DNA from: Oligoflexales bacterium
GTDB taxonomy: Bacteria; Bdellovibrionota_B; Oligoflexia; Oligoflexales; RGVZ01
DNA length: 64,000 nucleotides
Assembly (NCBI GenBank): GCA_947494335.1
Contig: CANLUT010000001.1
Span: forward strand, 849,649-913,648
Reading direction: 5' to 3'
The notes below the pieces were generated by a model that saw nothing but the letters and a program-made list of their open reading frames with translations, was not told where the DNA came from and did no database searches. Below are positions 1-64,000 of this stretch, in pieces. The position numbers and the translations under genes were made by a program. Position 1 is the stretch's first letter; each line of letters opens with the position of its first letter.

Positions 1-752
1 CCTACGTGGCCAAAACCGGCAGCAAAACGGCCTACGGTATGGGTCGTGGAATTGGCAACGGGTGGAGGCATCATCTTGCTTGTATCAACGACGACATCGG
101 CAGGCAGCTGTGACTCCCAGCCAAATAGTTTTGCGTAGCGTGTGATGGCACCAATTCCGAGCTGATTGATCGCAAGTTTTGCAAAAAAACCATTACAGCT
201 TTTCCCGAATGCACGGCGTAAACTCATGGAACCGCCGCCTTCGTCATTCATCCAAGTCCCTGTGGGTGTAATATCCTGACTTCCGCAGCCACCGGGCAGA
301 CCAAATGGTTGATCCGGACCAGTGGGTGTCATTTCAAGAGCAGCTGTTGTTACAACCGTCTTAAAAAGCGATGCTGCAGGGAAACGACTGTAAAGTGCTG
401 TGTGACTCGAAGCCCCCCATTTCTCTGGCGAGCGCCCTTGCGCCATGGCGAGGACTTCGCCCGTCACCACATCGATAACAACAACGCTGGCAATCGGCGC
501 TCCGCGTTCAGCAATAAATGCTTGGAGGTGATTTTGAAGCTCGGGATCGAGCGTTGATTTGTGAAGTTTTCCGCCAGCATCAGCCAAAAATGGCACGTCA
601 TTGTCCCACTTGATATCGGTCGCAGACGATAAACGAAGCTTTGCCGCCGACTCCACGGGAGACGACGATACGCCGAAAGTCGTCGTATCAAAAAGGGCTA
701 TTGCGCTTAGCAAGGCCGCAGCCCCGAATTTGTCCACAAATTTAAGTGCCAT
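1..752 (-). CDS. Penicillin-binding protein transpeptidase domain, 3'-truncated by window edge
   Basis: The reading frame runs from an ATG at 750-752 off the left end, giving about 250 residues. It has a short hydrophobic N-terminus (residues about 10-22) and then the first two active-site motifs of penicillin-binding transpeptidases: SLFK (SxxK, nucleophile S128) and SCN (SxN, S185-N187). The KTG motif would lie beyond the edge. The family cross-links peptidoglycan in the periplasm. Only about 60 residues separate the hydrophobic segment from the catalytic region, so a large dimerisation domain like that of FtsI or PBP2 is absent; the layout is closer to a small D,D-transpeptidase. It is divergent from the LptF/G-like gene, with about 120 bp between them. 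The family is clear, the exact class is not. Confidence 0.85.
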   Translation of the reverse strand, partial: MALKFVDKFGAAALLSAIALFDTTTFGVSSSPVESAAKLRLSSATDIKWDNDVPFLADAGGKLHKSTLDPELQNHLQAFIAERGAPIASVVVIDVVTGEVLAMAQGRSPEKWGASSHTALYSRFPAASLFKTVVTTAALEMTPTGPDQPFGLPGGCGSQDITPTGTWMNDEGGGSMSLRRAFGKSCNGFFAKLAINQLGIGAITRYAKLFGWESQLPADVVVDTSKMMPPPVANSTTHTVGRFAAGFGHV

Positions 753-871
753 ATATCATTATTATATGGTGATCCACCGGCCTATGCAAAACTTCAATCA
801 GATGAGGCAGATAATATTTTGTGGTATCCTGAAGAGCGTTCAAAAAACTCTATGGATATGATTGGTTATAC

Positions 872-2083
872 TTGAAGCTGCAGTTTTATATTGTCAAAGA
901 GGTTTTACCCCAGTTTTTTTCAGCACTGGTCATACTAAGCACCGTCTTGGTGGTATCCCAGTTGGTGAGGCTATCTGAGGCACTGGTTGCATTCGGAGTG
1001 TCCCTGGAAAACATTCTGTTGCCCTTTTTGTATATTATTGTGCCGTTTCTATCTTTTAATATTCCGATCTCCTACCTGGCAGCTGTGATGCTCTCATTTA
1101 GTCGGTTTTCTAGTGACGGTGAATATGCAGCGATGCTTGCCACTGGATTTCCGCTGAAGCGGGCTGCCAAACCTGTTCTGATCATTGCGGTGATTCTGTA
1201 TTTCGCCGCTTGTTTCTGTGCCGTGTATGGGGAAGCTTGGGGCCGTAAAGAACTCGTCAATTTTTATTTCAGAAAAACTCAGACAGAGGTCGACAATCTG
1301 ATCAAGAACCGCCTCCAGGAAGGAGTTTTTAGTGAAGAGTTCTTGGGGTACATGCTTTATTCTGAAACGATTTCTGCTGACCGGACGAGGTTTGGCAATC
1401 TCATGCTTGCTCCGGCAGGCTCATCCAAAGATCGTTTCACAATTTTAGCCCCCTCCGGCAGTATTTCCGGATCCGTCGATGAAGGGAAATTGAATTTAGT
1501 CCTCGAAAAAGGGGTTTTACATGCCAGTAATCGCGAGAAGGGCGATCAGTCGGTTCTCAAGTTTGACCAAATGGAGATCGACCTTTTGCGTATGTTCAGA
1601 GAGCGAATTCTGGGCGGTGATGAGGCCAAAGATGACTATCGCAGCTATCCCCCAGTAAAGCTCTACCAATACGTCTCCCAGATTGAAAATGATCAGAGTG
1701 TTGATAGGAAACTTTACTATAAAGCCCGTTTTTTGATGCATCAGCGCATGGCCACACCTTTCATTGTGATAATATTCGCATGTTTTGGCATGGCGCTTGG
1801 GGTTACGGATCCGCGAGCGGGAAAGAATAGAGCCTACGCCGGAGCCATTGGCGGTATTATCGGTGGGTATGTGGTCATGATGGGGTTTAAATGGTTTGCC
1901 GAAAAAGGCGCCATCTCGGCACCTGTTGCAGCCTGGCTACCAAACGTCATTCTGTTGGGTTTTGCTTGGTTTTTGATGTACCAGAAGAATCGCTTGCCGC
2001 CTTCTGAGTCGGCACTAGATCCACAGCATATCGAGTTATTTCAGCGGATGAAGAAACACTGGCAGCTACTCCGGCAGAAGTAG
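872..2083 (+). CDS. LptF/LptG-family lipopolysaccharide export permease (YjgP/YjgQ)
   Basis: A 403-residue protein with the layout of the inner-membrane half of the LptB2FG exporter, which extracts LPS from the inner membrane and passes it to the periplasmic bridge. Three or so N-terminal membrane segments (about residues 13-120) are followed by a periplasmic beta-jellyroll-like region (about 130-270) and C-terminal membrane segments (about 290-385). The start is TTG at 872; MKLQFYIVKEVL matches the short cytoplasmic N-terminus usual in the family, and nearby ATGs are out of frame. The Shine-Dalgarno sequence is weak. The sequence alone does not say whether it is LptF or LptG, and the partner is not in the window. 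Confidence 0.9.
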   Translation: MKLQFYIVKEVLPQFFSALVILSTVLVVSQLVRLSEALVAFGVSLENILLPFLYIIVPFLSFNIPISYLAAVMLSFSRFSSDGEYAAMLATGFPLKRAAKPVLIIAVILYFAACFCAVYGEAWGRKELVNFYFRKTQTEVDNLIKNRLQEGVFSEEFLGYMLYSETISADRTRFGNLMLAPAGSSKDRFTILAPSGSISGSVDEGKLNLVLEKGVLHASNREKGDQSVLKFDQMEIDLLRMFRERILGGDEAKDDYRSYPPVKLYQYVSQIENDQSVDRKLYYKARFLMHQRMATPFIVIIFACFGMALGVTDPRAGKNRAYAGAIGGIIGGYVVMMGFKWFAEKGAISAPVAAWLPNVILLGFAWFLMYQKNRLPPSESALDPQHIELFQRMKKHWQLLRQK

Positions 2084-2101
2084 TGCTGCTGCTTTTGCTC
2101 G

Positions 2102-2611
2102 TTAGTCTTCAGTTCTCGGTCCAGGAACCGTCGATTGAAGAATGCTTTCAACCGCAGGCTCAACAAACGCCTCATCACGAACGGTCTCGATGAGTTCTCC
2201 AGCGGCTCCACCAGTATCTTTATTGATTGCGCGCAGAGTTGAGGTTTGATCAGCGACAAACTTCGTGGCATTGCTGACGACTCTGTCTTTGGCAACCCCA
2301 GTAACAACAAGTGCTCCCGCTGTGTCGCGATCTGCAGCCCGACCTGTTGACATGAGGCCATCGATTAACATGTTGGTACCACCGTCAAATGCACTATTTA
2401 CTCCTCGCATAAGCACCTTGCCGCCACCAGCAGCCAGATCACCCCAAGGCACCGTTTCAACCGCTGTTGTGATTGCACCATCTCGAGCGCGAGCTAGTCT
2501 TTCATCAACTGTCAGAAGACGAGCCTGACCCTGTGCGTTAGATGCCGTTCCAACTCCATCCTCAGCGAAATCAGTCGCTGCGCCAAGAAGATCTCCTGCC
2601 AGGGGGGTCAT
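2102..2611 (-). CDS. Hypothetical protein, alanine/glycine-rich
   Basis: A 169-residue frame bounded upstream by a TAA six codons before the ATG. Composition is rich in Ala, Gly, Thr, Val and Asp, and low in aromatics, with no clear signal peptide, membrane span or recognised domain. The repeated AT-V/GV segments suggest a soluble or surface-associated repetitive protein, but this is weak. It is convergent with the permease gene (18 bp between stops). I do not recognise a family. Coding status rests on length, plausible codon use and the absence of a better frame on the other strand. Confidence 0.5.
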   Translation of the reverse strand: MTPLAGDLLGAATDFAEDGVGTASNAQGQARLLTVDERLARARDGAITTAVETVPWGDLAAGGGKVLMRGVNSAFDGGTNMLIDGLMSTGRAADRDTAGALVVTGVAKDRVVSNATKFVADQTSTLRAINKDTGGAAGELIETVRDEAFVEPAVESILQSTVPGPRTED

Positions 2612-2950
2612 CTCTAATGCCGGTCTTTACGACCGCACTAGATCCAATGGATATTTCTAGCTTCCTTTGCGTTTTGGGCAAATCTCTGCAAATTCAGTAT
2701 TTTTTGGGTTTTGGATCATCGCGGTCAGGCAATAAGGCATGGATTTTGAGAAATCCTGTCTTTTGCTCGCCAGGGATGAGTTTGGTCGGTGTCTAGAGGT
2801 TATTGGGGCACCCAAAAAAACTTTTCTGAGTAGTTTTAAGGCACAATGTGTTGCTTTATTCGGCTGGCTGGCCAGTGCCTTTGGGTGGACAACAAGCAAA
2901 CTTTTCGCCATGATTTTAAGATCTTCGTCTTAAGGCAAGGGGAGTTTGCA
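2612..2950. other. Intergenic region upstream of fabF
   Basis: About 340 bp between the divergent hypothetical gene and fabF. Short open frames exist on both strands, including an in-frame extension of fabF back to 2846, but none has a ribosome-binding site or family signature. It presumably holds the divergent promoters; I could not pick a convincing -35/-10 pair. Confidence 0.5.
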
Positions 2951-4189
2951 ATGCGTCGTGTTGTGGTCACTGGTATGGGAATGGTGAGTCCTGTGGGGCT
3001 CAATGTCGCTGAGTCTTGGAAGAACGCCCTTGCTGGAAAAACGGGTGTTGGAAAACTTAGTCGATTCGACGCAACGAACTTCACGGTTCAAATTGGCGCA
3101 GAGGTAAAAAACTTTTCAGTTGGCGATGCCATGGATGCGAAGGAAGCAAATCGCGCGCCATTGTTTTTGCAGTATGCAGCAAAGTCAGCGCAGGAAGCCA
3201 TTCGTGACGCCGGTCTAACATCAGAAAACTTTAATCCAGATCGCGCTGGTGCTTGCGTTGGTGTGGGTATCGGATCACTCGACATCCTTGAGGAGAATCA
3301 TAAAGCGCTATTGGAAAAAGGACCTCGACGCGTATCGCCGTTTTTGATTCCACACATGATTGCCAATATGGCTGCAGGACTTGTATCGCGTCTCAATAAT
3401 CTTAAAGGCCCCAACATGTGTACCACCACAGCATGCGCAAGTGGTACCCACGCAGTTGGTGAAGCGATGCTTTATATTCAACACAACATGGCTGACATCA
3501 TGGTGTGTGGCGGCGTTGAGTCCGCGATGTCTCCGACTTCTATTGCAGGCTTTGCAGTCATGAAAGCCCTTTCAACCAACAACGATCACCCCGAAGAAGC
3601 AAGCCGTCCGTTTGACTTAAATCGCGATGGTTTTGTGATGGGCGAAGGCGCCGGAATTCTTGTTCTCGAAGATTTGGAGCATGCGAAAAAACGTGGTGCC
3701 AAGATTTACGCTGAAATTGTCGGCTACGGGATGTCGGGAGATGCTTATCACATCACGTCGCCAGCACCCGAAGGTGAGGGGGCGCAGCGCTGTATGCGCA
3801 TGGCTCTTTCCATGGGGCATATTCCATTGACAGAAATGGACTACATCAATGCGCACGGAACTTCGACCAAGCTCAATGACTTTTACGAAACGAGAGCCAT
3901 CAAAGGCGTGTTCGGTGATAACGCTAAGGCTATCTCCATTTCCTCGACAAAAGGTGTTACCGGGCATTGCCTGGGAGCAGCTGGCGGCATAGAGGCCGTA
4001 TTTACTGTGATGGCACTCAAAGATCAGATGGTCCCGCCGACAGCAGGTCTAAAAACACCAGATCCTGAGTGTGATCTCGATTATACGCCTCACGAGGCGC
4101 GTCGACGTTTGGTACGGTACGCGATGAGTAACTCCTTTGGCTTTGGTGGAACAAACGCGACCGTCGCGTTTAAGCGTTGGGATAAGTGA
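2951..4189 (+). CDS. fabF: 3-oxoacyl-[acyl-carrier-protein] synthase II
   Basis: A 412-residue condensing enzyme of type II fatty-acid synthesis, extending acyl-ACP by two carbons from malonyl-ACP in the cytoplasm. The thiolase-fold Cys-His-His catalytic set is intact: C162 in TTACASGTH, H302 in NAHGTST and H339 in GVTGHCLGAAGG, with the usual Lys (K334) before it. The C-terminal SFGFGGTNA loop is also present. The start at 2951 follows a GGGGAG Shine-Dalgarno and gives the standard N-terminus MRRVVVTGMG; an upstream in-frame start at 2846 would add 35 residues foreign to the family. No acpP or fabG adjoins it. The downstream gene overlaps by one base. Confidence 0.95.
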   Translation: MRRVVVTGMGMVSPVGLNVAESWKNALAGKTGVGKLSRFDATNFTVQIGAEVKNFSVGDAMDAKEANRAPLFLQYAAKSAQEAIRDAGLTSENFNPDRAGACVGVGIGSLDILEENHKALLEKGPRRVSPFLIPHMIANMAAGLVSRLNNLKGPNMCTTTACASGTHAVGEAMLYIQHNMADIMVCGGVESAMSPTSIAGFAVMKALSTNNDHPEEASRPFDLNRDGFVMGEGAGILVLEDLEHAKKRGAKIYAEIVGYGMSGDAYHITSPAPEGEGAQRCMRMALSMGHIPLTEMDYINAHGTSTKLNDFYETRAIKGVFGDNAKAISISSTKGVTGHCLGAAGGIEAVFTVMALKDQMVPPTAGLKTPDPECDLDYTPHEARRRLVRYAMSNSFGFGGTNATVAFKRWDK

Positions 4190-4989
4190 TGCGGGTGCAA
4201 AGCATCTCTATTTTTTTCTTGATGGCTTTAAGTTTTGCCAGGCCCGCTTTTGCTGGTCTTGGTACCGTGTGGAACTACGTTAGCCAATACCAGTTCGGGA
4301 TCGATTACTCGAACTCCATTGATTATGTCTCACTCAGCTATTCCACGCCGACGGCCGGGGGGATTCCATCCTCTTGTCAGCAGGACCCAAGTGATTCTTC
4401 CACAAAACGTTGCACGGCTGGCATGGTTGGCGGCAGCAGCAGTGGATGGGGAGTCTTTCTCGAAAAAGCTTTTAAAAAGCAGGGACCGTACTATCTCGAC
4501 TGGGACGTTGGATTTGGAGCAAGGTACCTTTCGGGTCAGCTTCCTGAAAAAGACGCTAACAAAGATGGGCTTCCCCTCCGCTATGCGTCATTTTCGCTCG
4601 CTGCCGTCGTTGCAAAACCCTACGTACAATTTGGTATCACTCCCGAGTTTTGGCCTGACATTCTGGTCTCGGTTGGTCCAGCACTCCAGCTTGCTATGGG
4701 TAATGTGGCGGTCAATGATGAAACCAAAAACGTTATGGTCGGTACATCGACATGGTCTGGGCCGATGAGCTTGATTAATGGGTTTTTTGCGCTGGAAATC
4801 GTCCTAAAACGCTTTGGAGAGGGGGCTTTTAGCCTGATGGCATCCCAGGACTTCACTGGAAATGGTGAAGGTTCGAAGCTTTACCCCGGTGACGTTGACG
4901 GCATGTCAGATATTCGCGGTAGCTTCCGCAGAAACACCGGTGGGTTGGCTTATGGTTTTGGCCTGAAGCTCGTGACACCTTGGCCATAA
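4189..4989 (+). CDS. Secreted, probably outer-membrane beta-barrel protein of unknown function
   Basis: A 266-residue protein with a signal peptide (hydrophobic segment and ARPAFA-G cleavage site near residue 23). The mature part alternates polar and hydrophobic residues and is rich in Gly and aromatics, as in small outer-membrane barrels; its C-terminus (GFGLKLVTPWP) is compatible with a last beta strand. The ATG at 4189 overlaps the fabF stop (TGATG), which suggests translational coupling; a GTG three bases upstream is an alternative. I do not recognise a specific family, and a role with fabF is not implied. Confidence 0.7.
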   Translation: MRVQSISIFFLMALSFARPAFAGLGTVWNYVSQYQFGIDYSNSIDYVSLSYSTPTAGGIPSSCQQDPSDSSTKRCTAGMVGGSSSGWGVFLEKAFKKQGPYYLDWDVGFGARYLSGQLPEKDANKDGLPLRYASFSLAAVVAKPYVQFGITPEFWPDILVSVGPALQLAMGNVAVNDETKNVMVGTSTWSGPMSLINGFFALEIVLKRFGEGAFSLMASQDFTGNGEGSKLYPGDVDGMSDIRGSFRRNTGGLAYGFGLKLVTPWP

Positions 4990-5163
4990 TTAGTCGTTGT
5001 TGGTGAAGGTCATAGGGTTCACCAAGGTCTAAGATACCTTTGTGACCAAGGAATAAAATCACAGGTGGTCGGCAAAAATTGCTTTACATACAGGGACTTG
5101 CCTGTGCTATGGTACACTGATTTTAGAGTCTGATGTCAGTTTCTTCGTGAGAGGTCATGACGT

Positions 5164-6177
5164 ATGTCACCAAAAGGAAGTGCTCCAGAGAAATCCTCTG
5201 GCGCCAAACAAGAGGCTAAGATGGATAAACAATGGTTACTCAGCGTTTATCAGCAGATGTGTTACTACCGCCGCTTTGAAGAACGAGTTCTTCAAGCCTA
5301 CACACAACAAAAATTTGCCGGTTTTTGTCACGTGCACATTGGTCAGGAAGCTCTCTGCGTCGGTGTTCAGCGCGCGTTACGCGACACGGATTATATGATT
5401 ACCGGTTACCGCTCCCATACGCAGGCGATTGCCAAAGGCATCCCTGGCCGAGAAGTGTTTGCTGAGTTGTTTGGTAAAGCCACAGGTTGTGCCAAAGGTA
5501 ACGGCGGATCCATGCACATGTTCAGCAAGGAAAAGCGTTTCCTTGGAGGACACGGCATTGTTGGTGGTCAAGTTCCACTCGCAGCTGGCGTGGGCTTTGC
5601 CATTCGCTACGAGAAGAAAGACGACATCATTGTTTGCTATATCGGTGATGCAGCGACCAATCAGGGCCAGTTTCATGAGGCCCTCAACATGGCAGCCACC
5701 TGGAATCTCCCTGTGCTGACGATTATCGAGAACAATCGTTACGGTATGGGTACTGATATCAAGAGAACAACATCTATTGATCACCTCTGGAAACGCGCGT
5801 TGGCGTACGACATGGATCACGGTGAGGTGGATGCGATGAACGTGATTAAAACCCATGAGTTCGTCTCTGACGTCATCGCAAAGATGCGCAAAACGCATCG
5901 CCCTTACTTGTTGGACGCCATTTGTTATCGCTACAAAGGCCACTCTGTGTCTGACCCTGGTCTATACAGAACTAAGGAAGAGATGGGCGAGTGGATGGCA
6001 AAAGATCCTATCTTGCAACTGGCAGAGCATCTCAAAAAGAACAAGATGGCGACGGATGAAGAGCTCAAAGCGCTCGACACTAAAGCTAAAGAAATGGCCA
6101 AAGCGGACGAGGCATGGGCGGAGGAGCAGCCCGTTCCGCCGGAAGAGCAAGTTTGGCAAAACGTTTACGCTGATTGA
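5164..6177 (+). CDS. pdhA: Pyruvate dehydrogenase E1 component, alpha subunit
   Basis: A 337-residue thiamine-diphosphate enzyme subunit that decarboxylates pyruvate with the E1-beta product. It has the expected HIGQEAL start of the ThDP fold, the cofactor motif GDAATNQGQFHEALN ending in ENN, and the phosphorylation-loop motif YRYKGHSVSDP. The start at 5164 follows GAGAGG with 9-base spacing; an internal ATG at 5221 with AGAGG upstream would remove a low-complexity 19-residue lead and is a fair alternative. It is the first gene of pdhA-pdhB-pdhC, with short gaps of about 50 and 60 bp. Confidence 0.95.
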   Translation: MSPKGSAPEKSSGAKQEAKMDKQWLLSVYQQMCYYRRFEERVLQAYTQQKFAGFCHVHIGQEALCVGVQRALRDTDYMITGYRSHTQAIAKGIPGREVFAELFGKATGCAKGNGGSMHMFSKEKRFLGGHGIVGGQVPLAAGVGFAIRYEKKDDIIVCYIGDAATNQGQFHEALNMAATWNLPVLTIIENNRYGMGTDIKRTTSIDHLWKRALAYDMDHGEVDAMNVIKTHEFVSDVIAKMRKTHRPYLLDAICYRYKGHSVSDPGLYRTKEEMGEWMAKDPILQLAEHLKKNKMATDEELKALDTKAKEMAKADEAWAEEQPVPPEEQVWQNVYAD

Positions 6178-6225
6178 TCTCATACGGGATGATCTTTGAT
6201 CATGATCTGAAAGGATAGTGTTGAC

Positions 6226-7206
6226 ATGGGAATTCTGACATACCGCGAAGCACTGGGACGGGCGATGGCCGAAGAGATGGCGCGCGATCCTAAGATTTTT
6301 CTGATGGGCGAGGAAGTAGCGCAATACAACGGAGCCTATAAAGTTTCAAAAGGCTTACTAGACAAGTTCGGTCCGGAGCGCGTGATCGACGCACCGATTT
6401 CTGAAGGCGGATTTGCAGGACTCGGAGTCGGGGCTGCGATGGTGGGGTTACGCCCCATTATCGAGATGATGACTTGGAACTTTGGTATTCAAGGCTTTGA
6501 TCAGATTATCAACCACGCTGCCAAAATGCTTTACATGTCAGCTGGCCAATTTCCAGTGCCGATCGTTTTCCGCGGACCAAACGGCGCAGCACACATGTTG
6601 GCAGCCCAGCACTCGCAAACTGTGGAAGGCATGCTGCACCAAGTCCCCGGCCTTAAGGTCGTTACGAGTTGCTGTCCTGCGGATGGTTACGGACTCCTAA
6701 AAAGCTCCATTCGTGACAACAACCCCGTCATCTTTCTTGAAAGTGAGATGATGTACGCCATGAAAGGTGAAGTGGCTGATGAAGAGCATCTGATTCCGCT
6801 TGGAGTTGGTTCTATTAAGCGTGAAGGTCATCACGTAACCTTGATTGCCTGGACAAAAATGGTTTCTCGCGCCATGCAATGCGCTGAGCAGCTTGCTGCA
6901 GAAGGTATTGAATGTGAAGTCATTGATCCGCGTACCCTGAGGCCTCTCGACGAAGAGATGATCTTCAATTCTGTTCGTAAGACACACCGTTGTGTCATCA
7001 TTGAAGAGGCATACCAAGCAGCGTCCGTGGGCTCCTTTATTGCTGAGCAGGTAAACCGGATTTGTTTTGATGATTTGGATGCGCCGGTCATGCGAGTCAC
7101 AAATGAATTTGTTCCGATGCCTTATGCTGAAAATCTGGAACACCGCGTGCTGCCTGAGGCAGAGCGAATCATTCCGGTGATCAAGCAAGTTCTGTACATG
7201 GATTAA
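6226..7206 (+). CDS. pdhB: Pyruvate dehydrogenase E1 component, beta subunit
   Basis: A 326-residue transketolase-like subunit completing the alpha2-beta2 E1 enzyme. Family hallmarks visible are LMGEEVAQYNGAYKVSKGL near the N-terminus, the APISEGGFAGLGVGAAM segment, and PVIFLESE followed by the C-terminal transketolase domain (VTLIAWTKMV, EVIDPRTLRPLD). The start follows AAAGGA. Length is normal for the family. The gene sits between pdhA and pdhC on the same strand and is probably cotranscribed with them. Confidence 0.95.
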   Translation: MGILTYREALGRAMAEEMARDPKIFLMGEEVAQYNGAYKVSKGLLDKFGPERVIDAPISEGGFAGLGVGAAMVGLRPIIEMMTWNFGIQGFDQIINHAAKMLYMSAGQFPVPIVFRGPNGAAHMLAAQHSQTVEGMLHQVPGLKVVTSCCPADGYGLLKSSIRDNNPVIFLESEMMYAMKGEVADEEHLIPLGVGSIKREGHHVTLIAWTKMVSRAMQCAEQLAAEGIECEVIDPRTLRPLDEEMIFNSVRKTHRCVIIEEAYQAASVGSFIAEQVNRICFDDLDAPVMRVTNEFVPMPYAENLEHRVLPEAERIIPVIKQVLYMD

Positions 7207-7266
7207 TTGGGGACTCTCCTTGAGGCCTAGCAAGAGATTTAAGATTTTAAGAAGGACATACTGACC

Positions 7267-8529
7267 ATGGCTCAATTAATTGTAATGCCGAAACTCTCTG
7301 ACACGATGGAGGAAGGAGCCATTGCCAACTGGCTCAAGAAAGAGGGTGACGCTGTTGATGAGGGCGAAGATCTAGTCGAAATCGAAACCGACAAGGCAAC
7401 CATGACTTTTGCATCGTCGGCCGAAGGGGTTGTTTTAAAGCTTGTACTACCGCCTCACAAAACCGTCCCGCTTGGATCACCACTTTGTGTCATAGGCAAT
7501 AAGGGTGAAAGCTATAACTTAGATGAACTTGTCGCTAAGGCTAGTGCTGGAAAAGCACCGGCTGATAAAAAGCCAGTCCCGGCGCCGGCAGCAGCTCCTG
7601 CTCCCAAAGTTGCCGTCGCTCCTACCGTGATTGCTGCTCCTCAACCAGTAAAAGCGCCGTCTGCTGCAGCCCCTGCTGGCAACGGTCGCGTAAAGGCATC
7701 CCCACTTGCAAAGAAAATGGCCGCCGACAAAGGCATCGATCTTTCTGCCGTTCATGGGTCAGGGCCTGCCGGACGCGTTGTAGCCCGCGATCTCGACAAT
7801 GTGCCAAGCGGTGGTTCATCTGCCCGTGCAGTTCGTACTGGCGAGGACCGCATTGTTCCAAATTCTATGATGCGCAAAACGATCGCGAAGCGTCTTCTTG
7901 CCGGCAAGAACGAAGCCCCACATTTTTATTTGACCGTTTCGGCTGATATGACCCGCATGAACGACTGGCGCGCGCGTCTCAATAAGGATGCCGACAAGTC
8001 TGGTGTCAAAGTCAGCGTTAACGACTTGGTAATCTTGGCTGTGGCAAAAGCTCTGGCAAAACACCCTGAGATCAACGCATCTTGGCAGGGTGAGTCGATT
8101 ATCGAGTACGGTAATGTTCATGTGGCTATGGCTGTAGCTCTTCCGTCTGGACTTGTGACTCCCGTCATTCGTCACACGGATCAACTCAGCATCCGTGACA
8201 TTGCCAAAGCCTCCCGCGAACTTGCCGTTCGTGCTAAGGATGGCAAGTTATCGAACGAGGACTATGCCGGCGGCACCTTTACGATTTCTAATCTTGGAAT
8301 GTTCGGCATTGAAGAATTTACGGCGATCATCAATCCGCCCCAGGCAGCTATCCTGGCAGTCGGTGCGACGATCCCAACGCCTGCTGTTGATGCCAAGGGA
8401 CAGGTTGTGGCTCAACCGCGCATGAAAATGACCATGAGCTGTGATCACCGCGTGATCGACGGCGCTATGGGTGCGCAGTTCCTACAAACACTTGTCGGGT
8501 TTATTGAAGATCCTCTGAATATGCTCTAA
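7267..8529 (+). CDS. pdhC: Dihydrolipoamide acetyltransferase, E2 component of pyruvate dehydrogenase
   Basis: A 420-residue E2 core protein. Domain order: one lipoyl domain (residues 1-78) with lipoylation lysine K43 in EIETDKATM; an Ala/Pro linker (about 95-138); the peripheral subunit-binding domain (about 141-175, ASPLAKKMAADKGIDL then GPAGRVVARD); and a catalytic CoA-acyltransferase domain ending in SCDHRVIDGAMGAQF, with active-site H394 and D398. It transfers the acetyl group from E1 to CoA. The lipoamide dehydrogenase (E3) that would complete the complex is not next to it. Confidence 0.95.
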   Translation: MAQLIVMPKLSDTMEEGAIANWLKKEGDAVDEGEDLVEIETDKATMTFASSAEGVVLKLVLPPHKTVPLGSPLCVIGNKGESYNLDELVAKASAGKAPADKKPVPAPAAAPAPKVAVAPTVIAAPQPVKAPSAAAPAGNGRVKASPLAKKMAADKGIDLSAVHGSGPAGRVVARDLDNVPSGGSSARAVRTGEDRIVPNSMMRKTIAKRLLAGKNEAPHFYLTVSADMTRMNDWRARLNKDADKSGVKVSVNDLVILAVAKALAKHPEINASWQGESIIEYGNVHVAMAVALPSGLVTPVIRHTDQLSIRDIAKASRELAVRAKDGKLSNEDYAGGTFTISNLGMFGIEEFTAIINPPQAAILAVGATIPTPAVDAKGQVVAQPRMKMTMSCDHRVIDGAMGAQFLQTLVGFIEDPLNML

Positions 8530-8588
8530 TTCAAAAGACGCACGGTTGACTGAGGAAGGGATTGCGACAAGCAATCTTCGATCCTTCG

Positions 8589-9551
8589 TCACTGTTGCGG
8601 TGTTTTATGTTTTCGCTCGTCGTGATGAGCTAGCGAGAATCCGATACCGAGAGCCAGCGCGCCCAGAATCACGGATAGCGCAATGCCCACGGGAATATGA
8701 TACCAGCGTTCAATTCCGATTTTTATTCCGATAAACACCAGAATGAATGAAATGGCCTTGTCCAGGTGTTTGAAGAGATTCACCATGGTGGCCAACACAA
8801 AATAAAGATTTCTTAGTCCTAAAATCGCAAAAATGTTTGAACTGTAAACGATAAAACTATCCTTGCTGACCGCCAAAACGGCAGGAATTGAATCGACTGC
8901 AAATATCACATCCGAAATTTCTACCAAGATCAGAGCAAGGAATAGAGGCGTCGCCATTAGACGACCGTCGCGACGGGTAAAAAAGTTGTGCCCCTTATAG
9001 GACTCGTCAATCGGGATGAGGCGTTTCACTGTATTGGCAATGAGACCATTCGATGGATCGTCCTCTTCATCATCGCCTCCGCGGAAGGTCTTGATACCAG
9101 CCCAGATCAAAATGACACCGAACACGAAAGTCAGCCAGTCAAAGCGCTGCAAGGCAGCAACCCCTGCGCTGATGCAGATGGCCCGCATAATCAAAGCACC
9201 GAGGATTCCCCAAAATAAAACGCGATGCTGATATTTGGCGGCAATTTTAAAGCTTCCAAAAATCAAAATAAAAACGAACAGATTATCAACCGAAAGAGAT
9301 AACTCAACGACATAGGCTGTCAGAAACGTCATTGCTGATTCGGCGCCTAGACGAGACCAAATCCAAGCGCAAAAGCTGAGAGCAGTTAGAATATAAAAGC
9401 CGCTCCATAAGAAGGCTTGTTTGGTCGTTGGCGCTTCATCTTTCTTGCGGAGAACAAAAAGATCGAGAACGAGAAGAGCTAAAACCACCGCAATAAAGCC
9501 TGCGATCATTTGGGGGTGACTGTGTGGGATCGTCTCGACAAGTTCATTCAT
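8589..9551 (-). CDS. TerC/Alx-family integral membrane protein (probable metal-ion exporter)
   Basis: A 320-residue protein with about nine hydrophobic segments. The family motifs are clear: VELSLSVDNLFVFILIF and VEISDVIFAVDSIPAVLAVS, with acidic residues inside the membrane segments. Members with this layout (Alx of E. coli, TerC) are linked to manganese homeostasis and tellurite resistance. The ATG at 9549-9551 has AGGA upstream and gives MNELVETIPHS; a longer frame to 9641 would run into the sua5 coding region. It follows sua5 on the same strand with about 40 bp between them. Confidence 0.9.
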   Translation of the reverse strand: MNELVETIPHSHPQMIAGFIAVVLALLVLDLFVLRKKDEAPTTKQAFLWSGFYILTALSFCAWIWSRLGAESAMTFLTAYVVELSLSVDNLFVFILIFGSFKIAAKYQHRVLFWGILGALIMRAICISAGVAALQRFDWLTFVFGVILIWAGIKTFRGGDDEEDDPSNGLIANTVKRLIPIDESYKGHNFFTRRDGRLMATPLFLALILVEISDVIFAVDSIPAVLAVSKDSFIVYSSNIFAILGLRNLYFVLATMVNLFKHLDKAISFILVFIGIKIGIERWYHIPVGIALSVILGALALGIGFSLAHHDERKHKTPQQ

Positions 9552-9592
9552 GGGCAATTCCTGCGGCAAGCCTTGCTGTGGTTTGAGTCTAC

Positions 9593-10639
9593 CTAATCTC
9601 TGACAGCGGCCCGTCGTAATCGGTCGGAAATAGCAAGCCAAAGTCCATCGTCAGAAGAAGGATGAGTGGCTATCATAACCTGCCCAGAGGAACGATCAAG
9701 GGATCTCATCGCTGCAAATAGAGATTTAGCGGCCTCACCTGCATCAGAATATTTCGATAATGTTTCTACAGCCACTGGTGTCAGACCTTGGTCTGCCAAT
9801 ATTTTGAGCGCAGCCTCGGATGGTCCGGATGTTACCAGGAGATCAAATCTAAGTTCTTTCAAGGATGCAGGAATGCTCCGTAAATCTTCAACGAGGTACA
9901 GTTTCTTTCTTGGTGCGTAGTGACTGGCCAGCATTCCGGGCGATGCTTTTTCGTGCACCGAAGACGCCTTCTCAACAGGAACGCTTAGCACCGCTTTAAG
10001 ATCAGATACAGAGATTTTCCCTGGTCTCAGGAGCCATACTTTATCGTCATCCAAGGCCACGACGGTACTTTCCACACCGACGTCACATGGTCCACCGTCG
10101 ACGATGTAGGTAATCCTGTCCCCCAGCTCATCCATCACATGCTGCGCTGTTGTCGGGCTGATCCGCCCGAAGCGGTTGGCGCTGGGCGCCGCCAATGGCA
10201 GCCCTGTTTCCTTAAGAATTTTTTGTGCCAGTGGGTGAGCTGGCATGCGGACACCGACGCGGTCCAGGCCACTCGTTACCAAATCAGAGATCTTGGATTG
10301 CTTTGGTAGAATCATGGTCAGAGGACCTGGCCAGAATGTTTTAGCCAAACTATCAAAACTGCGTTGCATGCCAGGCGTAACTAAAGTCTCGTCGACAATC
10401 CCAGCCAGAGCCAGGTCATCTAATGTGCTTAAGTGATCTGGGATATGCACAATAAGCGGGTCAAAAGACGGGCGTTCTTTCACTGCAAAAATTTTTGCAA
10501 CGGCATCACTATTCAGGGCGTTGCCAGCGAGTCCGTAAACCGTCTCCGTTGGAATCGCTACGACGTCGCCTTGACGCAAAGCATCTACGGCCGGCGTGAT
10601 CTCTGAGGTGTTAAGAATCCTAGCACGCCCAAGGCTCAT
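9593..10639 (-). CDS. sua5: L-threonylcarbamoyladenylate synthase (Sua5/YwlC type)
   Basis: A 348-residue enzyme that makes threonylcarbamoyl-AMP from threonine, bicarbonate and ATP, the first step of the universal t6A37 tRNA modification. The N-terminal YrdC domain (about 12-210) shows the nucleotide-binding sequences IPTETVYGLAGNA, KERPSFDPLIVH and APSANRFGRISPT. After a linker carrying ASPGMLASHYAPRKK comes the Sua5-specific C-terminal domain, which separates it from short TsaC. The start at 10639 overlaps the stop of the upstream gene by 4 bp (ATGA), so the two are probably translationally coupled. Confidence 0.93.
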   Translation of the reverse strand: MSLGRARILNTSEITPAVDALRQGDVVAIPTETVYGLAGNALNSDAVAKIFAVKERPSFDPLIVHIPDHLSTLDDLALAGIVDETLVTPGMQRSFDSLAKTFWPGPLTMILPKQSKISDLVTSGLDRVGVRMPAHPLAQKILKETGLPLAAPSANRFGRISPTTAQHVMDELGDRITYIVDGGPCDVGVESTVVALDDDKVWLLRPGKISVSDLKAVLSVPVEKASSVHEKASPGMLASHYAPRKKLYLVEDLRSIPASLKELRFDLLVTSGPSEAALKILADQGLTPVAVETLSKYSDAGEAAKSLFAAMRSLDRSSGQVMIATHPSSDDGLWLAISDRLRRAAVRD

Positions 10640-11127
10640 GGCTGCTGAAGCTCCGCATCGGCGGTCACCAGCTGGTCTAGTTCAATGGTGATACCCTGAG
10701 TGCCCCAATCAATGAGTTCCGCTACGCCAACAATGTCTCCGGGGGCATCCGCACCACCCAGACCGTCCATATCAAGGCGCGCCTTAACGTGTATTTTGGC
10801 AGGATGCTTCGCGTCGACGTCAGTCATCATGCGTAAATTATCCTTGGTCAATTTGAACTCGAGCACAGTCTCGCCCGGGTCAGCGCTGAGCGTGGTTGCC
10901 ATGGCGCCAAGCGGCATGGGCATGGGAGAGGCGGAATCTCGAACGATGATATAGAGCGTGCGCATACCTTGCGCCTGCTGAATCAGCTCAGGCTTTAGAA
11001 TCACCTTCCCGGAAGCGATGACGGGTGAGGTCTTTCCAAATACGAAGGCCACACCGATGGCTGCGACCAGGACGAGTCCGATGACTCCCGTGAGCATGAC
11101 TTTTTGTTGCTGCCGTGCCCTAGACAT
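10636..11127 (-). CDS. Membrane-anchored periplasmic protein with CcmI C-terminal-like domain
   Basis: A 163-residue protein with one N-terminal membrane anchor (about 11-30) and a periplasmic domain. The pattern ASGKVILKPEL...LYIIVRDSASPMPMPLGAM, then an LEFKLTKDN segment and a KIHVKARL strand, resembles the C-terminal domain of cytochrome c biogenesis protein CcmI/CycH, which binds apocytochrome c. The TPR region and the rest of the ccm genes are missing here, so its role in cytochrome maturation is inference from pattern only. It starts a three-gene minus-strand group with sua5 (4-bp overlap) and terC. Confidence 0.65.
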   Translation of the reverse strand: MSRARQQQKVMLTGVIGLVLVAAIGVAFVFGKTSPVIASGKVILKPELIQQAQGMRTLYIIVRDSASPMPMPLGAMATTLSADPGETVLEFKLTKDNLRMMTDVDAKHPAKIHVKARLDMDGLGGADAPGDIVGVAELIDWGTQGITIELDQLVTADAELQQP

Positions 11128-11340
11128 AAAAGCGATCTCCTTCAGGAGTGGATTCCAAGAGTTGAGAAAATCAGGGTCTGAGTTTCTCGAAAGTGGGAAA
11201 AAAGCACCTCGTTAGTATCGGTTCTATCTAATAGAGTCAACGGGTTAAAGGTAGTTGCATCTTGGGCCCACTTTATGCTTACGTCTGTGTAGCGAGGCCA
11301 TTGTGGCCTGGCGACTTTAAAAAACTAAGGAGCTATCTCA

Positions 11341-11604
11341 ATGAAAAACATCATGAAACTTGTTCTCGTCGCAGCTGTATCTATGTCTGGCGTTGCTTTT
11401 GCTGAGCAGCATGAAAACTGCCAAGTTGGCGACAAGAAAGTCCATGTTAAGACCAAGAAAGAGTGCAAAGATCAGCAAGGCACATGGATCAAAGCTGCTA
11501 AGAAGAAAAAAGAAGAGAAGAAGGCTGCTGAGTCTGCTGCTCCTGCAGAAGCCGCTCCTGCTCCAGCTCCAGCTGAAGCTGCTCCAGCTACTGAGCACAA
11601 GTAA
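11341..11604 (+). CDS. Small secreted lysine/alanine-rich protein
   Basis: An 87-residue protein with a clear signal peptide (MKNIMKLVLVAAVSMSGVAFA), a short middle part with two cysteines (C24 and C39, which could form a disulfide) and a low-complexity tail: a run of Lys/Glu followed by Ala/Pro/Glu repeats. Such tails often extend through or bind the cell wall, but the function is unknown. AAGGAG precedes the ATG. The gene is followed by a strong terminator and is monocistronic. A 6-bp hairpin (AGGCCA/TGGCCT, 11295-11309) lies in its leader. Confidence 0.75.
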   Translation: MKNIMKLVLVAAVSMSGVAFAEQHENCQVGDKKVHVKTKKECKDQQGTWIKAAKKKKEEKKAAESAAPAEAAPAPAPAEAAPATEHK

Positions 11605-11628
11605 TCGTTTACGCATAGTCAATGCCAC

Positions 11629-11667
11629 GCACGGGATGCTATTTGCATCCCGTGCGCTTGTTTTTTT
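11629..11667 (+). terminator. Rho-independent terminator of the small secreted protein gene
   Basis: A perfect 11-bp stem, GCACGGGATGC at 11629-11639 and its complement at 11645-11655, with a 5-nt loop. GCTTG and seven T residues follow. It sits 25 bp past the upstream stop codon. Confidence 0.9.
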
Positions 11668-11744
11668 GGGGTTTATGACCTTTTTCTGGGGTTTTGCCCC
11701 GGTTGATGGTATTCGAAGGCTCTTGTAACAAAGGTAGTCTTTGC

Positions 11745-12920
11745 ATGTCGTACCTTCACAAATCATCGCCATCAAAAATTCCCGCTGGGCTTGCGCCCAT
11801 GGAGGGTGTGACTGATTTTGCCACCAGGTTTTGGTACCAGTGCGTGGGGGGCATGGACTTTACTTGGACACCCTTTCTTCGAGTGACCGATACCTTTCCT
11901 GCAAAATTTCCTGACTTGTTTGCTCCTGAGTTGACGACCCTAAAAGGACTCTTTCCCGCACCACTCATCTTTCAGGTGATGGGGTCGAGGCCTGAGGATG
12001 TCATCCGCACGGCAGAGGCAGCAGGGGATCGGTTGACCTTCATTGACCTGAACTGTGGTTGTCCATCACCCACCGTCGTTGGGAGTCGGGCCGGTTCTAG
12101 TCTTTTGGAACATGCAGATCAGTTCGCGCGCTTTCTTGAGACGGTTGCGACAAGGCTTGGTCCTGATCGCTTAAGCGTTAAGATGCGTACGGGTTTTCAC
12201 AGTCCTTCTGAGTTTTCAAACCTCCTTGCGGCGATAAAACATCTTCCGCTGCGCCACCTGACGGTTCATGGGCGCACGCGACCTGCGCGGTATACGGGGC
12301 AGGCTGACTGGTTTTTGATTGATGAAGCAGTCCGTACTTGTACCTTCCCTGTGTTTGGTTCCGGTGACGTATGCGATCACAAGACCCTAAGCCAACGAGT
12401 GGATACGGCGTCAGGTGTGAAGGCGGTTATCATTGGACGCGGGGCGCTGCGCAATCCTTGGGTCTTTCAGGGTGCTCGGTCGGCGCCATTAACGTCTGCT
12501 TTGGCGGCCTTTGTTTTGCTGCAGGACCTAGCTCTTGAATCTCAGGAGCGGTTAGTCACATGGGCCGCTGGACTTAGTCCAGATTTTTTTGCGTTTAAAG
12601 ATGAAGCCAGATGGGTGCATTTAATTGAGACTTTACTAAGCTGCCTGCGTGGACAGCATCATTCGGACCCCTTGGAGGATCTTCAAGTCAGCTCAAGAGC
12701 CTTGTCACGGGGCAAGATGCTTTGGAATTATTTGCGCTCAAGCTTACCTGAAGCCTACATGAATCCGGCTTTGATGCGTGTGACGTCACTGCCACAACTT
12801 CTCAATGGAATCGATGAAATCACTCGACAGCTTCAACTGTCTCCCGGTAACGTACCAGTGGTGTACAATCCCGAACATGATTGGATGTACAGCGGTGCTG
12901 GACGCAAGCCAAGCGCCTGA
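11745..12920 (+). CDS. tRNA-dihydrouridine synthase family protein
   Basis: A 391-residue FMN-dependent TIM-barrel enzyme reducing uridine in the tRNA D-loop. Motifs are typical: LAPMEGVTDFATR at the N-terminus, DLNCGCPSPTVVGSRAGSSLL with the catalytic cysteine, KMRTGF, LTVHGRTR, GSGDV and IGRGALRNPWVF for FMN-phosphate binding. The C-terminal helical tRNA-binding domain follows. The start at 11745 (MSYLHK) is the last ATG before the conserved barrel; TTG 11694 and ATG 11706 upstream lie within poorly conserved sequence close to the terminator. The subtype (DusA/B/C) is not decided. The acyltransferase gene starts near its end. Confidence 0.92.
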   Translation: MSYLHKSSPSKIPAGLAPMEGVTDFATRFWYQCVGGMDFTWTPFLRVTDTFPAKFPDLFAPELTTLKGLFPAPLIFQVMGSRPEDVIRTAEAAGDRLTFIDLNCGCPSPTVVGSRAGSSLLEHADQFARFLETVATRLGPDRLSVKMRTGFHSPSEFSNLLAAIKHLPLRHLTVHGRTRPARYTGQADWFLIDEAVRTCTFPVFGSGDVCDHKTLSQRVDTASGVKAVIIGRGALRNPWVFQGARSAPLTSALAAFVLLQDLALESQERLVTWAAGLSPDFFAFKDEARWVHLIETLLSCLRGQHHSDPLEDLQVSSRALSRGKMLWNYLRSSLPEAYMNPALMRVTSLPQLLNGIDEITRQLQLSPGNVPVVYNPEHDWMYSGAGRKPSA

Positions 12921-12954
12921 CATCAGTGCTGCTATCCCGAGTTATTTGGAGTCT

Positions 12955-13677
12955 ATGCAAGATATGAACGAGATGGTGCAAACATCTGAAACCGAAAAAA
13001 AACGTCCGTTGATGTTTGAGCTCACACTTTGGCTCCTCTACATCATCTGTTTTATTTTGAAGGCCACCTGGAGAGTACGTATCGTGGGCATGGACCGTCG
13101 TCGCATGGCTGTGAGCTCAAGTCCAACGGGAAGCTTTCTGATTGCCAGTTACCACGAGAACGCCATCGCCGGCATCTTGACCCACGCCGGGCAGAAAATT
13201 TGTACCATGGTGAGTCACTCCAAGGACGGTGAGATTGTCACCTTCATCTGTCAGAAGCTCGGTATAAAGTCGGTACGCGGTAGCTCTTCGAGAGGCGGCA
13301 AAGCCGTGCGCGATGAGATGGTCGAGGTCGTGAAGTCTGGCTACAGCGGTGCCATCACCGTGGATGGTCCTCGCGGACCGCGACGCGTCTTGAAAAACGG
13401 CATCGTCGATATCGCCCGCAAAACCGGAGCACCGGTAATGCCGTTGGTCAGTGTGGGGGATTCATACTGGGTGCTGAGCAAGACCTGGGATCAAACCAGA
13501 GTTCCTAAGCCCTTCGCTCGAGTGCTCGTTTACTACGGCACACCCATCACGGTCAGTCGCGACACAAACGAGGAGCAGTTCAAAGAGTACCTTGCAAAAA
13601 TTAGCGATGCCATGACCAGGGACGATGACCTTGTCCGGCTTCGGTTTGATGAGTTTTGGTCCTCGGCGACCCCCTAA
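12955..13677 (+). CDS. DUF374-type lysophospholipid acyltransferase-like protein
   Basis: About 240 residues of the LPLAT/DUF374 family. An N-terminal hydrophobic segment (LTLWLLYIICFIL) is followed by ASYHENAI, taking the place of the HX4D region, then SHSKDGEIV, VRGSSSRGGKAVRDEM and TVDGPRGPRR, the conserved phosphate-binding blocks. The family is expected to acylate a lysolipid or lipid-A-like substrate at the inner membrane; the specific reaction is unknown. The start is uncertain: ATG 12955 and 12964 share one GGAG, and ATG 12877 would overlap the dus gene. It probably shares a transcript with dus. Confidence 0.85.
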   Translation: MQDMNEMVQTSETEKKRPLMFELTLWLLYIICFILKATWRVRIVGMDRRRMAVSSSPTGSFLIASYHENAIAGILTHAGQKICTMVSHSKDGEIVTFICQKLGIKSVRGSSSRGGKAVRDEMVEVVKSGYSGAITVDGPRGPRRVLKNGIVDIARKTGAPVMPLVSVGDSYWVLSKTWDQTRVPKPFARVLVYYGTPITVSRDTNEEQFKEYLAKISDAMTRDDDLVRLRFDEFWSSATP

Positions 13678-13717
13678 GCCCTTGGCTTCATCTACCGCAT
13701 GGTTGATTGCGCCGCCT

Positions 13718-13740
13718 TTAGACACAAGATTTGTGTCTAA
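13718..13740. promoter_or_regulatory. Perfect 10-bp palindrome (terminator or operator)
   Basis: TTAGACACAA and its reverse complement TTGTGTCTAA flank a 3-bp centre. It lies 40 bp after the acyltransferase stop and about 50 bp before the -35 of the xyl operon. CCATCTG and five T residues follow, so it may terminate the upstream transcript. The symmetry and size also fit a repressor operator; the sequence does not decide. Confidence 0.55.
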
Positions 13741-13790
13741 CCATCTGTTTTTAAATCATTAAATTAATATTCACCAAGTCTTTATATTAT

Positions 13791-13819
13791 TTGACACCAA
13801 GGCTTTCGATCGGTAAATT
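13791..13819 (+). promoter_or_regulatory. Sigma-70-type promoter of the xylFGH operon
   Basis: Consensus -35 TTGACA at 13791-13796, 17-bp spacer, and -10-like TAAATT at 13814-13819, in an AT-rich stretch about 65 bp before the xylF start. Confidence 0.6.
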
Positions 13820-13882
13820 TCTGCCCGCAGAGTTTCCATAAGCTTTATTCAACATTTTCAGTGATTTGCGAGGTCTCTCCTA

Positions 13883-14902
13883 ATGCTACGGGTCAGTATC
13901 TTTTCTGTGTTGGTGATCATGTCGTCAGCAGTGTCCGCTTTGGCTGCGGATGGGAAAAAAATCAAAATTGGTTTCTCCATGGACACTCTTAAAGAAGAAC
14001 GCTGGCAACGGGACCGCGACATGTTTGTTGCCAAAGCCAAAGAGATGGGAGCTGATGTTCTTGTTCAGGCGGCAAACGGCAATGCCTCCATGCAAATCAG
14101 CCAAGCTGAAAATCTCCTGACACAAAACGTCGACGTGCTGGTGGTTGTTCCCGCCAATGCAGTGACTGCTGCGGCCATCGTTGACAAGGCTCATAAGGCT
14201 GGCAAAAAAGTTCTTTCCTACGATCGCCTCATCAAAAACGCGGATGTCGATCTTTACATTTCCTTTGATAACGAAGAAGTAGGTCGCCTTCAGGCGAAGT
14301 ACTTAGTGGACCGTGCACCCAAGGGTCAGTATGTTTTGATTGGTGGATCACCCACCGATAACAACGCAAAGATGCTGCGCGACGGGCAAATGCAGGTGCT
14401 AAAGCCTCTTGTTGACAAGGGTGATATCAAGATTGTGGTCGATCAGTGGGCCAAAGACTGGCAAGCCAGCGAAGCCCTAAAGCACACCGAGAATGCTCTT
14501 ACCCGCACTAAAAACAACATCCAAGCTGTGGTGGCATCTAACGACGGTACAGCCGGCGGCGTGATCGCTGCCCTTAGCCAGCAAAAGCTTGCTGGAAAGG
14601 TTTTGGTCTCCGGGATGGACGCTGACCTCGCAGCTTGTCAGCGTGTGGCCGAGGGCAGTCAGAGCATGACGGTCTATAAGCCGATCACTGTGATCTCTCA
14701 AAAGGCGGCAGAGTTGGCGATCCTTCTTGCCAAGAATGCAGCTCTGCCTGCGGACCTGCGCAAGGTCAACAACGGTAAAAAAGACGTGAGTGCGGTTTTG
14801 CTTAAACCTATCCAGGTGGACAAGGCAAATCTTGACGCAACCATCATCAAGGACGGCTTTCACAAGAAAGCAGACGTCTACAAGAACGTTAAGGGCACTT
14901 GA
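13883..14902 (+). CDS. xylF: D-xylose-type ABC transporter substrate-binding protein
   Basis: A 339-residue periplasmic sugar-binding protein. The signal peptide ends near residue 21 (VSALA-ADG). The mature protein has the type I binding fold: KIGFSMDTLKEERWQRD at the start, then VLVVVPANA, SYDRLI, YISFDNEEVGRLQAKYL, GGSPTDNNA and ASNDGTAGGVIAAL, all characteristic of XylF. It delivers sugar to the XylGH permease encoded just downstream, and its stop overlaps the xylG start by one base. Xylose is the usual ligand, but related proteins also bind glucose; no xylose catabolic gene is nearby. Confidence 0.92.
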   Translation: MLRVSIFSVLVIMSSAVSALAADGKKIKIGFSMDTLKEERWQRDRDMFVAKAKEMGADVLVQAANGNASMQISQAENLLTQNVDVLVVVPANAVTAAAIVDKAHKAGKKVLSYDRLIKNADVDLYISFDNEEVGRLQAKYLVDRAPKGQYVLIGGSPTDNNAKMLRDGQMQVLKPLVDKGDIKIVVDQWAKDWQASEALKHTENALTRTKNNIQAVVASNDGTAGGVIAALSQQKLAGKVLVSGMDADLAACQRVAEGSQSMTVYKPITVISQKAAELAILLAKNAALPADLRKVNNGKKDVSAVLLKPIQVDKANLDATIIKDGFHKKADVYKNVKGT

Positions 14903-16431
14903 TGGCATCTCAGTCGACCACAGTCCTCGAGCTAAGAGATATCGTAAAAGAGTTCCCCGGCGTGCGAGCGCTCGACGGGGTGCGCTTTGATGTTTGTCGT
15001 GGTGAGGTCCATGCACTTTGCGGGGAAAATGGGGCCGGCAAGTCAACGCTGATGAAAATTATCAGCGGGCTCTATCCATTTGGATCCTACGCTGGCGATC
15101 TCCTGGTTGATGGCGCGGTCCGTAAGTTCTCTGGCATTAAAGAAAGTCAGGCGGCAGGGGTTGCTATTGTCTTTCAGGAGCTGAGTCTTGTACGTGAACT
15201 CAGTGTGGCAGAAAATATCTTTCTAGGCCGTGAGCCTTCAACCTTTGGCGTTATTGATTGGGATGATGTTCATCAGAGGACTTCAGCCTTGTTACGAGAC
15301 TTGGGGTTTAACATCAGTCCTTTTGCCCGCGTGGGTGATCTTGGCATTGGCCAACAGCAGATGGTGGAGATTGCCAAGGCTCTAGCGCTGAACGCACACA
15401 TTTTGATTTTGGATGAACCGACATCGGCACTGAGTGATACCGAGATTGAAGTATTCCTCGGCATGATCAGAACCCTCAAGCAGCGAGGTGTTGCCTGTGT
15501 GCTCATCACCCATAAACTTAACGAGGTCTTTGCAGTTTCAGACCGCATCACGGTTTTCCGCGACGGAAAATCTGTGGTGAGTTACCTCGCCAAAGACGTC
15601 AACGAGCACCGCGTCATTGCCGATATGGTTGGACGCGAACTCAAGGATCTGTACCCAAGGATCGAAAAGACCATTCACGGACCGATCCTCGAGGTCCAAA
15701 ACCTAACTGTTCCCCATCCGACGATCCCCGGCCGCGACCTCCTTCACGACGTTTCCTTTACGGTCCGGAAAGGGGAAATCCTTGGCATCGCGGGATTGAT
15801 GGGGTCAGGTCGTACAGAGATTCTCATGTCAGTCTTTGGTGCGCTGCACGGTAAGCGCAAGGGCGCCATCAAACTTGAAGGGGAGACCCTCAACTTTGCA
15901 AGCCCTCAAGACGCCATCAATCGCGGTCTTGCTCTCGTAAGTGAAGATCGTAAACGACTTGGTTTAGTCCTCGAAGACTCTGTATCTCGCAACATCTCAT
16001 TGGCCAGCCTAGCCAAGCTTACCCGGTTCGGGGTGCTGGATGATGATGGTGAGATGAAAATTGCCAAAGACTTTGTCAAAGACTTGCGCATCAAGACTCC
16101 GGGGATCGAGGCACAGGTCAAAAACCTAAGCGGCGGCAATCAGCAAAAGGTGGTCCTTGCCAAGTGGATGCTGACCAAGCCCAAGGTGCTTTTTCTCGAT
16201 GAACCAACCCGCGGTATCGACGTCGGTGCGCGGGCTGAAATTTATAGAATCGTCGGCGAGATGGCGCGTGACGGCGTTGCCGTCGTCATGGTGTCGTCGG
16301 AGCTGCCAGAGGTCTTAGGGCTAAGTGATCGCGTGTTGGTGATGTGCGGTGGCCGCGTGACGGGAGAGTTTAGCCGCGATGAGGCGACTCAGGAACAGAT
16401 CATGGCGGCCGCTACGAGATTTTCACACTGA
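14902..16431 (+). CDS. xylG: Sugar ABC transporter ATP-binding protein, two cassettes
   Basis: A 509-residue protein of the RbsA/XylG type with tandem ATPase domains. The first cassette has Walker A GENGAGKST (41-49), signature LGIGQQQMVEIAKAL and Walker B LILDEPTSAL. The second has the usual weakened Walker A GLMGSGRTE, signature LSGGNQQKVVLAKWM and LFLDEPTRGIDVGAR. It powers sugar import through XylH. The ATG at 14902 overlaps the xylF stop (TGATG), preferred over TTG at 14899. Confidence 0.94.
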   Translation: MASQSTTVLELRDIVKEFPGVRALDGVRFDVCRGEVHALCGENGAGKSTLMKIISGLYPFGSYAGDLLVDGAVRKFSGIKESQAAGVAIVFQELSLVRELSVAENIFLGREPSTFGVIDWDDVHQRTSALLRDLGFNISPFARVGDLGIGQQQMVEIAKALALNAHILILDEPTSALSDTEIEVFLGMIRTLKQRGVACVLITHKLNEVFAVSDRITVFRDGKSVVSYLAKDVNEHRVIADMVGRELKDLYPRIEKTIHGPILEVQNLTVPHPTIPGRDLLHDVSFTVRKGEILGIAGLMGSGRTEILMSVFGALHGKRKGAIKLEGETLNFASPQDAINRGLALVSEDRKRLGLVLEDSVSRNISLASLAKLTRFGVLDDDGEMKIAKDFVKDLRIKTPGIEAQVKNLSGGNQQKVVLAKWMLTKPKVLFLDEPTRGIDVGARAEIYRIVGEMARDGVAVVMVSSELPEVLGLSDRVLVMCGGRVTGEFSRDEATQEQIMAAATRFSH

Positions 16432-16461
16432 ATATTTTTGTTTGTTAAGGGCGAAAGATCG

Positions 16462-17592
16462 ATGGAATTAGTTACGAAATTAAAGCAGTCCTGGCGCACC
16501 CTCACGATGTTGTTTGCATTGGTGCTCATTTGGATCATCTTTCAATATGTGACCGATGGAGCCTTCCTTGAGTCACGTAACCTTTCAAACTTATTTCGCC
16601 AGATGACTGTCACCGGCGTGCTTGCCATGGGAATGGTCCTGATTATCGTTGCCGGTCACATCGATCTATCCGTTGGTAGTGTTGTGTGCTTTCTCGGCGT
16701 GACCCTGGCGATGCTGATGCAAAAAGGCTATGCGCCGGCAGCGGCCATCCTTGTGACGCTTGGTGTTGGCTTACTTATCAGTCTCGTTCAAGGTTGGCTG
16801 ACGGCCTACCAAAAGGTCCCGGCGTTTATCGTAACCCTCGCAGGGATGATGGTGTTTCGCGGATTAAGTATGGGCGTGACGGCAGGAGTCACCATTCCGC
16901 TCGAGGATAGCTGGATCAAATCTTTCGGCTCAGCCTATGTGCCGACAACGATGGGTTCTGCAATCGCCGGTGTGGCAGTGCTCTTTATGGTGGTCACACG
17001 CCTGCGTCGGCGATCATCAGCCTTGCAACATGGCGTTGCGACCTCATCACCATTGATGACAGCTCTTGGGCTTTTATTGATGGCGGCTGTGATCGCTGGT
17101 TTTACAGTGACCATGAATCGCTACGAGGGCGTTCCTGTTCCCGTGCTGGTGATGTTGGCTTTGATGGTGCTCTTTAATTTTATTGCAACGAAGACGGTCT
17201 TCGGTCGCCATGTGTACGCGGTCGGTGGGAGCGTTGAAGCGGCTCATTTATCTGGCGTTAACGTGCGACGGGTCGTACTTGGAAATTTTTTATTGATGGG
17301 GCTACTGACGACCGTGGCGGCGATGATTCTGACAGCCCGCGTTGAGAGTGCTCAGCCTGATGCTGGTCAGCTTCTTGAGTTGGACGCCGTTGCCAGTTGT
17401 GTGATCGGCGGAACTAGTTTGATGGGTGGTAAGGGAACGATTGCTGGTGCACTACTCGGCGCACTGGTCATGGAGAGTTTAAACAATGGAATGTCTTTGG
17501 CCAACATGGAGGCCTTTTGGCAGTACATTGTGAAGGGGTTGGTTTTGGTGGTGGCCGTTTGGCTTGATGTTGCAAGTCAGAAGGCTCGCTAA
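16462..17592 (+). CDS. xylH: Sugar ABC transporter permease
   Basis: A 376-residue inner-membrane permease with about ten membrane segments. Family motifs include MGMVLIIVAGHIDLSVGSVV, FIVTLAGMMVFRG, GRHVYAVGGSVEAAHLSGV and CVIGGTSLMGGKGTIAGALLGAL, typical of XylH/RbsC. It forms the channel for sugar delivered by XylF. ATG 16462 is preferred to TTG 16438 because the extra residues are not family-like and AAGGGCG precedes it. The xylG gap is 30 bp, and the glycosidase gene starts 13 bp after its stop. Confidence 0.93.
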   Translation: MELVTKLKQSWRTLTMLFALVLIWIIFQYVTDGAFLESRNLSNLFRQMTVTGVLAMGMVLIIVAGHIDLSVGSVVCFLGVTLAMLMQKGYAPAAAILVTLGVGLLISLVQGWLTAYQKVPAFIVTLAGMMVFRGLSMGVTAGVTIPLEDSWIKSFGSAYVPTTMGSAIAGVAVLFMVVTRLRRRSSALQHGVATSSPLMTALGLLLMAAVIAGFTVTMNRYEGVPVPVLVMLALMVLFNFIATKTVFGRHVYAVGGSVEAAHLSGVNVRRVVLGNFLLMGLLTTVAAMILTARVESAQPDAGQLLELDAVASCVIGGTSLMGGKGTIAGALLGALVMESLNNGMSLANMEAFWQYIVKGLVLVVAVWLDVASQKAR

Positions 17593-17605
17593 AAAGGAGG
17601 ATCCA

Positions 17606-20524
17606 ATGAGTCAGGTTTTGAAATCATGTTGTAAGCAACTGATGTTGGCGCTTCTGGCCGGTACCGTCACACAACCAGTGATGGCTGGTGTTGAGCGTCG
17701 TGTGTTTACCGATCAAGCCAAGAACCAGGTGATCAAACTTGAGTGGCTTCATGATGGTGTTTTGCATTTTGAGTTCACCCAAGGGATTGAACGTAAAAGC
17801 AAAGATCCCATCTATTTGTCTCCTCTTATTAAACCTCAAGAATTTTCTGGTCCGTCAAGATTTGATAGCCGTGGTGAGACCTTTACAACCCGTGAAATGA
17901 AAGTGGTCTATGAACAAGGCTGCTTTACTGCCACTGACCTCGCAGCGAAAAAGCAAATCGCCCGCGTGTGTGCTGTTGACACCAATCGCGATTGGAAGCG
18001 TCTCGAGTTGCAAACGGTCGGGGTGAGAAACGCCTACGGACTTGGTCAGGTGTTTGGAGCTCCCGGTGACATGAGTGCAGACCGCAGTGGTAAGGTGACC
18101 GCCACCAAAGGCGCTTACGGAAACGGAATGCCAGCTTATGCCGGTGGTGCAACGGGTGAGGCCCTCTTTCCTGTGCTGATGGCTATGGGAAGCGGCGAGG
18201 ATACCTGGGGCTTTGTCCTGGATAATCTCTACAAACAAAACTGGGACCTCAGTCACCCCACATGGCGCGTTAGTATGTTTGGTGATCAGATCCGAGGTTT
18301 TATCATCACGGGTGGTTCGCCGCAAAAAGTCAGACAGCGTTTCATGGATCTATCAGGTCGAGCTCCCGTGCCCCCGCGCAAGATGTTTGGCTTTTGGATG
18401 AGTGAGTACGGATACGATCATTGGGACGAAGTGCAAAGTCGTCTCGGCAGCATGCGCCGAGATGGGTTTCCCATAGACGGCTTTTTCTTGGATCTGCAGT
18501 GGTTCGGCAATGTCGCACCCGGCAGTGATCATACGCGCATGGGAACATTGCAGTTTGATGAGCGCAATTTCCCAAATCCGGAAGAAACCATTCAGCGTCT
18601 CAAAACAGCCGAAGATATTGGCCTTGTGACAATTGAAGAATCCTATATTGGTCGCGCTCTGCCGGAGCATGACGATCTTGAGTCCAAAGGATTTTTGGCT
18701 CACGAATGCGGTCATCCGCGAACAGCATCTTATCTCACTGGAGATGTTACAGGTAACTCCAGCGAATGGTGGGGACGTGGCGGCATGATTGATTGGTCTA
18801 ACCCAGAGGCTGGCCGCTATTGGCACAACACCAAGCGTCAGGCCTTGGTGCGCATGGGTGTCTTTGCTCATTGGCTCGATTTGGGTGAACCGGAAATGTT
18901 TGATCCGTCGTCTTGTTACTTTGGATCGGGAGAGTCGGGGCTGACGAAGCATCAAGACATTCACAACATTTTTTCTCTGCTTTGGACCAAGAGTCTATGG
19001 GACGGGTTCGCAGAAAATAACGTCAGGCATCGTCCGTTCTCAATGTTAAGAAGTGGCAATATCGGTCTTCAGCGTTATGGTGCCGGCATGTGGTCAGGCG
19101 ATATTGGCGGGAACCTTCCGTCACTGGCTGCTCACATCGCTAGCCACAATCAGGTCAGCTGGTCTGGGATTGACTACTATAGTTCTGACATTGGAGGGTT
19201 TCATCGTAACCGTGCTGACGGGAAACCTCTCTCGCACAATGAGACCCAGGAGAACTTTACGCAGTGGTTTGCCAATGCGACGTGGTTTGACATTCCAGTT
19301 CGCAGTCATGTCATGAACCTGGACAACAATCGCGACACTGCTCCCAATACCATTGGGCACGTAGAATCAAACCGTGTGAACCTTCTGACTCGTTACAGCT
19401 TGACCCCTTACTATTATTCGTTGGCGCACAGGGCCGCAAACGATGGATTGCCGCTTATGGAGCCCATGGCCATGCGGTTTCCTTCAGACATGAATGTGCG
19501 CACCATGGGCAGTCAGCGCATGCTGGGACAGCTCATGATGGCAGCGGCTGCAGAGACTGGCGTTTATCAGCGCGAGGTCTACTTACCTAAGGGTCTTTGG
19601 TATGATTTCTTTGATGGAGACCACAAGAAGTCGACGGGACAGAGCTTGAACGGTTATCCGCTGTATCGCGACGGCCTATTCCGACTGCCAGTGTTTGCTC
19701 AGGGCGGAGCGATTATTCCGCGTTATGCAGGGCACATGGGTCGTCATGGTCTCGGCGGCGGAAAGATTGAAACTGTTGCGAAAACAATGCTTCTTGATGT
19801 TTTTGTCAACGACGCGCCGACAGCATCTGAATTTGTGATGACAGAAGACGATGGTTACTCTCGTCAAACTGGTAGCGAAGCAACGCGCGTGACTCGTTTT
19901 GAACAAAAAACAGAATCTATGCTGACGACGTTGACGATCCAAGGTGCGGTTGGTCGTTATGACGGGGCCGTTGATGACAGAGCGTGGACTGCCCGCGTTT
20001 GGTCTCCGGGTTGGCAGGTGGCACAGGTGAGTGTTGACGGCTCGTCGGTTAACAAATGCCAAGACGGATTTACCAATCGATCCACGGCTTGCTTTAAATT
20101 ACATGGCTCGTCTGCGGTTTTGGTGGAACTTCCCGCGGAAGATATACGTCGCAACCGTCAGGTGACCGTGCGTTGGGAAATCGGGTCGGCACGCAACGCT
20201 ACCGTAAATTTTATTTGTGACGAGGGTCGCGACGCTCCGCGTGGTCATGGGATGTTTATTTCCGGTGATCATTCGGCATTAGGATCTTGGGATCCTAATA
20301 AGGCTATTCCTTTAAAACCAAGTGAGTTTGCGCGCGGAATTTGGACTCGCGTGATTAATGGTCTTACGCCAGGGCAAACGGTGTCATGGAAGTGCTTACG
20401 TAAATTGCCGGGTGGGGGAGATTCCAACCTTGAGTGGCAGCGCGGTCCAAATAATCAGTTTGATGTCAATTCAGACGGTGGATTTTCGGGCATGGCACGT
20501 GTTCGCTGGCAGGATTTGCAATAA
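17606..20524 (+). CDS. Secreted GH31 alpha-glycosidase with C-terminal CBM20-like domain
   Basis: A 972-residue secreted protein. It has a signal peptide (cleavage near VMAG, residue 27), an N-terminal beta-sandwich, then a GH31 TIM barrel with nucleophile D425 in WLDLGEPE and acid/base D499 in WSGDIGG, then beta-sandwich domains. The last roughly 105 residues (NATVNFICDEG...SGDHSALGSWDPNKAIPL...VSWKCLRK) look like a CBM20 starch-binding module. GH31 enzymes cleave alpha-glucosides or alpha-xylosides, or act as transglycosidases. AGGAGG lies just before ATG 17606. As the last gene of xylFGH it probably releases the sugar that the transporter imports. The substrate is not settled: xylFGH suggests xylose, CBM20 suggests alpha-glucan. 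Confidence 0.9.
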   Translation: MSQVLKSCCKQLMLALLAGTVTQPVMAGVERRVFTDQAKNQVIKLEWLHDGVLHFEFTQGIERKSKDPIYLSPLIKPQEFSGPSRFDSRGETFTTREMKVVYEQGCFTATDLAAKKQIARVCAVDTNRDWKRLELQTVGVRNAYGLGQVFGAPGDMSADRSGKVTATKGAYGNGMPAYAGGATGEALFPVLMAMGSGEDTWGFVLDNLYKQNWDLSHPTWRVSMFGDQIRGFIITGGSPQKVRQRFMDLSGRAPVPPRKMFGFWMSEYGYDHWDEVQSRLGSMRRDGFPIDGFFLDLQWFGNVAPGSDHTRMGTLQFDERNFPNPEETIQRLKTAEDIGLVTIEESYIGRALPEHDDLESKGFLAHECGHPRTASYLTGDVTGNSSEWWGRGGMIDWSNPEAGRYWHNTKRQALVRMGVFAHWLDLGEPEMFDPSSCYFGSGESGLTKHQDIHNIFSLLWTKSLWDGFAENNVRHRPFSMLRSGNIGLQRYGAGMWSGDIGGNLPSLAAHIASHNQVSWSGIDYYSSDIGGFHRNRADGKPLSHNETQENFTQWFANATWFDIPVRSHVMNLDNNRDTAPNTIGHVESNRVNLLTRYSLTPYYYSLAHRAANDGLPLMEPMAMRFPSDMNVRTMGSQRMLGQLMMAAAAETGVYQREVYLPKGLWYDFFDGDHKKSTGQSLNGYPLYRDGLFRLPVFAQGGAIIPRYAGHMGRHGLGGGKIETVAKTMLLDVFVNDAPTASEFVMTEDDGYSRQTGSEATRVTRFEQKTESMLTTLTIQGAVGRYDGAVDDRAWTARVWSPGWQVAQVSVDGSSVNKCQDGFTNRSTACFKLHGSSAVLVELPAEDIRRNRQVTVRWEIGSARNATVNFICDEGRDAPRGHGMFISGDHSALGSWDPNKAIPLKPSEFARGIWTRVINGLTPGQTVSWKCLRKLPGGGDSNLEWQRGPNNQFDVNSDGGFSGMARVRWQDLQ

Positions 20525-20554
20525 GTTTTGGCAAAATCGTAATTCTTGAAGTGC

Positions 20555-20593
20555 GAAGTGACGCCAATAGGCGTCATTTCAGCCAGTCTTTTT
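20555..20593 (+). terminator. Probable terminator of the xyl/GH31 operon
   Basis: An 11-bp stem GAAGTGACGCC/GGCGTCATTTC (one G-T pair) with loop AATA. AGCCAGTC and a run of T residues follow. It begins 30 bp past the glycosidase stop. Confidence 0.65.
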
Positions 20594-20688
20594 GCGTCTG
20601 TAGTGTTTGCGGCATCTTCATGCTAGGGTTCCTTGCGGGCCATGGGTGCCCGTGAGACATTATATATAGACAAGGAAGGAAAACTGTT

Positions 20689-20955
20689 ATGCGTTTACTG
20701 ACGATCTCATTGTTTGCCTTATTCAGTGTTGCGGCTTATGCCTCTGATCCAGAGTGCACAAAAGAGCCCAAAGACAAATGGAAAGACAAGACAGCCTTTG
20801 AAAAGGATCTGAAAGATCAAGGCTACAAAATCAAGAAGTTTAAAGTCACCAAGTCCAACTGCTACGAAATCTACGGCCACGACAAGGACGGCAAGAAAGT
20901 AGAGATCTACTTCAACCCCGTGACCGGTGAAAAAGTTAAAGAGGACATTGATTGA
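20689..20955 (+). CDS. Small secreted PepSY-like protein
   Basis: An 88-residue protein with a signal peptide (cleavage near AYA-SD, residue 18) and one compact domain. The pattern DLKDQGYKIKKFKVTKSNCYEIYGHDKDGKKVEIYFNPVTG is the strand-strand-strand layout of small PepSY-type domains. Two cysteines may form a disulfide. AAGGAAGG precedes the ATG. Its stop overlaps the TTG start of the cytochrome b561 gene by four bases, so it is probably a periplasmic partner of that cytochrome. Confidence 0.8.
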   Translation: MRLLTISLFALFSVAAYASDPECTKEPKDKWKDKTAFEKDLKDQGYKIKKFKVTKSNCYEIYGHDKDGKKVEIYFNPVTGEKVKEDID

Positions 20956-21488
20956 TACCTGGCAAAGCCCCCATTGTGTGGTCGAAACTGACAAGGTTCC
21001 TGCACTGGGGGCTTGTTTTATGTGTTGCTGCGAACTTCATTAATGATGGTGATGGTGTCAAAGACATCCACCGCAAGGTAGGCCTTCTCGCCGCCGCATT
21101 GGTGGGATCACGACTCGCCTACGGTTTCTTTGGTAAAGATTCAACCTTCAAACATCATCTCTTCAAGTACTGGCCTTTGCGGCCAGCGCTGCTTATTCAG
21201 TTTCTAAAACAAGAATTGGCTGGATTTAGCACAACGGACTACGAGGGTCATAATCCGGCAGCTTGTTGGACCTATGTGGGCATATGGCTTCTCGTGCTTT
21301 CGCTAGCACTCACAGGTTTCATGATGGGACTTGACGCCTTTTGGGGTGAGGAGTGGCTCGAGGATCTGCACGGGGGACTCACCAAGGTCTTGATCGTCTT
21401 TTTGATCATCCATGGCGTAGGGCTAATTAAAGATACGTTGAAACATAAACGTCCAGCATGGAAACGGATGATTACGGGTGGTTACTAG
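20952..21488 (+). CDS. Cytochrome b561-family membrane protein
   Basis: A 178-residue membrane protein with four predicted spans. Heme-ligand histidines are placed as in bacterial cytochrome b561/Ni-Fe-hydrogenase b-type subunits: RFLHWGLV in helix 1, DIHRKVGL in helix 2, and DLHGGLTK and IHGVGL in the C-terminal half. It should pass electrons between the quinone pool and a periplasmic acceptor. It starts with TTG overlapping the PepSY-like stop (TTGA), and that coupling recurs in other proteobacteria. Confidence 0.88.
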   Translation: MIPGKAPIVWSKLTRFLHWGLVLCVAANFINDGDGVKDIHRKVGLLAAALVGSRLAYGFFGKDSTFKHHLFKYWPLRPALLIQFLKQELAGFSTTDYEGHNPAACWTYVGIWLLVLSLALTGFMMGLDAFWGEEWLEDLHGGLTKVLIVFLIIHGVGLIKDTLKHKRPAWKRMITGGY

Positions 21489-21515
21489 CAAGCTTTGACA
21501 GGGAGTGCATGGAGC

Positions 21516-22637
21516 ATGAAAGATTTCAGGGACTGGAAAATCTTGTGTGGTCTCATTTTGGTTGGCACGTTGACACTGGAGACGTGCGGTTTTGCGGAGG
21601 ACGTCGCCCCCACTGACCCGGCAACTGCGGCGAAACCCCTCGAGGGCATTGTCCCGATACCGGCCTTTTATTATACGCCTGAAACGGCGGTCGCCGCCGG
21701 AGGGGTTTTGATCTATTACTGGCGCGATCGGCATGATGATCCCGACACCAAGCCTTCGCAAATTAAGCCGATCGTCATCGGCACGACCAAAAAACAACTC
21801 ATCACATCACTATTGATTAGTAAAAGACGAGATAACGGACGTGAGCATTTGTCCGTCTTTTTGCGCTATCGTCGTTATCCCGACAAGATTTGGGCCTTGG
21901 GTCCGCGCTCTGAAGCTACCTCGGAGGAAGATTACAGCTGTAATATCCAGTTTGCTGAAGCACTGTGGGAACACGCTATTGGCAAAGACTGGATGTTCGG
22001 TCCTTTGGCAACTCTAGGTTCCTACAAGGTTACTGAGCGTAATGAGCTGGGAATGCTTACTGGATCTGACATTGTCGGTGGCAAAGGTTCTAAAACCTAC
22101 AGCGCAGGTGTGCAACTGGCTCAAGACACGCGTAACAATCTGTTTTCTCCTGATAAGGGAAATCTTTTCGTTCTTCGATCAAGCCGCTTTGAGCACATTG
22201 GAGAATCACTTAGTCCCTACAACGAAACATCGATCGACATGAGAACCTACATCCCTGTCGTCAAAGATCACGCTTTAGCACTTCGCGTATTTGCGCAGTG
22301 GCAAAACGGTGACGTACCGTTTCGGGAACTAGCGAGCCTGGGCGGACCAGATCGCATGCGCGGTTACTATGAGGGACGCTTTCGCGATAAGAGTGCAGCC
22401 ATTGCAGAGGGTGAATACCGATTTCCTCTCGGTAACAATTTTCGCGGAGCGCTCTTCGGCTCAGCTGGAAATGTAGGGAAGGATTTGGGCGCCATGAACA
22501 GGTCGCCAGTGAAACAATCTTATGGGGGCGGCGTGCGTTATGTGGTGGATCCAGCCGAAAAAATAGCTATCCGCGTGGACTACGGCAAAACCTCGGAGTC
22601 AGAGGGTTTCTATATTCAGTTGAATGAGGCTTTTTAA
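21516..22637 (+). CDS. BamA/TamA-like outer-membrane surface antigen (D15) protein
   Basis: A 373-residue protein with a signal peptide and a 16-strand-type Omp85 barrel without obvious POTRA domains. The hallmark is LGGPDRMRGYYEGRFRDK, which corresponds to the conserved VRGF/Y loop-6 motif, followed by AEGEYRFPLG and a C-terminal aromatic (NEAF). POTRA-less patatin-free D15 proteins are common; their substrates are mostly unknown. The start at ATG 21516 has GGGAG about 11 bases upstream; TTG 21495 in frame is an alternative. It lies 27 bp past the cytochrome b561 gene. Confidence 0.85.
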   Translation: MKDFRDWKILCGLILVGTLTLETCGFAEDVAPTDPATAAKPLEGIVPIPAFYYTPETAVAAGGVLIYYWRDRHDDPDTKPSQIKPIVIGTTKKQLITSLLISKRRDNGREHLSVFLRYRRYPDKIWALGPRSEATSEEDYSCNIQFAEALWEHAIGKDWMFGPLATLGSYKVTERNELGMLTGSDIVGGKGSKTYSAGVQLAQDTRNNLFSPDKGNLFVLRSSRFEHIGESLSPYNETSIDMRTYIPVVKDHALALRVFAQWQNGDVPFRELASLGGPDRMRGYYEGRFRDKSAAIAEGEYRFPLGNNFRGALFGSAGNVGKDLGAMNRSPVKQSYGGGVRYVVDPAEKIAIRVDYGKTSESEGFYIQLNEAF

Positions 22638-22702
22638 GCTTTTCTAAAATAACCAATAAAATCAGACTCTTGAACGGGGGTTAAAAACCTGTATTTTATT
22701 TC

Positions 22703-22734
22703 ATTTTATTAAAATCTTGATTTTTTAATAAAAT
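22703..22734. repeat. AT-only 12-bp inverted repeat
   Basis: ATTTTATTAAAA at 22703-22714 and its exact complement at 22723-22734, loop 8 nt. It sits between the D15-type gene and the next lipoprotein gene, and may be a promoter-associated element or a weak terminator. Confidence 0.5.
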
Positions 22735-22825
22735 AGGCTTATCTAGATTATAACGGGGAAACCCGTACACGGGATCCTCAGTTGATGTTGATGCTGAAAC
22801 TTGTTGCTTTGAAAAGGACCTTGCT

Positions 22826-23407
22826 ATGAAACCCGTTAAACCCATTGTGCCTTTGGCGCTCTACTTCGTCATGCTTTTTACAGGTTGTGGCGGTGGAGCT
22901 GAGTTCAAGGGGGACTCTCCCCAAAAATCTGCGGAAGCACCTCCCACACCTCCGCCCGTGGTTCAACCCACGGATAAAGAAATCCGCTTTGGTGTCGACC
23001 GCGTTTTCCGAATTGGCGATGACAATTATCCAAACTCATCTTGCAAAGAGCAGGTTGCGTCTTACCAGCTATCTGGTACCCGCTACTTCTTTGAATTTGA
23101 AGTGACCGAGCCGCAGACGTTGATAGATATTAGTATCAACCGTGTTTGCGGGGTCGACTACATGCTAACGAACACCACCCGTTTGATGAAAAACAACATG
23201 ATTTACCAGGTTCTACCTTTGGTCAAAGGAAGTGACAAAATCCAGTATCAGGCTTTGACACTTGATCCAGGTAAATACGCGGTGATTGTTGAGTCGATGG
23301 TAAACTACACCCAAGTCCGCAAAGGTGACTTTGATGACTTTGTGGTGGGTGACATTGCCGTTAAAGCTAACAAGAAGATTGCTGGCGGTAACGTTCGTAC
23401 GGAATAA
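22826..23407 (+). CDS. Lipoprotein of unknown function
   Basis: A 193-residue protein with a lipoprotein signal peptide (lipobox LFTGC, Cys20), a Pro/Glu-rich linker (residues about 28-50) and a beta-rich C-terminal domain (RFGVDRVFRIGDDNYPNSSC onward) reminiscent of secreted binding domains. Two further cysteines may pair. Function not recognised. AAGGACC precedes the start, and a strong terminator follows. Confidence 0.78.
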   Translation: MKPVKPIVPLALYFVMLFTGCGGGAEFKGDSPQKSAEAPPTPPPVVQPTDKEIRFGVDRVFRIGDDNYPNSSCKEQVASYQLSGTRYFFEFEVTEPQTLIDISINRVCGVDYMLTNTTRLMKNNMIYQVLPLVKGSDKIQYQALTLDPGKYAVIVESMVNYTQVRKGDFDDFVVGDIAVKANKKIAGGNVRTE

Positions 23408-23423
23408 GCTATCCTAGAACACA

Positions 23424-23465
23424 AAACGCTCTGCTCCGAAAACAAGGAGCAGAGCGTTTGTTTTT
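23424..23465 (+). terminator. Rho-independent terminator after the lipoprotein gene
   Basis: A perfect 14-bp stem AAACGCTCTGCTCC/GGAGCAGAGCGTTT, 8-nt loop, followed by GTTTTT. It starts 17 bp past the stop codon. Confidence 0.92.
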
Positions 23466-23565
23466 CTGGCCTATCAGAGGCCTTTCCAATACTACTAAAC
23501 TCTTCGGTGATATCGATTTTTTTTACACGTTGGACATTACGGGGCTGACCTGTGCACGATATAAT

Positions 23566-24501
23566 CTACTTTTCCATGAACCTGACTTCGGGGGTTTTGA
23601 TTTTGCTAACCGAACTAAACCAACAGAATACCGCCAGGATTGCTGTGCCGTAAATCATTGCGAGCAAGCCTAATCCAACATCATATGGTTTAGGTGTTGA
23701 AAGCGACACACGAAGAAGCAGCGTAGAAATGATGAATCCAGCGTTTCTAAAGAAGTGCTCATATTTATCGTAGTAGGCTAATGAAATAATTAAAATAAAA
23801 ACATCCGTAAAAATCATGAATTCGAAGAACAGAGGGAAAAAGAACAAGTCGGCGTTTTTCATCACCTCCGGTAATCCTAGAGCAGATGACGGCACTAATC
23901 CCAACCACACAGCCACGTTCAAGATTGCAAGACAAGAGAGTATAATTAGTAACAGAACTGCAATTGATTTTTTCAGCTCAACAAACCCCTTCAGATCTTT
24001 CTTAATAGGGACTTTCGGTGCCGAGCGCTGAAGAAATGTAAAACCCGTAACAAGGACAAACATCAATACTGCCCCGCACATGTCCAGCAGCACTGCTTTA
24101 ACCGCTTCTGTCTCTGAGAGCCAGTGATCGAAGCTTTCAAAGCTCCCAATATCTTTAAACACTCGGCGGACCACAATGAGAGACACAATCTGGTACTGTT
24201 TTGCAACCTCCGCCGTATGGGATTCAGCTAACGAAAATACTAACTGAATCACTTCATAAAAAAGAATAATGCTAAAAGGCGTATAAACGGCATGTAATAG
24301 GCTCTCATCAAGTCCTGTAAACACGGTCTTTGGAATGTCAGGAAATGTTCTGACTATAACGATGAGCATAAGGTGACCAAGGAAGCCCAAGGCCGCTAAC
24401 GTCAAGACGAACTTTTCGAGAGACGCCTTTTTAGGCGAGTTCATAATAGCGTCAAAGGTCCCGGCCATAGCCTGGCGCAATTTAATGACCATCTGTCTCA
24501 T
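23566..24501 (-). CDS. Multipass membrane protein of unknown function
   Basis: A 311-residue protein with about seven hydrophobic segments (near residues 30-52, 70-90, 140-160, 180-205, 220-245, 255-270 and 280-300). It has Phe/Leu/Ile-rich helices, basic cytoplasmic turns and no cleavable signal. No family motif is recognised. Codon use is more AT-rich than in the core genes, as in the following 9 kb. The reading frame is long and unbroken, with no competing frame. Confidence 0.75.
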   Translation of the reverse strand: MRQMVIKLRQAMAGTFDAIMNSPKKASLEKFVLTLAALGFLGHLMLIVIVRTFPDIPKTVFTGLDESLLHAVYTPFSIILFYEVIQLVFSLAESHTAEVAKQYQIVSLIVVRRVFKDIGSFESFDHWLSETEAVKAVLLDMCGAVLMFVLVTGFTFLQRSAPKVPIKKDLKGFVELKKSIAVLLLIILSCLAILNVAVWLGLVPSSALGLPEVMKNADLFFFPLFFEFMIFTDVFILIISLAYYDKYEHFFRNAGFIISTLLLRVSLSTPKPYDVGLGLLAMIYGTAILAVFCWFSSVSKIKTPEVRFMEK

Positions 24502-24801
24502 TCTGTCCTTTAACTTTAACGCTATCTGCTGTTGTCCATCTGAGATCTACCTGATTATAGTAATAATTGTCATATTTATTTTTCAGTAATTTTAATGCAC
24601 GTCTCGGAATTTTCTATCCAATCGAAGAAAGCGCGGACACAGAACTGGTGGATTTCCGATTTCCTATCCTCGAGTTTCCATGCCCGTGGGTGTGAATTTT
24701 TGCGCGACAGCTCTAGGCCTGTGCTAGCGTTATTTGGCTTTAAACTGATTTTTATGCGATTATTGTAGTCAGTAGATAAGATTTTTTTGGAGATTTGGGA
24801 C

Positions 24802-26421
24802 ATGCATAAGATACGATCGCTAATAATGCTACCTTTTTTGTGTCTGTCGTTGTCGACAGGGTGTAGATCGTTTTCTTCAACTAATCATAGTCCCAAAAGT
24901 GATGGAGCTAATCAAGCTAAACCAAAATCGAATGAATTTTTAAACACAAATGAAGATGCGGATCTTAATCTGTATCAAGGTACCGAGACATTTAAGCCAG
25001 GCGTCGGAGTTCTATCGCCTGTAGGTTGTACTGCATTCGAGGTTAAAGATCGATGCGTAGTGACTTCGGCTCATTGCCATGGCTTTGCCGGTCGAAAATA
25101 TCATCAAGATCTCGCTCATGGACGTACGTCGATTTCTGCAATTAGAGGTAAATTATTAGATGCGTTTGCCCACGAAGTTCAGGTTTCTGAACGTGATCTT
25201 CAAGTTATTTGGCTCTCTGATAAGAATGACGACGGTACAACCGCGGGATTTTTTCCATGGAACCTCGCGCTTCCGCCTAATGTCGGCTCTATAGTCACCA
25301 TTTATGGCTATGGCCCAGATAATGTTGCAAACGGAGTGAATGTGGGAGCTGGGATTCTTCGCTTCGGACAAATGAAAATATTGGAATTCTCAAAAAAAGT
25401 TATCGATCCCGCCTCAGGACAAAAACCAGGCGAATATTTTTCGCTGACTCCCGGCAGTCAAACAGGTTCTCCTCCCCCAACTGCAGTTTGCCCAGGGGAT
25501 AGTGGTAGTCCAAACGTTGGTTCGAATGGCAGTGTTGTTGGAGTGACTTCCAGGGGGGAAATCGATTGCATTGGGCGAGGCCCCTCCTACTCGACGTCAA
25601 TGGGAGGAGGTAATCTGGAATGGATCAAAGATCAGATGGCGAATTTTTGTATACCTGTTCGCGATATTCAGGTGAGTGTCACGGGGGCTCCGGGAATAGT
25701 TGATCTGTTCAACTCCACTGGAAGTACAAGAATTTTTAGTTGTAGTAATCAGCCTCTCAGTGGGCAATGTTCACAAAAAGGTTTAAAAGGTTCACTTAGA
25801 TTGGTAGCCACTCCAGGGCGGGGTGCAAGGTTTGTGATATGGGCGGGTGGAGCTGCATGTCCTTGCTCCAGAAGTAATGTCGCAACCTGCACGGTTGCCG
25901 AGTCATTTTTGAATTACAATGCGTCTGATGCAAGCAACATGGAGCTAGCCTCGTGTGAAGCACAATTTCAAGCGAATGGCAACTCTGTCGGTCAATATGA
26001 GCCTAATCAGAAGGATAGTTCACAATTCGATGAATTCAAAGGTTCAGTCGATAACGCGATGTTGGAATTTGGTGTCGATTACGAGAGTAAAATGAGAGCA
26101 TGGGTCGGTTTCAGCAGCGGGAAGTCGACCTCTCAAACTTTTAAATTCAGTAAGTTGGTCGTTGGGCGCGCTTATAGACTGATTATTTACCCCTCGGCTT
26201 CATCAGATGATAAAACCCAATACCAGGCCACCGCGGTTGCTCCTGGCGCTAAAATTACTTCTGGCGGTACTTGGACGCCCGCAACCGCTGGTTATTTCAT
26301 GACAACAAGTCCATGGGTGATAAACTTTACGGCTACGCAGACCACAACGCAGATTAAGATCAGCAACAAGGCGACAAGTGGCAATGCTTTTGTTTACATT
26401 GACTACGTCGCATATCAGTAG
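24802..26421 (+). CDS. Trypsin-like (S1) serine protease lipoprotein with C-terminal beta domain
   Basis: A 539-residue lipoprotein (lipobox LSTGC, Cys21). The protease domain has the triad in order: H91 in TSAHCHG, D132 in SERDLQV and S234 in CPGDSGSP, with flanking cysteines as in chymotrypsin-fold enzymes. After about residue 290, a Cys-rich stretch leads to a beta-rich C-terminal domain (about 410-539) resembling a secreted carbohydrate-binding or PPC-like module. It is a surface or periplasmic endopeptidase. ATG 24802 is preferred to the upstream 24787 because it gives the signal peptide MHKIRSLIML directly. Confidence 0.87.
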   Translation: MHKIRSLIMLPFLCLSLSTGCRSFSSTNHSPKSDGANQAKPKSNEFLNTNEDADLNLYQGTETFKPGVGVLSPVGCTAFEVKDRCVVTSAHCHGFAGRKYHQDLAHGRTSISAIRGKLLDAFAHEVQVSERDLQVIWLSDKNDDGTTAGFFPWNLALPPNVGSIVTIYGYGPDNVANGVNVGAGILRFGQMKILEFSKKVIDPASGQKPGEYFSLTPGSQTGSPPPTAVCPGDSGSPNVGSNGSVVGVTSRGEIDCIGRGPSYSTSMGGGNLEWIKDQMANFCIPVRDIQVSVTGAPGIVDLFNSTGSTRIFSCSNQPLSGQCSQKGLKGSLRLVATPGRGARFVIWAGGAACPCSRSNVATCTVAESFLNYNASDASNMELASCEAQFQANGNSVGQYEPNQKDSSQFDEFKGSVDNAMLEFGVDYESKMRAWVGFSSGKSTSQTFKFSKLVVGRAYRLIIYPSASSDDKTQYQATAVAPGAKITSGGTWTPATAGYFMTTSPWVINFTATQTTTQIKISNKATSGNAFVYIDYVAYQ

Positions 26422-26782
26422 ACTATTCAGATAGGTGTATTTCTTTCGGTATTAGACTTCAATTTTGACCACTACACACCAGTTAAAAACAGGTCTTGTC
26501 TTCTGAAAAATTCGGGACACATAACTGCTTTCTTTTGGTATTGCGGGTTGATCAGTCCCCAATCAGTTACGCTATCCAATTTAGTGCTCCTGGGTTGATT
26601 ACGGATTTATGCCTCTCAAGATATTTTTAAAAAGGATCAAATAACTTGCAGTGAGATCGGTTAGTTAAAACAGATTTTTTACTTCTAAAAAGAAATGATT
26701 TAAGTTTTTTCCAATTACTCCGTTAGATCTAGGCGAGGCGAGGCGAGTACGACTCGACCTGGATCTTTAAAAGGGGGCGATT
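26422..26782. other. AT-rich intergenic stretch with short repeats
   Basis: No gene recognised. Contains a 14-mer (26514-26527) that recurs inverted at 28274-28287, and a triple tandem GGCGA at about 26731-26747. It probably carries the promoter of the next lipoprotein. Confidence 0.5.
26514..26527. repeat. 14-bp sequence repeated in inverted orientation at 28274-28287
   Basis: GGGACACATAACTG here; its exact reverse complement is at 28274-28287. The first nine bases resemble the ends of the 45,410 palindrome (GGGGACACA). Confidence 0.45.
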
Positions 26783-27415
26783 GTGATTTCGAAATTGTCA
26801 GGAATTTTCGTGCTGTCTCTTGGCTTAGTATCCTGCGCCGTGAAGAATTCAGAGGATTCGAATAAGAGGCCAGGAAATTCAGATAGCACAGGTGGGTATG
26901 AGGCGACCGCTGACTCCAACGCTGCCGAGTCGACTTTAAATCTTGTTCCGGAAGAACCCGGAACTCCAATCGTTTCTCCCTTCAGCCCTAAGCCTTGGCT
27001 CACCATTCAATTCGGCTATCCCACTTCACCTTACAATCCGTTACCCACACCGCCAAAGGGCTCCGGAGGTATAGTTCGGTATAGGGATTACTTAAATTCA
27101 CCTGAGCGTCGTCAAAGCGAAAACGTTATCGATGCGCGCCCGCGTCCTTGCGCTAATCCCAAAGCCTGTCCCGCGAAATGGGTTGACACAAGCTGTCAAT
27201 TTGCGGCTCCACTTATCAGAAAATATCCAGCGAATTCTCCCGAGCAATGTAAATTCGTTGGTCAGTATCAGACGGGGCTTTGTACGTGTGACGCAGAGGG
27301 CGTATTAACAACTAACTGTGAAGTCAGTGAGAGAGTTTGTGTAGACCCTTCGCAAACGGCTTCAGAATGTTTGAATGTACGAGGTCCGGTGCCACCGAAA
27401 ATTACTGGTCCTTAG
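26783..27415 (+). CDS. Cysteine-rich lipoprotein of unknown function
   Basis: A 210-residue protein with a lipobox (GLVSC, Cys19), a long Ser/Pro-rich linker and a C-terminal part carrying about eight cysteines (residues about 115-200) that probably form disulfides. The start is GTG at 26783 behind AAGGGGGCG. Pro-rich segments suggest an extended surface protein. No family is recognised. It lies between the two copies of the inverted 14-mer. Confidence 0.72.
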   Translation: MISKLSGIFVLSLGLVSCAVKNSEDSNKRPGNSDSTGGYEATADSNAAESTLNLVPEEPGTPIVSPFSPKPWLTIQFGYPTSPYNPLPTPPKGSGGIVRYRDYLNSPERRQSENVIDARPRPCANPKACPAKWVDTSCQFAAPLIRKYPANSPEQCKFVGQYQTGLCTCDAEGVLTTNCEVSERVCVDPSQTASECLNVRGPVPPKITGP

Positions 27416-27544
27416 CGGACATCATTCCTTCCAAAGAGTCTGATCAGACGATGATTACGCAAAAATCAGCCTTTTCGTGCGATGTTTTTCGAACGCTGCG
27501 CTACGTGACAGTTTTTTGGACGTAACGCTTAAGGATCGGTAGCT

Positions 27545-28222
27545 TTAAAAACTTATTCCTGTGTGAGGCCATATAAGTGAAACGGAAGGATACAGGTTTC
27601 TTCCTGGCTTGAGCTCACTCTCCCGTCTCTCTTTGCATCCATCTATATAAGAGACGTCTTGCACGAGTTTATTTTCAACAGTTTTCAAAGGGTGGTAGTA
27701 CCGCACCCAATCAATTCCAATAGTCATGTATTTCCATTGCCATTGATTACCCAGGAACACTTGGATGCCATAGTCCGTGAACGTAATGTGATTTTTTATT
27801 CCCGTGATTGTTGTCAGATGATCTTTCAATCGCATTGTCAAAGACACTCATCAAATAATCCGTAAGAAATCCGTTTCTTCTCTACGCTTATTGATTCCCA
27901 TGGCGATGTTGAAGCTGTTTCCTAAAAACGATCGAATCATTACGGCTTGGTTTATCTCAGTAGATGAAGCTAAATCAGTAGCTGTATTGGTCGAATACTC
28001 TAGCACATGATTCGTTGTGAGAAAGTATCCAAACCTAAATCCAACCCCTATGCCATCAGTTAAACCAACGCCTGGAGTCAAATAAAATACTTGTTCTTTG
28101 CGCGCAGCGCGACTGTCATCGTTGGATGGCCTATCCGCTTGTGATTCACTTGCCAAACAGGTTTCAGATCCATAGATAAACAGCGCTAGAAAAATCGCCT
28201 TATTTATCTCAAAAATTTTCAT
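27545..28222 (-). pseudogene. Outer-membrane beta-barrel gene interrupted by two in-frame TGA codons
   Basis: From ATG 28222 the frame encodes a signal peptide (MKIFEINKAIFLALFIYG...CLA) and barrel-like strands for 123 residues, ending in TGA TGA at 27848-27853. The same frame reopens immediately and continues for 100 residues to 27545 with barrel-like sequence (TITGIKNHITFTDYGIQVFLGNQWQWKY). Joined, the two parts give about 225 residues, a usual size for small outer-membrane barrels of the lipid A or porin type. This looks like one gene with a double nonsense lesion. Alternatively the second part is a separate GTG-started product or one base has been lost locally. Confidence 0.6.
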
Positions 28223-28273
28223 GGGCTGACCTTTCTTAGAAATCTTTTTTGACTCTATGAAAACCTGCTCATT

Positions 28274-28287
28274 CAGTTATGTGTCCC
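28274..28287. repeat. Inverted partner of the 26514 14-mer
   Basis: CAGTTATGTGTCCC, the exact reverse complement of 26514-26527, followed by CGAT. It lies about 50 bp upstream of the broken barrel gene. Confidence 0.45.
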
Positions 28288-28306
28288 CGATTTCTGATTT
28301 ACATAC

Positions 28307-29536
28307 CTAGCGCACAAGAAGGGATTCCAAGAGCAACGTCAGCCATCTCGACCGTTCAGCAAATGAGGAAGGAATTAGCACCTCGTTGTCGGTGTGCATA
28401 CCGCCCCCGTGAGGCCCAACTCCCACGATTAATTTTTTTTTGAGGGCTGCAATCTGATTGCCGTCGCTCAGGTAACCAACCGGCTTTGCGGTTAGTGTTA
28501 TCCCTAATGACTTTGCGATGCTAAAAGCCTTTTCATTAAGCTCTTTAGTCAATTCTGGAGGCATGGGATCAGTGCTCACGTCGTAGCTTATGGTTGACGT
28601 GAATTCTGACGCTCGCTCTTTAGTCGCTGTGAATACATGGTTTTTGATGAGTTCTAGTTTTTTTCGCACCTGATTTCGATCTTTGACAGAAGGATACCTA
28701 GCGTCGATACGTACACTTGCTTCTTCGCAAATCGTATTGGGGGTTGTCCCTCCTTGAATGACATCTGGGCTGACACTTAGACGTGCGTGGTATCGGTTTA
28801 ACTTCTGAATTTCAAGAATCTTGGCTGCTAGCTCGACGCAGGCGTTTAGACCTTTTTCGGGTTCGAGGCCAGCATGAGCAGCTTTCCCCTTCACGGTCAT
28901 TCGAATCCAATCCAGCCCTGGGTGTGAAGCTACGAGTGAACCGTCTGGCAGACCAGGTTCAAAAATAAGAATCGATTCGACATTAACTGCAAGGCTTTTT
29001 AAAATTTCCTTACTTCCGCTAGATCCAGTTTCCTCGTCGTCGTTGAGCACGACGATAATATCATTGAGAGCTTTTCCCGTGTTCTTTGACTTCAGATTTT
29101 TCAAAAGGTGGACCATCAAGACGATACCGCCTTTCATGTCAATAACGCCTGGTCCCCTGATTTCTTTCTCTGTTATTTTCAACTCGGGCGAGGGGTTTTT
29201 GTCTGGAAAAACCGTGTCGACATGTCCTAAAAACATCACCCGAGGTTGGTCGCTCTTGCGAAAGCTTAGGACTTTTCTTCCATTAATTCCATTGATGATG
29301 GTGGTGCGAAAACCAAGGTTTTCAAACTCCGGAATCAGCCTTTGTCGCATGCGTTCTTGTCCTTCAATAGATGCAGTCCCCGAATTAATAGCGACGAGAT
29401 CGCGCAAAAGTTGGGCGCTATCCTTGTCAATGCCAGGACTGAGCAAGCTCGTTTGAGCGAATATGCTCTTCGGAACGCAAATCATTAACACAAGCGAAAA
29501 AAAGTAAAAATTGAATTGAGAGAAGAAATTTTTCAT
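28307..29536 (-). CDS. Secreted M20-family carboxypeptidase (glutamate carboxypeptidase type)
   Basis: A 409-residue zinc peptidase with a signal peptide (cleavage near IFA-QTS, residue 27). The binuclear metal site is complete: H105 and D107 in LGHVDTVF, D133 in GVIDMKGG, the EE pair at about 168-169 in DDEETG, and a late His in GGGMHTDNE. The lid/dimerisation domain is inserted from about residue 205 to 320. CPG2-like members cleave C-terminal glutamate from folates or peptides outside the cytoplasm. Its neighbours do not reveal the substrate. Length is typical. Confidence 0.9.
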   Translation of the reverse strand: MKNFFSQFNFYFFSLVLMICVPKSIFAQTSLLSPGIDKDSAQLLRDLVAINSGTASIEGQERMRQRLIPEFENLGFRTTIINGINGRKVLSFRKSDQPRVMFLGHVDTVFPDKNPSPELKITEKEIRGPGVIDMKGGIVLMVHLLKNLKSKNTGKALNDIIVVLNDDEETGSSGSKEILKSLAVNVESILIFEPGLPDGSLVASHPGLDWIRMTVKGKAAHAGLEPEKGLNACVELAAKILEIQKLNRYHARLSVSPDVIQGGTTPNTICEEASVRIDARYPSVKDRNQVRKKLELIKNHVFTATKERASEFTSTISYDVSTDPMPPELTKELNEKAFSIAKSLGITLTAKPVGYLSDGNQIAALKKKLIVGVGPHGGGMHTDNEVLIPSSFAERSRWLTLLLESLLVR

Positions 29537-29749
29537 AATTAGCCCGCGTTAAAATATGAATTTTTGCTTCATAATACCTTATCTCAGTTCAAGGAATGTA
29601 GCGGTAAAAAGTTTTATAAGAGAAGATGGTGTGCTTGGGGCCTTTTTTTCGGATTTCATATTAGGCTAAAATTAATTGCCAAGGGAACCTCATGGGCTTA
29701 AACGGCCCCGCCATTTAAGGTGGCATAATTTTACTTCCAAAACTCTAAA

Positions 29750-30406
29750 TTAACGCGCCTCTCGCCACAGGGACCAGAATGGTATCTCATTAGATTTTTG
29801 TTGTTTAGTGATCTTGTATCCAAGTCGCTGCATGATGGGGATATTGCCGGGGTTGAATGTCTCGGCATAAACACCACAGCCTGCGAGATCTGCTTGATTG
29901 AATATGTGTTGAGCCATTTTTCTGCCAAGGCCTCTGTGCTTTTGTTCCTTTGCCACACATCCAAGTTCAATGTAGTAGTGCGCTTTTGATGGGCGTGCGA
30001 CTTTAATGGATTTTGTGAGATTGATTAATCGCTTTAGGCCGTTGATACCTATCAATCTAATGAATGTTACGGATTGCAACAGCGACCATAGCGACGGAAG
30101 CCGAATACGTTTGGTGTTTAGCGGCGGAAAATAGATCATGATTGCGGCGAGGTGCTTGTTAATCTTCATAGCGTCGACGCGACCATATTGCATGCCTTCC
30201 CGTATAAGATATTCGACGTATTTTTTTAAGATGACCCTGATTTGGCTTCGGGTCGTGCCTGCAAGAATCGCTTGAACTGACGGATCGTCTGCGAAAGAAT
30301 TGCTGACGAGATCGACGGCTGGCGCGAGCTCCTCAATTCGTAAAGCCTGTATCTTTTTGACCTGTTCCCTTACCGAAGGGGAATGCTTGGGAATAGTTCT
30401 GCCCAT
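29750..30406 (-). CDS. GNAT-family N-acetyltransferase
   Basis: A 218-residue protein with GNAT signatures: a core strand (HYYIELGCVAKE), the acetyl-CoA pyrophosphate loop in QKHRGLGRKMAQHIF, then AGCGVYAETFNPGNIPIMQRLGYKI, as in acetyltransferases of small molecules. The N-terminal roughly 130 residues are less conserved. Substrate unknown. It overlaps the upstream gene by 37 bp in a different frame, so the pair is probably cotranscribed. Confidence 0.82.
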   Translation of the reverse strand: MGRTIPKHSPSVREQVKKIQALRIEELAPAVDLVSNSFADDPSVQAILAGTTRSQIRVILKKYVEYLIREGMQYGRVDAMKINKHLAAIMIYFPPLNTKRIRLPSLWSLLQSVTFIRLIGINGLKRLINLTKSIKVARPSKAHYYIELGCVAKEQKHRGLGRKMAQHIFNQADLAGCGVYAETFNPGNIPIMQRLGYKITKQQKSNEIPFWSLWREAR

Positions 30407-31038
30407 AAATTCCTCGTGTTTTTTGTTAAGCTCTTTTCCGAGGGTACATAGAGGCTATTTTCCGGAACGAGAAGTTTTGCATAAATGGCCTCAAACACTC
30501 TTTTAGTGACGCCAGGACTAACCATGTCACGGTCGTTTCCAGGGATAATTCCCACGAGCTTGTATCCAGTTTTTTCAGCGATGACTTGATTGGAGGGAGC
30601 TCTGAGTGTCGATATATAGAATGCTAGCTCTAGGCCCATCATACGTCCTACTTCTGCAATCAATACGGACGGCAGACAAGAAATTCCACTTCGTGTGTGA
30701 CGATGGTTTGTGGCGATGACGCCTAACGGGGAGGTGATAGTCAGTGCTGACTCGTTTTTTTCAAGAAAAATACAGCCTGCTAACTCTCCAGAGCTTTCGT
30801 GTCTGAATACAATTGGAAGAAAAAATCGCTTTCTCGGTGGCAGATCACCGGGAAGCAGAGTGGTCTTGTAAAAGTCTGTCCTAAGAAATCGGCTTTCGCA
30901 TCCAGCCTGTATGTCAGGGTACCACTCAGTGAGTAATTTTATAAAATGAGTGACATCGTCCGGATTTAACAGTTCTAGCCTGTAGCCTCGCGGCATCCGG
31001 ACGATTGACTCTATTTCTTCGATCGCTGGCCAATCCAT
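30370..31038 (-). CDS. GNAT-like protein of unknown substrate
   Basis: A 222-residue protein. Segments such as GELAGCIFLEKNE, VLIAEVGRMMGLE and APSNQVIAEKTGYKLVGIIPG follow the strand-helix order of GNAT enzymes, including the typical final 'GY' strand, but the CoA-binding R/QxxGxG/A loop is not clear. It may be a diverged acetyltransferase that works with the next gene, whose start lies 37 bp inside it. Confidence 0.6.
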   Translation of the reverse strand: MDWPAIEEIESIVRMPRGYRLELLNPDDVTHFIKLLTEWYPDIQAGCESRFLRTDFYKTTLLPGDLPPRKRFFLPIVFRHESSGELAGCIFLEKNESALTITSPLGVIATNHRHTRSGISCLPSVLIAEVGRMMGLELAFYISTLRAPSNQVIAEKTGYKLVGIIPGNDRDMVSPGVTKRVFEAIYAKLLVPENSLYVPSEKSLTKNTRNLWAELFPSIPLR

Positions 31039-31054
31039 ATGAGCTTTCGTAAAT

Positions 31055-31450
31055 CTAATTTACGCGGCTGATGGTTGTTGTGCAAAAATCGCCACTCTTG
31101 GTCGTGTGATCAGTGAGGTTGTGATAGAGTATGTAAACGAGATTTCTGCTTGGATTTAAGCCAATTTCTGTTAATGGCTCACCACTCGTACCGATTGGGT
31201 TGCCTGTTAGAGGGCCCCGAATGGCGCTGCCGTTGTCAAAGATGATTTTACCGGTCCCCATCTGGAAAATGCCGGCACTGGTTTTGAAATATAATATGTA
31301 GCTCTTCGCATCCCGATCAAAATTGAATTGTAAATTATTACAGCGAGCAATCCAGGTCTCGGCGTGTAGTGCTGTGGCTGTTAGGCTTAAAATGACTGCT
31401 GCGGTGGCTTTTAACCTAAAATTTTTCATCCAATTTGATCGATTTTTCAT
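31055..31450 (-). CDS. Small secreted protein
   Basis: A 131-residue protein with a signal peptide (cleavage near LHA-ETW, residue 30). The mature part holds one early and one late cysteine (C37 and C125) that could form a disulfide, and regular beta-like strands. AAAGGAAA lies ahead of ATG 31450; internal ATG 31429 would shorten the signal n-region. The function is not recognised. It probably leads the two GNAT genes downstream on the same strand, 16 bp away. Confidence 0.7.
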   Translation of the reverse strand: MKNRSNWMKNFRLKATAAVILSLTATALHAETWIARCNNLQFNFDRDAKSYILYFKTSAGIFQMGTGKIIFDNGSAIRGPLTGNPIGTSGEPLTEIGLNPSRNLVYILYHNLTDHTTKSGDFCTTTISRVN

Positions 31451-31970
31451 GATTGTGTTTCCTTTGTGCGTTGATAACTAGTTCCGCTACGCGCCCAAGA
31501 CAAAGCCTAATGATGCACAGCTTGTGCCAGCACCTGTATGGCTTGTGAAGATTACATTGCAACCGCTTGTATGGTTGCTGCAAATGAAGCAAGCTGAGCG
31601 TTTAAATCAGGGTAGAGCAGGAAGAATTAATTAGTGCCACCCGACTGATTCGCTAATTCATTAGTTAGTGCATCATTAATTAGTGCCACCCGACTGATTT
31701 TCAATTTGGGGTGGCCTCAATTGATAGATGCCAAATGCGAATCAGTCGGCCCCTTGGCTCAGACGGACAGTGTCCACAAGGGACGTATGATGCTGGCGGT
31801 GCTGTGGGATATCTGCCGCTGAGTTGCACCAATGCAAGCCATACTGCATGCGTACGATAAGTGGATGCTGTTTTATCAAAGGATGCGGCAATGATTGGGG
31901 CGAAGACTTGCCACTAGAACTCTCTCAAGTAGAGTCCGCTTTTCGTTTAGTGATCTACGCCTACAAGCAT
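31451..31970. other. 520-bp gene-free region with repeats and a possible gene remnant
   Basis: 31626-31750 holds a repeat cluster described separately. On the minus strand, about 31499-31605 stays open for a Cys/Ser/Gly-rich peptide (...CNVIFTSHTGAGTSCASLG) with no start codon, which may be the end of a decayed secreted-protein gene. The remainder shows no gene. Confidence 0.5.
31626..31749. repeat. Direct and inverted repeat cluster
   Basis: A 25-bp unit (starting ATTAATTAGTGCCACC) occurs identically at 31626-31650 and 31675-31699. A shorter variant, TTAGTTAGTGC, lies between them. The end of the unit, CCGACTGATT, returns inverted as AATCAGTCGG at about 31740-31749, and GCCACCC/GGGTGGC (31685-31691/31709-31715) forms another stem. 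Confidence 0.7.
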
Positions 31971-32858
31971 TTAAAACGGTATAAATAAGTGCGTTGCATA
32001 CATCGTTGTGTTTCCACCGTCTTTACCGCTGTAAAGGCCCATAAGATTACTTGAAACACTCCAAGTAAACCAAGGTAGTTTCACCAACTCGAGGCCTATT
32101 GTTCCGCCGATTGCGAACAGAGAGCGACTGAAGAGTCGTGAGTATCCGTATGTGAGGCCTGCATAGGGATTGGCAAAGGAGCGGTAACCACCGCCAAAAA
32201 TTGATGAGTAGAAGTTGTGTCCGATCAGAACGATCGATGAGCCTGAAGAGTTTGGCTCTTTGGCTGTGGCGGATGCACTGGTTTCGTTTCCAGACTCCTT
32301 TTTCGTTTCCTTCAGCAAAATGATGGATAGCTGTGCCCACTGACCTCTCGGACTAAGAGTGATTCCAGCTCCTGACATGCTGCGACTTTTATCGTTGCTG
32401 AGGTTGAGGTTCAAGTTTGCTGCAGCAACGCCGGCAAAAAGACGTCCTTGGCTTCGTGAATCGGCGAAGTTTTCGTTTCGTTGATCAGCCATAGAAAGCT
32501 TAATTCGGACAGATGTGAGATCTGCATTAACTTCAGAGTTCTCGCCGCGCACGCTACCGAGTTGGCGAAATTTCTCCATCATGTCATCCACAGCATTTGG
32601 AGCGACGACGATTATATAAGTTGCCGTTTGATTGTTGTATTGGTCTCTCCAAATCTGACGTTTTTCAATTTTCCCACCATTATTTTTGACAATTTTATCA
32701 GCGCTGACCGACGCTTTTTCAGCATTGTCTACGACTAAGTCAATCGTTATGTCAGGTGTAATGTCTCGTTTTGCTGCAGGTTGAGCGGAGGACATTGCAG
32801 AAGGGGAAACTAGAGCCACTGCGATCAGGTTTCGCACGCACCACTTTTTGATAGACAT
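31971..32858 (-). CDS. Secreted DUF4349-like protein with C-terminal beta-barrel-like region
   Basis: A 295-residue protein with a signal peptide (cleavage near SSA-QPA, residue 25). The N-terminal domain (about 35-125) shows the DUF4349 pattern: KIVKNNGGKIEKRQ, a TATYIIVVAPNAVDDMMEKFRQLG strand-helix and GSVRGENSEVNADLT. The remainder (about 135-295), rich in Gly, Ser and aromatics and ending in HLFIPF, looks like an outer-membrane barrel. DUF4349 proteins are normally anchored by a membrane helix, so this arrangement is unusual. Function unknown. Confidence 0.7.
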   Translation of the reverse strand: MSIKKWCVRNLIAVALVSPSAMSSAQPAAKRDITPDITIDLVVDNAEKASVSADKIVKNNGGKIEKRQIWRDQYNNQTATYIIVVAPNAVDDMMEKFRQLGSVRGENSEVNADLTSVRIKLSMADQRNENFADSRSQGRLFAGVAAANLNLNLSNDKSRSMSGAGITLSPRGQWAQLSIILLKETKKESGNETSASATAKEPNSSGSSIVLIGHNFYSSIFGGGYRSFANPYAGLTYGYSRLFSRSLFAIGGTIGLELVKLPWFTWSVSSNLMGLYSGKDGGNTTMYATHLFIPF

Positions 32859-32952
32859 AGGTAAAATCCTCTTTTGGTTGCAGAGTTCACCTATATTTTA
32901 ACTTATGTGCGGGCGGTAGTCATGATCCCGGCATATTTTTATGTATGAAAGA

Positions 32953-34347
32953 TCAAACCGTACTAGATGATCCAAGCTGTTCCAGGGTCTTTCTCCTGAA
33001 GGCAAATATGGTCTTCACGTCGTTTTTGACCATCGGTAACGCGACATCTCCAAGAGGCCAGACATACATTTTGTATATCACGCGGTCGGTCATGAGAGTG
33101 CCGCCTGCCAGGGGTTCAAATGAATGTGTATGATGCCAGATGCGGTAGGGACCTTTGAGCTGGGTGTCTACAAATTTTCGCGGCGGGTCCCAGTCTTCAA
33201 TTCGTGTGCGCCAAGAGACGGGCATACCCTTGATCTTTAGCCGGTAGTCGATCAGCAACCCTGACTTCATTTCATCTGAGGACTTCCTGGTTATGCGAAA
33301 GTTCAGCCAAGGTGGCGTAATTTTTTCCAGGTTTTCGGCGGCGGAGAAGAACGGAAAATTATCTTCAGGTGTTCCTGGAAGCCATTGTCGGGCTGTAAAT
33401 ACGCGCGCTCCACGCGGAATTTTCTGGTCAATTAAATCCAGCAAGGCATTTGCGGGGTCAGTGAATTGAAACTTAAATCCACTTTCAATAAGTTTCTGTG
33501 GGATAACGGCAGAACTTGCGGTCAGTATGCTGCTCATTTCTCCAAAGGCAAGCTTCAAAGCCAAAGGCGGCACGGGCATGGCTGACGGCATCTTCATAGC
33601 CTTTCCAAGATGCTTGCTGAATGTTGCGTTGGTGACTGGTTCAGAAGCCACTAGGTTAACAGGGCCCTGCATGCCTGGCGTATCGATGCAGTGAATGATG
33701 GCGCGCACAGCGTCTTTGATGTGGATCCAACTCATCATTTGCTTGCCGCTACCGATGGGGCCGCCGACGCCATAATAAAAAGGATTCATCATCTCCGGGA
33801 GCGCTCCACTGTCACCTGACAAGACAACACCGAATCGGGCGAACACTTTACGGATACCTGGATCATTAGCACTGGCTGCGGCCTCCCAATCCCGGCAGAC
33901 GTCTGCTAGAAATCCAGTGCCCGCTGGTGATGACTCGTTAAATCCTGTTTTAGCCGATACGTTGTCAGGCGATGGACCGTAAATACCTATTGCCGATGCG
34001 TTAATCCAAAGACTTGGTTTTTTCGACAAGCTCTGCACAGATGAGATCAGTTGCTTTGTCGAGTTGACGCGGGAATCGTAGATGCGTTGCTTTGATTTCC
34101 TGGTCCAACGCTGGGCCACGGGTTCTCCAGCGAGGTGGATCACGACATCAAACCCCTCAGACTTGGGGTCTAATGTGTCTTTAGCGATTGGCGTCTTGTG
34201 ATTCCAAGCAATACACCGAGCTGGAAATGACAACTCAACGGAGCGTCCAGAGCGTGTCAAGGCTGTAAGGGCGTGACCTGATCTTGCCAACTCAATGCCC
34301 AAATGATTGCCAATTAAACCAGTGGCTCCTGTGATCAAGATTTTCAT
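32953..34347 (-). CDS. TIGR01777-type NAD(P)-dependent epimerase fused to an SRPBCC domain
   Basis: A 464-residue protein. The N-terminal part (1-300) is an extended short-chain dehydrogenase-like epimerase with the Rossmann motif ITGATGLIGNHLG, HLAGEPVAQRWT and YGP-like residues (IGIYGPS), the TIGR01777/YfcH pattern. The C-terminal part (about 305-464) is a polyketide-cyclase/SRPBCC domain (RVFTARQWLPGTPEDNFPFF, WRTRIEDWDPP, HHTHSFEPLAGGTLMTD). Such fusions are known; the substrate is not. ATG 34347 is preferred over 34389 because it starts directly at MKILITG after AAAGGATA. Confidence 0.87.
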   Translation of the reverse strand: MKILITGATGLIGNHLGIELARSGHALTALTRSGRSVELSFPARCIAWNHKTPIAKDTLDPKSEGFDVVIHLAGEPVAQRWTRKSKQRIYDSRVNSTKQLISSVQSLSKKPSLWINASAIGIYGPSPDNVSAKTGFNESSPAGTGFLADVCRDWEAAASANDPGIRKVFARFGVVLSGDSGALPEMMNPFYYGVGGPIGSGKQMMSWIHIKDAVRAIIHCIDTPGMQGPVNLVASEPVTNATFSKHLGKAMKMPSAMPVPPLALKLAFGEMSSILTASSAVIPQKLIESGFKFQFTDPANALLDLIDQKIPRGARVFTARQWLPGTPEDNFPFFSAAENLEKITPPWLNFRITRKSSDEMKSGLLIDYRLKIKGMPVSWRTRIEDWDPPRKFVDTQLKGPYRIWHHTHSFEPLAGGTLMTDRVIYKMYVWPLGDVALPMVKNDVKTIFAFRRKTLEQLGSSSTV

Positions 34348-34431
34348 GGGCGGTATCCTTTTTGCGTGGGGTTGGCGTAGACGGTTCAATGATGCGGGTT
34401 TATCATGGTGCGAGTTAAGCTCGAGGGTTTT

Positions 34432-36216
34432 ATGTCAGATGTTATGGTGAAACACGATCAAGCTCACGCCGCGTCCCCGCTCAGCCGGCTCTTTAGTTAT
34501 AGCAAAAATTATCGCGCTATGGCCATACGTGCCAGCTTGTACAGTGTGTTGAACAAGTTTTTTGATGTGATGCCAGAGATTTTGATCGGCGTGGCGATCG
34601 ACGTTGTGGTTCGCCGGGAAACCTCATTTTTGGCACATTTGGGCGTACAAAGCCCGATTGTTCAAATTGTCGCGTTGGCTGGCTTGACGCTTGTGATTTG
34701 GATCTGTGAATCCCTCTTTGAGTACCTCTACGGGGTGCATTGGCAAAACTTGGCGCAAATGGTGCAACATGATTTACGCCTCGATGCATACCGTCATATG
34801 CAGTCTCTAGATATGGACTGGTTTGATGAACGGCACTCTGGACAGCTAGTTTCGATTCTTAACGATGATATCAATCAGCTCGAACGTTTTCTAAATGTCG
34901 GTGCAAATAGCATATTGCAGGTAGCATCTGCAGTGATCTTTATCGGCGCTGTTTTCTTTTATATTGCTCCCGATGTTGCCTGTGTCGCAATACTTCCCAT
35001 TCCCGTAATTATTTGGGGTGCTAGCCGTTATAAAAAATTAGCCGAGCCACTCTATGCCGATGTTCGTGAGAAGGCTGCCAAGATTGGCGCTCGCCTGACG
35101 AGTAATATTTCTGGAATTGCGACAATTAAAGCCTTTGCAGCCGAGACAGCAGAAGCAAAAACGGTCGCAGGCCTATCCAATGACTACGTTGGCGCGAACA
35201 AAGCAGCCATCAAGCTAAACTCGGCATTTACGCCCATTATTCGCATGGCGGTCTTATCAGGATTTGTTGCAACCCTAATATTAGCGGGCATTAAAGCCAT
35301 TCGTGGCGAGCTTCCGGTGGGAAGTTTCGGTATTCTCGTGTTTTTGACGCAACGTCTGCTATGGCCCTTCACAAGCCTCGGGCAAACCGTTGACCTTTAT
35401 CAACGGGCAATGGCCTCCTGTGACCGAGTCATGGATTTATTGCGGGTTCCCGTTCGTGTCGAGAGAGGGGATTCGTCACTCGATATGGCATCCGTAAGAG
35501 GGGAGATAGCCTTCCGCCAGGTCCAATTTTCCTACAAAGATCGGGATATGTTGTTTGATGGGCTTTCCTTTGAGATCCCGTCTGGCAGTACCGTGGCCTT
35601 AGTAGGGACAACCGGCTCCGGCAAAAGTTCCGTGGCAAAGCTTTTGCTTCGGTTTCATGAGCCAAGTGGTGGGTCTATTTTGCTCGATGGTCGGGATATA
35701 GCGGATCTAAGAGTGGCGGATCTTCGTCGGGCTATCGGATTTGTGAGTCAGGACGTTTTCCTGTTCAGCGATACAATTGCTGCAAATATCTCTTACGGAC
35801 TGGATGGCGTTTCTGACTCAGAAATCCGTCGAGCGGCAAAGCTTGCCGCGGCAGCTGAATTTATTGAAGCGTTGCCTCAAGGCTATCAGACCGTGGTCGG
35901 GGAGCGTGGTCAGCGTCTATCCGGTGGCCAAAAGCAGAGGATTGGTCTGGCGCGAGCCTTGATTAAAAATCCACCAGTTCTTATTCTTGATGAGGCCACG
36001 TCGGCCGTGGACAATGAAACCGAGCGTCTTATTCAGGAGTCTATGGAGACGATTCGCAAGGGGCGAACGGTACTTATCATCGCACACCGGCTGTCGACCA
36101 TTCGTAACGCAGATCTGATTTTGGTCATGAATCAGGGGGTTATTGTTGAGTCCGGGACTTATGAGCAGTTGATCGGTAGAGATAGTGTTTTTGCCGCGCT
36201 ATCAAAACTGACTTAA
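34432..36216 (+). CDS. ABC-type exporter (MsbA/MDR-like half-transporter)
   Basis: A 594-residue protein with a six-span membrane domain (residues about 35-310) and an ATPase domain. Motifs: Walker A GTTGSGKSS, Q-loop VSQDVFLF, signature LSGGQKQRIGLARA, Walker B PVLILDEATSAVD and H-loop IAHRLST. Family members export lipids, peptides or drugs. ATG 34432 has GAGGG upstream and is preferred over 34405. It is divergent from the epimerase and ends well ahead of the POT gene, so it is probably monocistronic. Substrate unknown. Confidence 0.9.
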   Translation: MSDVMVKHDQAHAASPLSRLFSYSKNYRAMAIRASLYSVLNKFFDVMPEILIGVAIDVVVRRETSFLAHLGVQSPIVQIVALAGLTLVIWICESLFEYLYGVHWQNLAQMVQHDLRLDAYRHMQSLDMDWFDERHSGQLVSILNDDINQLERFLNVGANSILQVASAVIFIGAVFFYIAPDVACVAILPIPVIIWGASRYKKLAEPLYADVREKAAKIGARLTSNISGIATIKAFAAETAEAKTVAGLSNDYVGANKAAIKLNSAFTPIIRMAVLSGFVATLILAGIKAIRGELPVGSFGILVFLTQRLLWPFTSLGQTVDLYQRAMASCDRVMDLLRVPVRVERGDSSLDMASVRGEIAFRQVQFSYKDRDMLFDGLSFEIPSGSTVALVGTTGSGKSSVAKLLLRFHEPSGGSILLDGRDIADLRVADLRRAIGFVSQDVFLFSDTIAANISYGLDGVSDSEIRRAAKLAAAAEFIEALPQGYQTVVGERGQRLSGGQKQRIGLARALIKNPPVLILDEATSAVDNETERLIQESMETIRKGRTVLIIAHRLSTIRNADLILVMNQGVIVESGTYEQLIGRDSVFAALSKLT

Positions 36217-36353
36217 GCCGTAGTGTTTGGCGATCCTTTTCGATTTGCGGTCAGTTTGACGGGGGCATTGGGTTGTTTGGTCGCTCCTTTCTGTTGGTCT
36301 GCCAAGGCAGACTTCGCAACGTCGCTAAATTTGTTACGTGTAGCCAACCTTTT

Positions 36354-36380
36354 ACCCCTGTGATATCAGGGGTGCTTTTG
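36354..36380 (+). terminator. Possible terminator between the ABC exporter and POT genes
   Basis: A 7-bp GC-rich stem ACCCCTG/CAGGGGT with a 6-nt loop, followed by GCTTTTG. It lies 138 bp past the ABC exporter stop. Confidence 0.5.
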
Positions 36381-36420
36381 TGGCAGTGTAAGTCTTTTTA
36401 AATTAATCGGGGGTAGCACC

Positions 36421-37791
36421 TTGCTTCGTGACGCACTAACTAACCGACTTAGAGAGAAAAATTTTCTAGGACATCCAGCGGGACTTTTTGTTTTGTTCTT
36501 TACTGAAATGTGGGAGCGTTTTTCGTTTTACGGGATGCGTGCACTTCTAGTTTTGTACATGACTCAATACTTACTAACGGATCCGACCAGGGCTGCAGAA
36601 GTTTTCGGTTACTCGGCACTGGAAGCGCAGATCACCGCCATTTTCGGAGTGCAGACCGTTCAGCAAATGAGCTCGCATATCTACGGTCTTTATACGGGTT
36701 TGGTTTATTTCACTCCGTTTTTTGGTGGATTACTTGCTGATCGCCTTTGGGGGCAATACAGGACTGTTTATTTAGGTGGACTACTAATGGCTATAGGCCA
36801 CTTCTTGATGGCTAGTGAGCAGTGTTTTCTGCTCGCTTTAGCGTTTTTGATTTTTGGTAACGGTGCGTTCAAGCCAAATATCTCAACTCAAGTCGGAAAC
36901 CTTTACCCAGAGGGTGATCCGCGTCGGGATTCGGCGTTTACGATCTTCTATATGGGAATCAATCTTGGGGCGTTTTTATCACCGCTCGTATGCGGCACCC
37001 TGGGGCAGAAGTGGGGCTGGCATTGGGGATTCGGAGCAGCGGGCGTCGGGATGCTATTAGGTCTTGTGATCTACTGGTTGGGATCAGGATTGCTGCCGCG
37101 GGACACGCGTCACAGCCTTGAGTCTGTCGATTCGGGTCCGTTAACTAGACAAGAATGGTCGGCTGTTGCCGCTTTGGCAGTACTTTGTGCGCTCAATATC
37201 ATGTTCTGGGCTATCTATGAGCAACAGGGCAACACACTGCAGATTTGGGCGGACACTAAGATAAACTGGAACATTGCTGGTTTCGACATGCCATCAACCT
37301 GGTTTCAATCATTTAACCCCGCGATGATTTTCATGTTGGCGCCTGTACTCAACATATTCTGGGCATGGCAAAACAAATCTGGAAGAGAGCCATCAAGTGT
37401 GACGAAGATGGGTATCGGCTGCATTCTTTGCGGTAGTGCTTATATTCTGATGATTCTTGCATCGATGATGATGCCTGGAGATGAGCGAGGCTCAGTTTTG
37501 TGGCTGCTAGCTACGGTGCTTGTCTTTACAATTGGAGAACTCTACTTATCACCAATAGGTTTGTCTCTTGTTACCAAAGTTGCTCCAAAGTCAATCTTAA
37601 GTATGATGATGGGGATGTGGTTTTTATCTAGCTTCTTTGGAAACTATGCAACAGGCTTGATCGGAACACTGTACGACAAGATGCCCAAAGAAAACTTTTT
37701 TGGGATCCTGACTGTGATGGGAGTGGCGACTGGAATTGTCTTCATGATCATAAGACGACCAATCCAGAGAGCGATTGGAAAGCATGTTTGA
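36421..37791 (+). CDS. POT-family proton-coupled oligopeptide transporter
   Basis: A 456-residue MFS-type membrane protein with twelve or more spans. The POT signature is present: FFTEMWERFSFYGMRALLVLYM (ExxERF) in helix 1 and FGNGAFKPNISTQVGNLYP later in the N-terminal half. It imports di- or tripeptides with protons, similar to DtpT. The start is TTG 36421, with GGGGG eight bases upstream. A bidirectional terminator follows. Confidence 0.9.
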   Translation: MLRDALTNRLREKNFLGHPAGLFVLFFTEMWERFSFYGMRALLVLYMTQYLLTDPTRAAEVFGYSALEAQITAIFGVQTVQQMSSHIYGLYTGLVYFTPFFGGLLADRLWGQYRTVYLGGLLMAIGHFLMASEQCFLLALAFLIFGNGAFKPNISTQVGNLYPEGDPRRDSAFTIFYMGINLGAFLSPLVCGTLGQKWGWHWGFGAAGVGMLLGLVIYWLGSGLLPRDTRHSLESVDSGPLTRQEWSAVAALAVLCALNIMFWAIYEQQGNTLQIWADTKINWNIAGFDMPSTWFQSFNPAMIFMLAPVLNIFWAWQNKSGREPSSVTKMGIGCILCGSAYILMILASMMMPGDERGSVLWLLATVLVFTIGELYLSPIGLSLVTKVAPKSILSMMMGMWFLSSFFGNYATGLIGTLYDKMPKENFFGILTVMGVATGIVFMIIRRPIQRAIGKHV

Positions 37792-37838
37792 CGGGTCGCT
37801 TTTCACACGAAAATAAAACCCTGACTTCTTGTAAAATT

Positions 37839-37867
37839 AAACGCCCCTTAACGGGGCGTTTTTTTAT
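37839..37867. terminator. Bidirectional rho-independent terminator
   Basis: AACGCCCC/GGGGCGTT stem with a 5-nt loop, a T run on the plus strand and TTTAATTTT on the minus strand. It lies between the convergent POT and lipoprotein genes, overlapping the latter's stop codon region. Confidence 0.9.
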
Positions 37868-38127
37868 TTTGATTTTTTTGCAGGAGCTTTTTTGGCCGAG
37901 CTTTTCTTTTTGGCTTTGGCGGGCTTTTTGGGAACGTCGGAGTCTAACGTTGTTTCCTCTATGGGCCGATCTGTCATGATCTCAGGGTCTACTAACGGAT
38001 TCTGATCCTGTGGTGCTACCGCTTCTGGAGGTGCAGCGCTTGCAGGGCGATCTGTTGTTTCAGTCTTTGTGACGCATGATGTCACGACAAGTAAGCTGAG
38101 CGCCATAACCGCTGATTTAATCACCAT
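37864..38127 (-). CDS. Small lipoprotein with lysine/alanine-rich tail
   Basis: An 87-residue lipoprotein (lipobox VVTSC, Cys18). A Pro/Glu-rich middle is followed by a strongly basic C-terminus of alternating Lys, Ala, Pro and Ser, like histone-H1-type or wall-binding tails. ATG 38127 has GGGAGGA upstream; an in-frame ATG at 38157 lies too far upstream. It follows panP by 33 bp on the same strand. Function unknown; a peptidoglycan- or DNA-binding tail is possible. Confidence 0.7.
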   Translation of the reverse strand: MVIKSAVMALSLLVVTSCVTKTETTDRPASAAPPEAVAPQDQNPLVDPEIMTDRPIEETTLDSDVPKKPAKAKKKSSAKKAPAKKSK

Positions 38128-38160
38128 AAGATCCTCCCGAATGATTGATCTAAGCATAGT

Positions 38161-39804
38161 TTAATCGATAATTTTTTTCAGTTCAGCTGCAAAATTCATC
38201 TTGGCCATTTCATCATCGGCGATTGTTCGTTGTTCTTCCAGAACGTCGATGAATACTTGACGCGTGGTGAGGGGGTTGGCCAAGACAACCCGGAACACGG
38301 TCAGTGCTTGATCGTTATGGGACGCAATCTCAAACGTAGTACGGGATACAAATGTTTGACCGCGGTCACGCTGCGTTTTTTGGATATTAACAGTTAACTC
38401 ACTTAACAGATCATTGACCTTGGATTTTTCATCTGAAGGCATTGTTTTAAGCTGTTGTCGCAGCGATTGAGGCACATAGCGGTAAGTTAAAATATTCAGT
38501 TCTGGTTCGGTCGTGAGCTCGAAATCTGGAGTATTTTGAATCATGCGAGCAAATTGCGCCGCCTTGCCAATACCCACGTCAATCAGAAGTTCGTAGCCTT
38601 TCCGGCCAAGAATCCTCAGTCCTGAGTGCACCAGCATGGCCATCCCTGGACGTGAGCCTTCTAGCGTATGTTTACCGATGTCTCGAGAACCGCGGCGAAT
38701 AATGTACTGCGCATTCGTCTCAATGGCATCAAGTGCCGTTTCTGACCTAAACAAGCAAAGACCTGCGCCCATAGGGACATAGAGCTGCTTGTGAGCGTCG
38801 ATCGTTACACTATCGGCTCTTTCGATGCCTTTGAGTAAATGCCGGTGGCGATCGGAGAACAGTGTTGGAGCGCCCCAGGCGCCGTCAACGTGGAAATGGA
38901 TGTTGTGGCTTTCGCAGATGTTTGCCACTTCCTCGAGAGGGTCAACGTTACCGGTCTCGGTGGTTCCCGCTACGCCTACAACAGCAAGAATACCAACGTT
39001 GCGTGACTGGAGTTCTTTGATGCGTGCTTCAAGTTTTGTGGGAATGATCTTGTTGTGCTCATCAGTCTCGATAGCGATCAAATTGGCTCGACCAATGCCG
39101 AGTAAATCTGCGGCTTTCTTCAGGGAGTAGTGCCCACGACGTGAGACTAATATAGCTAAGCCATTGAGGCCATGAGCGGTCAATCCTGCAGCTAATCCAT
39201 GCTCGAAGACGCTTTTGAAATCCCCTTTTGGAGCTAGCAGTTTATTGCGCGCAACCCAGAGTGCTGTGATATTGGCAATCGTGCCACCAGAACAAAAGAC
39301 TCCCAGAGCATGCCGGCGGTCATGTGTCCACTTGTCGTAGTAGGCCTCATCGCGGTGATATACCAGTTTGTGCAGCATGCCAACGACTTGGCTTTCAAGT
39401 GGAGTGAAGGCCTTCGATGTTTCAATTTTGACAGTGTTTTGATTGAGCGCAATCATGATCTTGGCAAGTGGAAGCATGAAGTAAGGCATGCTTGAGGTCA
39501 TGTGACCAATAAAACTTGGTGCCGCAGTGTGTACGGACTGGCTAACCACTTTATCCATCAGAAACTTTGCTTGTTCGTGGACGAACATCGGCTCTTCAGG
39601 GATGTTAATGTTTTTGAAATCGCGTTCGATTTCGGCCGGCTCCATCTCGCCTGCCACGATATGATCCCGCAAAAATCCAAGTAGGTTTTGGCTAATCTCC
39701 CGCTCGATGCGCATGAGCGTAGAGTCTTCATTCTCCGGAATGGAGAAGACTTTGCGCATGCTATCGAGTGTGGCCTCTGCTTTTTTGGTTGGTCTATTGG
39801 GCAT
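38161..39804 (-). CDS. panP: PLP-dependent aspartate 1-decarboxylase (PanP type)
   Basis: A 547-residue fold-type I pyridoxal-phosphate decarboxylase of group II. The PLP-binding lysine is K339 in TIDAHKQLYVPMG, with D307 in HVDGAWG; CSGGTIANITAL and HTLEGSRPG are further family blocks. Length and N-terminus (SFIGHMTSSMPYF) match PanP of Vibrio, which makes beta-alanine for pantothenate. A glutamate or other amino-acid decarboxylase of the same fold is the main alternative. It lies between the PilZ-type gene and the small lipoprotein. Confidence 0.82.
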   Translation of the reverse strand: MPNRPTKKAEATLDSMRKVFSIPENEDSTLMRIEREISQNLLGFLRDHIVAGEMEPAEIERDFKNINIPEEPMFVHEQAKFLMDKVVSQSVHTAAPSFIGHMTSSMPYFMLPLAKIMIALNQNTVKIETSKAFTPLESQVVGMLHKLVYHRDEAYYDKWTHDRRHALGVFCSGGTIANITALWVARNKLLAPKGDFKSVFEHGLAAGLTAHGLNGLAILVSRRGHYSLKKAADLLGIGRANLIAIETDEHNKIIPTKLEARIKELQSRNVGILAVVGVAGTTETGNVDPLEEVANICESHNIHFHVDGAWGAPTLFSDRHRHLLKGIERADSVTIDAHKQLYVPMGAGLCLFRSETALDAIETNAQYIIRRGSRDIGKHTLEGSRPGMAMLVHSGLRILGRKGYELLIDVGIGKAAQFARMIQNTPDFELTTEPELNILTYRYVPQSLRQQLKTMPSDEKSKVNDLLSELTVNIQKTQRDRGQTFVSRTTFEIASHNDQALTVFRVVLANPLTTRQVFIDVLEEQRTIADDEMAKMNFAAELKKIID

Positions 39805-39864
39805 GCACCAGGTGTCTCCATGGCTGCGAGCATCAAAACTCGCTCATGATTATAGAGTCAGATT

Positions 39865-40290
39865 TTAATTCGGACGCCGTGGCCGAATGCTGCCACTTTC
39901 TAGGCTTGCGACAAGGTGTGCAAGGTGTTCGTTCTCCTGAGTGAACTGAAAGGCCACCTCAAGTCCCCAAGGCTTTTTTGTTTTACGAGTCATGCGCGCT
40001 TCGATCGCAGGAGCGCAGAAATCATCGCTGGCGGCATCAATTTGAATCATGACTTCTGGCTGTGCGTCGAGCAATGTGTCCAGATCCATGGCCTTCTGAC
40101 CGGTTTCAGGATTATGAACATCAAATGCTGCCAGTGCACCCGTGTTGGAGATGTTGACGGACCTGAGGGTCCAAAGTAATTGCCAGGACTCGAAAGAAAT
40201 GGTGACGCAAACGCGCATGTCAGCTTCGTAGCGCGGCGCGCGCCCTTCAGTCTGGGCTCCTGGATGAGAAAATGTCCAGTGATGGAACAT
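39865..40290 (-). CDS. PilZ-domain-like protein
   Basis: A 141-residue protein. It has an arginine in GRAPRYEADMRVCVTI and the beta-barrel segment SVNISNTGALAAFD, giving the R...(D/N)xSxxG pattern of PilZ domains that bind cyclic di-GMP. The RxxxR motif is imperfect, so binding is uncertain. ATG 40290 has AAAGG upstream. It lies 48 bp after rlmN and 60 bp before panP on the same strand. A role in c-di-GMP-dependent control is inference. Confidence 0.6.
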   Translation of the reverse strand: MFHHWTFSHPGAQTEGRAPRYEADMRVCVTISFESWQLLWTLRSVNISNTGALAAFDVHNPETGQKAMDLDTLLDAQPEVMIQIDAASDDFCAPAIEARMTRKTKKPWGLEVAFQFTQENEHLAHLVASLESGSIRPRRPN

Positions 40291-40338
40291 GGTAAACCTT
40301 TGTGATGATTCACTAAGTTGTACCAAATAATAGGAAGT

Positions 40339-41478
40339 TTAGGCAAGAAGGTTCAAGTTTTTTGGCGCCACGACGTTTTTACGCTGAGGAGCCATGTGCA
40401 AACTTTCTTGGGTCTTGGCAGCCAGCTGCCCGCAGGCTCCGCTGACATCAAGGCCTTTACTGTAGCGCACTGGGGCTGCTATGGAGCGTTCCGCAAGGTA
40501 AACCTGGAAGGCGCGAATTTCATCATCCGACGGGCGATCATAAGGCATGCCGGGATGTGCATTAAAAGGAATCAGATTCACCTTGGCCTTAAATCCATGC
40601 AAAAACTTCATAAGATCTTTTGCTTCACGAAGGCCACAATTTTTTTCGCGGATCAAAATATATTCAAATGTAATTTTGTCACCGGTCTCGCGTTGGTAGT
40701 CCAACAGAGCTGATTTTAGGTCAGCAAGAGGCCACCGGCGATTAATCGGCATGATTTCCTGGCGCAAGTCGTCACGGGCTGCATGCAAAGATACTGCTAA
40801 CGCGCAGCGTGCATCACGCGCGAGATCACGAATGCGGGGTACGATGCCAGATGTTGAGACGGTGACGTGGCGCGCAGATAGGCCAAACCCATCTGGGGAT
40901 ACCAGAATGTTAACGGCTTTGACGACGTTGTCGTAGTTGTCGAGCGGTTCTCCCATGCCCATAAAGACAACGTGTGAGAGGCGGCGTCCTTCCTTACGAA
41001 CGATCTGCGCGGCGATCATGTATTGCGAAAGGATTTCGTGAGTTGTCAGATGGCGGAAAAATCCTAGTTTACCGGTTTGGCAAAAACTACAAGCCATTTT
41101 GCAGCCAACCTGACTGGATACACAGAGGCTTACGCGTCCTTCGTAACGCAGAATAACGGATTCGATGTATTGGCCATTGGGAGTCTTAAGTAAAAGTTTA
41201 GTGGACCCATCTTGTGAGTCCAGCGCGCTAACAATCTCTGGCAGAGACCAGTCAAAGTTATCCGCAATACGGCTGCGAATGTCCTTTGAAACGTTTGTCA
41301 TTTGTTCGGGGTTTGACACCAGGTGTTTAAAGACCCAATCAGCAGTTTGCGTCGCACGAAACCCCGGCATTTTTTCTTGGGAAAAATAAGTGAGCCAATC
41401 CATGCGCGAAAGGTTGAGAGCACCAACCTTGCTCGTGGGTTTCTGCATCGAAGTTTCGGGTGAAACACCGGTACTCAT
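40339..41478 (-). CDS. rlmN: Dual-specificity 23S rRNA/tRNA methyltransferase RlmN
   Basis: A 379-residue radical-SAM enzyme that methylates C2 of A2503 in 23S rRNA and A37 of some tRNAs. The cluster motif CKMACSFCQTGKLGF (CxxxCxxC), VVFMGMGEPLDNYDNV and VSTSGIVPRI are typical, and the second catalytic cysteine is near the end (DVSGACGQL). ATG 41478 is preferred; TTG 41505 is an in-frame alternative and neither has a strong Shine-Dalgarno. It probably leads the rlmN-PilZ-panP group. Confidence 0.93.
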   Translation of the reverse strand: MSTGVSPETSMQKPTSKVGALNLSRMDWLTYFSQEKMPGFRATQTADWVFKHLVSNPEQMTNVSKDIRSRIADNFDWSLPEIVSALDSQDGSTKLLLKTPNGQYIESVILRYEGRVSLCVSSQVGCKMACSFCQTGKLGFFRHLTTHEILSQYMIAAQIVRKEGRRLSHVVFMGMGEPLDNYDNVVKAVNILVSPDGFGLSARHVTVSTSGIVPRIRDLARDARCALAVSLHAARDDLRQEIMPINRRWPLADLKSALLDYQRETGDKITFEYILIREKNCGLREAKDLMKFLHGFKAKVNLIPFNAHPGMPYDRPSDDEIRAFQVYLAERSIAAPVRYSKGLDVSGACGQLAAKTQESLHMAPQRKNVVAPKNLNLLA

Positions 41479-41719
41479 GTTCTGTTTGTCGTCTCTTAGA
41501 TCCAAGATTTTGCGGCCCCATTCATCGTTTGGAAGACTTAGTTACCTTAGAATGGATAAAATTTCAATAGAATTATAGAATCCTCGTTTTGATTAAATGT
41601 TATAAAAACAGTGAGTTACATGGCCATCGCAGAATGGGCTACCTCAATGCGCGCCGGTGGGCTTTACGGACCAAAGGAGTGACCGAAAAGGGGAGGGTCT
41701 TGGAGGTGGGGGGACGTGG

Positions 41720-42991
41720 GTGGATTCTCAAGTTAAACATGACTCTAAAAACCTAGAGCAGCAGTTTATCGACGACTACAATCAGTCGGCATCTAGCTTG
41801 CTGATGAGAGCCGGCATTACGGGGTTGGTCTGTTACAATTTGTTCATTATTTTCGATTACTTTAGCTACCCCGAAACTGTTTGGACGCATGCCGCCATTC
41901 GCCTAGGCTTTGTCACTCCAACCCTAATGATTATCTTGTTTGCTTTACGTCAGCAACGATTCAAACCGTACACGAGGAGTCTCATTTTACTCGGGGCTCT
42001 GATCTTTGCCCTGCCGGTAGTCTATTTTGAATGGAGCAACCGGCCGTCAATGATAGGCGGCTCTTTATGGGGTGTTATCTTTGTCGCGATGTTTGGATTA
42101 ACGACTCTCCGCATGCTTCAGCGTGAGGCCGTAATTTATACGGCGGTTTTGCTTGCGTCAGTGTCAGCTTGTTTAGTGATCGCTGATGCACCGCCTGCTG
42201 CATGGTTTAATCGACTGTTTCCCCTCTCCGTCATATGTTTTTTCGGCATTTTCGCGACTTACATCATGGAATCAGGCTGGCGAAAAATACATACGCAGAA
42301 AAAAATTATTGAGCGGCAAGAGCGCCAGGCAGCCGGTCTGCTTGAGGTGGTTTTCCCGGCTCCTGTCGCGCAGCGTTTAAAGTCTGAGCGCTCCACAATC
42401 GCGGAATATGCGGGAAGTGTATCCGTACTTTTTGCAGATATTGAAGGGTTTACGGCGGCATCTCAGGTTTTAACTCCAGGGCAGTTGGTATCAGATCTAG
42501 ACGCAATTTTTTCCAGAATCGATGCTCTTTGTATCGAACACGGGTGCGAAAAAATAAAAACAGTCGGTGACGCCTACATGGCAGTCTGCGGATTACCGTT
42601 GCCGGCGGAGGATCATGCAAAAAAGATACTAGGACTAGCGCTTGCGATGCAGCGTGCGGCGTCCGAGCTTACATTGGGAGGCAAGCCCATCAGATTTCGC
42701 ATAGGAGTGCACTCCGGGCCAGTAGTGGCTGGTGTTATTGGTAAATCGCGCTTTTCCTACGATTTGTGGGGTGACACGGTTAATACGGCTAGCCGCATGG
42801 AGTCGACCGCGCCTGTTGGCGGGATTCAAATCAGTGATGAGACGGCAAAAGCCGTTGATGGGGCCTTTATAGTGGAACCACGCGGCGAGATTCAGGTTAA
42901 GGGCAAGGGACTTTTGCATACCTGGCTTGTGACCGGGACAAAAGCAGTTGAGCAAGATCAATCTCAAACATCAGATCGCATCTCAGCTTAA
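41720..42991 (+). CDS. Membrane-bound class III adenylate cyclase
   Basis: A 423-residue protein with an N-terminal hydrophobic region of about six spans (residues about 30-190), a short basic helix (KKIIERQERQAAGLLEVVFP) and a C-terminal cyclase catalytic domain. Metal and substrate residues are visible: FADIEGFT (metal Asp), KIKTVGDAYM (second Asp and the purine-selecting Lys) and DLWGDTVNTASRMES (Asp, Asn, Arg). Lys/Asp at the purine-binding positions favours ATP over GTP. GTG 41720 after GGGGGG is preferred; GTG 41657 would add a Gly-rich leader. cAMP targets are not in the window. Confidence 0.88.
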   Translation: MDSQVKHDSKNLEQQFIDDYNQSASSLLMRAGITGLVCYNLFIIFDYFSYPETVWTHAAIRLGFVTPTLMIILFALRQQRFKPYTRSLILLGALIFALPVVYFEWSNRPSMIGGSLWGVIFVAMFGLTTLRMLQREAVIYTAVLLASVSACLVIADAPPAAWFNRLFPLSVICFFGIFATYIMESGWRKIHTQKKIIERQERQAAGLLEVVFPAPVAQRLKSERSTIAEYAGSVSVLFADIEGFTAASQVLTPGQLVSDLDAIFSRIDALCIEHGCEKIKTVGDAYMAVCGLPLPAEDHAKKILGLALAMQRAASELTLGGKPIRFRIGVHSGPVVAGVIGKSRFSYDLWGDTVNTASRMESTAPVGGIQISDETAKAVDGAFIVEPRGEIQVKGKGLLHTWLVTGTKAVEQDQSQTSDRISA

Positions 42992-43167
42992 GCTACCAGC
43001 ATTGCAATTCACAAATTTGACTCATTTAGGCAATAGATCCAGTGTTCTATAATTCCCATTGGGTACCTGTCGCAAAGCTTTGAATTACGTGATGGGGCTA
43101 CTTAGTTGGTCTGTGTAAACATTATGCAGTAAAATATGAGGAGCACACAGCAACACGGGGAGTTTCT

Positions 43168-44565
43168 ATGAAGTCACAAGGACGGACTTTGGGAATTGGT
43201 CTTTTGTTCTTGATCTCAAATCAAGGATTGGTGTTGGCCGGAGATCTTGAAAAAGCTCCTCCAGGGTTTTCTCATCAGGGCGGGAAAGCTGTTTTTGCTG
43301 ATTTTTCTCACGTTGGTTTAAGCTTACGGTTTGATGCTTTGAATGGAAAAGCACAAGCAAGAGCCGTCATTGAGTTTGAAGTCGGTGAGGAAGGGATGCC
43401 TCTTTTTGATATGATCCCTGATGCGCAGACCGTGATTCTTGATGGCAACACATTAGATCCAGCATCTGTTACATCTGTGAAAGATCCACATAAGCAGTCA
43501 ACTCTGCGATTACTTGGCGTTAATGTGGAGCCCCAGCGTCGGCACACACTTGAAATGACGTACGACTTGTCCAGTCAGGTATCCTTCTCCCAAGGCACTG
43601 TGTCCGCCGGTTTTTTCATGAGCGACCTTTCGGATCGCGAATACTTTGAGCAATTTGCACCCACCAACTATGAATACGACCAATATTCACAGTCAATCGG
43701 AGTAGAGATCACGGGAACGGATAAACGTCACGAGATTTTTGCCAACGGACAGGTGGAAGAGTTGGCATTTAATAAGTGGACCGTGAATTTTCCAGCGTAC
43801 TACACGTCATCGTCGTTTTACTTTCATCTCGTGAAAGAGGGCCGATTTGTCGTTAGTCGCTCATCTTATGCAGGGCTGGAAGGGGAGATTCCGCTTACGG
43901 TCTACAGCATTTCCCAGTCAAACGTAGCTAATGGCATGCAGCGTCTAAAGCGCTACATGGCTGAGCTTGAAGGCACCTACGGTGCCTTTGCTCACCCGTC
44001 ATTTACGGCCTACATCACCGATGGTGGCGGTGGTATGGAATATTGTGGAGCCACCGTTACGTCGCTCAGCGCTCTTGGACATGAAACGACTCACAGCTGG
44101 TTTGCGCGCGGCGTGATGCCAGCGAACGGCAACGCAGGCTGGATTGACGAAGCCATCGCTAGCTGGCGAGACAACAATTACCCTCGCGGCAGTGGCCCTT
44201 CACGAACACTGCGTATGCTTGGCGGATTTTCTCCTTATAAGCGCTATACGACGATGGACGCATACGGGTATGGTGCCGACCTGATCAGTGATTTTGATGG
44301 TTGGGTGGCTCGCAGCAACGATGCCGGCATGAAGGGTGTTCTAAGAGATTTGTTTGCACAATTTAAACGTCAAACAATCACCGTGCCGATGTTTCAAAGC
44401 CATATGGAGCGGGCATTAGGCCAGTCTTTGCAAGCGTTTTTTGATAAATACATCTATGGGCGATCATCAAGTGCGCCTGTTAGCTCTGCATCGCCTGGAT
44501 GGGATGTTAACTGGAGCCGTCATCCAAGGCCATTTACAAAAGAGGAACTGAAAAAAATCATTTAG
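43168..44565 (+). CDS. Secreted M1-like gluzincin metallopeptidase
   Basis: A 465-residue protein with a signal peptide (cleavage near VLA-GDL, residue 24). The catalytic zinc site is HETTH (305-309) with the third ligand E328 after 18 residues, the gluzincin spacing. The exopeptidase motif GxMEN is present as GGMEY. N-terminal beta domain, catalytic domain and short C-terminus match M1-type aminopeptidases without the long helical C-terminal domain. It probably trims peptides in the periplasm or outside the cell. GGGGAG precedes the start. Confidence 0.85.
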   Translation: MKSQGRTLGIGLLFLISNQGLVLAGDLEKAPPGFSHQGGKAVFADFSHVGLSLRFDALNGKAQARAVIEFEVGEEGMPLFDMIPDAQTVILDGNTLDPASVTSVKDPHKQSTLRLLGVNVEPQRRHTLEMTYDLSSQVSFSQGTVSAGFFMSDLSDREYFEQFAPTNYEYDQYSQSIGVEITGTDKRHEIFANGQVEELAFNKWTVNFPAYYTSSSFYFHLVKEGRFVVSRSSYAGLEGEIPLTVYSISQSNVANGMQRLKRYMAELEGTYGAFAHPSFTAYITDGGGGMEYCGATVTSLSALGHETTHSWFARGVMPANGNAGWIDEAIASWRDNNYPRGSGPSRTLRMLGGFSPYKRYTTMDAYGYGADLISDFDGWVARSNDAGMKGVLRDLFAQFKRQTITVPMFQSHMERALGQSLQAFFDKYIYGRSSSAPVSSASPGWDVNWSRHPRPFTKEELKKII

Positions 44566-44617
44566 TTTTTAACGTTACAGAGGATTTTCAACCGCGTTGA
44601 GGTAAGGAGTTTTCACG

Positions 44618-45403
44618 ATGAACTTTAGATTAAATCTTGTGTTGTCGAGTGCGATGTTTTTAATGTTGTCGGCATGCAAGACCACTCAATTGCCAGAGTC
44701 TAGTCTTCAAGGCGATACCAAAAATCCGGAGGTCGGCGATGAAATTATTGGCTGCTTCAAAGTCATGAAGGTTGACTCCCCTTCGACACTGTCAATTGTC
44801 ACGAAGCTCAAGGAGAATGCCTCCCAGCTTTGTATTCGTAAAAAGCCAATTGATATTTCAATTCGGGATGCGTCGAAGCAGGATTTGCTGACATGGCAGT
44901 TTACAGAGATAGCTCAGCTTCGTTGCCCAGGTTGTTTCGCATTTAAAGGTGGACAGGAGTACGCGGCTACGATTACCGGGACGGCTGTGCCACTGATCTT
45001 TAATATGTCGCTTGAATCACGAGGCCTCGGGGGACCCGTCCGTCTCTCTCTCCAGCAGATCCTTGAAAAATCAAACGCTCAAGCGGCATCTCCTGCTCCA
45101 TTTCGTCATATCACCTGTGGTGACCATTGGAATAAGGTTCGTGGCGTGATGCCGACAGAGTCGAAGCCAGCTGTGATTGAGCTCTATGGAGATTCTCGGT
45201 CAAATGTTGAACGCATTCCGGCTAAAGTTTTGCGTAAAACCGATGAGCTGGTTTTCGAAGCCACCAACGGCACCGGCGTATATCTTCGGATTGTTAACTC
45301 ATCTGGAGACTTGTACGGCGTATTCCGCAGCTCCAAGCTCAATGACGAATCCGATCTAGGCCTCTGCCATGCGGACATCAAAGCGGAAAATCCCCTCAAC
45401 TAA
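44618..45403 (+). CDS. Lipoprotein of unknown function
   Basis: A 261-residue protein with a lipobox (LMLSAC, Cys20). The mature part has beta-like strands and several cysteines (including C47 in IIGCF and C69). No recognised domain. AAGGAG precedes the ATG. The gene lies 52 bp after the M1-like peptidase gene and could be cotranscribed with it, ending just before the palindrome. Confidence 0.72.
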   Translation: MNFRLNLVLSSAMFLMLSACKTTQLPESSLQGDTKNPEVGDEIIGCFKVMKVDSPSTLSIVTKLKENASQLCIRKKPIDISIRDASKQDLLTWQFTEIAQLRCPGCFAFKGGQEYAATITGTAVPLIFNMSLESRGLGGPVRLSLQQILEKSNAQAASPAPFRHITCGDHWNKVRGVMPTESKPAVIELYGDSRSNVERIPAKVLRKTDELVFEATNGTGVYLRIVNSSGDLYGVFRSSKLNDESDLGLCHADIKAENPLN

Positions 45404-45409
45404 CAGTTT

Positions 45410-45474
45410 GGGGACACACGACCAAACCCAAATTGATTAATTCACGATCAATTTGGGTTTGGTCGTGTGTCCCC
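45410..45474. repeat. Perfect 28-bp-arm palindrome (REP/MITE-like element)
   Basis: Arms at 45410-45437 and 45447-45474, exact reverse complements, with loop TAATTCACG. The arms start GGGGACACACGACC. It lies between the ends of two convergent genes. Flanks have only a weak T run on one side, so it looks more like a mobile palindromic repeat than a designed terminator, although the hairpin would be very stable in RNA. Confidence 0.85.
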
Positions 45475-45483
45475 ATTTTGTTC

Positions 45484-46353
45484 TTATTGTTGGCGGACTT
45501 TTAGGGCCCAGCTTCGCAGATCTGCCGCAAGTTTTGCGGTTTCTTTTTTTAAGTGTTCGCGTTGATCTGGATCCATCAGTGAGAAGATAGACTCCAAAGT
45601 TCGTTTACGTGATGCTGCCAAGGCAGATTTGTGTTTTTTGGACTCTAGGCTGAGAACAGAATCAGGGTCTTTCACAAGCTTTTTGCAGGTTTCGCGTATT
45701 GTCTCTGGGGAGCGACTTTCATTTGCAAGTAACTCAATCACCTTTGACTGAGCTTCATTGGAATATGCAAGATAATCGCGTTCCCAATGTCCATGGATAT
45801 CCTTCTCCTTTTCAATTTGCTCGATAGCGTCGCGTTGAGGGTTGTTTATCCGTCCGAGCCATTGGGTGACGTTCTCGAAAGAACGTTTTATGACCGATTT
45901 TCTGTACTTTTCAAGACCACCATTTTTTTCAGGGGCAAACTTACGATTTCTTTCCTGGAGCTTTTCCTTCAGGTGTAACACCTGGTCAGGTCGTAGGCTA
46001 GCGAGGAGCGGGGCTGCTGCATCGCAACCATCCACACTTAAATCAGAGGTCAGCTGGCTTAGCTTCTCCATTTGGAGCTCGGGTGACGTCGTCTGTCCTA
46101 AAGCTTCAATATGATTTGAAATCTCGTCAACTTTGGAGTTTGCGACTTTTAAAGAAAATTTTCGCCACATGTCTCTGAAATCGTTTTTTTGGTTGTGATC
46201 CAAATCAAAGAATCTCGCCGCCGTTTGAGTGGCAAAAAACTCGTGATGTTCGAAAACGACTCGGCGCATCGAGCATCCCGAGAAACAAATCCCGGTCAAA
46301 AAAATTCTCACAATGAGATTCAGTGTGGAGCTTTGTTGTGTCCTGGGTCGCAT
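45484..46353 (-). CDS. DUF6279-like lipoprotein
   Basis: A 289-residue helical protein with a lipobox (CFSGC, Cys27). Patterns such as RFFDLDHNQKNDFRDMWRKF, LRPDQVLHLKEKL and YSNEAQSKVIELLAN, and the closing DPDQREHLKKETAKLAADLR, match the helical-repeat DUF6279 lipoproteins of Gram-negative bacteria. Function unknown. GGAG lies ahead of ATG 46353. It is divergent from the DMT permease gene with about 145 bp between them. Confidence 0.8.
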   Translation of the reverse strand: MRPRTQQSSTLNLIVRIFLTGICFSGCSMRRVVFEHHEFFATQTAARFFDLDHNQKNDFRDMWRKFSLKVANSKVDEISNHIEALGQTTSPELQMEKLSQLTSDLSVDGCDAAAPLLASLRPDQVLHLKEKLQERNRKFAPEKNGGLEKYRKSVIKRSFENVTQWLGRINNPQRDAIEQIEKEKDIHGHWERDYLAYSNEAQSKVIELLANESRSPETIRETCKKLVKDPDSVLSLESKKHKSALAASRKRTLESIFSLMDPDQREHLKKETAKLAADLRSWALKVRQQ

Positions 46354-46497
46354 CAGGTCTCCGAAACCGCTTTTTGAAAACTCGAATTATGATACTCTTT
46401 TAACAAAAACAGGCGCAATAGTCGGTGATGACGTCTTCTCATCTTTCCGGCAGGTGAGCCTTTCGGCAGTTCTTATGTGATTTGAACTGGGGCTATT

Positions 46498-47460
46498 ATG
46501 AAAACTCGCGGTTATTTTTTAGCTTTAGTAAGTGGGGCGTGCACGGGGCTGACCGTTGCCGTTGGTAAGGTCGCAGCGAGTCATCTGTCGGCTGCAATGT
46601 ACGTGTTTCTAATGTCAAGCATCTCCCTTTTGATGATGTATTCATGGCGTGCGCTCACGGTTGGGTTTCGCGTGCGTTGGATGACTTGGAGTGTACTTAA
46701 TCTTGTTGTTTTACAGGTTATTTTCTCTGCCGCAGCTCTATGGATGTTCTGGGAGGGCACTCGGCAAATCCACACCGGCATTGCATCCTTTGCTGCGCGG
46801 ACCGAACTGATATTTGTTTTAATTGCCAGTCACCTCATTTTCCGTGAGAGGGTTGGATGGGTTGGGTTATTTGGCGCGTCTCTCATTGCTGGTGGCGCGC
46901 TGATCATGACAAGTAAGCTGAGCGGTTCATTTGGTGCGGATCTAGCCCTTCCTGCGGATACGAGTGCCTATGGTCTGACCCTCGTAATTTGCAGTGGTTT
47001 TGGATTTGCCGCCTCCGAGTGTTTTTCCAAGACGCTGGCGCATCGGATAGACGCCTCTGCTCTGGTTATTTGGCGCAGTCTCTTTTTGGCGATGATATTC
47101 GGCTTCATCGTGGTTTCGGCGGAGGGAATAGCCAGCTTTGGAGCCTTAAAGACGGAAGATTTGGCCGTGATAAGTTTTGCGTCTCTATTAGGGCCCATTC
47201 TCGCCCGACTTACATTTATGTGGTCATTGCGATGTATTGAGCTTGGGACATCTTATTTACTGTGCCAGGTCGAACCGGTAGTTACGGCTCTGTTTGCGTG
47301 GCTGATGCTGGGAGAATCTCTGTCGGAGTCCGAGCTATTTGGCGCGTTGTTAATCCTGGTTGGATGTTTGGCCGTTACATCTCCGACAGTTCGTTCACCT
47401 GGGAAATTGCTCAGTAAATTCAGAGCCATGAAAGGAAGGGTTGTGTCACAAGGTGAATGA
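46498..47460 (+). CDS. EamA/DMT-superfamily permease
   Basis: A 320-residue membrane protein with ten hydrophobic spans in two EamA halves (about 5-135 and 160-300). Features such as GACTGLTVAVGKVAAS, RTELIFVLIASHLIFRERVGW and QVEPVVTALFAWLMLGESLS repeat in both halves, as expected for the drug/metabolite transporter fold. Substrate unknown. GGGG lies before the ATG. No regulator adjoins it. The desaturase follows on the same strand after 57 bp. Confidence 0.88.
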   Translation: MKTRGYFLALVSGACTGLTVAVGKVAASHLSAAMYVFLMSSISLLMMYSWRALTVGFRVRWMTWSVLNLVVLQVIFSAAALWMFWEGTRQIHTGIASFAARTELIFVLIASHLIFRERVGWVGLFGASLIAGGALIMTSKLSGSFGADLALPADTSAYGLTLVICSGFGFAASECFSKTLAHRIDASALVIWRSLFLAMIFGFIVVSAEGIASFGALKTEDLAVISFASLLGPILARLTFMWSLRCIELGTSYLLCQVEPVVTALFAWLMLGESLSESELFGALLILVGCLAVTSPTVRSPGKLLSKFRAMKGRVVSQGE

Positions 47461-47517
47461 ATGTAGACTCGTTCGACTAACATCCGGTAAGCATTAATAT
47501 TTTCAGGATTTTTACAA

Positions 47518-48579
47518 ATGCCCCCTCATGACTTGATCGACTCCCTTCCCAAAATTATTAAATCGATTCCCAGACACTGCCTAAGACCTAACACTTGGCG
47601 ATCAGCTATGTATCTTCTGCGCGACATCTCCCTCGTGATATTGACCGCAGGTTTAATTTTGAAGGCTAACAATTGGATGTTGGCTTTGCCTCTAAGTCTG
47701 CTCTTAGGGCTCGTTTTAACAGGGCTTTTTGTCGTTGCTCATGACGCTGGTCATCGTAGTTTTTCAACGAGTCTTCTCGTTAACAACATTGTGGGTGAGA
47801 TTTTATCAGCACTCTTGATCTGGCCGTTTCATGTCTGGAGGCTAAGTCACGATACTCATCACCGATACACCCATCATATTAGTAAGGAAATTGCCTGGCG
47901 GCCATTCTCACAGGCTAAGTTAGATCGATTGGGAACTAGCACAAGGCTGATGTACTTGTGGACAAGAACGTGGGCCTATTTTGTCGGCTCGATTTTCTTT
48001 GCGATTTATTTTGTGCGTGATGGCCTTCGAGGTTTGCAATCGAGACATTTTCGTCGCGATGACCTGAAACTTATTTTCGGATCAATCGGGTTTACAACCC
48101 TTGTCACAGGGGTGGTCGTTTACACTATTTGGCGTTCGGCTGGTTGGTATGGAATAACGTTCCTATTTGTGATCCCGCAATTAACATTTCAGTTTTGGAT
48201 GAGCTCTTTTACATTCTTCCATCACACGCACCCAGAGTCTCCATTTATGGACGAGAGCACCTGGGATCCAGGCAAAGCTCAGCTAGGGTCGACCATTCAC
48301 ATGCGCTATCCAGCGTGGATCGACTGGCTGACTCATGATATCTCCTGGCATGTTCCCCATCATGTGTGTGTAGGTATTCCGCATTATCATTTGCGTGAGG
48401 CTCATAGGGCTCTGAAACAGGCCTACCCCGTGATTGTTAAAGAGGAGACTTTCTCCATAGCCTACATAAAGCGCGTCATCGCAGAGTGCCAGGTTGCGGG
48501 CGAAGTTAGAGAAGGATATGTCCAATGGGATCGCTATCAGACCTCGAGCGAGCGAATGACTTTGTTGCAAGAATCCTGA
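47518..48579 (+). CDS. Membrane fatty-acid desaturase
   Basis: A 353-residue integral membrane enzyme with the three histidine boxes of the delta-12/omega-3 desaturase type: HDAGH (75-79), HDTHHRYTHH (111-120) and HVPHH near residue 280. A further FFHHTH block lies between the second and third boxes. It introduces a double bond into acyl lipids using a di-iron centre, and would adjust membrane fluidity. The electron donor is not in the window. Shine-Dalgarno is weak. Spans at about 35-105 and 160-225. Confidence 0.9.
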   Translation: MPPHDLIDSLPKIIKSIPRHCLRPNTWRSAMYLLRDISLVILTAGLILKANNWMLALPLSLLLGLVLTGLFVVAHDAGHRSFSTSLLVNNIVGEILSALLIWPFHVWRLSHDTHHRYTHHISKEIAWRPFSQAKLDRLGTSTRLMYLWTRTWAYFVGSIFFAIYFVRDGLRGLQSRHFRRDDLKLIFGSIGFTTLVTGVVVYTIWRSAGWYGITFLFVIPQLTFQFWMSSFTFFHHTHPESPFMDESTWDPGKAQLGSTIHMRYPAWIDWLTHDISWHVPHHVCVGIPHYHLREAHRALKQAYPVIVKEETFSIAYIKRVIAECQVAGEVREGYVQWDRYQTSSERMTLLQES

Positions 48580-48776
48580 GCGCGTTGAGCCTTTGAAGTT
48601 CTTGCAAAAGTTGCAGCCTAATTCAATCAAGGCCGGTGTTTATAACGCCGTCCTCTGAGTTGATCCCGCCAAAATAAATTATTGGAAAAAATCCTTAGTC
48701 CAGTCCTTGGTGTGGTATAATTTTGGGAAGAGTCATCTCAAAATTAGATTCACAAGATCCCCTTCAAGGAGGCGAC

Positions 48777-50102
48777 ATGCGGGTTTTCTTTTTGCTAGGT
48801 ATGCTAGGACTAGGACTTGCGTCCTGTAAAAGCACAGGACCAACGTCTTCCACTAAAGGTCTGGATGCTTTCACCGGTCAGAAAGGTGAAGCAGTGTGTT
48901 CAGCGGCTGTGTCCTCACAGTTTACGGACCGCTACGATACATTCTGGAATCAAGGTGGTATTCAGGGGCCAAAAGGGTACCAAAATAATTTGAAAAGCAT
49001 TTTTGCCGCTGTTCCTTTGGAACTACAGTCTTGGTTTTTCCTTAAAGGCGGTAAGCTTCAACTGATTGGTAATGCCAAAGAATTCTGTGGTTCGGTTGAC
49101 GCTACAAATCTTTATCGCGCTGACGGCTCAGTGGGCGGCTGTCTTAATATTCCAAAAGTTGATGGCTTGTCGGGTATGCCGTCTATCTACGTTGGCGTTG
49201 ACGCTGCTGACTTTAAATCGCAAATGGAACAAGCTAGTCTGATCGTGCAAGGGTTTGCAGCGATGACGAGCTCATTCCTGACCGAGATCGCTCTGGCTGA
49301 GAAGTTGTCAGAGGGCAATGACCTTCTTTTTGAATTTGGCGCTTACGATGTTGATATGCGCAATCTAAAAGCAAGCTTGGCCTTTATGGTCATCGAAGAT
49401 TTAATTAACAACAAAAACTCAGACGGTAAGTCTTATGCAGAGAATCTACCAGATGACATGAAGGCTCTCGTCGCTTCATCGAAGGTGCTTGACGCGTCCC
49501 TTGATCGTGATACCCGCTGGAAGGCTTTCTGGGGTGCTTATGGTGATCAAGGACATCGTGAATTTACCAATTTCGCTGTTGCCCAGGTTTTGGACTCTGC
49601 GTGGTGCAATGACTCTACACGAAATGCCATGCTTGCAACCGGCGCAATTTTTAACAAGACGGGCGCATACTTCAGAGCGGAAGTTGAGCCCGTGATGGCT
49701 GAAGCTTTCAATGGAACTCCCGGTCAAACATCTGCAAGTTTGGCTGACAACTCGTCAAGCGAATATGCAGAAGAAGTAATGGCAGCTGCACCGGTGGCTG
49801 GCGCCTCATTCAGTTTGGCTAGAGGTCGTGCTTTCCCGGTCTTAGGATCAGTTGTCAGAGCGCCTTTCGCGATTGGTAACTACTTTGTTCAAAACAAGCC
49901 TGTTCGTAGCTGGTTTGCTAATCATCAGCCGGTTCGTCGCACTCTGTGGGGAGCGGCAAGATTTGTTGGTGGCGCAGCTCGCGGCGTTGCAATCGTATCG
50001 GGACGAGTGGTTGGTGGTGTTGCCCGCGTTGCTGGTAATGGATTCTCAAGAATGGGTTATCGGGTAAGGAATGGTTGTTTTATTCGCAGATGGCGTTGCT
50101 GA
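48777..50102 (+). CDS. Lipoprotein with basic Gly/Arg/Val-rich C-terminus
   Basis: A 441-residue protein with a lipobox (LASC, Cys17) and a long soluble domain of mixed composition (FLKGGKLQLIGNAKEFCG, SLIVQGFAAM and so on). From about residue 340 it changes to a positively charged region with Val/Gly/Ala-Arg repeats that could be amphipathic or membrane-active. No family recognised. AGGAGG precedes ATG 48777; an upstream in-frame ATG at 48723 would put 18 residues before the signal peptide. A strong terminator follows. Confidence 0.7.
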   Translation: MRVFFLLGMLGLGLASCKSTGPTSSTKGLDAFTGQKGEAVCSAAVSSQFTDRYDTFWNQGGIQGPKGYQNNLKSIFAAVPLELQSWFFLKGGKLQLIGNAKEFCGSVDATNLYRADGSVGGCLNIPKVDGLSGMPSIYVGVDAADFKSQMEQASLIVQGFAAMTSSFLTEIALAEKLSEGNDLLFEFGAYDVDMRNLKASLAFMVIEDLINNKNSDGKSYAENLPDDMKALVASSKVLDASLDRDTRWKAFWGAYGDQGHREFTNFAVAQVLDSAWCNDSTRNAMLATGAIFNKTGAYFRAEVEPVMAEAFNGTPGQTSASLADNSSSEYAEEVMAAAPVAGASFSLARGRAFPVLGSVVRAPFAIGNYFVQNKPVRSWFANHQPVRRTLWGAARFVGGAARGVAIVSGRVVGGVARVAGNGFSRMGYRVRNGCFIRRWRC

Positions 50103-50140
50103 AGTGCCCTCGCGAATGGTTTGGAAATAAATAGTCTTAG

Positions 50141-50177
50141 AAATCCCCTCGCAATAATCACTGCGAGGGGATTTTTT
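50141..50177 (+). terminator. Rho-independent terminator
   Basis: A perfect 12-bp stem AATCCCCTCGCA/TGCGAGGGGATT with an 8-nt loop and a run of six T residues. Confidence 0.92.
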
Positions 50178-50458
50178 ATTCGCTTTGGTACTACTCAAAC
50201 GATCTCGTTGGGCTGAAAAGCGGCATGCCCCGGCTCTTCAGTTGTTTTCTTTGCACGTCTTATCACTATTCTTAGAGTTACATAGGAGGGCCGGTCCCTC
50301 ATCAAACCTCGGTCCGCAAAGAAGATTCCAAGAAAGTAGCGACTCGAGCCAGTTCTAGAGATAGATCATCCCGCAGACTTTTGAGTGATTTGGTTAGTTG
50401 GCCCGATAACGTCATTTGACTCTCAAACCACTCAATTAACATTTTTCCTAAAGAGTCA

Positions 50459-50486
50459 TAAAAAAAGAGCCAGTAACCCGGCTCTT
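50459..50486 (-). terminator. Rho-independent terminator of the subtilase gene
   Basis: On the minus strand, AAGAGCC/GGCTCTT stem with 8-nt loop followed by a T run (the A run at 50460-50466). It lies about 45 bp past the protease stop codon. Confidence 0.85.
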
Positions 50487-50528
50487 CGTTAATTCAGACT
50501 GTAAAGTTTAGCGAGTTCTCAGAAGTTG

Positions 50529-52151
50529 TTACTTCTGACACCAAGGTAGAGTTGGATCGAACTGGCACAACATTTCGCACATTTGTGGATCGAGTGGGCA
50601 TTCCTCAGGGCTACCGCCGCCTCCACCACCGCCGCCGCCGCCGCCAGAACCTGGCTCGACAACGCGGATGCGAAGTGATTGGTTCGTCTTATTGTCGGCA
50701 TCAGTAACTGTGACGTTGACTTCCCCAGTGCCTTTAGCAGTCAAGACACCGTTGGCATCAATGCTTGCAATGGTATCAGCTGACGATGCAAAGCGGTAAG
50801 GGGCTTTGCCACCAAAAGCAGAGAACTGAAGGGTTGCATTTGGATTCATCGTTGCAGCTTGAGGCACGACTGTAAGATCTTCTGCTTTCACGCGCTCGAT
50901 AACGGCTGCAGCGTCAACACGACATTCACATGCAGTTTCGATAGCGACTTTTGACCCAGACGCCTGAAGAAGTGCCTTCACTTCCGTTGGCTTCAGGTTA
51001 GGGTTATGGGAGAGCATGAGGCCTACAAGGCCGGAGACAAGTGGAGTTGCCATCGACGTACCGCTCAGGTTGCCATACTTTTCGCCTGGTAGCGTACTGT
51101 AGATTGCGTCGCCAGGAGCTGAAAGGGAAACTTTGCCAATACCGTAGTTTGACCAGCTTGGTTTGCCGTCACTGCTGTTAGATGCTGCAACCGTAATCAC
51201 GTTCGGCAGTGGAGTATTCGCAGGATAGACCTCGTAGCCGTCATTGTTTTTGCCGTCATTGGAAGCTGCAGCCACAAAGATAACGCCTTTATCGTTGGCT
51301 CTCGAAATAGCTTCGGTGATTGGTTGAGCGTCGGATGCGCTTACGCCTGCGCCCCAGCTTGCACTGATTACGTGAGCGCCATTATTAGTTGCGTAATCAA
51401 TTGACTTGACTGCGCCCATCAGGTCGCCCGAGCCATCAGCTCCAAGAAACCGTGATGCCATGATGGAGATCCTCTGGCTCATGCCGCTGATGCCCTTGCC
51501 GTTATCACCAACAGCTCCCAAAATGCCGGCACAGTGTGTACCGTGGCCAGGGTTTTGTGAGCCTGTTTCGTCTTTTGGGTCAGCATCATTACCGTTGAAA
51601 TCGTAGCCATAAATGTCGTCAACGTAACCGTTGTTATCGTCATCGATGTTGTTTCCAGCGATCTCTTTCTTGTTGGTCCACATGTTTTCTTTGATGTCGC
51701 CATGAGTGTAGTCAACGCCAGTATCGGTTACGGCAATGACGATATCTCGACTGCCTACGCCACTCGTCCATGCATCGGCCGCACGGACCTTTGCGATTGA
51801 CCATTGCTTCGCAGTCTCAGGATCGTTAGGCATCTGGAAAGCCTGAACTTTTTTATTTTCAACAACATACTGCACGTCAGGATTTTTCATGAGCTCAGCA
51901 AGACGTTTAGCTGTTTCGCGTTTGGAGGATTTTCCAAGATCGACAACAACCAAATTGCCTGATTCATGCTGATCAACAACGTTAACGCCATTTAAGCTCT
52001 TCGAATAAAGGGCTTGTTGAAAACCTGCCGTGCCTTGCTTGAATTTAACAATGTAACCGGCAGCCAGCACAGGATGTGCAGACATGAGGGCCGAAACGCA
52101 GAAAGCTGATGCCAACGCGAAACGACGGTTCAAAAGGTTGCGCACTACCAT
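50529..52151 (-). CDS. Secreted subtilisin-like (S8) protease with polyglycine linker
   Basis: A 540-residue protein: signal peptide (about 1-31), inhibitor-I9 propeptide (about 32-104), S8 catalytic domain with D143 (VTDTGVD), H203 (GHGTHCAG) and S366 (SGTSMATP), a Big-2/Ig-like domain (about 425-510), a run of eleven glycines and a short Cys-rich C-terminus (CPLDPQMCEMLCQF). The CCG/GCC-like repeat encoding the glycine run could slip. AGGAGG lies before ATG 52151. It probably digests extracellular protein and matures by propeptide cleavage. Confidence 0.92.
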   Translation of the reverse strand: MVVRNLLNRRFALASAFCVSALMSAHPVLAAGYIVKFKQGTAGFQQALYSKSLNGVNVVDQHESGNLVVVDLGKSSKRETAKRLAELMKNPDVQYVVENKKVQAFQMPNDPETAKQWSIAKVRAADAWTSGVGSRDIVIAVTDTGVDYTHGDIKENMWTNKKEIAGNNIDDDNNGYVDDIYGYDFNGNDADPKDETGSQNPGHGTHCAGILGAVGDNGKGISGMSQRISIMASRFLGADGSGDLMGAVKSIDYATNNGAHVISASWGAGVSASDAQPITEAISRANDKGVIFVAAASNDGKNNDGYEVYPANTPLPNVITVAASNSSDGKPSWSNYGIGKVSLSAPGDAIYSTLPGEKYGNLSGTSMATPLVSGLVGLMLSHNPNLKPTEVKALLQASGSKVAIETACECRVDAAAVIERVKAEDLTVVPQAATMNPNATLQFSAFGGKAPYRFASSADTIASIDANGVLTAKGTGEVNVTVTDADNKTNQSLRIRVVEPGSGGGGGGGGGGGSPEECPLDPQMCEMLCQFDPTLPWCQK

Positions 52152-52372
52152 AAATCCTCCTTCACTGGATTGAGGACAAAGGAATAATGATCCCAGTCCC
52201 GTGCAACAGAGGAGCCCCTCCCTGGGAATCCTCTTTAGAACCACTTCGAAAACAGAAAAACGATATAAATGCTTGATTAAGAGAAAAGGTTAGCGGGAAA
52301 TTTCTACCTAGTAAAGAGGCAAAGTTGGATGACGGGCCAAAATGTACAAATGGTGTTCAGATCGCCATTTGG

Positions 52373-53047
52373 CTAGCGTGCGAAGCCTTTGAGTAGGGTT
52401 CCCTGGAAATGTACGCACGGCAAGACTGCCGTGTCAGGCATGAGAATGGATCCCGGTGATAGCACGCTGTTGCAGCCGGTTTGAGCTCTGTCGCCCATGA
52501 CAGCGCTCATTTTACGTAGGCCAGTCGAGATCAAGTCTGCAGTTATTGGGTGTTTGACCTTAACTTCAGTGCCCTTGAGCTTGAGATTTGCCAGTTTTGT
52601 GCCGGCGCCTAGGTTGACGGACCGTCCCAGGAAGCCGTCGCCCACGTAGGCAAAGTGTCCTGCTTTTGCTTCATCGAGAAAAACAGCCCCTTTTACTTCT
52701 GATGTATGCCCCACAACCGCTTTCGCCCCGATCCATGCGTTGCCGCGAATGTACGCCGCATGTCGGATTTCTGCATCCGGTCCAATGATGCACGGCCCCT
52801 GGATATACGCAGTTGGCTCAATAGTTGCGCCAGCAGCAATATAGACCCGACCAGATATAAAAGCCGCAGGATGGACATTGCCCAGTATTTTCGGAGTGTC
52901 CTTTACGCCAAGTTCGTCTAGCACTTGGTTCAACCAGTTCTCTAAGTTCTTGCCCATATAGCCTAAAATCGATTGCTCCGTAAATTTGTCAGATAGCCAA
53001 ATCGAAGTAGCATCCGTAAAAAGATCAAGAGGTAACAGGTTTGACAT
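52373..53047 (-). CDS. Left-handed beta-helix protein, GlmU C-terminal/acyltransferase-like
   Basis: A 224-residue protein. From about residue 60, hexapeptide repeats with I/V/L every six residues (VYIAAGATIEPTAYIQGPCIIGP, AYIRGNAWIGAKAVV, KGAVFLDEAKAG) form a left-handed beta helix as in GlmU-type and other sugar-nucleotide acyl/uridylyltransferases. No N-terminal nucleotidyltransferase domain is present. The catalytic histidine candidates (HFAYVGDGF, GHTSE) fit the NDP-sugar family. Substrate unknown. Confidence 0.78.
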   Translation of the reverse strand: MSNLLPLDLFTDATSIWLSDKFTEQSILGYMGKNLENWLNQVLDELGVKDTPKILGNVHPAAFISGRVYIAAGATIEPTAYIQGPCIIGPDAEIRHAAYIRGNAWIGAKAVVGHTSEVKGAVFLDEAKAGHFAYVGDGFLGRSVNLGAGTKLANLKLKGTEVKVKHPITADLISTGLRKMSAVMGDRAQTGCNSVLSPGSILMPDTAVLPCVHFQGTLLKGFAR

Positions 53048-53177
53048 AACTATAAATCCGACTTCAAAAAGGGTTGCCTGCTAAAGAGCCGGTAAAACTT
53101 GCCGACTCTCATGTCTAGGGTCGTAATGCGAAGACTCATTTCTTTCGCTGAAACGAAATCCTGAAAGGACGATCTTA

Positions 53178-53405
53178 ATGTTTGATACGAATAAATTCAA
53201 ACGATCAGTGAAAGAGTGGTCACGCGAAAATCCAAATGGAACTCTTGAAGAGCTGGTCGACTTCTGCGAGGAGTTAATACCGCCTGCGCAATATAATAAC
53301 TACGGATGGCTGGTGGAGCAAAGCGCAGGATGGTATCAACATGTATTGAATACGCGTCGAGCGAATACATCAATGGACTGCAGTGATCAGGATGAGGTTG
53401 CGTAA
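53178..53405 (+). CDS. Small hypothetical protein
   Basis: A 75-residue acidic, soluble protein (SVKEWSRENPNGTLEELVDFCEELIPP, WYQHVLNTRRAN). It has no signal peptide. A good AAAGGA Shine-Dalgarno sits before the ATG. It is convergent with the next gene, 17 bp between stops. No family is recognised. Confidence 0.65.
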   Translation: MFDTNKFKRSVKEWSRENPNGTLEELVDFCEELIPPAQYNNYGWLVEQSAGWYQHVLNTRRANTSMDCSDQDEVA

Positions 53406-53422
53406 ATCGATACTTTAAATTC

Positions 53423-53839
53423 TCAAGGTGTTTCGATTCCGTGTGCGATACCCTTGATTCTCGAGAATTCCGTTTCCTTAATCATGTCTAATGCTTCAAA
53501 ATCCTCAAATCCAAGATCATCAATCCAATTGACATTCAGCATTTCCGGAAGCGGATTTGCGCACTCCCGCCCGTCATCCAGTTCGTAACATTCATACGCC
53601 TCAAGAATTTTTCCTGATTTGGTCATGCGATAGTAATGATAACCGTCACCATTCACAAGTGCGCCGTCTCGGCTGTCACCGGTCCAGTATTCACGAGCAA
53701 AAACCAACTCTTCTTGTCCCGCGCTTTTAATGTCGATGATCTTTCGATCGATTGATTTTTTCGGGCTAGACGTGCTTGTTAGCTTGTCAGATTTTCCCGC
53801 TGGTTTCTTTGGAGAACTCATTCGGTTTTTTAACTCCAT
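53423..53839 (-). CDS. Hypothetical protein
   Basis: A 138-residue protein with a Lys/Ser/Pro-rich N-terminus and a C-terminal compact domain (YHYYRMTKSGKILEAYECYELDDG, NVNWIDDLGFEDFEALDMI). No signal peptide or membrane span. ATG 53839 has only a weak Shine-Dalgarno; ATG 53821, 18 bases downstream, has GGAG 12 bases upstream. No known family. Confidence 0.55.
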   Translation of the reverse strand: MELKNRMSSPKKPAGKSDKLTSTSSPKKSIDRKIIDIKSAGQEELVFAREYWTGDSRDGALVNGDGYHYYRMTKSGKILEAYECYELDDGRECANPLPEMLNVNWIDDLGFEDFEALDMIKETEFSRIKGIAHGIETP

Positions 53840-53960
53840 TTCAGATCGAGCTTCTATTATCTAATCAATTGTGACAGCGGTCAATTTTCAGCTGAAATCA
53901 CTGGTACTTTCGGCAAGGTCCAGAAATCAAATAAAATTAATCGTGTTTTGAGTGATTGTT

Positions 53961-54743
53961 CTATGAGTCTAGCCATTTGCCGAAGCGGTCAAATCGTAGT
54001 CGGGGAAAAAATTCCCCCTTTGGTGTCCATATGCTCCAGACTACAAACAGTGCTTTTCCGCGAACATAGGAGAGAGGCACTTCACCCCAAACTCTCGAGT
54101 CACTGGAGTTGTCACGATTATCCCCTACACAAAAGACACTGCCTTCTGGCACTATCGCGGGCTTGCCGTCGACGTCCGGCCACCATGCCCTCGTTGCTCG
54201 ACGGAAGTCAGGTTTATTTTGCATGACCCAGTGGTCAAGCCCTTCAAGGTTTTCGCGGTACAAAAGCTTATATTCCTGTTCGTCAACAATATCGTCCAGA
54301 ATCGATCGATCCTGATTGTGATCAATACGGTTTTGAGCAACTCCGTTAATGTAAAGGACGTCATCTTTTAGCTGGATCTGATCGCCGGCAACTGCAACCA
54401 CTCGTTTTACGTAGTCGATATCGGGATCTCGCGGGTATTTGAATACAATAATATCGCCGCGCTTGGGCGTTCCCCATGAGACAACAGCCGTGTCTGTGAA
54501 GGGGATTTTAAAATCATAAGCCAGCTTCCATGCGAGCAGCCGGTCGCCAACCTTGATTGTCGGCTCCATAGATGATGTTGGAACATAATAGGGTGAAGCC
54601 ACACTCCAGCGAACGCAAAACACAATTAAAATCAGGATACCGAAGCTTTTCAAGCTCTCAAAACTAAACATCCCTGGCTTTTCATCAGGAACTGGGCTTT
54701 GTGTCGCGGTCGTACTGGTCGGTGATTCTGATTCAGTCTTCAT
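53961..54743 (-). CDS. lepB: Signal peptidase I
   Basis: A 260-residue inner-membrane protease removing signal peptides from secreted proteins, with the active site facing the periplasm. Catalytic Ser58 is in VPTSSMEPTIKVGDRLL and general base Lys113 in DYVKRVVAVAGD; the box GDNRDNSSDSR is also present. One hydrophobic segment (about 33-51) and a charged N-terminus. ATG 54743 has GGAAAG upstream; an ATG at 54767 would add eight residues. Confidence 0.95.
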   Translation of the reverse strand: MKTESESPTSTTATQSPVPDEKPGMFSFESLKSFGILILIVFCVRWSVASPYYVPTSSMEPTIKVGDRLLAWKLAYDFKIPFTDTAVVSWGTPKRGDIIVFKYPRDPDIDYVKRVVAVAGDQIQLKDDVLYINGVAQNRIDHNQDRSILDDIVDEQEYKLLYRENLEGLDHWVMQNKPDFRRATRAWWPDVDGKPAIVPEGSVFCVGDNRDNSSDSRVWGEVPLSYVRGKALFVVWSIWTPKGEFFPRLRFDRFGKWLDS

Positions 54744-54931
54744 GGGACTTTCTTTCCAGATGATCAAGAGGGTGAAAAGATCGGGTAGAGACTAACACAA
54801 CAAAGAATCTTTTTACCATTAATCTTTGGGGGCTGCGCGGATGGGTGGCGAAGTGTTTTTTTTGAGGGCTCATGAGTCGGTCCCCAATGACCGATAATTA
54901 AAAGGATGGTTGGATAGGGGATGGGCTCAGT

Positions 54932-55234
54932 ATGATGATGAAAGTTTATTCAGCTTTGCTAATCGTATTTTTATCCCTCATGGGAGCCGGTCAAGCTCAG
55001 GCATTGACGGCTAATCAGGTTACATTTCAGTTCCTCAGTAGCGGTAAATATCGGGTCAACCTGTATTATACGGTGCCAGCCCTCAAGGAGTTCCGGGAGT
55101 CTTACGTTGAATTTGATGATAGGAAACGCGCAGAAGCTTTTTATTTCGACGTGCTGCGCGGTGCTGATTTTTACTTGCAAGACGAGCCGCAAACCAGATT
55201 CGTCAATGAGCCCATGGCTCCAAGTCCTTGGTGA
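54932..55234 (+). CDS. Small secreted protein
   Basis: A 100-residue protein with a signal peptide (cleavage near AQA-LTA, residue 24). The mature part (QVTFQFLSSGKYRVNLYYTVPAL, YVEFDDRKRAEAFYFDVLRGADFYL) looks like a small alpha/beta domain. ATG triplets at 54932, 54935 and 54938 all start the same frame. GGATAGGGGATGG lies upstream. Function unknown. It converges with the PfkB gene. Confidence 0.7.
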   Translation: MMMKVYSALLIVFLSLMGAGQAQALTANQVTFQFLSSGKYRVNLYYTVPALKEFRESYVEFDDRKRAEAFYFDVLRGADFYLQDEPQTRFVNEPMAPSPW

Positions 55235-55256
55235 TACGACCTTCTGGTTTTAACGC

Positions 55257-56234
55257 TCACGAGTTTTTAACGTGAGTCAGGGCCCGATCACTAACGACAG
55301 CTCCAACTCTCGAAATGACATCACTGGCAAGCGTTGCAGCGATTTTTCCGCATGTAGCAAGGTCGCGGCCTTTCAAGAACCCATGCAAAAATCCAGCGGC
55401 AAACATATCGCCAGCAGCTGTTGTATCAACAACTTTTGTGGGAACAGGGCTGATTTGGAATTCTTCTTTGCCTTTTACGACCAAAGCACCATCCGCACCG
55501 AGCTTCACAACTGCTATCGAACCCGTTGCAGCGATGCGTCTCGCAGTTTCTTCAGGCGAGGTTTGAAATAGCAGCTTTGCCTCCTCGCGGTTTGCAAAAA
55601 CAATATCAGCCTCGGCCTCAATCAGAGCGATGAAGTCGCTGCGGTTACGGTCAACAACAAAAGGGTCAGCCAAATCAAAAGAGATGATAGTGTTATGCTT
55701 ATGCGCTGTTTCGATAGAGCTTTTTAATGCGCGTTTCTGATCCTCAGTATCCCACTGGTATCCGCAGAAGTGAAAAACATGTGACTCGGCGATCTCTTTG
55801 TGAGGTATATGGGTCGCGTCGTAAAGCCGGCTTGCTCCCAAGTTCGTATTCATGGTTCGTTCGCCGTCTGGGGTGATCAATATCAGGCATGTCCCTGTGC
55901 TTTCCGCGCCATGGCCGCCTAGCAAGGATTTTATACCCAGGGATTCCATTCGCTCGCGAATGCGGCGACCATACTCGTCATCATTGACCATCCCAGCAAA
56001 AACGGTTTTGTGCCCGAGGCTCGCTAAGGTTCTGATGGCATTCATGGAGCTACCGCCAAGCTCGGTCACTTTCTTCTTTGTGCCGAATTGGGCAAGGACT
56101 TCGCGCTGACGCTGACTGTCAACTAGATGCATCACGCCTTTGGTGAGTCCAAGTCGTTTAATGTCAGCATCTTCAATTTCAATCAAAACGTCCATCAATG
56201 CATTACAAACGCTGGTAATATCATAGGTCTTCAT
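55257..56234 (-). CDS. PfkB-family sugar/adenosine kinase
   Basis: A 325-residue ribokinase-fold enzyme. Motifs include VTELGGSSMNAIRTLASLG near the N-terminus, STGTCLILITPDGERTM in the middle, and the C-terminal signature VDTTAAGDMFAAGFLHG with the catalytic Asp and ATP-binding anion hole. The sequence is close to adenosine-kinase/carbohydrate-kinase members; the substrate is not assigned. CGGAG precedes the ATG. It is 32 bp after the membrane-protein gene of the MBL cluster. Confidence 0.88.
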   Translation of the reverse strand: MKTYDITSVCNALMDVLIEIEDADIKRLGLTKGVMHLVDSQRQREVLAQFGTKKKVTELGGSSMNAIRTLASLGHKTVFAGMVNDDEYGRRIRERMESLGIKSLLGGHGAESTGTCLILITPDGERTMNTNLGASRLYDATHIPHKEIAESHVFHFCGYQWDTEDQKRALKSSIETAHKHNTIISFDLADPFVVDRNRSDFIALIEAEADIVFANREEAKLLFQTSPEETARRIAATGSIAVVKLGADGALVVKGKEEFQISPVPTKVVDTTAAGDMFAAGFLHGFLKGRDLATCGKIAATLASDVISRVGAVVSDRALTHVKNS

Positions 56235-56266
56235 AGTGCTAGTCTCCGGAGCATGAGGCGTAAAGA

Positions 56267-56809
56267 TTAGCTCGCCTCACGAGAATTGTCACGGAGTTCT
56301 GAAGGGTGTTTTGACATGAGTTGTGAATGGCTTATTTGTTCTGCGTAAAGGCTAGCCAGTCGCGTCTTGAGTTGAAAAAATTCTTCTGTTATTTCAGCGT
56401 TTTCTTTCTTTAAAAGCCACGCATTCCAGAATGCACAGATTATCGCGAGAATTGTCCAGGATTGAGGCCTAGAAAGGCTGACGAAGGCCCACAAAAACGC
56501 GATCGTCAGCATGCCAAGACGAGTAAAGCCGATAAACCGTATCCCACACCAGCGGCTTCCGGATTGACGCAAATGGCGCAGATAAAGTGCACCGACGATC
56601 AAGGCAACGGGAAGGTTTGCAGCCCGCCAGGCAAACACTGATCCGTAGATTTCCCCTAGAATGGATGCTGACGTAAGCAGGCACATTAGAATCAGAGCGC
56701 GTTGACGTCTTTGGCGCTGCACCCAAGAAAGGATGGAAGCCGGGCTATAGGAGTGCAGTATAAGCGTGGCAATTAGGCTACACACCGCAACCCAATAGAT
56801 CTTGGTCAT
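56267..56809 (-). CDS. Membrane protein of the MBL cluster
   Basis: A 180-residue protein with about four hydrophobic spans (near 5-25, 40-60, 65-80 and 95-130) followed by a charged helical tail. The start lies one base after the stop of the degenerate MBL protein (TAA-A-ATG), so it is very likely cotranslated. No family is recognised. Genetic context suggests it localises or partners the two MBL-fold proteins. Confidence 0.7.
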   Translation of the reverse strand: MTKIYWVAVCSLIATLILHSYSPASILSWVQRQRRQRALILMCLLTSASILGEIYGSVFAWRAANLPVALIVGALYLRHLRQSGSRWCGIRFIGFTRLGMLTIAFLWAFVSLSRPQSWTILAIICAFWNAWLLKKENAEITEEFFQLKTRLASLYAEQISHSQLMSKHPSELRDNSREAS

Positions 56810-56810
56810 T

Positions 56811-57701
56811 TTATCCTGCCTTTGCTCGCGCCTGCGTGCTTAAGGATATAAAGCTCTCAACTTCAGATGCCAGGTGAATAGAAATTCTAGAGGGGTCCCC
56901 ACATAGTTTTGGCAACTTTTCGCTTAGCTTCCTAAGCTCAGACTGTAGATGTATGTCGGTCATTTCAGGATGAAACTGGCTAAGATATAAGTCATTGGCT
57001 CCCACTAATAAACCAAGCTTCAGCGCGTCATCGAATGTGGTTCTGTCCTGACTCCAAACATCTTGGTGAGGGCCGTTGGAGGCGGCGCATACAAGAGTCT
57101 TTGCTCCCTCCAGGAAGGTCGCTATTAATGCGAGAGCGTGCTCATCAGGTGAGCTAATCATAACAAATCCCAGGTCAATTCCCGAGGTGTGAGTCAGGCG
57201 CCAAGCGGCCAACGGGTAGGGCGCTAATGGGTGAAGGAGTGGCAACGCCATAATGGTCCATTGACCCCATTGCTTTTTAGTGGTGCTTCCGTGGATTGAT
57301 AGCTTGGACGGAAAGCTCTCTATCCCATTAAAAGGGGTTAGGAGATTGGAACTCATGTCATTGAGGGCGTCTTCGATTTGGGATTTGCTAGCGCTTGTAA
57401 AAAGCTCCAAATGGCTTGATTTGAAGTGAATTGGTGCAAAGAACGGCAAGCCAAGAATCGAGTCCCAAAACAGGTCAGAAAAAAGTATCGCGCAATGAAA
57501 GCGATCTTTTCTGGATTTGTGATCATTCAGCCAATTTGGAAGGGCCTGGTTTAGGCCAAATCCAGCATTTATAAAGATGTGACTGCTATCGTCACAAATC
57601 TCGATGCAAGAGGTATTGCCGCCAAAAGCGATATTCCTTCGACCTGGCACCGAGTGAAATGCCCTGACACCATGAAACTTCATGCGGCAGTTAGTGGCCA
57701 T
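56811..57701 (-). CDS. Degenerate metallo-beta-lactamase-fold protein
   Basis: A 296-residue protein paralogous to the gene upstream: KFHGVRAFHSVPGRRNIAFGGNTSCIEI corresponds to RFHGVRGSRPVHDPHNLIYGGNSTCIEF in the neighbour. Where the intact protein has HTHWDH, this one has SDLFWDS, so the four HxHxDH metal ligands are mostly lost. The first block and C-terminal segments remain. It overlaps the upstream gene by 22 bp. It is likely a catalytically dead regulator or scaffold, inferred from the missing ligands. Confidence 0.8.
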   Translation of the reverse strand: MATNCRMKFHGVRAFHSVPGRRNIAFGGNTSCIEICDDSSHIFINAGFGLNQALPNWLNDHKSRKDRFHCAILFSDLFWDSILGLPFFAPIHFKSSHLELFTSASKSQIEDALNDMSSNLLTPFNGIESFPSKLSIHGSTTKKQWGQWTIMALPLLHPLAPYPLAAWRLTHTSGIDLGFVMISSPDEHALALIATFLEGAKTLVCAASNGPHQDVWSQDRTTFDDALKLGLLVGANDLYLSQFHPEMTDIHLQSELRKLSEKLPKLCGDPSRISIHLASEVESFISLSTQARAKAG

Positions 57702-58597
57702 TCGTCCTCCTCTCGGGCGTTGATAACGTCCATTCCTAGTTGGACTGCCAATCGTTGCGCTACCATTTGTTTTTTTGCGATGTCATGATCCAGATCCTCG
57801 GGTGCATGGTGGAACATGAATAAGCGCTTAACGTTGGCTTTGGAGCAAATATCCATGGCAAATTCTGGTGTCGCATGGCCCCAGTCGGCTTTCAGATTTT
57901 CCTGGTTGAAATGCGTGTCAAAGACAACATTTGGAACGTCTTCTAGAAATTTGATCAACTGACGCTGATAGTTTTTCTCGAACTTTTTAACGCCTATCGA
58001 AATTGCCTGTTCGGTGAATGATTCACCTAGTAGGTTTCCACCCTCGATCGAGGCAATATCCGGTATTATGGCGGCGACGGAGCTCTCGTAACTTATCTTG
58101 TAACCCAGCGTAATATGTTGATGGTTTACCTGAAAGCCAACAACTTTTACTTTTCCTTCGATGATAAACGTTTTTCCGGGGGTTACTTTGTTAAAGCTCA
58201 AGTTGGCTTTGATTGAGGGCTTGGGGATCGGTAGTCGTCCTGGTTTCATCAAATCATGAAATATGTCTTTGAACGGGACGCCGGCCACATCAGGCGCATA
58301 AAAGTGTATTTCGAAGTCGCTACTTTCTAGTTGTCGCAAAAATGGAAGCATCAATACGTGGTCCCAGTGCGTGTGTGTAATAAGAATATGCAGCTTTTTA
58401 CGTTGTGGGTTTACTGATTTTAATGCTGATAGGTTTTGTAAACCGCTACCGCCATCCACGACGATTGAATAGTTCGAGCCGGTATCGAATTCAATACAAG
58501 TCGAATTTCCGCCATAAATCAGATTGTGTGGGTCGTGCACCGGACGAGACCCGCGGACGCCATGGAACCTCAGAATCGCAGCAGGCGATTTTTTCAT
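57680..58597 (-). CDS. Metallo-beta-lactamase-fold hydrolase (phosphodiesterase-like)
   Basis: A 305-residue MBL-fold enzyme. It starts RFHGVRGSRP, then GGNSTCIEF, and has the metal motif ITHTHWDHVLMLPF (HxHxDH). Later ligands probably lie in FQVNHQH, IIPDIAS and FHHAPEDLDHD. The GVRGS...GGN(S/T)xC pattern is shared by MBL hydrolases annotated as cyclic-nucleotide phosphodiesterase-like; the substrate is unknown. It overlaps its upstream neighbour by 4 bp and the degenerate paralogue by 22 bp. Confidence 0.88.
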   Translation of the reverse strand: MKKSPAAILRFHGVRGSRPVHDPHNLIYGGNSTCIEFDTGSNYSIVVDGGSGLQNLSALKSVNPQRKKLHILITHTHWDHVLMLPFLRQLESSDFEIHFYAPDVAGVPFKDIFHDLMKPGRLPIPKPSIKANLSFNKVTPGKTFIIEGKVKVVGFQVNHQHITLGYKISYESSVAAIIPDIASIEGGNLLGESFTEQAISIGVKKFEKNYQRQLIKFLEDVPNVVFDTHFNQENLKADWGHATPEFAMDICSKANVKRLFMFHHAPEDLDHDIAKKQMVAQRLAVQLGMDVINAREEDEWPLTAA

Positions 58598-59466
58598 GAC
58601 GCCTCCCGCTCTGACGAGTGTTCTGTGTCTGAATTCATGTTTTCAGTATTGGTAACTATTCTTATGAGACGGGATTGCACACCGTTCAGTTCAATAATGA
58701 TTCGTAAAGAGATCTGGGTTTGACTTCGGTGAATCACAACCACAGAGGCCGCTGCTGGTGTCAAGAGGTCGCAAATTAGCAGCTGCTCATCTTCTGATTT
58801 GGTGTCGGACGTGATTTTGAAGTCTAATGTAAGACCATCTGTTGACAGTTCGTAGGTCGTGAGGCGATCGGCCAATTTTTCTGAGAGAAGCGCTAGTCCT
58901 TTGGCTATGGCTGTAAAGGAAGGATAGTTTACAATCCGGTACTGTTTTGCCCATGGAATCAAATTCGTATGAGATTCAGCGATTCCACTGGAAAAAGATA
59001 TTGACGATGCATACCAGGATGACTGGGGATGAATTCCATAAGTATGCATCAAAGCTTGTAGCAAGGTCAGATCAAGCGTCAGGCCAACTTGGTTTGATGG
59101 GAGAATGATTTTGGAGTTTCCAGATAATTTTTTTGGCGATTGGTTTGATAAAATATAAATCTGAGCCCAGGAAGATTCATGGTCATCGCTATGTGGGAGC
59201 TTCATCCCTTCGGGCAATAAAAGAACGGAGTTTGGCTCTGGAATTGACGGCAGTGACTTGATTTGGTCGACAACTTTAACGCATTGTCCCAAAGCAAGAG
59301 CAGTTCCCTTGAGTTTACGCATTGCGGCGCTGTTACCCTCGGGGCTGATGATGTAGAAAATTGGAGCGGGACCTTTCAACTGGTTCTCCCGAAGCCGTTC
59401 GATATCAAACATGAAGATTCTGTAAGGTAATCGGATATTTCCGGGGAAAGTTAACCAGAACTCCAA
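58594..59466 (-). CDS. Unknown protein of the MBL cluster
   Basis: A 290-residue protein. The first 130 residues alternate short hydrophobic strands and helices (FYIISPEGNSAAMRKLKG, NSVLLLPEGM, QIYILSNQSPKKL), which could be a degenerate receiver-like or Rossmann fold. The remainder is not recognised. TTG 59466 or ATG 59412 are possible starts; neither has a good Shine-Dalgarno. It overlaps the MBL hydrolase by 4 bp (ATGA), so a joint role is likely. Confidence 0.65.
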   Translation of the reverse strand: MEFWLTFPGNIRLPYRIFMFDIERLRENQLKGPAPIFYIISPEGNSAAMRKLKGTALALGQCVKVVDQIKSLPSIPEPNSVLLLPEGMKLPHSDDHESSWAQIYILSNQSPKKLSGNSKIILPSNQVGLTLDLTLLQALMHTYGIHPQSSWYASSISFSSGIAESHTNLIPWAKQYRIVNYPSFTAIAKGLALLSEKLADRLTTYELSTDGLTLDFKITSDTKSEDEQLLICDLLTPAAASVVVIHRSQTQISLRIIIELNGVQSRLIRIVTNTENMNSDTEHSSEREAS

Positions 59467-59514
59467 ATGGTTTGTCCGCTGGCGGATATTCTGCGACAGG
59501 CCTATGCTTCAGAT

Positions 59515-60105
59515 TTAGCTGCGTTCAGTCGGGTGATTTTGGGAATTACCAAGAAACTCCCGAAAGTACAAATACCCCGAGTAGAGGCTAACAACCAGAG
59601 CAAGCCAAATGGCCGACATTCCGATTGTCCTAAATGGTATGTCAAACCATGAGATATCGCGCATAAGCAAACAGAAGATGCCGAGGTCCTGAAAGATTGT
59701 TTTTATCTTTCCGAATGAACTAACTTGGATCGTGTATCCGTCTTCTAATGCCATCAGGCGCATGCCGCTGACTGCGATATCGCGACAAAGCAAAAATCCG
59801 CAAATCCAAGGTGGAAGAATATCTCCGTCTGCTAGTAAGAGAAGCGATGCGGCCGATAGCATTTTGTCTGCAATCGGATCGAGCAAAGCTCCGAGGCGAC
59901 TCTCCTGGTTGTAGAGGCGGGCCAAATAGCCATCAAGAATATCCGTAAGACCCGCGAGTCCGAAGATCAAGGCACAAAGAACGTCAGTAAATTGGGTTTT
60001 AGTGGGGTAGATAAATAAAAGAACTGGGATCGCCAAAATTCTCGTTAAGGTCAGTTGGTTGGGGAGCTGACTTAGCCATGCAGCCTTGCTTGTTGGACGA
60101 GGCAT
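59515..60105 (-). CDS. pgsA: CDP-diacylglycerol-glycerol-3-phosphate 3-phosphatidyltransferase
   Basis: A 196-residue membrane enzyme making phosphatidylglycerol phosphate. The CDP-alcohol phosphatidyltransferase motif DILDGYLARLYNQESRLGALLDPIADK (D-x2-DG-x2-AR-x8-G-x3-D-x3-D) is intact. Four to five spans. The N-terminal LPNQLTLTRILAIP is typical of PgsA. It starts the minus-strand cluster, divergent from nadB, with 48 bp to the unknown protein. Confidence 0.93.
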   Translation of the reverse strand: MPRPTSKAAWLSQLPNQLTLTRILAIPVLLFIYPTKTQFTDVLCALIFGLAGLTDILDGYLARLYNQESRLGALLDPIADKMLSAASLLLLADGDILPPWICGFLLCRDIAVSGMRLMALEDGYTIQVSSFGKIKTIFQDLGIFCLLMRDISWFDIPFRTIGMSAIWLALVVSLYSGYLYFREFLGNSQNHPTERS

Positions 60106-60228
60106 TAAACTGATCTTTCCTCTAAAGTTGGCATGGGGCGAACGGTATCGTAAATCATAGAACTGTGCAAGTCCTCGAAATGGTGTTACAAACCATGGTG
60201 TGGATACTTTTTGTTAGGGTTGTGACTG

Positions 60229-61812
60229 TTGAGTACTGGAAATTTCAATACTGATTATTTGGTGGTCGGCGGTGGTATCGCGGGACTGTCTCTTGCTTTG
60301 AAGCTGGCAAGTAAGGGCCAGGTTACTGTCGTTGTGAAGAATGGGCTCGAAGAGAGTAATACCTGGTATGCTCAGGGCGGTATTGCATCGGTCCTTGATC
60401 CAACTGATAGCTTTGAAAATCACGTCCATGACACGATGATTGCAGGTGCTGGTTTATGCCACGAGGAGGTAGTGCGACTCGTTGTCTCGGAAGGGCCAAG
60501 ACTGGTCAAGGAATTGGCGGAAATCGGCGCCAGATTCGATTCAGACAAGGACGGAGCGTGGCATTTGACGCGAGAAGGTGGTCACAGCCATCGCAGAATC
60601 ATTCATTCGCAAGATGTTACCGGAAAAGTTGTTGCTGAGGCTTTGATTGCCAAGGCTAAAGCGGATCCAAAAATTGAAATTTTAGAGCAGTTTACGGCAA
60701 TAGATCTGATTACGACCGATAAGGTCGCGCCAGACTTTTCCAAGAACAGCTGCCTGGGTGGTTGGTTTTTTGATCGCCGTGCAAAACGCGTTGTCAGAAT
60801 CACGAGTGGATTGACATTTCTTTGTACTGGCGGACACGGAAAGCTCTATTTATACACATCGAATCCCGACAGCGCTACAGGTGATGGTCTGGCAATTGGC
60901 TGGCGTGCGGGGTGTCGTGTCGCAAATCTTGAATTTATGCAGTTTCATCCGACCTGTTTATTTCATCCCAAAGCTAAGAATTTTTTAATCAGTGAAGCTG
61001 TCCGGGGGGAGGGTGGAGTGCTCAAAGACATGCGAGGACGATCCTTTATGGAGGATTATCACCCCATGGGATCTCTGGCGCCACGGGATATCGTCGCACG
61101 AGCTATTGATACTGAATTGAAAAAGTCAGGTGATCAGCATGTATGGCTAGACGTTCGGGCGTTGGGTGGGGAGCGGATTAAAAAGTCGTTTCCGAATATC
61201 TATGAAATGTGTCTCAAACATGGAATTGATATGGCTGTAGATATGGTTCCAGTGGTGCCAGCTGCGCATTATAGCTGCGGTGGACTGGTTACAGATAACT
61301 ATGCTCGAACAAATGTCGAGCGTTTATACGCGGTGGGTGAGGTCTCCTGCACGGGTCTGCATGGAGCCAATCGATTAGCGTCAAACAGCCTTCTTGAAGC
61401 CATGGTGTTTGCGGACCGGGCCGCAAGTGATGCGATCACTAGAACGGATTTGGCTACTCCGTCATTGGTTGATGCTTCATGGACGAACGTGGATCAACCC
61501 GGACCAGATGAGCAGGTCGTACTGACCCATTCCTGGGATGAGATCAGACGGGTTATGTGGAACTATGTCGGAATCGTGCGAAGCGAACATCGTCTAAAAC
61601 GAGCCTTGTCGCGAATTGAAAATATTCGTCAGGAAGTTGATGAGTATTGGTGGCGTAATCGGGTCTCAAACGAGGTGCTTGAAGTGCGAAATTTAGCAGC
61701 AGTAGCCTGGCTAACAGTCCGATCTGCGATGGCTAGAAAAGAATCCCGCGGAATCCACTTCATGCTTGATTGGCCGGAAGCGTCTTCTGCGGGTAAGGAC
61801 ACCATTCTTTAA
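60229..61812 (+). CDS. nadB: L-aspartate oxidase
   Basis: A 527-residue FAD enzyme converting L-aspartate to iminoaspartate, first step of de novo NAD synthesis. The FAD-binding motif VVGGGIAGLSLALKLA, substrate-site region REGGHSHRRIIHSQDVTGK, the HPTCL and HYSCGG(L) blocks and the C-terminal VRSEHRLKRAL segment match NadB. The start is TTG 60229; no in-frame ATG is near. nadA and nadC are not in the window. Confidence 0.93.
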   Translation: MSTGNFNTDYLVVGGGIAGLSLALKLASKGQVTVVVKNGLEESNTWYAQGGIASVLDPTDSFENHVHDTMIAGAGLCHEEVVRLVVSEGPRLVKELAEIGARFDSDKDGAWHLTREGGHSHRRIIHSQDVTGKVVAEALIAKAKADPKIEILEQFTAIDLITTDKVAPDFSKNSCLGGWFFDRRAKRVVRITSGLTFLCTGGHGKLYLYTSNPDSATGDGLAIGWRAGCRVANLEFMQFHPTCLFHPKAKNFLISEAVRGEGGVLKDMRGRSFMEDYHPMGSLAPRDIVARAIDTELKKSGDQHVWLDVRALGGERIKKSFPNIYEMCLKHGIDMAVDMVPVVPAAHYSCGGLVTDNYARTNVERLYAVGEVSCTGLHGANRLASNSLLEAMVFADRAASDAITRTDLATPSLVDASWTNVDQPGPDEQVVLTHSWDEIRRVMWNYVGIVRSEHRLKRALSRIENIRQEVDEYWWRNRVSNEVLEVRNLAAVAWLTVRSAMARKESRGIHFMLDWPEASSAGKDTIL

Positions 61813-61819
61813 TAGCAGC

Positions 61820-62338
61820 TTAGAACGACTCTGCACCAATGCGGTGTGTGACTGATCCCCCGGTGGGAAGCAGAGTTGACGGAGTTGGACGGCTTGGATC
61901 GACCGGTGGAACGAATACATTGACGCCCTTAATCTGCTCGGGGGTGCAAAGACGGACCGATTCAAAAACAAGAGCAACGATATCGTCGCGAGCATCTGCG
62001 GGCGACTCAATCAGAATGGATCCATCAACGGTACGTGCACGGCGAATTCCCACCTGAAGTGTTTGGCCATCCTTCTCAACGGTCACTGGGTGGGTTTTGG
62101 ACTTAATCTGAAATCCTTTTTCCATCAGCTGTTGAAAAATCATTTCGCGATCAAAGCTGTCGTGTCTTACTGCTGCCGCAACGCGACTCTTCTCGCAAAT
62201 TGGGCAACGGCGACCAGCCCAACGGTGTCCATTTTCGTCCGTGTAGACTTTGGAGCCGTCCTTCATTTTTTGGCCGGTCCAATTCCAGACGCGTTCAGCG
62301 AAACAATAGCCACAGGTGCGTGTTTTTAGTCCTTCCAT
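61820..62338 (-). CDS. Zinc-ribbon protein of unknown function
   Basis: A 172-residue protein. Two CxxC pairs in the first 55 residues (CGYC and CPIC) form a treble-clef or zinc-ribbon-like site. The C-terminal part has a compact domain (FQIKSKTHPVTVEKDGQTLQVGIRRAR). ATG 62338 is preferred (AGGAG 10 bases upstream). No family recognised. It is convergent with nadB, only 7 bp between stops. Confidence 0.65.
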   Translation of the reverse strand: MEGLKTRTCGYCFAERVWNWTGQKMKDGSKVYTDENGHRWAGRRCPICEKSRVAAAVRHDSFDREMIFQQLMEKGFQIKSKTHPVTVEKDGQTLQVGIRRARTVDGSILIESPADARDDIVALVFESVRLCTPEQIKGVNVFVPPVDPSRPTPSTLLPTGGSVTHRIGAESF

Positions 62339-62491
62339 GAGACTTAAACTCCTAGCCGACAAATTGAAAGTTGGGTTTCAAGTGAGTAGTCTACATGACA
62401 AAACCGGGAATTTCAAAGAATGCCTATAAAAAAATAAAAGTCTAAAGTAATCAGCTATTTAGAATGACTGGTCTGTGTTGTTTGAGGCGAA

Positions 62492-63247
62492 TCAAAGGTC
62501 GTACTGCTTTTTCAGTGATTGCCAGCGTCCCGACAGCTTCATGGCTTTAACACAGGTGTCCAAGCGACGAATGATGCTCGGATCACGCTTGTAGAATGGA
62601 CTGTTTTTCGACATGACGAAAAAGTAGTCCTGAGTCTGCAATGAAAAATTTGTATTCCTAATTTTATCTTGGAGCTGAAGCTTCTTACTGCGCCAACGAA
62701 TTTCGGGGCTCGACACAATGGTGGCGTCGATCCTTTTCTTAGCCAGCATTTTGACCACCTGGTCAGGATCGTTAAGCTCGAGGGACTCAACGGTACCACC
62801 TTTTCTTTTTCGCTGTTCAAAATAATCTCGAAATTGATCTGAGGGTCGAAGTCCGACCAGCTGGCCTACTGAAAGCCCATCCAAATCAGAGATACGTCGT
62901 ATTGTTTTTTTTACGTGTACGCCCGTCCAAACCGCGTACGTGTTGGAGAAAACCACTTCTTTGCCGTATTCCAGGATTTTTGCACGATCGTTTTTATAGC
63001 TCATAATGTTAATATCTAAATCACCTTGTTCCATCTGTTTAAACATGCGTCGAATGGGGTACATATCAAATGAAACATTCGAATCAATTTTCTCGCCACA
63101 TTGAGATAAAATTTCCCATCCCATGCCCCGCGCGGTTTTTGACTCCTGAATAAAAAATGGAGGCCAATCTGGGGCGCTAGCCGTCAGCGATCGTCCCGAT
63201 GCAGATGTAGTGGCGACAAAACATATGATGCTAAGCAACAGCTTCAT
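62492..63247 (-). CDS. Periplasmic solute-binding protein (SBP_bac_3-like)
   Basis: A 251-residue protein with a signal peptide (cleavage near SASG, residue 18). The mature domain matches amino-acid-type solute-binding proteins: SAPDWPPFFIQESKTARGMGWEIL, MYPIRRMFKQMEQGDLDINI, ISDLDGLSVGQLVGL and DYFFVMSKNSP. No ABC permease or ATPase is next to it. Its start overlaps the phosphatase gene by 17 bp, so it may act as a sensor domain partner rather than in transport. Confidence 0.85.
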   Translation of the reverse strand: MKLLLSIICFVATTSASGRSLTASAPDWPPFFIQESKTARGMGWEILSQCGEKIDSNVSFDMYPIRRMFKQMEQGDLDINIMSYKNDRAKILEYGKEVVFSNTYAVWTGVHVKKTIRRISDLDGLSVGQLVGLRPSDQFRDYFEQRKRKGGTVESLELNDPDQVVKMLAKKRIDATIVSSPEIRWRSKKLQLQDKIRNTNFSLQTQDYFFVMSKNSPFYKRDPSIIRRLDTCVKAMKLSGRWQSLKKQYDL

Positions 63248-64000
63248 GTTCGTCGTCCTTTCTCGTGTCGATCACCATTAAACAAATATCATCACTCGCT
63301 GAAGCTCCCGACATGTGTATTTGCAGCCTTTGCAGTATTCGGTCTAGGAGCACGGATGGGGGATATCTACGATCGAGTGTGCGCAACATTTTGATAAAAT
63401 CACGTTGGAACGTGGTGTTGGTTTTATTTCTAGCCTCGCTCAGGCCGTCGCTGAATAGGCAAATAATATCGTCATCGCCTAAGCGATGCGCTGTATCTTT
63501 ATAGGGCGGTGGCGCAGTGGCCTTTGTCAGGAACTCAAAGCCAAGTGGCGATTGAGCTGGTGCTGCGAGTGGAGATACAATCATTTTTTCTGAATCGGTC
63601 TTTAAAATGAGCGGTAGAGGGTGACCAGCACTCGATATCAAAACTTTTCGGGAGGCCACATCAATCTTTATAATGGATACGGTCATGGCCAGCTGACATT
63701 CATGTAAGATGGTGACCAGGGCGCTACGTAATATATTGAGAACGGTTGCAGGCGTGAATGACTTACTATTCTGTTGAATCAGTGGAGTTAAGGTTTGGAT
63801 CGCGCCAAACGCTGCCATAGTGACGAGACCTTGGGGGATGCCATGACCTGTGACGTCACCAACCATCGCATAGATGGTACGGCCCTTATCACACTCAAAA
63901 ACGGTAAGCCAATCACCAGAGAGGTTTGACATGGGCTGATAGTATTGTGCTACCCGTCGCGCAGTGTTAAAGCCCCTTGTAGCATTCATCGATCTCTGGA
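63231..64000 (-). CDS. SpoIIE-type PP2C phosphatase domain, 5'-truncated by window edge
   Basis: The frame is open to the right end; the ATG at 63989 is probably internal, since upstream codons stay open. The last 252 residues form a SpoIIE/PP2C domain: YQPMSNLSGDWL, VGDVTGHGIPQGLVTM (metal-binding Asp), SSAGHPLPLIL, CLFSDGLSEARN and SASDDICLMVID. It removes phosphate from Ser/Thr of partner proteins such as anti-anti-sigma factors. Its N-terminal sensor lies outside the window. Confidence 0.85.
   Translation of the reverse strand, partial: QRSMNATRGFNTARRVAQYYQPMSNLSGDWLTVFECDKGRTIYAMVGDVTGHGIPQGLVTMAAFGAIQTLTPLIQQNSKSFTPATVLNILRSALVTILHECQLAMTVSIIKIDVASRKVLISSAGHPLPLILKTDSEKMIVSPLAAPAQSPLGFEFLTKATAPPPYKDTAHRLGDDDIICLFSDGLSEARNKTNTTFQRDFIKMLRTLDRRYPPSVLLDRILQRLQIHMSGASASDDICLMVIDTRKDDEHEAVA

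Follow-up and report, generated by a model that had tools for sequence, protein, structure and literature searches.

An overlapping pair of metallo-β-lactamase-fold genes in Oligoflexales whose second member has lost its metal site in one genus

A 64,000-nucleotide stretch of an Oligoflexales genome (assembly GCA_947494335.1), hereafter the window, encodes two overlapping genes for metallo-β-lactamase (MBL)-fold proteins, one intact and the other without most of the expected metal ligands. Is the second gene a relic, an altered enzyme, or a dead subunit of a complex with the first, and which of the adjacent genes belong with the pair? The features of the locus are as follows.

59515-60105, minus strand: pgsA, above the cut-off of TIGR00560; flanking housekeeping gene outside the module
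58594-59466, minus strand: U1, about 290 aa, fold not recognised; its TTG start is uncertain, since orthologues begin later; C-terminal tail EREAS
57680-58597, minus strand: MBL1, Lactamase_B_2, complete binuclear hydrolase of the RGSRP / YGGNSTC / HTHWDH / WGH / FHHAPED family
57680-57701, minus strand: 22-bp overlap of the MBL1 and MBL2 frames, with the MBL2 Shine-Dalgarno sequence just upstream, within MBL1
56811-57701, minus strand: MBL2, MBL-fold pseudoenzyme; C-terminal tail ARAKAG
56267-56809, minus strand: TM, multi-spanning membrane protein of 180 aa with an amphipathic C-terminal segment; C-terminal tail NSREAS
55257-56234, minus strand: PfkB-family kinase (PF00294); flanking housekeeping gene outside the module

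An ORF check of the window recovered all six minus-strand ORFs with the overlaps given in the original prediction: U1 and MBL1 share 4 bp (ATGA), MBL1 and MBL2 share 22 bp with the AGGAGG Shine-Dalgarno sequence of MBL2 inside MBL1, and MBL2 and TM lie 1 bp apart. The outer genes do not overlap with these four, the gaps being 48 bp between pgsA and U1 and 32 bp between TM and pfkB. The gene order nadB(-)/pgsA-U1-MBL1-MBL2-TM-pfkB-lepB was found again, in whole or in part, in related genomes, where MBL1/MBL2 overlaps of approximately 16-36 bp are maintained. PfkB is present in 53 of 56 relatives, and pgsA, pfkB, lepB, and nadB remain together at the locus where the MBL genes are absent; thus, the module comprises U1, MBL1, MBL2, and TM. 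PgsA, PfkB, LepB, and NadB are order-wide housekeeping neighbors that occur with or without the MBL genes, hence the proposed six-gene cluster has to be narrowed. The suggested phospholipid link has no support beyond the adjacency of pgsA.

MBL1 belongs to the MBL superfamily by its match to the Lactamase_B_2 domain PF12706 (52.4 bits against a cut-off of 27, E = 6.6e-14). Its metal-binding residues are the HTHWDH motif at positions 75-80 (H75, H77, D79, and H80), H159, D180, and H263, with an additional histidine at position 241, and all ligands are present and invariant in the alignment with relatives. The protein scored under the cut-offs of ribonuclease Z (TIGR02651, 48.6 of 292.95 bits), cyclic-nucleotide phosphodiesterase (NF041851, 17.3 of 400 bits), and the PhnP family (18 of 272 bits). 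A phage origin was considered and discarded, as MBL1 has no phage match.

BLASTP aligned the two proteins over the first 95 residues (33% identity, E = 4e-11). In the MBL2 protein of the window, SDLFWDS occupies positions 75-81, where THxHWDH is expected, which bears out the predicted combination of an active MBL with a degenerate paralogue. Compared with active orthologues, it carries the replacements H76D, H78F, H81S, H220R, H242Q, and H243F and has lost D182; the D4, H5, and WGHS histidine ligands are missing, so that neither the HxHxDH motif nor the bridging Asp of a catalytic binuclear MBL hydrolase is present. MBL2 has no match in Pfam. Its assignment to the superfamily comes from intact orthologues and from the predicted fold: an AlphaFold (AF2) model built on a 41-sequence alignment reached a pLDDT of 91.6, and Foldseek searches with this model retrieved YhfI (E = 2.4e-13), a PhnP-family diphosphatase, RNase Z, and Apyc1. 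A plasmid origin was likewise rejected, since the only plasmid matches of MBL2 were weak and partial, the matched proteins being rhizobial ones annotated as MBL-fold hydrolases.

At least 12 further genomes from the order also have the MBL1-MBL2 pair, thus the arrangement is not due to chance, and the co-occurrence that the original prediction asked to be checked was found, with both genes conserved together at a recurring locus. Within the phylum-level group, 14 of 58 genomes have the pair at one locus. G024 encodes MBL1-MBL2-TM away from pgsA and pfkB (L077), and G013 has an additional unlinked pair with HxHxDH intact in both members (L076, 6271-7991). On the phylogenetic tree, MBL1 and MBL2 form separate groups with support of 100/99, pointing to an old division and not to a fresh duplicate. 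Eight other genera (G010, G013, G017, G018, G024, G026, G031, and G035) possess MBL2 with every ligand, including THFHWDH (THMHWDH in G017), H3, D4, H5, and WGHS. By contrast, four genomes of the genus of the window, g1 (G000, G002, G003, and G005), are fixed for H76D, H81S, H220R, H242Q, and H243F, have F, M, or L instead of H at position 78, and lack the bridging Asp. MBL2 of a fifth member of g1, G004, has followed a separate course of erosion, yet shows the same H-to-D change at the first position. An independent erosion was found in G022 (L082, 8747-9562), where MBL2 has TRFHWDH without H3 and D4, U1 and TM are absent, and the linkage to pfkB is lost. Judged by these alignments, within Oligoflexales MBL2 is dead only in the genus of the window and separately eroded in G022. 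The claim of a dead paralogue therefore holds for that genus and does not extend to the rest of the order, where the orthologues are intact.

Since synonymous sites are saturated among the MBL2 genes of g1 (pS 0.75-0.83), formal dN/dS was rejected, and pN (0.24-0.40 per site) is reported against pS instead. Purifying selection acts on the gene, though somewhat less strictly than on MBL1, which makes MBL2 a pseudoenzyme and not a pseudogene. The length of the branch that carries the MBL2 sequences of g1 on the tree and the additional erosion in G004 and G022 would agree with a decaying gene that is kept only through its frame overlap with MBL1 and its position before TM; we consider this very improbable, because the frame is open over its full length in all five congeners that have the pair, selection acts well beyond the 22-bp overlap, the fold is predicted with high confidence, and the C-terminal tail described below is retained. 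It is also unlikely, to a lesser degree, that MBL2 of g1 has taken on a new enzymatic function with a reconstructed, possibly mononuclear metal site instead of being a dead subunit. Such a site, which the original prediction named as a refuting condition, is favored by the invariance of D76, D80, H157, and H244 in four congeners that share only 49-65% identity and by 44 positions at which the dead clade is fixed for residues not seen in active orthologues. However, of the seven ligands just D80 and H157 are still at their positions, neither the bridging Asp nor the WGHS histidine is retained, and G004 from the same genus lacks H157 and has E instead of D80.

Beyond Oligoflexales, eight tandem pairs were identified among the best 80 contig loci, their genes overlapping by 4-13 bp or separated by short gaps, in myxobacterial, delta-type, or other MAGs (L109, L110, L111, L114, and L134) and in Chloroflexota (L118, L124, and L130). 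The first member is complete in all eight of these pairs, and the second in L109, L110, L118, and L134. In L111 and L114 the second member is without the bridging Asp, and in L124 and L130 it carries H2-to-Y and H3-to-Q/R replacements. When all pairs were counted by eye on the alignments, the first member was degraded in 0 of 23 and the second in 10 of 23 (Fisher 5.6e-4, with rows that are not independent). The degraded second members stand for at least four independent losses; given so few, the bias is suggestive and not proven.

Several members of the superfamily were encountered in other contexts. Two of the tandem pairs (L114, 4507-5577, and L134, 4280-4675) lie near genes resembling roadblock/LC7, and that of L114 is also near a gene for an MglA-like GTPase, all named by eye. 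In two Verrucomicrobia-type MAGs (L121, 5599-6948, and L135, 2811-4184), a receiver domain is apparently fused ahead of an MBL of this family, hence the family may be subject to signaling control elsewhere. Also widespread in the class is a solitary third MBL from this superfamily (L224, 425-1408; L225, 4397-5389; G000:C4:19688-20350), and in L224 and L225 it adjoins putative rimM and trmD genes.

Associations of an active MBL protein with an inactive or weakly active paralogue are known from CPSF73/CPSF100, INTS11/INTS9, and the bacterial RNase J1/J2, all of which form heteromers of β-CASP nucleases, and the best-known examples of pseudoenzyme subunits in MBL nucleases come from RNA processing in eukaryotes. 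MBL1 and MBL2, with approximately 300 aa each, are too short for a β-CASP domain and match best on the PhnP/YhfI/RNase Z side. The phosphodiesterases YhfI, PhnP, Apyc1, and TW9814, which are among the best matches of the MBL2 model, have the metal motif of MBL1 and a similar size; however, MBL1 scores far under the NF041851 and PhnP family cut-offs, and the tandem pair contrasts with a single gene there. The closest parallel is the long form of tRNase Z (ELAC2, Trz1), which likewise combines two RNase Z-type MBL domains, one dead and one active, has a proposed origin in an ancestral duplication, and retains pseudo-motifs in its dead half. That enzyme is a single fused chain with a flexible arm, in which the dead N-terminal half precedes the active C-terminal half, whereas MBL1 and MBL2 are two proteins from separate ORFs with the active one first, no fusion, and no identified arm; moreover, the dead state of MBL2 is confined to some lineages, unlike that of the long form. 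The pair is a fresh variation on a known evolutionary theme, in which the same step from MBL subunit to pseudoenzyme seems to have been taken several times in bacteria, and the module is genuine, conserved, and partly understood.

Joint conservation of the two proteins, together with selection, makes a complex the natural interpretation, and we hold, with somewhat better than even confidence, that MBL1 and MBL2 make up a heterodimeric enzyme that resembles phosphodiesterases of the PhnP/YhfI/RNase Z kind. A single active site would suffice in it, and the second subunit would be free to lose its metal site. YhfI, Apyc1, PDE1, and RNase Z form homodimers (PMC9117128), the long tRNase Z contains a dead and an active MBL half for which a duplication origin has been proposed (PMC2942849), and a split tRNase Z that works as a heterodimer has been suggested for Basidiomycota (PMC2942849); the homodimers of this fold group and the dead half of tRNase Z favor an MBL1:MBL2 heterodimer. 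In the proposed scenario, translation from overlapping frames would favor fixed proportions of two subunits that ancestrally both had active sites; the second would then have shed its metal site in the ancestor of the genus of the window and in several other lineages, while keeping its dimer contacts or its part in shaping the substrate pocket. By analogy with the fold of these enzymes, a phosphodiester bond in a nucleotide or in RNA is the probable substrate. In Oligoflexales the genes of the pair lie between those for U1 and the membrane protein. Heterodimerization, activity, and membrane association are all predictions. Alternatively, MBL1 and MBL2 could each form a homodimer, the two having related substrates, and if they are independent enzymes, the finding shrinks to routine annotation. 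As the states before and after the loss both exist in related genomes, the role of the dead subunit in the preferred heterodimer is testable by swapping active and dead MBL2.

Orthologues of U1 were identified by profile search in 16 of 56 relatives. The protein has no match in Pfam, NCBIfam, PADLOC, or PHROGs, and its structure model, built from three sequences only, has a pLDDT of 41.6, too low for a fold to be read from it. It had been suggested to be possibly receiver-like, which sequence similarity does not support: hhalign gave a probability of 0.1% against five receiver domains, and receiver and roadblock domains were both rejected (0.1-0.2%, with nothing in Pfam). A known anti-phage defense system was also dismissed, since PADLOC had no match for U1, MBL1, MBL2, or TM. 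Positional homologues of TM occur in eight other genera. Six g9 genomes have U1 at the locus without MBL genes, two of them together with TM (L216 and L218), and G025 and G014 encode U1-like and TM-like genes without MBLs (L234 and L235), where the U1-like calls were made by position, supplemented in L234 by a weak match. Based on this co-occurrence, U1 and TM likely constitute a membrane-associated module to which the MBL enzyme is an optional addition.

U1, MBL2, and TM, whose sequences are unrelated, with no mutual similarity noticed, for the most part end in a common C-terminal tail, [A/V/T/I][S/G/A]-COOH, preceded by a polar or charged residue. The tail was observed in the window (56267-56809, 56811-57701, and 58594-59466) and in orthologues from L069-L081, L216-L219, L234, and L235, for instance as NKAS in TM of G002 and as HKAS and SKAS in g9. 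Counting one sequence per genus, it is present in TM of 9 out of 9 genera, U1 of 7 out of 10, and MBL2 of 7 out of 10, and the three genera with tail-less MBL2 likewise lack an adjacent TM gene. The background frequency is about 4%, namely 14 of 335 ORFs in a 14% sample of the genome of the window, taken as stretches, and 9 of 211 flanking ORFs in relatives; as the pattern was set after inspection, binomial values overstate its significance. The TM homologues are so divergent that the tail ranks with the best conserved parts of them. In this genome the tmRNA tag ends in YALAA, so the tails, with their K/E-A-S/G endings, do not copy it; the C-terminus of MBL1, LTAA, resembles the tag end. In Escherichia coli, ClpXP reads tails ending in small residues, especially Ala-Ala (PMC7652416).

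The sequence pattern suggests that a single factor may read the tails of U1, MBL2, and TM. We propose tentatively, as a possible but doubtful scheme, a membrane module of U1, TM, and an optional MBL heterodimer with a shared tag, one reader (a ClpX-like unfoldase or adaptor), and joint turnover or assembly, in which the second MBL subunit would repeatedly have become a pseudoenzyme; if true, a tag common to unrelated partners would be a simple way of coupling the fate of the complex. We consider it unlikely that the proteins act separately and share only the operon, with a tail that merely results from ribosome-binding sites and frame overlaps. In g1 the U1 tail does coincide with the MBL1 Shine-Dalgarno sequence, as does the MBL1 tail with the start of MBL2, and such constraints may be part of the origin of the tail for U1 and MBL1. 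They do not account for TM, which has the tail in every genus counted and where it either lies at least 32 bp away from the following gene or is not closely followed by one; moreover, the tail Ser is encoded by AGY as well as by TCN, and both U1 and TM retain the tail where the MBLs are absent.

Two further proteins were noticed for their C-termini. An 817-aa protein (L093) with few relatives has the same tail, which is also found in its G002 counterpart, with a related one in G010. At 54932-55234 on the plus strand of the window, convergent to pfkB, lies a gene for a signal-peptide-like protein of about 100 aa; this gene occupies the same place in distant relatives (L216-L221, L232-L235, and L240), and the C-terminus of its product is conserved, ending in Pro-x-Pro-Trp (PSPW, PDPW, PEPW, or PTPW).
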